Shown in pieces: positions 1 to 16,978 of a DNA stretch of 16,978 bases. Origin of the DNA: Thiobacillus sp. (GTDB taxonomy: Bacteria > Pseudomonadota > Gammaproteobacteria > Burkholderiales > Thiobacillaceae); NCBI GenBank assembly GCA_020217265.1, contig JAIWOS010000010.1:1-16978 (forward strand). The letters are read 5' to 3'. Below the pieces are notes generated by a model. It saw only the letters and a program-made list of their open reading frames with translations, had not been told where the DNA came from and did no database searches. The position numbers and the translations under genes were made by a program. Numbering within the stretch: position 1 is the first letter of the stretch; each line of letters starts with the position of its first letter.

Positions 1-1389
1 GATTGCGCGCCCGCCAGCCTCGGAAAAGGCGATCTGCAGGCCGCTGCGGTGGGCGTGCCGGAACAGGGCGGTGCTGACGAGATGGTTGCCATGGACGATG
101 ACCTGGTCGAGCTTGTGTAGGGGAATGCTGGCAAGCGGTTCGCGGCCCCGGCTGACGAGCACACGGTCACCCTCCTTGAGCAACGTGAGCCCCTGTTCGA
201 GAATCACGAGGCTGCGCAGGATGGGCTCGAGCGCAGGGTTTTCTTCAATCCGGACGCAGGCGTCGGGATCGTCGTCGAATTCGGGCGTTTCAGGCAGGGC
301 CGCGAGCGGCGCGCGGCTGGACGCCCAGACCTCTGCGGCGTTCGTGAGCAGTTCGCCCGGGATGTCGTCAGCCACTTGGGGTGCCGCCACCGCGGGGAAT
401 TCTGGCTCGACGTCGGGCGCCTCGGGCGAGGGGGCTGGGGGCGCCGCTTGCTCGATGTGGGCGTAGTGCTTCTTGCTGGGCATGACCCACGGGGCCGCTT
501 CGGGGTCGGCGGGCCGCATCAGGTTGCGGATGAAGTCGACTCCGAGAAAGCTGAAGCCGTCGTCGAAGTGGGTGACGCGGGTCTTTTCTGGCTTGAGCCG
601 GAGCCGCAGGGTGTCGACGACCTCTTGGGTCAGCTCGAGCGCCTGGCGCGCGGTGTCGTGGTCGCGGCAGAGGATGAGGAAGTCGTCGGCGAAACGCACC
701 AGTCTGAGGTTGTGCGCGAGCAGGGCTTCGTCGAAGTCGTCAAGATAAAGATTGGACAACAGCGGTGACAGCGGCGAACCCTGGGGCACGCCCTTGATGA
801 GGAGGCGGGGCTGGCTGCCATCGTGCGGCTGCAGCGTTGCCGCAAGCCAGAGTTCGATGAGCGGCAGCAGCGAGTGGTCCGCGATGGTGCGGCGGATCTT
901 TGCGAGCAGAAGCGCGTGATCGATCTCGTCGAAGAAGGTCTGGATGTCGGCATCGACAACCCATTGGTAGCCTTGGTCGCGATAATGGGCCACCCGTGCC
1001 AGGGCCATGGGAACAGACCGTCCGACACGATATGCGTAGCTGGTTTCCTCGAGGTGTTTGTCGAACAGCGGGCCGAGGACGCGGGCGACGGCGGTCTGCA
1101 GGACGCGGTCGCGCACGGCAGGCACTGCAAGGCGGCGCTCGCTGCCGTCGGGCTTGTCGATGGACAGTCCGCGCAGCGGTAGCGGCCGGTATTCCTTGCG
1201 CTCGACCTGATGCTTGAGGGTGAGCAGGCGGCCGAACACGTTGTGCGCGAAATCGTCGATGCTCTGTCCGTCGACCCCGGGCATGCCGGCATTCTTGCTG
1301 ACCTTCTCCCAGGCGGCGAACAGGTTGCCGGGCTCAATGGCAAGTTCGATGAGCGGAACAGGGGCGGAGTCAGCGGCTGTTTCTGTCAT
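1..1389 (-). CDS. Reverse transcriptase-Cas1 fusion protein (partial, runs off left edge)
   Basis: An open frame of 463 codons runs from ATG (1389-1387) to the window edge without a stop. Residues about 20-290 are a group II intron-like reverse transcriptase: an NAGMPGVDG start motif, DADIQTFFDEID (D146, D148), QGSPLSPLLSN from Q203, the catalytic FADD at 233-236, then a LKPEKT/FLGVDF segment. An acidic, proline-rich linker (about 300-390) follows. From about residue 394 the sequence matches the Cas1 N-terminal beta domain (LLKEGDRVLVSRG, then IPLHKLDQVIVHGN, LVSTALFRHAHRSGLQIAFSEAGG). In known systems such fusions acquire CRISPR spacers, including from RNA, and usually accompany type III loci. 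The Cas1 catalytic domain and any cas2 or array lie outside. No Cas6 domain precedes the RT. The frame stays open upstream, so an ATG at 1482 is an alternative start. No good ribosome site marks either ATG. Confidence 0.9.
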   Translation of the reverse strand, partial: MTETAADSAPVPLIELAIEPGNLFAAWEKVSKNAGMPGVDGQSIDDFAHNVFGRLLTLKHQVERKEYRPLPLRGLSIDKPDGSERRLAVPAVRDRVLQTAVARVLGPLFDKHLEETSYAYRVGRSVPMALARVAHYRDQGYQWVVDADIQTFFDEIDHALLLAKIRRTIADHSLLPLIELWLAATLQPHDGSQPRLLIKGVPQGSPLSPLLSNLYLDDFDEALLAHNLRLVRFADDFLILCRDHDTARQALELTQEVVDTLRLRLKPEKTRVTHFDDGFSFLGVDFIRNLMRPADPEAAPWVMPSKKHYAHIEQAAPPAPSPEAPDVEPEFPAVAAPQVADDIPGELLTNAAEVWASSRAPLAALPETPEFDDDPDACVRIEENPALEPILRSLVILEQGLTLLKEGDRVLVSRGREPLASIPLHKLDQVIVHGNHLVSTALFRHAHRSGLQIAFSEAGGRAI

Positions 1390-1429
1390 GGCCGCAATGT
1401 TGCAGCGCACACGCGGGGCAGGCTTGAAT

Positions 1430-1441
1430 CGCAAGCTTGCG
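1430..1441. repeat. 12-bp perfect palindrome between divergent genes
   Basis: CGCAAGCTTGCG is a perfect palindrome in the 116-bp region between the RT-Cas1 start (1389) and the small gene at 1506. Its position would suit a shared operator, but a palindrome of this size can occur by chance and no promoter is clear beside it. Confidence 0.35.
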
Positions 1442-1505
1442 GTCGCGTGCCAGCGCCATCGCGGCGGCACAATGGGCGCCATCAACACACAACGAGGAGA
1501 CGATC

Positions 1506-1796
1506 ATGTCTTTGTGGAACAGCATTCTTGGTTGGTTCTGGCCGGACGATGACAGCGCGAATACGGACCCGTCGTCCATCGGACAGGACGATGCGTACTG
1601 CACCATCAATCCCGCGACGGGCCTGCCGATGGTCGGCGGCTGCGGTGGCGTGGACGTGGCAGGCAACCCGTTCGGGGTGGACTGGAGCCACCATGCCACT
1701 GACTCATTGAACAACGCCGACTGTTCGTACAGTTCGGATGCAGGCTGTTGGGACAGCAGTTCCTGGAACAGCGGAACGTCTGGCTGGAACGATTGA
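1506..1796 (+). CDS. Small Trp/Ser/Asp-rich hypothetical protein
   Basis: This is a 96-residue protein. The ATG at 1506 is chosen because an AGGAGA ribosome site (1495-1500) sits 5 nt upstream; the in-frame ATG at 1437 lacks one and would add an unlikely Arg/Ala-rich leader. The N-terminus (SLWNSILGWFWP) is hydrophobic and could lie on a membrane surface. The middle holds a recognisable block, INPATGLPMVGG followed by GGVDVAGNPFG, which I recall in other small uncharacterised proteobacterial proteins. The tail is rich in Ser, Trp, Asp and Cys (Cys at about 32, 46, 73 and 81). No enzyme motif is visible and the function is unknown. It is transcribed away from RT-Cas1 and may or may not belong to that locus. 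Confidence 0.7.
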   Translation: MSLWNSILGWFWPDDDSANTDPSSIGQDDAYCTINPATGLPMVGGCGGVDVAGNPFGVDWSHHATDSLNNADCSYSSDAGCWDSSSWNSGTSGWND

Positions 1797-1892
1797 CTGT
1801 CGATGACGACGGCGCTCAGGCGCACATTGTCGGCTCGCCCGCACGCGGTTCGTCCGCGAAGGCATTTTGTGAGGTTCTAGGGAGATAAACGC

Positions 1893-2267
1893 ATGTACGA
1901 AGACCGGACCTTTTCCGTCGTCCAGACCGTATGCATCTGCGACCGCTGCGGGCTGGAGATGCGCCAGGTAGCCCTCGACGGCGAGTGGGAAGAGCGTCTC
2001 ACGGTCGCGTTTCGTGGCGGCTACCATTCCGAATTCGGCGACGGCAACCTCGTCGAACTCGACCTCTGCCAGCACTGCGTGCGCGATCTTCTGGGGCCGT
2101 TCATGCGTATCACCCAAGACGACCCCTTCGAGCCGCGCCACAAGCCGGCCTATGAGGCGCGCCGCGCCTATCAGGACTATCAGCTTCGCGAACAGATGAG
2201 GCGTCCGCGCAGCCTGGTCGACCTCTTCAGAGGTCCGGAGCGGGACCGCGAGAATCCGGTCGACTGA
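1893..2267 (+). CDS. Small protein with paired CxxC motifs, function unknown
   Basis: This 124-residue protein starts at ATG 1893, with an AGGGAG ribosome site about 8 nt upstream. Cys14, Cys16 and Cys19 (CICDRCG) and Cys59 and Cys62 (CQHC) form two cysteine knuckles about 40 residues apart, which suggests a zinc-ribbon-like fold. A ribbon of this kind with an acidic FGDG..VELDLC stretch occurs in uncharacterised bacterial proteins as far as I recall. The C-terminal third (about 80-124) is highly charged and Arg-rich, so nucleic-acid or protein binding is possible but unproven. It lies 96 bp after the previous small gene on the same strand. No signal peptide or membrane segment is visible. 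Confidence 0.72.
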   Translation: MYEDRTFSVVQTVCICDRCGLEMRQVALDGEWEERLTVAFRGGYHSEFGDGNLVELDLCQHCVRDLLGPFMRITQDDPFEPRHKPAYEARRAYQDYQLREQMRRPRSLVDLFRGPERDRENPVD

Positions 2268-2650
2268 TGTTGGCCGGCGAGTCCTGGCCCAGTCCGCCAA
2301 GCGGGGCGTTCCGTCGGCCACGTCGCGGCATTCCTGCGTGATGGCCGCGTGCTGCGGGTTCGAGCTACAGCAGTTGGAATTTCCAACGCCGGATCAGCCG
2401 GGGGGGGAACTGCAAACGGCGGCCGCCGCGAGCTGAATGCCGCCTCTTCTTGGACCCGGGCGACCGATAAAGATGCAGCCGATGATCTCCGTTACAACGT
2501 CGTTGCCGGACGTTGGCCAGGGCGTGGCCAGCTGGCAGATTGAAGCGGCTTGAGCCGGAAATGCCTCGAGAACGAGGCTGTGTCGCACTTGTTGAAGAGT
2601 CTGGAAATAGGCGCGCCCTGCCAAGGCCGATTCCCGGGAGGGATTAGTTA
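2268..2650. other. 383-bp non-coding gap upstream of the HEPN/AAA operon
   Basis: No convincing gene is seen on either strand. The gap holds a 15-bp palindrome (2373-2387), a small hairpin with GCCTCG arms and an AGAA loop (2563-2578), and a short direct repeat TGGCCAG (2514-2520 and 2525-2531). No CRISPR-like repeats occur. The end of the gap carries the ribosome site of the next gene (GGGAGGG around 2636-2642). Confidence 0.6.
2373..2387. repeat. 15-bp palindrome, candidate operator
   Basis: GTTGGAATTTCCAAC has two perfect 7-bp arms around one central base. It lies 263 bp before the HEPN gene, inside non-coding DNA. The size and symmetry suit a dimeric repressor site, but no regulator gene is adjacent and no second copy was noticed. 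Confidence 0.4.
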
Positions 2651-3247
2651 ATGAGTCAGTTGGAAGCCATCGTCAGTTGGACCAAGAAAATCGAGTCGAC
2701 GCTCGAAAGGCAGCTGGGCGCGAAAGGGCGCGGCCTGCACGAGAAGACGAGTTCGGTTGCGCATCGCCTCGACGCAAGCCTGGTGAAACTTCTCAGGCGA
2801 ATTGCGACGATTCGCAACAGATCCATGCACGAAGATGGCTATCAGGTCGAGGACCTCGAGCGCTTCATCAAGGATTGCGACACTGCGCACAGGCAGATTC
2901 TAGCGATCGGAAACGGCAAGGGCTTCAGCGTGGTGCCGGCCGTCTCCGCAGGGCATATCGGCGCCTTCTCGTCTGTGTCTGCCTTCTCGGATTCCGTGAC
3001 CGGGGTGAAGGGGTTCTTGCTGCGTGAATTCGCTTTCCTCATCTCGCCGCTGATGCTGTTGACGACCGGCAAGGTGCTTCTCAGCCGCCTGCTTTCGGTG
3101 TTGCTCGTCGCCATCTTCGTCGGGGTCACGACAGCAACCCTGTCTGCGTTCGTGCTTCACCCGGCAGGCTGGACTTGGCTTTGGATTGTGCTTGGCGCTG
3201 GCGTCTCCGCGCTGCTTGCCTTTCTCCTGTTTGTTTCTGCGTTGTGA
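2651..3247 (+). CDS. HEPN-domain protein with C-terminal membrane anchor
   Basis: This 198-residue protein starts at ATG 2651, about 8 nt after a GGGAGGG ribosome site. Residues 1-88 look like an all-helical HEPN/DUF4145-type domain carrying RNRSMH at 55-60, the R-x4-H catalytic motif of HEPN ribonucleases, followed by EDGY as in many such domains. Residues about 89-125 form a Gly/Ser-rich linker, then three hydrophobic segments (about 126-143, 146-169 and 174-197) end the protein. In the family, HEPN domains often cut RNA in toxin-antitoxin, CRISPR-associated and abortive-infection settings; RNase activity here is inferred. The stop is 5 bp before the AAA+ gene, so the two are probably co-translated and may form a membrane complex. 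A non-catalytic, dimerising HEPN is the main alternative. Confidence 0.75.
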   Translation: MSQLEAIVSWTKKIESTLERQLGAKGRGLHEKTSSVAHRLDASLVKLLRRIATIRNRSMHEDGYQVEDLERFIKDCDTAHRQILAIGNGKGFSVVPAVSAGHIGAFSSVSAFSDSVTGVKGFLLREFAFLISPLMLLTTGKVLLSRLLSVLLVAIFVGVTTATLSAFVLHPAGWTWLWIVLGAGVSALLAFLLFVSAL

Positions 3248-3252
3248 CTGCC

Positions 3253-5361
3253 ATGAAAGACTTGTTTCTGACTGTTCGTTCCACTGCGCTGCCGCAAGCG
3301 CACGTCCTCGTCGGCTTCCTGCTTGCGCTCGGCAACCTCTCACAGGTCTATGGTGGGGGGCGCTCGTTTGCCTCCGCCGAGGGCATCCTCACCGTTCTGG
3401 TGTCCGGATTGGCGATTGTGCTCTTTGTTTTCTCGGGGCAACTCTCTCAGACGCAGTCCTATCTGAGCCGGGCTGCCTGGGTCTTCATCTCGGCGGTGCC
3501 TGTCTGGATCGCATGGGATCTGTACCCGTTCTACGCTGAAGCCGTGGCTCACGACATTGTCGTGAAACAGGCCGGCGAGGGCGCCATGTTCAGGCCAAAC
3601 GAAACCCCGGAATGGTATTCGGTTGCGCTTGGTGCCTACTTCGCTCTGTCAGCGGTTCTTGTCGCCAACCTTGCGTTTGCCGTTTATGTGTCGTTCTTCA
3701 TCTTGTTCAGGGAGGTTTCGGAAGGCATATTGGACATGGGCGGCTTCGATCCAAAAAAGAATGGCGTGGCCGTTTTCGAAATCGTGCGGGACACTTTCGG
3801 TAAGAAGCAACCGGAGCCGGCGCCGTCACCGGTGCAGTCCTCTTCCTACAAGGACCTGGTCACGCGCGACACCGAGGCGCTTCCAGCCCGATTCACGTTC
3901 GACGATCTTGCCGGCCAGGAGGGACTGAAGACTAAGCTCTGGGACGCGGCCCAGGAGTGGAACAACGGCGGCAAGAAGAACGGCAGGAACGGCATCTTCC
4001 TGCACGGCGTGCCAGGCACCGGCAAGACCGCCTTTGCCGAGGCGCTGGCGGGCGAGGTCAGCCTCAGGATCATGAAGGTCAACGTCGGCAGCATTGCGTC
4101 GCGCTGGGTCAACCAGACGACCGAGCAACTGCAGGACATCATCGACTCCGCGCTGCGCCAGGCGCCGTGCGTGCTGTTCCTCGACGAGGTTGAAGCGATC
4201 TTCCCCGACCGCAGCCGCATCGAGCGCGGCGACTCCGAGGAGTCCAAGGTGGTCGGGGGCTTCCTCACGTCCATCGAGAAGCTGCGCGCCGGCAAGGTAC
4301 TGCTCGTCGCGGCGACCAACCACAAGGACCGCGTGGACGCCGCCGTGATCCGCGAGGGACGCTTCGATTTCCATGTCGAAGTGACCGTGCCGGATTTCGA
4401 GGCGCGCAAGGGTCTGGTGGTCAACACGCTCAAGAAGGGGGGCAAAACCGTTGATCCTGTCGTGCTGGATCGCCTCTCTCGCCGGTGGGCCGGCTTCAAC
4501 GTACCGCGCATCCAGGAGGCCACCCGCCGGGCTGCCGGCTTTGCCACGACGAACGTCGTTTCCATGAACGATTTCATGAGCGGCCTGCGCGACGTGCAGG
4601 GCAACAACTCTGGTGTCTCCGAGAACGCGCCCGGGCTGCCCGATCTGTACTTCGATGACGACCTGAAGACCCGCCTGGAGACTCTGGCGGCGACCTTCGC
4701 TAGGTCGTACGAAATCGAAGCAACTGGCGCATCCATCCCGAAAGGTGTGGCCTTCTACGGTCCGCCCGGCACGGGAAAGACGGCTATGGCACAAGCGCTC
4801 GCCAAGTCATCCGGCTGGACGTTCATATCGACCAACGGCAAGGAGATCCTGTCCGATCCGAAGAAGCTCGCGGAAATCCGTCGCAAAGCCTCGGATCTGC
4901 GCCCGGCCATCGTCTTCATCGACGAGGCGGATGACATCTTGGGCGACCGTCGCATGTCCGGCCTAAAGCTCCACACCAACGAACTGCTAGCGACCATCGA
5001 CGGCGCCGGCGAGCCATTGCCGGATGTGGTGTGGATCATCGCCACCAACGATGTCGATAGTCTTGATGACGCCGTGATCCGTCGTTTCCCGGTTAAGATC
5101 GAGCTGCCTGTGCCCAGTGTCGAGGTACTGACCCGCATGATCCACGACTGGGCTGCCAAGCGAGCCGACATCATTCACGGCGAAGTCGAGGAGTGGTCCT
5201 CGAAGGTCGCCCAGGCACTCGATGGCCTGTCCCCGAGCGTGGTGATGGGCACTCTGGATTCTGCTCTAAACAGCGAGGCCGCTGCCAGCGTACTGCGCGG
5301 TGAAGCGATGAGTATCACGCTTGAAGAAGTCCTCAAAGCACGGAGGGAGATGCGGGCATGA
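3253..5361 (+). CDS. Membrane-anchored tandem AAA+ ATPase
   Basis: This 702-residue protein has four predicted N-terminal membrane helices (about 17-34, 44-62, 75-94 and 121-153), a linker (155-212) and two classical AAA domains. Domain 1 has Walker A GVPGTGKT (252-259), Walker B ending D311-E312, a sensor-1 AATN and an EGRFD arginine-finger region. Domain 2 has Walker A GPPGTGKT (503-510), Walker B D557-E558, a sensor-1 IATN and an IRRFP segment. Both look catalytically complete. There is no HExxH zinc protease, so this is not FtsH; a remodelling or unfolding role at the membrane is inferred. ATG 3253 is chosen because it falls just after the HEPN stop; ATG 3175 would add 26 residues overlapping that gene. 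The stop overlaps the next start (ATGA, 5358-5361). Confidence 0.85.
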   Translation: MKDLFLTVRSTALPQAHVLVGFLLALGNLSQVYGGGRSFASAEGILTVLVSGLAIVLFVFSGQLSQTQSYLSRAAWVFISAVPVWIAWDLYPFYAEAVAHDIVVKQAGEGAMFRPNETPEWYSVALGAYFALSAVLVANLAFAVYVSFFILFREVSEGILDMGGFDPKKNGVAVFEIVRDTFGKKQPEPAPSPVQSSSYKDLVTRDTEALPARFTFDDLAGQEGLKTKLWDAAQEWNNGGKKNGRNGIFLHGVPGTGKTAFAEALAGEVSLRIMKVNVGSIASRWVNQTTEQLQDIIDSALRQAPCVLFLDEVEAIFPDRSRIERGDSEESKVVGGFLTSIEKLRAGKVLLVAATNHKDRVDAAVIREGRFDFHVEVTVPDFEARKGLVVNTLKKGGKTVDPVVLDRLSRRWAGFNVPRIQEATRRAAGFATTNVVSMNDFMSGLRDVQGNNSGVSENAPGLPDLYFDDDLKTRLETLAATFARSYEIEATGASIPKGVAFYGPPGTGKTAMAQALAKSSGWTFISTNGKEILSDPKKLAEIRRKASDLRPAIVFIDEADDILGDRRMSGLKLHTNELLATIDGAGEPLPDVVWIIATNDVDSLDDAVIRRFPVKIELPVPSVEVLTRMIHDWAAKRADIIHGEVEEWSSKVAQALDGLSPSVVMGTLDSALNSEAAASVLRGEAMSITLEEVLKARREMRA

Positions 5362-5861
5362 AGAAGGCCTCGATCTCGGTCGTCCTGCTGGCGATGTCGA
5401 TGTCTCTTTCGTCCCCCTACGCTGCAGCCAGCATGATCGATTGGCTGTTTGTGAAGCCGGTCGAAAAGGCTATCGACGAGGAGGTGGTGGCAAGGGCCAT
5501 TGTTCGCGCCGTCATGAATCCAGGCACCGCGAAAAACGGCGGCAAAGCCAAAACGAGGCAAGCCGTGCCCGTTGCAGGGCGTGTGGAGGAAGGCGATTAC
5601 CGCCGCTTGCCGTTGACCGGCCGGCTTCGTTTCCCTGTGCCGAAGGACACGGACCTGGCTGCCCTGGAAGTCGGCCCGGCCGGCGGTTACCTGGATCGTT
5701 TCGGCAGCGAGTGGATTCCGTATCGCACGAGCGGACGCTTGGTTGCGTGGCGAATGAATCTTTCAGACCGTGGCCGTCTCCGTCTTTCCGGCATCGCCGA
5801 CGGCACGGGGTTCATCCTGGTCGACAGGGAGGGGAAGAAGATCACGGTCTCCGACTCGTAA
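5358..5861 (+). CDS. Exported protein, possible polymorphic-toxin-like C-terminus
   Basis: This 167-residue protein starts at ATG 5358, overlaps the AAA+ stop by 4 bp, and has a strong GGAGGGAG site just upstream. Residues 1-24 are a typical Sec signal peptide (KK, a hydrophobic core, then AAA), with no lipobox, so the product should be periplasmic or secreted. Residues about 25-75 include a basic KNGGKAKTR stretch. Residues about 100-165 contain YLDRFGSEW, then W-x-MNLSDRG and a FILVDREGKK strand. That pattern reminds me of the polymorphic toxin type 17 domain (DxFGxxW ... W-x-V-x-LS-x-x-G ... V-x-x-x-G), but this is from memory. Operon position ties it to the HEPN and AAA+ proteins as a periplasmic partner or effector. 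Function is not assigned. Confidence 0.72.
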   Translation: MKKASISVVLLAMSMSLSSPYAAASMIDWLFVKPVEKAIDEEVVARAIVRAVMNPGTAKNGGKAKTRQAVPVAGRVEEGDYRRLPLTGRLRFPVPKDTDLAALEVGPAGGYLDRFGSEWIPYRTSGRLVAWRMNLSDRGRLRLSGIADGTGFILVDREGKKITVSDS

Positions 5862-6046
5862 CTGCCTGTGTTCGCCTCACGCGCGTATCACCTTCCGAGG
5901 ACAAATGCATATTTCGCGGACGGTAGTACGTGATGGCGATCCTTAGGGAAACGCTGATTTTCACACCCCGTTTTCTCGCATTGGGGTACTCATTTACGAC
6001 TTTAATTGTTGGGAACATCAGTCCCCGGCGGGAACCCGGCCCAGGT

Positions 6047-6073
6047 TTGGCACTCTATGGCTCCGAGTGCTAA
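6047..6073. promoter_or_regulatory. CIRCE element (HrcA operator) upstream of rpoH
   Basis: TTGGCACTC, nine bases, then GAGTGCTAA reproduces the CIRCE consensus (TTAGCACTC-N9-GAGTGCTAA) with one mismatch, and the exact 9-9-9 spacing. HrcA binds this element to repress heat-shock genes such as groESL in many bacteria. It ends 24 bp before the rpoH start codon and covers the likely promoter. Confidence 0.88.
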
Positions 6074-6076
6074 TAT
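6047..6076 (+). promoter_or_regulatory. Predicted sigma-70 promoter of rpoH, overlapped by CIRCE
   Basis: TTGGCA (6047-6052) and TAATAT (6071-6076) are 18 bp apart and resemble -35 and -10 boxes. They fall within or at the edge of the CIRCE arms, so HrcA binding would block RNA polymerase. Transcription would start near 6083, which leaves a very short leader carrying the AAGGGAG ribosome site (6084-6090). Other upstream promoters are possible; no clear sigma-32 promoter was found. Confidence 0.5.
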
Positions 6077-6096
6077 TTGAGTGAAGGGAGTGATGA

Positions 6097-6945
6097 ATGA
6101 TGAATGCAGCCATGACTTTACCCATCCCCGCCGCGTATAGCCTGGACAGCTACATCCAGACCGTGAACCGCTATCCCCTCCTCAGCCAGGAAGACGAGCA
6201 GCGTCTGGCGCGCGACTGGCGCGACAAGCAGGATCTCGAGGCCGCCCGCATGCTGGTGTTGTCGCACCTGCGCGTGGTCGTCAGTGTGGCGCGTCATTAC
6301 CTCGGCTACGGCCTGCCGCATGCCGACCTCATCCAGGAGGGCAACGTGGGCCTGATGAAGGCCGTCAAGCGTTTCGATCCGGATCGCGGCGTGCGCCTGG
6401 TGTCGTTCGCCCTGCACTGGATACGCGCGGAGATTCACGAATACGTGCTGCGCAACTGGCGGCTCGTCAAGGTCGCCACGACCAAGTCGCAGCGCAAGCT
6501 CTTCTTCAACCTGCGCAGCCTCAAGCAGTCACTCGCCGCGCTGACGCTGAAGGAAGCCGACGCGGTCGCGAAGGAACTCAATGTTTCGCGGGCGGACGTG
6601 CTGGAGATGGAAACGCGGTTGTCCGGCCACGACCTGTCTATCGACCCGACGATCGACGACGGCGAGGAAGGTTACAGCCCCATCGCCTACCTGGCCAGCC
6701 CGGACGAGAACCCGGCACAGAAGCTGGAGCGCGAGCAGACCGAGCGCCTGCGCCACACCGGCCTTGCCGCCGCGCTGGACAATCTCGACGCGCGCAGTCG
6801 CCGCATCATCGAGGCGCGCTGGCTGAACGAGGGCGAGTCGGCCACCCTGCACGACCTGGCGGCCGAATACGGCGTGTCGGCCGAGCGCATCCGCCAGATC
6901 GAGGCACGCGCCATGCAGAAGATGCGCGCCGCGATTCCGGCCTGA
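6097..6945 (+). CDS. rpoH: RNA polymerase heat-shock sigma factor RpoH (sigma-32)
   Basis: This 282-residue sigma-70-family protein, of normal RpoH length, directs RNA polymerase to heat-shock promoters. Region 2 is visible as HLRVVVSVARHYLGYGLPHADLIQEGNVGLMKAVK-type sequence (about residues 54-90, quoted here only as a family signature) and FDPDRGVRLVSFALHWIRAEI. The diagnostic RpoH box QRKLFFNLR is at 132-140. Region 4 ends with a helix-turn-helix, YGVSAERIRQIEARA, near the C-terminus. ATG 6097 follows AAGGGAG at 6 nt; ATG codons at 6100 and 6112 are also in frame. Upstream lies a CIRCE operator, so HrcA repression is likely in addition to the usual post-transcriptional control of RpoH. The gene converges on the cco cluster and ends at a shared terminator. 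Confidence 0.97.
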   Translation: MMNAAMTLPIPAAYSLDSYIQTVNRYPLLSQEDEQRLARDWRDKQDLEAARMLVLSHLRVVVSVARHYLGYGLPHADLIQEGNVGLMKAVKRFDPDRGVRLVSFALHWIRAEIHEYVLRNWRLVKVATTKSQRKLFFNLRSLKQSLAALTLKEADAVAKELNVSRADVLEMETRLSGHDLSIDPTIDDGEEGYSPIAYLASPDENPAQKLEREQTERLRHTGLAAALDNLDARSRRIIEARWLNEGESATLHDLAAEYGVSAERIRQIEARAMQKMRAAIPA

Positions 6946-6962
6946 TGCCGGTGGCGCATAGC

Positions 6963-6991
6963 AAAAAGCCCCGCAGTTGCGGGGCTTTTTT
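6963..6991. terminator. Bidirectional rho-independent terminator
   Basis: AAAAAGCCCCGC, loop AGTT, then GCGGGGCTTTTTT forms a GC-rich stem flanked by an A-run and a T-run. It can end transcription of rpoH from the left and of the cco/ccoS cluster from the right; both finish within about 20 bp of it. Confidence 0.93.
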
Positions 6992-7007
6992 CATGGCCGA
7001 CGGTACG

Positions 7008-7115
7008 TCAGAAGAACGAGGCGATCAACACGGAAAGGATGCTGATCCACGCCCAGATGATCAGGCCGGTCACCACCACCATCGGGAAGTTCTGGAACGT
7101 CAGAAACTGCTTCAT
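7008..7115 (-). CDS. 35-residue single-helix membrane peptide at the end of the cco cluster
   Basis: ATG (7115-7113) is preceded by an ACGGAG ribosome site about 9 nt away, and a 35-codon frame ends in TGA at 7010-7008. The peptide begins MKQFLTFQNFP and then is almost wholly hydrophobic (VVVTGLIIWAWISILSVLIA), giving one membrane helix with the basic end likely inside. It lies 35 bp after ccoS on the same strand and directly before the terminator, so it looks like the last gene of the operon. Small single-helix subunits such as CcoM and CcoQ are known to stabilise cbb3 oxidases; I do not recognise this sequence as either, and the role is inferred from position only. Confidence 0.65.
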   Translation of the reverse strand: MKQFLTFQNFPMVVVTGLIIWAWISILSVLIASFF

Positions 7116-7150
7116 GCTGTTGTACTCCGTATGTTTAAGTAAATTTTAAT

Positions 7151-7336
7151 TTAATCGTCCCGATCGCTCAAGCGCCGCGTCGGCAGGCGCGGGTCGTCGT
7201 CGTCCATGAGGATGCGTGCGGCCGGCCCTTCGAGGTCGTCGAACTGGCCGCTCTTGATCGACCAGAACACGCCCACCACGATCAGCAGCACGAACACGCC
7301 CGACAGCACCAGCAGAAAGCCCATGATGCCGCTCAT
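7151..7336 (-). CDS. ccoS: Cytochrome oxidase maturation protein, cbb3-type CcoS
   Basis: This 61-residue protein has one N-terminal membrane helix (about 5-26) followed by the CcoS signature FWSIKSGQFDDLEGPAARIL and an acidic DDDDPR tail. CcoS is needed for heme and copper insertion into the cbb3 catalytic subunit CcoN. Length and motif agree with the family. The start codon overlaps the stop of the FixH-like gene by 4 bp (ATGA), so the two are translationally coupled. The usual partner CcoI, a copper-exporting P-type ATPase, is not in this window. Confidence 0.93.
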   Translation of the reverse strand: MSGIMGFLLVLSGVFVLLIVVGVFWSIKSGQFDDLEGPAARILMDDDDPRLPTRRLSDRDD

Positions 7337-8106
7337 GGCACCGTGACCTCACGGCTGCTGTGATACTGCAACGCGCCTTCCCGGCTCAGGCGCAGGTCGA
7401 CGAGCCAGCGCCCGCTCGCGGGCAGCCGCAGTTCGCCCTGGTAGACGCCCGGGGCGGTCATGCGCAGAGGTTCGCTGCGAACCGTCTCGGGCGCGCCGGG
7501 GCGTGACACCTGCAACTCGGCGACCACGCCGGCGACCGGCAAACCCGTGCGGTTCCGCACGCGAACCACGACAGGTCTGACCGGCGCGTCGGCCTCGAAC
7601 CCTTCGGTTTCCACCTGCCAGCCGAGCCGGCTCTCCCGGTGCGTTTCGGACAGTTCAGACGAGACGGCACGGGCAGCGCCTTCGCCATGCGGCACCACCC
7701 CGGAAAAGCCGCTGTGAACCTGACGGCCATTGCCGCCCAGCCACCAGTTGCCCAGCGAAACGGGCAGCCCGGAAGTCGCCACGTAGAGAAATCCGGCGTT
7801 GAGAAACACCAGTCCGACGAAAAATGCGATCAGGAGTTTTGGCACCCAGTGCAGGCGCGTTCCGCGCCGCTGGAACTGGGAAATGGCGTAAAGCACCAGC
7901 GCGGCGGCGAGAAAGACGGAAATGTGGATGGCGGCAACGTCGAGTCCTGGCCAGCGCCCGACAATCAGCGCGAAATAGGCCACCAGCGGGATCAGCCCCG
8001 CGAGCGCGGCGCGCAGCATCGGCGGCAGGCCGCGCAGGAGTCCGCCCGCGGCGTACAGGACGAGCACCGCCGCCAGACCGCCGAACAGACTTGCAAATGT
8101 ATTCAC
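7333..8106 (-). CDS. FixH-like membrane protein of the cbb3 assembly cluster
   Basis: This 257-residue protein starts at GTG (8106-8104), overlapping the ccoG stop as GTGA. Four hydrophobic segments (about 4-25, 31-50, 57-77 and 88-110) precede a periplasmic-type region (115-257). The latter has the beta-strand pattern of FixH: PVRPVVVRVRNRTGLPVAG, then MTAPGVYQGELRLPASGRWLVDLRL. FixH/CcoH proteins are membrane factors for cbb3 assembly. Typical FixH has one N-terminal helix and is about 150-170 residues, so the three extra helices are unusual. Position between ccoG and ccoS strongly supports an assembly role, while the family label rests mainly on the C-terminal half. Confidence 0.75.
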   Translation of the reverse strand: MNTFASLFGGLAAVLVLYAAGGLLRGLPPMLRAALAGLIPLVAYFALIVGRWPGLDVAAIHISVFLAAALVLYAISQFQRRGTRLHWVPKLLIAFFVGLVFLNAGFLYVATSGLPVSLGNWWLGGNGRQVHSGFSGVVPHGEGAARAVSSELSETHRESRLGWQVETEGFEADAPVRPVVVRVRNRTGLPVAGVVAELQVSRPGAPETVRSEPLRMTAPGVYQGELRLPASGRWLVDLRLSREGALQYHSSREVTVP

Positions 8107-9623
8107 GAGGTTTGTCCCGGGCTATCGAATCGCACGTCCTCGCTGCGCGCATCGGCGGGCCGCGTGAGGGGCGTGATCGTCAGAGTGAAATGCCGGATGC
8201 GCGCCGCCTCGGCAGGCGTCAGACGCACGCTGGCCTGTACTAGACCGCTGTGCCCGGGCTTGATTCCGATTTCGGCAAAATTTCCCAAATCGAGCGCATG
8301 CGCGGGCACGCCTGAAGCCGTGATCCGGTAGCGTTCCTCGACACCGGACTTGTTGGTGATGCGGATCTGGTAGCGATTGCGGATGTCGCCATTGGACAGC
8401 ACGACGTAGAGCGGCTGCCGGATCTGGTTGACGGCGCGGTCGAAGCTGCTGCGGGTGGCAATGCTGTAGCCCAGATAGCCCGTCATCAGCAGCAAGGCTA
8501 CGCCGTAGCCGACGATTTTGAGGCGCTTCCAGTGCAGCCTGGGTGGCGCCGGCTGGGGCGAGGCGAGGTTCTTTTCGGAGTCGTAGCGGATCAGGCCGCG
8601 CGGGAAGCCGAAGGAATCCATGATGGTGTTGCAGGCGTCGATGCACAGGCCGCAGGAGATGCACTTGTACTGCAGGCCGTCGCGGATATCGATGCCCACC
8701 GGGCACACCTGTACGCACAATCCGCAATCGACACAATCTCCGTAGCCCTGCGCGCGACGTTCGCCGAGCGCACGTTCGGCCGTCGACAGCTTGACGTGGC
8801 GGCGTTCGCCCGCCGGGCCGGTACCGGCTTCTGCGCGTCGACGCTCGACCGGGATGCCGCGGCCCGCGCGCACTACCGCGCGCCCCGCCGTGCCTTCGCC
8901 GCGGCGCGCATCGTAATGCACCGCGAGCGTCTCCGGTTCGTACATCACGCTCTGGAAGCGGCCGTAGGGGCAGACGTAGGTGCATACCTGCTCGCGCATG
9001 AGGCCCGCGGCGACGTAGGTCGACAGGGTGAGCACGGCCGCCGTGATATAGGCCGCCGGCGCGGCCTGGCCGGTGAAGAAATCCATAACCAGCTGTGGCG
9101 CGTAGGCAAAGTAGGCGACGAAGGTCAACGCCGTCCAGAACGAGGCGAGCAGCCACAAGGCGTGGGTGGCGCCCAGCTTGAGCAATTTCTCGCGGTCCCA
9201 GGGCTGGCGGTAGAGTCGCACGCGCGCCGGCCGTTCACCCTGGATGACGCGCTCGATCCAGATGAAGAAATCCGTCCACAGCGTCTGGAAGCAGAAATAG
9301 CCGCAGAACGCGCGGCCCACGAGGCCGGTGACGAAAAACAGAAGTATGGCGGCGATAAACAGCAAAAGCGCCAGCCAAATCACGTCCTGCGGATACACCG
9401 TCAGGCCGAAAATCAGGAAGCGCCGCCCGGGCAGGTCGAACAGCACGGCCTGCGCTGGCGCATCGGGACGCGCCCACGGCAACCAGGGCAACAGGAAGTA
9501 GATCGCGTAGGCCACCACCAGCACCGAGGTCTTGAAGCGGCGGAACGTGCCCTTCACCGAACGGGTGAATATCGGTATGCGCTTCTGGTAAAGCGCGAGC
9601 TGGTCTTCCAAACCTGATTGCAT
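8103..9623 (-). CDS. ccoG: Cytochrome c oxidase accessory protein CcoG (FixG/RdxA)
   Basis: This 506-residue membrane ferredoxin-like protein acts in cbb3 biogenesis, where CcoG reduces copper for insertion. Membrane helices occur in the N-terminal half with CGYFCFQTLW and CTYVCPYGRFQ motifs. Two 4Fe-4S motifs follow: CVDCGLCVQVCP (C297, C300, C303, C307) and CISCGLCIDAC about 30 residues later. A further membrane helix and an Ig-like C-terminal region (LSNGDIRNRYQIRITNK) complete the usual layout. ATG 9623 is preferred; a TTG at 9653 would lie in the preceding hairpin. The loop before the first cluster (about residues 236-290) is longer and more Arg/Gly-rich than I expect for CcoG. It overlaps the next gene by 4 bp. 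Confidence 0.95.
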   Translation of the reverse strand: MQSGLEDQLALYQKRIPIFTRSVKGTFRRFKTSVLVVAYAIYFLLPWLPWARPDAPAQAVLFDLPGRRFLIFGLTVYPQDVIWLALLLFIAAILLFFVTGLVGRAFCGYFCFQTLWTDFFIWIERVIQGERPARVRLYRQPWDREKLLKLGATHALWLLASFWTALTFVAYFAYAPQLVMDFFTGQAAPAAYITAAVLTLSTYVAAGLMREQVCTYVCPYGRFQSVMYEPETLAVHYDARRGEGTAGRAVVRAGRGIPVERRRAEAGTGPAGERRHVKLSTAERALGERRAQGYGDCVDCGLCVQVCPVGIDIRDGLQYKCISCGLCIDACNTIMDSFGFPRGLIRYDSEKNLASPQPAPPRLHWKRLKIVGYGVALLLMTGYLGYSIATRSSFDRAVNQIRQPLYVVLSNGDIRNRYQIRITNKSGVEERYRITASGVPAHALDLGNFAEIGIKPGHSGLVQASVRLTPAEAARIRHFTLTITPLTRPADARSEDVRFDSPGQTS

Positions 9624-9651
9624 GGTGTACTCGGTGAAGAACGCAGGATGC

Positions 9652-9675
9652 AAAAGCCCCCGCGAGCGGGGGCTT
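9652..9675 (-). terminator. Hairpin with U-run between ccoP and ccoG
   Basis: Read on the minus strand, AAGCCCCCGC, loop TC, then GCGGGGGCTTTT forms a 10-bp stem with a short T-run. It sits 22 bp after the ccoP stop and only 28 bp before the ccoG ATG. It should end or weaken ccoNOQP transcription; read-through would supply ccoG and the genes after it. Confidence 0.8.
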
Positions 9676-9697
9676 GGCGATTCAGTTCAGCCGCGGC

Positions 9698-10618
9698 TCA
9701 CTGGCCGCCGCCCAGTTCATGGACGTAGACCGTCAGAACCTTGATCTGTTCGGGCGATAGCCGCCCCGCCCAGGCCGGCATGACCCCCCGGTTGAGGCCG
9801 TTGGTAATGACGCCGCGTATGGCCGCCACCTTGCCGGCGGCCGAATCGGCATCGGGCACGTCGGCCCACAGCCAGACCTTGTCGGTGAGGTTCGGTGCGC
9901 CGATGTCCTTGCGGCCCTTGGCGTCGACGCCATGGCAGTAGTAGCACGCCGCCGTCTCGCTGTGGAACAGCGCATTGCCGGCGCTGGCCTTGGCGGCATC
10001 GTGTCCGATGCCCGACAGGCTGGCGACGTAGTTGGCAAGCTGGTCGATCTGCTCGGCGGACAGCACCTCGCCGAAGGTCGGCATGTAGCCGCGACGGCCA
10101 TTCATGAGGGTTTCGTGGATTTTGTCGTAGGTGCCGCCGTACAGCCAGTCGTCATCGGTGAGGTTGGGGAAAAAGCCGATCTTCCCCTGGCCGCCGGCCT
10201 GGTGGCAGGGCGCACAGTTGTCCGAGAACAGCGCCTTGCCGGCAGACAGGATGAAGCCGTTCATCTCCGGGTCCTTGGCGATCTGCGCGTAGGACATCGA
10301 CGCGATCTTGTCGAAGTAGGGCTTCTGCTCGGCGCTGGCCTCATTGAGCTTTTCCATCAGGAGCGCGCGTGTATTCCAGCTGTGCGTCTTGGTTTCGCCG
10401 GCGTCGTTGACGTAGGTGATATCGGACACGCCGCCCAGCCAGCCTTTGCCGAACGGCCAGGACGGATAGATGGTCCAGTAAACGATGGCGAACACCACCG
10501 TGACGTAGAAGGTGTAAACCCACCAGGTCGGCAGCGGATTGTTGTACTCCTGCAGGTCACCGTCCCAGGCGTGACCGGTGGTCTGTACGGTGTGGGATTG
10601 TAGTTTTTGCTCGCTCAT
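9698..10618 (-). CDS. ccoP: cbb3-type cytochrome c oxidase subunit III (diheme c, CcoP)
   Basis: This 306-residue protein has one N-terminal membrane helix (about 32-50, after the CcoP-typical EYNNPLPTWW) and two periplasmic cytochrome c domains. Heme sites are CAPCH (C135, C138, H139) and CYYCH (C225, C228, H229), with likely distal ligands M179 (GYMPTFG) and M280 (GVMPAW). CcoP passes electrons from soluble cytochromes to CcoO and CcoN. Its ATG overlaps the ccoQ stop (ATGA), and the intrinsic hairpin follows its stop. Length and motifs are normal. Confidence 0.97.
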   Translation of the reverse strand: MSEQKLQSHTVQTTGHAWDGDLQEYNNPLPTWWVYTFYVTVVFAIVYWTIYPSWPFGKGWLGGVSDITYVNDAGETKTHSWNTRALLMEKLNEASAEQKPYFDKIASMSYAQIAKDPEMNGFILSAGKALFSDNCAPCHQAGGQGKIGFFPNLTDDDWLYGGTYDKIHETLMNGRRGYMPTFGEVLSAEQIDQLANYVASLSGIGHDAAKASAGNALFHSETAACYYCHGVDAKGRKDIGAPNLTDKVWLWADVPDADSAAGKVAAIRGVITNGLNRGVMPAWAGRLSPEQIKVLTVYVHELGGGQ

Positions 10619-10812
10619 TGCTTGTCTTTCGTGTCGGCTTTGTCGCCCGGCTGATCGTCGAGAAACGGTATGTCGCGGTAGGACTCGAGTTTCTCGCTCC
10701 GCTTCTTGCTACCGTAGGCGTAGATCACGATGCCGATAAAGGTGACGAAAAAAATGATCAGCGCGAGGGGCTTGGTGTTTTCCGGTTTCGAAAACCACAT
10801 CAACCATTCCAT
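10615..10812 (-). CDS. ccoQ: cbb3-type oxidase subunit CcoQ (FixQ)
   Basis: This 65-residue protein has one membrane helix (about 15-33: PLALIIFFVTFIGIVIYAYG) followed by a KKRSEKLESYRDIPFLDD cytoplasmic tail, the typical CcoQ pattern. CcoQ stabilises the assembled cbb3 complex. It lies between ccoO and ccoP in the canonical NOQP order and overlaps ccoP by 4 bp. A G-rich stretch (GGGGGCGG) just before ATG 10812 may serve as ribosome site. Confidence 0.93.
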   Translation of the reverse strand: MEWLMWFSKPENTKPLALIIFFVTFIGIVIYAYGSKKRSEKLESYRDIPFLDDQPGDKADTKDKQ

Positions 10813-10833
10813 TCTGCCGCCCCCGCACGTCGC

Positions 10834-11580
10834 TTAACGGTTGTCGACGAACGCGTCGTCCTTGTACTTGCTGAAATCGACCATGGTGCCGAGAACCTGC
10901 AGGTACGCAACGAGCGCATCCATTTCGGAGATGCCGGAGCGATCGCCGTCGTAGTTGCCGAAATTGGCCTGCTCGACCAGGTTCTTCTGCGCGTCGGGAA
11001 TGTGCAGCTGCTTGGCCACGGTTTCGCCGAACTTGGCGACGTTGGCCTTGTATTCCGCGTCCGTCAAAGAGTAAGGCACACCCACCTTGCGCAGCGCCTT
11101 CATGCGATCCGCCACGTCGGAGATATCAAGCGGGGTGGACAAGAGCCAGGGATAGTTCGGCATCACCGACTCGGGCACCATCGAGCGCGGCGCGATCAAG
11201 TGCTGCACGTGCCATTCATTCGAGTATTTGCCGCCGACGCGGGCGAGGTCGGGGCCGGTGCGCTTGGAGCCCCACTGGAAGGGGTGGTCGTACTGCGATT
11301 CGGCCGCCAGCGAATAATGGCCGTAGCGCAGCTTTTCGTCGCGGAACGGACGGATCATCTGCGAGTGGCACAGGTAGCAGCCTTCGCGCTGGTAGATGTC
11401 GCGGCCGCGCTGTTCCAGCGGCGTGTAGGGACGCACGCCGTCGACTTTTTCAATGGTCTTGTCGATGAAGAACAGCGGCGCGATTTCCACCAGGCCGCCG
11501 ACGCTGATCGCCAGCATGGTCAACACGGCCAGGAGGCCGATGTTGGTTTCGATCCATTCGTGTTTGAAATTGAGGTTCAT
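10834..11580 (-). CDS. ccoO: cbb3-type cytochrome c oxidase subunit II (monoheme c, CcoO)
   Basis: This 248-residue membrane-anchored cytochrome c has an N-terminal helix (about 13-36, then EIAPLFF), the heme motif CYLCH (C68, C71, H72) with the family-typical SQMIRPF after it, [18 protein letters not shown], and a likely heme ligand M140 in SVMPNYPWL. It transfers electrons from CcoP to the heme-copper centre of CcoN. It lies 17 bp after ccoN and 21 bp before ccoQ, so the four structural genes form one operon. The length is within the range seen for CcoO. Confidence 0.97.
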
Positions 11581-11597
11581 TTAAGGCGGTCTCCGGC

Positions 11598-13052
11598 TCA
11601 GGCGTGGGCCAGCTTGGCGGCCAGTTTGGCTTCCAGCGCGGCGGCTTCCTGTTTGCCCTGACGGATGGTCATGAACATGTTGTAGGTCATCAGCACGGCC
11701 CCGGTCAGGAAGAACATCCCGCCGATGGCGCGCATTGCGTAGAAGGGATGCATCGCTGCCACCGATTCGACGAACGAATACTGCAGGTTGCCGAACTCGT
11801 CGAATGCGCGCCACATCAGGCCCTGGGTAATGCCGGAGATCCACATCGCGACGATGTACAGCACGATGCCGAGGGTGGCGAGCCAGAAGTGCACTTCAAC
11901 CAGTTTGTTCGAATAGATCTTGGTATCCCACAGCTTGGGGATCATGTGGTAGAGCGAGCCGAAGGAAATCATCGCCACCCAGCCCAGCGCACCGGAGTGC
12001 ACGTGACCGACCGTCCAGTCGGTGTAGTGCGAGAGCGCGTTCACTTCCTTCAGCGACATCATCGGGCCTTCGAAGGTCGACATGCCGTAGAACGACAGCG
12101 CGACAATCATGAAGCGCATCACCGGGTCGGTGCGCAGCTTGTCCCATGCGCCGGAGAGCGTCATGATGCCGTTGATCATGCCGCCCCACGAGGGCATCAA
12201 GAGCAGGATCGAGAACGCGGCGGCGAGCGACGAGGTCCAGTCGGGCAGCGCGGTCCAGTGCAGGTGGTGGGCGCCGACCCACATGTACATGAAGCCCAGC
12301 GCCCAGAAGTGGACGATCGACAGACGGTAGGAATAGATCGGGCGACCGGCCTGCTTGGGCACGAAGTAGTACATCATGCCGAGGAAGGCGGCGGTGAGGA
12401 AGAAGCCGACCGCGTTATGGCCGTACCACCACTGCGTCATCGCATCCTGCGTGCCGGCGAACAGGCTGTACGACTTCATCGAGAACAGGTCGATCGGCAT
12501 CGCCAGGTTGTTGAAGGTGTGCAGCAGTGCCGTAGCCAGGATGAATGCCAGATAGAACCAGTTGGCCACGTAGATATGCGGCTGCTTGCGGCGCATGATG
12601 GTGCCGACGAACAGGATCAGGTAGGTCACCCAGACCACCTCGATCAGGAGATCGATCGGCCATTCCATTTCGGCGTATTCGCGCGACTGGGTGTAGCCCA
12701 GCACGTAGCTGATGTCGGCCAGCAGCACGGCAGCCATCCAGCCCCAGAAGGTGAAACTGGCCATGCCGTCGGAAATCAGGCGGGTCTGGCAGGTGCGCTG
12801 GACGACGTAATAGGAAGTTGCAAAGAGCGCGGAGCCCCCGAAGCCGAAAATCACCGAGGTGGTGTGAACCGGGCGGAAGCGCCCGAACGAGAAGTAGGGG
12901 CTGTCAAAGTTGAGGAAGGGCCAAGCCAGTTCGGAAGCGATATACACCCCGACGAACATGCCGATGACCGCCCAGACGAGCGACATGACGGCGAATTTCT
13001 TGACGATATCGAAGTTGTACTGCTCTACGCCGGAATATGTGGTTACCGCCAT
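11598..13052 (-). CDS. ccoN: cbb3-type cytochrome c oxidase subunit I (CcoN)
   Basis: This 484-residue heme-copper oxidase subunit reduces oxygen to water with high affinity and pumps protons. Many hydrophobic helices (12 expected) fill the chain. Conserved residues are in place: low-spin heme ligands H63 and H352, high-spin heme ligand H350, CuB ligands H212, H262 and H263, the cross-linked tyrosine at Y256 (helix VII, typical of C-family oxidases) and E328 in STFEGP. Assignments rest on a constant +5 offset to the well-studied Pseudomonas stutzeri numbering as I recall it. ATG 13052 is chosen because AGGAG lies 6 nt upstream; the frame stays open to 13121. A promoter probably lies at 13145-13174. 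Confidence 0.98.
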
Positions 13053-13116
13053 CGACCGCTCCTGAATGTCTCGAAACAGCACGGCCGCCGCAAAACGCCG
13101 GCAGCCGCCCTCGAAC

Positions 13117-13126
13117 AGCATATGCT
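13117..13126. repeat. 10-bp palindrome in the ccoN leader
   Basis: AGCATATGCT is a perfect palindrome just downstream of the predicted ccoN start of transcription. It could be an operator or chance. No FNR-type TTGAT-N4-ATCAA box was seen in this leader. Confidence 0.3.
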
Positions 13127-13144
13127 TATATTAAGAACTGCGGG

Positions 13145-13174
13145 ATTATATTCCAGCCGGTCATGCAGCCGCAA
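13145..13174 (-). promoter_or_regulatory. Predicted promoter of ccoNOQP
   Basis: On the minus strand a perfect -10 box TATAAT (13150-13145) follows TTGCGG (13174-13169) at 18 bp. The -35 box is poor (TTG conserved), which suits an activated promoter. The -35 region lies in a small inverted repeat, CCGCA-ATA-TGCGG (13169-13181), that could bind a regulator. The leader to ccoN would be about 85 nt. Confidence 0.45.
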
Positions 13175-13188
13175 TATGCGGCCCTGAT

Positions 13189-13782
13189 TCAGGACGCCCC
13201 GAGCAACTTCTTCAAGTCCTGGGCAATGGCATCCGGCGGACTGCCATAGGGAACCAGCAAGCGCAAACGCCCTTCCGGATCATAAACATACGTGCCGGCA
13301 CTGTGGTCGATGAGATAGTCGTCCGGCCCCTTCTGGGCAGTTTTCTGGTAGACCACCTTGTATTCTTTTGCCAACACTTTGAGCGAGGCTTCGTCGGTGT
13401 ACATTCCCAGAAAGCCCGGATTGAATGCCGGCACGAACTGGCGCAGCAAGTCCGGCGTGTCGCGCGCGGGGTCGACCGTCACGAAGATGACCTGCACCCG
13501 GGATGCCTTTGGCCCCAGGAGTTTCAGCGCCGCCGCGAAATCGGCCAGCGTGGTCGGACACACGTCGGGGCAGTGCGTGTAACCGAAGAACACCGCGACC
13601 GCCTTGCCCCGGAAGTCGGCCAGCGTGCGCACCCGGCCGTTATGGTCGGTCAGCCGGAAGTCGCGCGCGAACGGCGCGCCCGTGATATCGGTCGCCAGGA
13701 ACTTCTGTTCGGGCGGCGCCGGCTGGCAGCCCGCGAGCACGCCGCCCGCAGCGATCGCGAGCGCAAACAGGATCGCCTTCAC
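13189..13782 (-). CDS. SCO1/SenC-type copper chaperone lipoprotein
   Basis: This 197-residue thioredoxin-fold protein helps load copper into cytochrome oxidase. It has a lipoprotein signal peptide with lipobox LAGC (C19), the copper motif CPDVC (C71, C75) after FFGYTH, and the partner histidine H160 in IDHSAGTYVYD; all three copper ligands are present. It starts with GTG (13782-13780), overlapping the Rrf2 stop by 4 bp, so both are probably made from one transcript. It sits between the aa3-assembly genes and the cbb3 operon and could serve either oxidase. Confidence 0.95.
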   Translation of the reverse strand: MKAILFALAIAAGGVLAGCQPAPPEQKFLATDITGAPFARDFRLTDHNGRVRTLADFRGKAVAVFFGYTHCPDVCPTTLADFAAALKLLGPKASRVQVIFVTVDPARDTPDLLRQFVPAFNPGFLGMYTDEASLKVLAKEYKVVYQKTAQKGPDDYLIDHSAGTYVYDPEGRLRLLVPYGSPPDAIAQDLKKLLGAS

Positions 13783-14243
13783 GCCTTGATCTGCTCGAAC
13801 AGCCGTCCCGGAACGTCGGCCAGCCGGTACTTGCCAGATTCGACCGCCTTGGCGAGCTTTTCCAGCGTGGTTTCCTGCAGCAGGTCGATGATTTTCTTCT
13901 TCACCGGGATCCAGCGGAAATGCAGCGGACAGGCGGTTTCATCGCTGCATTTCTTCAAACCCAGCAGGCAGCTCTGGGTGAACGCCGGCCCTTCGGTCAG
14001 CAACAGGATCTGCATCAGCGTGATCTTGTCGCCCGATTCGCGCAGACAGAAACCGCCGAGACGCCCGCGGAAGGAAAACAGCAGATTGCCCTTGGCCAGG
14101 CTTTGCAGGATTTTCGCCAGGTACGGCGCGGGCACCCCCAGCTGGGCGGCAATATCCTTGTTCAGCACTGGGGTTGCACTCGGCTGAGTGGCCATGTAGA
14201 TCAGCGCCTGCACGGCGTACTGGCTGGTTCGGGAGAGAATCAT
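13779..14243 (-). CDS. Rrf2-family transcriptional regulator with three-cysteine cluster
   Basis: This 154-residue protein has a winged helix-turn-helix at residues 1-65 (SRTSQYAVQALIYMA at the N-terminus, then DIAAQLGVPAPYLAKILQSLA, and the wing SFRGRLGGF). C92, C99 and C105 (spacing x6, x5) match the Fe-S cluster cysteines of Rrf2 regulators such as IscR, NsrR and RsrR, which sense iron-sulfur, NO or redox state. Which signal applies cannot be told. It is translated with the SCO gene (GTGA overlap) and lies between two oxidase gene sets, so control of oxidase or copper-assembly genes is inferred. A 7-bp inverted repeat lies just upstream (14259-14295), possibly for autoregulation. Confidence 0.92.
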   Translation of the reverse strand: MILSRTSQYAVQALIYMATQPSATPVLNKDIAAQLGVPAPYLAKILQSLAKGNLLFSFRGRLGGFCLRESGDKITLMQILLLTEGPAFTQSCLLGLKKCSDETACPLHFRWIPVKKKIIDLLQETTLEKLAKAVESGKYRLADVPGRLFEQIKA

Positions 14244-14258
14244 CTCGCGCCCCTGTTG

Positions 14259-14295
14259 TTCAGACTGATTTCAATATAAAACAATACCGTCTGAA
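14259..14295. repeat. Inverted repeat upstream of the Rrf2 gene
   Basis: TTCAGAC (14259-14265) and GTCTGAA (14289-14295) are perfect inverted 7-bp arms with a 23-bp A+T-rich spacer; the arm centres are 30 bp apart, about three helical turns. The site lies 15 bp before the Rrf2 start codon, in an 84-bp gap whose low G+C contrasts with the neighbours. It may be an operator or a leader hairpin. Confidence 0.45.
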
Positions 14296-14327
14296 TATCC
14301 AGATAGCCCGTCAAATCACCATAGAAA

Positions 14328-15224
14328 TCAAATCGGTATTCGCCAGTAGTGGTCCACGAGCATGACCGCGAACAACACGCTGAGATACCAGATCGAGTAC
14401 CGGAAGGTTTCCCTGGCGAGCGCGTCGGAATACGTTCGCCAGAGTCGCCAGCCATACTGGATGAAGCGCGCGCCCAGCACAGCCGCCCCCGCCAGATAGA
14501 CCCACCCCGCCATGCCGCTGGCGACCGGCAGCATCGACACCGCGAACAGCAAGACAGTATAAAGCAGGACCTGCAGCCGCGTGTACGCCTCGCCGTGCGT
14601 GACCGGCAGCATCGGCAGGCCGGCACGCGCATACTCGTCGCGGCGGTAGAGCGCGAGCGCCCAGAAATGCGGCGGCGTCCAGGCAAAGATGATAAGGAAC
14701 AGCAGGAGGGCGTCGTGATGCACCTCGCCGGTGGCGGCGGCCCAGCCCAGCACCGGCGGCATCGCGCCGGAGGCGCCGCCGATGACGATGTTCTGCGGCG
14801 TCATCGGTTTGAGGATGGCGGTGTAGATCACGGCGTAGCCCACGAAGGTGGCCAGCGTAAGCCACATGGTGAGCGGATTGACGAAGACGTTCAGCAGCAC
14901 CAGGCCCAGCCCGCCCACCACGCCGGAAAACGCCAGGGTTTGCGCGCTGGTCAGATCGCCGCGCGGCAAGGGGCGCGCGCGCGTGCGCGCCATCACCGCG
15001 TCGATTTTCTGCTCGATCAGGCAATTGAACGCGGCCGCGGCGCCAGCCACCAGCGCAATCCCCAGCGTACCGGCCCACAGGGCGTTCCACGCCGGCCAGC
15101 CGGGCACCGCGAGAAACATGCCGATCACGGCGGTAAACACGATGAGGCTGACGACGCGCAGCTTGCACAGCGCAAGGAACTGCTGGCACCGGCAGGCCGC
15201 CCCCTGGACCATCAAGGATTCCAT
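14328..15224 (-). CDS. ctaB: Protoheme IX farnesyltransferase (heme O synthase)
   Basis: This 298-residue UbiA-family membrane prenyltransferase converts heme B to heme O, the precursor of heme A. Conserved features are [16 protein letters not shown] at the N-terminus, the first Asp-rich motif [21 protein letters not shown] (N67, D75, with the family RTxxRPL), the [11 protein letters not shown] block and [16 protein letters not shown]. About eight or nine hydrophobic helices are seen. AGGAG (15235-15231) is 6 nt before ATG 15224 but touches ATG 15230, so the later start is preferred; the earlier one would overlap the ctaA stop as ATGA and add two residues. It follows ctaA in one operon. The name cyoE is equivalent. 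Confidence 0.96.
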
Positions 15225-15226
15225 GC

Positions 15227-16213
15227 TCATCTCCTGCGTACCCTGAAATTCAGAAACACCAGCGTCGACAGCAGCAGGGCCGCGCCCGTGTTGTGGGCCA
15301 CCGCCACCGCGAGCGGCAGGCTGAACACGACGTTGCTGATGCCGAGCGCGACCTGCAGCGCGAGCACGCCGGCGAGCGCGAATCCCATGCCGGCGTAGCC
15401 GGGCGTGCGCAGCAGGCGCCAGGCCAGCGCCAGCAGGTACAGCGTCACGACCAGCGCCATCACGCGGTGGGTCCAGTGAATCGCGACCAGCGCATCGAAG
15501 GGCAGCAGCTCGCCGGTGGCTGTCTCGCCCAGTTCGCGATGCAAGGTAAAGCCGTGCCCGAAGTCCATCCCGGCCGGCATCCATGCCCCCTGACAACGCG
15601 GAAAATCGGTGCAGGCCAGGGCGGCATAGTTGGTGCTCACCCAACCTCCCAGGGCGATTTGCGCCCCCACCAGCAGCAATCCGACGGCGGCCGCCCGGCG
15701 CAGATGATCCGCAGGGGCGTGGTAGGCCGGCCCGGCCGGGTCGCGCTCGCGCAGCGCCAGCCAGAAAAGCAGCGACAGCGTCGCCATGCCGCCCAGGAGA
15801 TGCGCGCTCACCACCAGCGGCTTCAGCAGCCATGTCACGGTCCACATGCCGAGCAGGGCCTGGAACACGATCAGGCCGAGCAGCCCCAGGGGCAGCGCGG
15901 GGCCGCCCCGGGTGCGACCGCGCAGTCGCCACGCCATCACCGCGATGGCCAGCACCAGCACGCCCAGCATTCCGGCAAAGTAGCGATGGATCATTTCCTT
16001 CCAGGCCTTCGCGTGCGAGACGGGCCCATCCGGCTGAGCCGCCAGGGCGGCGTCGATCGCGCCGGCGGCGTGATGCGGCGTCAGATGGCCGTAGCAGCCG
16101 GGCCAGTCGGGGCAGCCCAGGCCGGCGTCCGACAGGCGCACGTAAGCGCCCAGGCTGACCACGCCCAGGGCCATGACCGTCGCCAGCAGGATGAGTTTGC
16201 GGTAGAGAGCCAT
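15227..16213 (-). CDS. ctaA: Heme A synthase (CtaA/COX15)
   Basis: This 328-residue polytopic membrane enzyme oxidises the heme O methyl group to give heme A for aa3 oxidases. It shows the internal duplication of the family, with heme-ligand histidines H76 (MIHRYFAG), H138 (SAHLLGG), H246/H249 (IHWTHR) and H307 (AHNTG), and two cysteine pairs, C34/C40 (GCPDWPGC) and C201/C207 (CTDFPRC). The first helix ends in [17 protein letters not shown], a strong signature. cbb3 oxidase does not use heme A, so this gene implies an aa3-type oxidase nearby, consistent with the cluster continuing to the right. It starts 4 bp after the SCO-like gene and runs into ctaB. Confidence 0.96.
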
Positions 16214-16217
16214 GTCG

Positions 16218-16778
16218 TCAGCCGATCTGCGATGCCTTGAGCAGGAGTCTGAGGTCCTTCAGCACGCGCTTGGGGTCAGGCGCAGCCGGAAAACGCATCA
16301 TCAGGTTGCCGAGGGGATCGACCACGTAGAGACGCTCGCCGCCGTCCGCGCCCAGAAACTGCGCGGCAAAATCCGGCGCTGCCGGCCGCCATACGACGAG
16401 CCCCGGGTGCTCCGCCAGCAGCGCGGCCGCAGGCGTGCCCGTGTCGGTCAGCACCCAGACGCGCTCGACGCGCGACTGATCCTTGCCCAGCGCGGTACGT
16501 ATCTGGCGGGACAGGTAAAGCTGCTGCGCGCAGGCTGCACCGCACGCCGCACCGCCCACGCGCACCAGCAACCACTGACCACGCAAGGCGGCGAAATCCA
16601 GCGCCTGGCCGTCGAGCCGCGTGCCCACGGTTTTCTGCAGCGGGGTCACGCGCAGCAGTTCGCCGTAATTGCCGTGGGCCGACGGCCGCCAGCCGAGATA
16701 GGCGATGGCGGCGGCCACGACCGGCAAGGCAAACACGCCCAGGAGCAAGAGGAATTTACCGCGCGGAGTCAGTTGCAT
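16218..16778 (-). CDS. SCO-like membrane protein with CxxxC motif, oxidase assembly cluster
   Basis: This 186-residue protein has one N-terminal membrane helix (about 8-30) and a thioredoxin-like periplasmic domain. The segment LDFAALRGQWLLVRVGGAACGAAC places C79 and C83 in a CxxxC motif where SCO proteins have theirs, followed by a helix (QQLYLSRQIRTALGK), VERVWVLTD, and LYVVDPLGNLMMRFP like the C-terminal strands of SCO/thioredoxin folds. The SCO histidine is not obvious. Genes of this kind commonly lie between SURF1 and ctaA in betaproteobacterial aa3 clusters, which supports an assembly or redox role. No symbol is assigned. It is separated from SURF1 by 23 bp. Confidence 0.75.
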   Translation of the reverse strand: MQLTPRGKFLLLLGVFALPVVAAAIAYLGWRPSAHGNYGELLRVTPLQKTVGTRLDGQALDFAALRGQWLLVRVGGAACGAACAQQLYLSRQIRTALGKDQSRVERVWVLTDTGTPAAALLAEHPGLVVWRPAAPDFAAQFLGADGGERLYVVDPLGNLMMRFPAAPDPKRVLKDLRLLLKASQIG

Positions 16779-16801
16779 GTTCCAAACAGTTCGGGCCGGG
16801 A

Positions 16802-16978
16802 TCAGGCGCCGTCGTCACGGCAGCGCTTGAGGTTCAAGACCAGCCACAGCACGACGAGCGTCGTCGCCAGACTGTACCACTGGAACGCGTAGCTGAGATG
16901 CATGTCGACGCCGGTGTCGGGACGCGGCCAGTCGCGCACCAGGCCGTCGGCCAGCGACGTGGTCTGAAACAGCACGAC
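16802..16978 (-). CDS. SURF1 family protein, C-terminal end (partial)
   Basis: Only the last 58 residues are in the window; the gene continues past the right edge. The readable end shows RDWPRPDTGVDMHLSYAF followed by QWYSLATTLVVLWLVLNL and a basic tail, which matches the C-terminal motif (HLSYAxQWYxLA) and final membrane helix of SURF1/Shy1. SURF1 delivers heme A to the aa3 oxidase catalytic subunit. It fits with ctaA and ctaB downstream and implies that cox structural genes lie to the right. The stop codon is at 16804-16802. Confidence 0.9.
   Translation of the reverse strand, partial: VVLFQTTSLADGLVRDWPRPDTGVDMHLSYAFQWYSLATTLVVLWLVLNLKRCRDDGA

Follow-up and report, generated by a model that had tools for sequence, protein, structure and literature searches.

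A Thiobacillus gene module of membrane HEPN protein, two-ring AAA+ ATPase and Ntox17-like exported protein, possibly a mobile-element-derived effector against incoming elements

HEPN domains held at the membrane have been described before. The section on membrane HEPN proteins in Anantharaman et al. (2013; PMC3710099) proposes that these proteins are stimulus-dependent RNases acting at the membrane, and sorts them into three groups: one with a WP-type transmembrane (TM) domain, one in which a TM helix precedes an Abi2/SWT1 HEPN domain, and one with two TM helices followed by a Zn-ribbon. The first gene of the module presented here resembles them in tying a cytoplasmic HEPN domain to TM helices, but AAA+ and Ntox17 partners such as this module has are not mentioned there. 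Another comparator is HepS, the HEPN protein of the Gifsy-1 prophage (PDB 9oij/9oik), which matches gene 1 in sequence only at E 0.28. A literature search for HepS with Gifsy-1 and HEPN found no paper. HepS is not known to have a TM or ATPase partner.

The other two genes also have described relatives. The Ntox17/Imm31 toxins, in the table of Zhang et al. (2012; PMC3482391) that gives ExD and H as the toxin residues, share with gene 3 the scaffold LP.TG, G..DRFG.EW and LS..G; unlike them, gene 3 is free-standing and exported, has lost the ExD and H residues, and has no immunity gene seen beside it. For gene 2, the best PADLOC match is the IetA (IteA) ATPase of the IetAS anti-phage system (E 2.6e-52). 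The matching region is the AAA domains, the NCBIfam score, at 170.5 bits, falls short of the cut-off of 510, on which basis we rejected an identity with IetA, and no IetS-like protease was found among the neighbours scanned (RT-Cas1, two small ORFs, gene 1, gene 3, and rpoH). Gene 2 is also akin to the TM-AAA-AAA ATPases of MobH/MPF_T-type conjugation clusters, which likewise have two AAA+ domains and a hydrophobic N-terminus, at 32-44% identity to the best 12 of 58 plasmid matches and 72-73% over about 520-534 residues to the ATPases of two loci, L027 and L004. Whereas those of the conjugation clusters sit among type IV secretion genes, gene 2 belongs to a separate operon together with the genes for the HEPN and Ntox17 proteins. 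A paper on exclusion by pKPC_UVA01 (PMC8923210) also features an AAA ATPase. In the system libraries and literature searched, no description of the three-gene set was found.

Here, we propose that the three genes encode a mobile-element-derived inner-membrane HEPN effector against incoming elements, a tentative reading to which we give a probability of roughly 0.38. The module lies within the window (the whole stretch of 16,978 nucleotides that was analysed), in an island flanked by RT-Cas1 and rpoH and inserted upstream of the latter (Table 1). Similarity to relatives starts at 6022-6030 in 4 of 8 of them and at 6100-6116 in the other 4, that is, at or just before rpoH (6097-6945). The gene boundaries originally given proved exact on ORF reading: genes 1 and 2 are separated by 5 bp (3248-3252), genes 2 and 3 overlap by the 4 bp ATGA (5358-5361), and a single operon is the best explanation of this adjacent layout. 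Homologues of all three genes exist in other sequences, and hence they are not chance ORFs. As to whether such homologues occur together, the original prediction of a shared module stood in part: ATPase and Ntox17 genes are found together on 5 contigs (by matching contig sizes; one, of 21470 bases, is probably the window's own) and all three genes on 2 of these 5 (one again probably the window's own), but blastp (E up to 0.01) detected neither a HEPN nor an Ntox17 gene next to the 21 other ATPase loci read.

Table 1. Position of the module, its main parts and its neighbours in the window
Feature	Position	Strand	Basis and remarks
RT-Cas1 fusion, 5' part only, runs off contig end	1..1488	-	ORF, Pfam, PADLOC
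Small 'INPATGLPM' protein	1437..1796	+	ORF; start probably ATG at about 1506
Gene 1 (HEPN + TM)	2651..3247	+	ORF, 198 aa
TM half of gene 1, residues 124-198	3020..3244	+	Weak profile similarity to small TM protein of L004, L027
Gene 2 (TM-AAA+-AAA+)	3253..5361	+	ORF, 702 aa from ATG at 3253
Ring 1 Walker A, residues 252-259	4006..4029	+	Alignment; Walker B residues 308-312, pore-loop motif residues 283-288
Ring 2 Walker A, residues 503-510	4759..4782	+	Alignment; Walker B residues 554-558
Gene 3 (exported, Ntox17)	5358..5861	+	ORF, 167 aa
Right edge of island	6022..6097	.	Where similarity to relatives starts

That gene 2 holds two complete ATPase domains was claimed from the outset, and this was borne out: PF00004 matches gene 2 twice (E 2.4e-60), and the key Walker A and B residues of both rings are conserved in 14/14 aligned proteins, as are, in both rings, the sensor 1 motif and the arginine-finger region. 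The pore loop of ring 1 aligns with the FVG of FtsH, and ring 2 shows a gap against the FtsH pore loop. The N-terminal membrane region has two strong hydrophobic segments and probably two weaker ones; gene 2 probably has four TM segments, with a presumed periplasmic loop at about residues 91-122.

What the original prediction missed is how often members of this ATPase family occur in type IV secretion clusters for conjugation. Of the 21 other loci read, in part by eye, 11 have conjugation genes beside the related ATPase; such genes adjoin it in 8/10 annotated plasmid loci, as well as in L006, L008, and L027. The plasmid sample comprises 11 of the best 12 records out of 58 matching the ATPase, with H10 a twin of H9 and L084, which lacks annotation, outside the 8/10. 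L042/L077 were treated as the same plasmid and L029/L044/L004 as the same contig (equal sizes and positions), each being counted once, and L009-L014 and FtsH-type matches were excluded from the relatives. The names VirB6-like and VirB8-like were given by gene order, the annotation reading only 'type IV secretion system protein', and names were given by eye for VirB genes in L006, L008, and most of L027 (where two genes were confirmed by Pfam) and for FtsE/FtsX, restriction, and integrase genes in unannotated loci. In a tree of 30 ATPases, 14 protein matches together with L027 and L004 form one 100/100 group; all 14 are labelled 'module', yet only 5 share a contig with gene 3 (by matching contig sizes). 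Because this tree is unrooted and its deep forks are weak, with several very long branches and the base of the 100/100 group left open, the direction from conjugation to module is argued from breadth.

Given this kinship, might the module simply be a displaced conjugation accessory, in which the ATPase and its small membrane partner build or clear the mating channel, or else confer entry exclusion, with the HEPN domain serving the element and not immunity? We consider this possible but rather unlikely. It accords with the conjugation genes adjoining the ATPase in the plasmid loci and in L006, L008, and L027, and with the single case (L080) of an EexN entry-exclusion lipoprotein gene after the ATPase, but ORF reading of the window yields no transfer or type IV secretion genes, a search run without a positive control gave no L027-type VirB4 in this genome (84.6% complete), and the ATPase loci of conjugation clusters are without a HEPN or Ntox17 gene by blastp.

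It is gene 1 that would supply the effector. Its plan is a predicted HEPN domain (residues 1-88), a low-confidence linker (93-116), and long helices (119-197) whose hydrophobic stretches, around 127-171 and 173-198, are predicted to be two TM helices. The R55-N56-x3-H60 motif (RNxxxH) follows the HEPN RNase pattern of Rx4-6H with a polar residue after the R; its R55, N56, and H60 are invariant in 21/21 aligned proteins, and with seven relatives added R55 and H60 are kept in 27/28, so that the intact R-x4-H motif claimed earlier is also a conserved one. The match to Pfam DUF4145 falls below cut-off. The predicted model finds its top-scoring structural neighbours among HEPN proteins, the prophage protein HepS and MntA-HepT toxins included. 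We infer that gene 1 carries a membrane-bound RNA-cutting domain.

Its TM half resembles, by profile, the small TM protein whose gene directly precedes that of the ATPase in the two closest non-module relatives, L004 and L027. These two proteins were matched at E 0.0013 and 0.0069 among 3993 ORFs (next unrelated match 0.24) and at 0.0022 and 0.012 among 6889 ORFs (next 0.42), with a large composition bias and with a profile built from four rows, in which the P0003 row was trimmed at a position before that used for the other three; blastp did not find the likeness. Homology between the two is thereby weakly indicated, and the comparison suggests that a HEPN domain may have been grafted onto the small TM protein of an ATPase gene pair.

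The presence of MntA-HepT toxin-antitoxin HEPN toxins among the best structural neighbours of gene 1 raises a second alternative, a stress- or addiction-type membrane RNase that the ATPase steadily removes or restrains and that is freed by ATPase loss or envelope stress. Against it stand the exported product of the third gene, a feature unusual in toxin-antitoxin pairs, and the HEPN relatives that occur without the ATPase. Even with the proposal of stimulus-dependent membrane RNases (PMC3710099, membrane HEPN section) in its favour, we regard this alternative as unlikely.

On the other side of the module, the RT-Cas1 gene has RT and Cas1_IIIb as its best PADLOC matches, and a CRISPR adaptation gene adjoining the module is consistent with the defence role first suggested for it. 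Relatives of the small INPATGLPM protein, for which a literature search found no paper, adjoin RT-Cas1 or sit in islands read by eye as restriction islands, and in L004 the same protein accompanies a related ATPase near Cas6 and a TM-CARF gene. That the module serves the type III CRISPR system next to it as an ancillary part, using the HEPN protein as effector, is nonetheless highly improbable: no CARF or SAVED match was obtained for genes 1-3 in PADLOC (E up to 1) or in the listed Pfam families (25 of 52 for gene 2), CRISPR genes were noticed by eye only near this module and L004 among 22 loci, and at L050, an RT-Cas1 locus of G004, no ATPase of the family was seen in 12 kb.

By eye, the first 24 or so residues of gene 3 form a Sec-type signal, in keeping with the exported third protein originally described, but its Ntox17 domain had been overlooked. 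PF15524 matches residues 81-156 with 33.3 bits, above the gathering cut-off of 25, which is one mark of an Ntox17 toxin. The predicted model is poor (mean pLDDT 56.4), there is no convincing PDB match and a profile search of solved structures was empty, so the Ntox17 assignment rests on the Pfam match. The ExD and both H residues, present in 2/2 Ntox17 toxins compared, have no counterpart in 11/11 module proteins, and since they are replaced throughout, gene 3 is probably not an active toxin, the reference being these two toxins. Beside gene 3 no Imm31-like immunity gene was seen, the next gene read being rpoH, whereas the Pantoea Ntox17 toxin does have Imm31. It is thus barely credible that gene 3 is a secreted Ntox17 toxin whose product the other genes export or tolerate, despite the PF15524 score, the annotation of 4/9 plasmid matches as polymorphic toxin type 17 and the case of G004, where the gene after an ATPase 38% identical to gene 2 encodes an exported protein carrying a pre-toxin domain.

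In light of these comparisons, how might a mobile-element-derived HEPN effector work? The device would have its origin in a conjugative-element gene pair of small TM protein and TM-AAA-AAA ATPase. Fusion of a HEPN RNase domain to the small TM protein would hold the nuclease on the cytoplasmic face, where the ATPase, with its FtsH-like pore loop in ring 1 and its periplasmic loop, may form a complex with its HEPN partner and remodel it. The periplasmic sensor or ligand could be the exported Ntox17-type protein, which by now would have ceased to be a toxin. An envelope event, such as an incoming mating channel or phage, would then change the ATPase, the altered ATPase would free or assemble the HEPN domain, and this would cut RNA, stopping the invader or the cell. 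We favour the HEPN effector on the basis of the operon layout, the conserved HEPN R and H, the HEPN structural neighbours of the model, the completeness of both AAA rings and the alignment of the ring 1 pore loop with FtsH, along with the contigs shared by ATPase and Ntox17 or by all three genes, the conjugation kinship of 11/21 loci, the TM-half likeness, the RT-Cas1 and INPATGLPM neighbours and the island upstream of rpoH.

A more specific version, which we offer as a long shot, is an 'armed entry exclusion': an exclusion-type machine from a conjugative element in which the Ntox17-type protein would recognise a mating channel or phage and the AAA+ unfoldase would trigger the tethered HEPN RNase, ending in RNA cleavage and not in a passive block. 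If true, plasmid entry exclusion and HEPN-based immunity, now separate fields, become linked. It would also draw attention to a membrane AAA+ ATPase in Burkholderiales conjugation clusters, annotated only as 'AAA family ATPase' or 'ATP-binding protein' and without a description in our literature search, and to a toxin domain apparently reused as a non-toxic exported part.

Phage records gave no match for the HEPN protein or the gene 3 Ntox17 protein at E up to 0.01. Viral contigs gave 2 matches for the HEPN protein, 1 generic match for the ATPase and none for Ntox17. Gene 3 also has a weak PADLOC match to Csx19 (E 0.003).

Here, we propose that the products of genes 1-3 form an inner-membrane complex, which would join an RNase on the cytoplasmic side to a motor for remodelling and an arm in the periplasm, and would act against incoming elements. 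We put the probability of this role at a little under 0.4, favouring it because of the conjugation-type ATPase, the CRISPR neighbour and the EexN neighbour of one relative. The three-gene set is named by no Pfam, NCBIfam or PADLOC model, and literature searches (with most subscription papers outside reach) found no description of it; each part belongs to a known kind, and their combination is, as far as we are aware, apparently new.

The original prediction of three adjacent genes, with a 5-bp gap between genes 1 and 2 and a 4-bp overlap between genes 2 and 3, is borne out by the ORF coordinates (see table). These ORFs are not chance, since database homologues match each of them: with the window's own entries excluded, three proteins match most of the length of gene 1 (47-63% identity), thirteen match gene 2 (68-74% in whole-length alignment) and ten match gene 3 (49-64%). 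The two complete ATPase domains foreseen for gene 2 also stand, a Pfam search giving two PF00004 (AAA) domains and the key Walker A and B residues being kept in all 14 aligned proteins. In an alignment with the same genome's FtsH, ring 1 has RWV (RYI or RWI in relatives) opposite the FVG pore loop, a type of loop that threads protein in FtsH-type motors, and ring 2 has a gap at this place. A hydrophobicity scan of the N-terminus found strong segments at residues 38-66 and 122-155, to which two weaker ones can probably be added by eye; on the basis of these segments, residues about 91-122 are predicted to be periplasmic and the ATPase part cytoplasmic.

Coordinates of the module, its motifs and its neighbours (window nucleotides unless residues or a relative's locus, L, are stated)
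Feature	Position	Strand	Basis
RT-Cas1 fusion, 5' part, cut by contig end	1-1488	-	Pfam/PADLOC-type matches
Small INPATGLPM protein	1437-1796	+	ORF reading
Gene 1 ORF	2651-3247	+	ORF reading
Gene 2 ORF	3253-5361	+	ORF reading
Gene 3 ORF	5358-5861	+	ORF reading
Walker A, gene 2	residues 252-259 (ring 1), 503-510 (ring 2)	+	alignment
Walker B, gene 2	residues 308-312 (ring 1), 554-558 (ring 2)	+	alignment
INPATGLPM relatives	L004:5480-5869, L050:1976-2335, L051:9416-9670, L052:7686-8195		

Co-occurrence was judged by equal size of the longest contig given per protein cluster, one contig to a cluster. The ATPase and gene 3 share five contigs (21470, 20035, 6508, 3427 and 3357 bases), a pairing that accounts for 5 of 14 ATPase clusters and 5 of 11 gene 3 clusters, and gene 1 accompanies both on two (21470 and 6508 bases). 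The proteins of the 21470-base contig are identical to the window's own, and hence the counts outside the window are four for the pair and one for all three genes. Three more gene 3 clusters on contigs above 3 kb (10225, 6989 and 3134) have no ATPase match of equal contig size, absences that are weak evidence because only one contig, the longest, is shown per cluster. A blastp search of the surroundings of the ATPase in 21 other loci found no relative of the HEPN protein or of gene 3. Read cautiously, the counts make the ATPase and gene 3 the core, with the HEPN gene as the more variable member. All are rare: at strict thresholds, with the own genome included in each count, the ATPase occurs in 5/117 genomes of the family, 6/399 of the order sample and 2/369 of the class sample, the HEPN in 1/117 and 4/399 of the first two, and PF15524 in 1/399 of the order sample.

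Gene 3 has a Sec-type signal (judged by eye) and an Ntox17 domain scoring above the Pfam cut-off. An excerpt of Zhang et al. 2012 (PMC3482391) describes Ntox17 as 'mostly beta; ExD, H, several charged residues', with Imm31 as partner. Our toxin comparison set consisted of two Ntox17 proteins, from a Variovorax and a Pantoea plasmid, the latter gene being followed by an Imm31 gene; both proteins carry FEWDVQLS, RDG.H.NV and a terminal TH. When aligned with them, all 11 module gene 3 proteins preserve the scaffold (LP.TG, DRFG.EW, LS..G), have AWR in place of EWD and contain no counterpart of either toxin H. Most likely, therefore, gene 3 encodes a protein of the Ntox17 type that lacks the residues of the toxin; the quality of its 3D model was too low to inform on the fold.

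What might the origin of the motor be? The ATPase matches 58 plasmid records, of whose best 12 we examined 11, and type IV secretion genes adjoin it in 8 of the 10 annotated loci (L034, L035, L036, L037, L077, L080, L082 and L083, but not L081 or L085); L084, which carries no annotation, is outside these ten. Where annotated, the ATPase lies downstream of a VirB6-like and/or upstream of a VirB8-like gene (names given here by gene order), with VirB9- and VirB10-family genes next in seven of the eight and TcpQ and PilN/PilO2 genes further along in several. ORFs read by eye place the ATPases of L006, L008 and L027 in the same setting, the TrbL and VirB4-type genes of L027 being confirmed by Pfam. 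Overall, conjugation genes adjoin the ATPase (partly by eye) in 11 of 21 other loci, the 21 being made up of the ten annotated plasmid loci, these three, and L004, L005, L007, L028, L040, L041, L043 and L061; in 7 of the remaining ten (L081, L085, L005, L007, L040, L041 and L061) the context, by eye, is integrase, transposase, replication or plasmid. In an unrooted tree, the window ATPase groups with those of L027 (conjugation) and L004 with a support of 100/100.

Alternatively, the module may be a displaced conjugation accessory, a reading that we hold somewhat less probable than the role against incoming elements. Within the window, ORF reading found no transfer genes, and a search of the own genome (84.6% complete) for a VirB4 of the L027 type, run without a positive control, gave no match. 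As to a role against incoming elements, an EexN entry-exclusion lipoprotein gene lies directly 3' of the ATPase in L080, one of the eight cases. The trbK and eex exclusion genes sit just before the TrbL/VirB6-type gene in the excerpt of PMC8923210 available, and the module ATPase family just after it, so that the two positions are close but distinct.

Small proteins also lie upstream of the ATPase in three plasmid loci (L080:3174-3542, L083:2895-3302, L034:11223-11570), having in common, by eye, an N-terminal hydrophobic stretch and a Cys pair in the presumed periplasmic part; they are unmatched by a TM-half profile built from four gene-1-type proteins. Against 3993 ORFs from part of the loci, the two best matches of this profile were the small TM proteins whose genes immediately precede the ATPase gene in L004 and L027 (E 0.0013 and 0.0069; third match 0.24). 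With all 85 loci as target (6889 ORFs), these E values became 0.0022, 0.012 and 0.42, respectively. The two proteins have no HEPN domain, and gene 1 may thus have arisen by the grafting of an HEPN domain onto such a protein. The TM half of gene 1 appears to resemble them, a likeness that is well placed but weak because composition bias is high, the two proteins are not independent and blastp gave no match between them and the TM half. A 2078-base E. coli plasmid with two annotated genes has an HEPN relative as one of them (L038:1065-1499). Others occur in two viral contigs (L056:4995-5396, L057:424-837), where genes that by eye are lysis- or tail-like lie close by, and one that has lost the R and H lies on a plasmid about 66 kb from an ATPase relative (L076:7328-7618). 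A second pair of ATPase and exported toxin-like protein occurs in a relative's genome, G004, where a TM-less ATPase relative is directly followed by a protein (L028:15577-17316, minus strand) that carries a pre-toxin TG domain and, by eye, is exported and lipoprotein-like.

The genome has no Cas1 match besides the RT-Cas1 of the window. A search of 60 relatives (own genome included) found the small INPATGLPM protein beside it in four, and its relatives lie next to a full RT-Cas1 and a CRISPR-like repeat region (L050), in restriction islands by eye (L051, L052) and downstream of the ATPase (L004). It shows a faint, sub-threshold likeness to TraS entry exclusion (E 1.6e-4). A 124-aa protein at 1893-2267 (plus strand) has paired Cys motifs (by eye) and no Pfam family above cut-off, and the gene between Cas6 and the ATPase in L004 encodes a CARF-domain protein whose N-terminus has TM segments (L004:1525-2286; PADLOC CARF_2M, E 8.8e-22).

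On the right, similarity to eight relatives begins at 6022-6030 in four and at 6100-6116 in four, at rpoH, upstream of which five carry FtsX/FtsE-type genes (by eye; three in frame, two inferred) and three carry other genes; hence an island lies to the left of about 6022. This site is a variable insertion spot, the other genes in those three relatives including, by eye, an HsdM-type gene in G004 and, at a distance of about 1.4 kb, a recombinase-type gene in another genome, G011.
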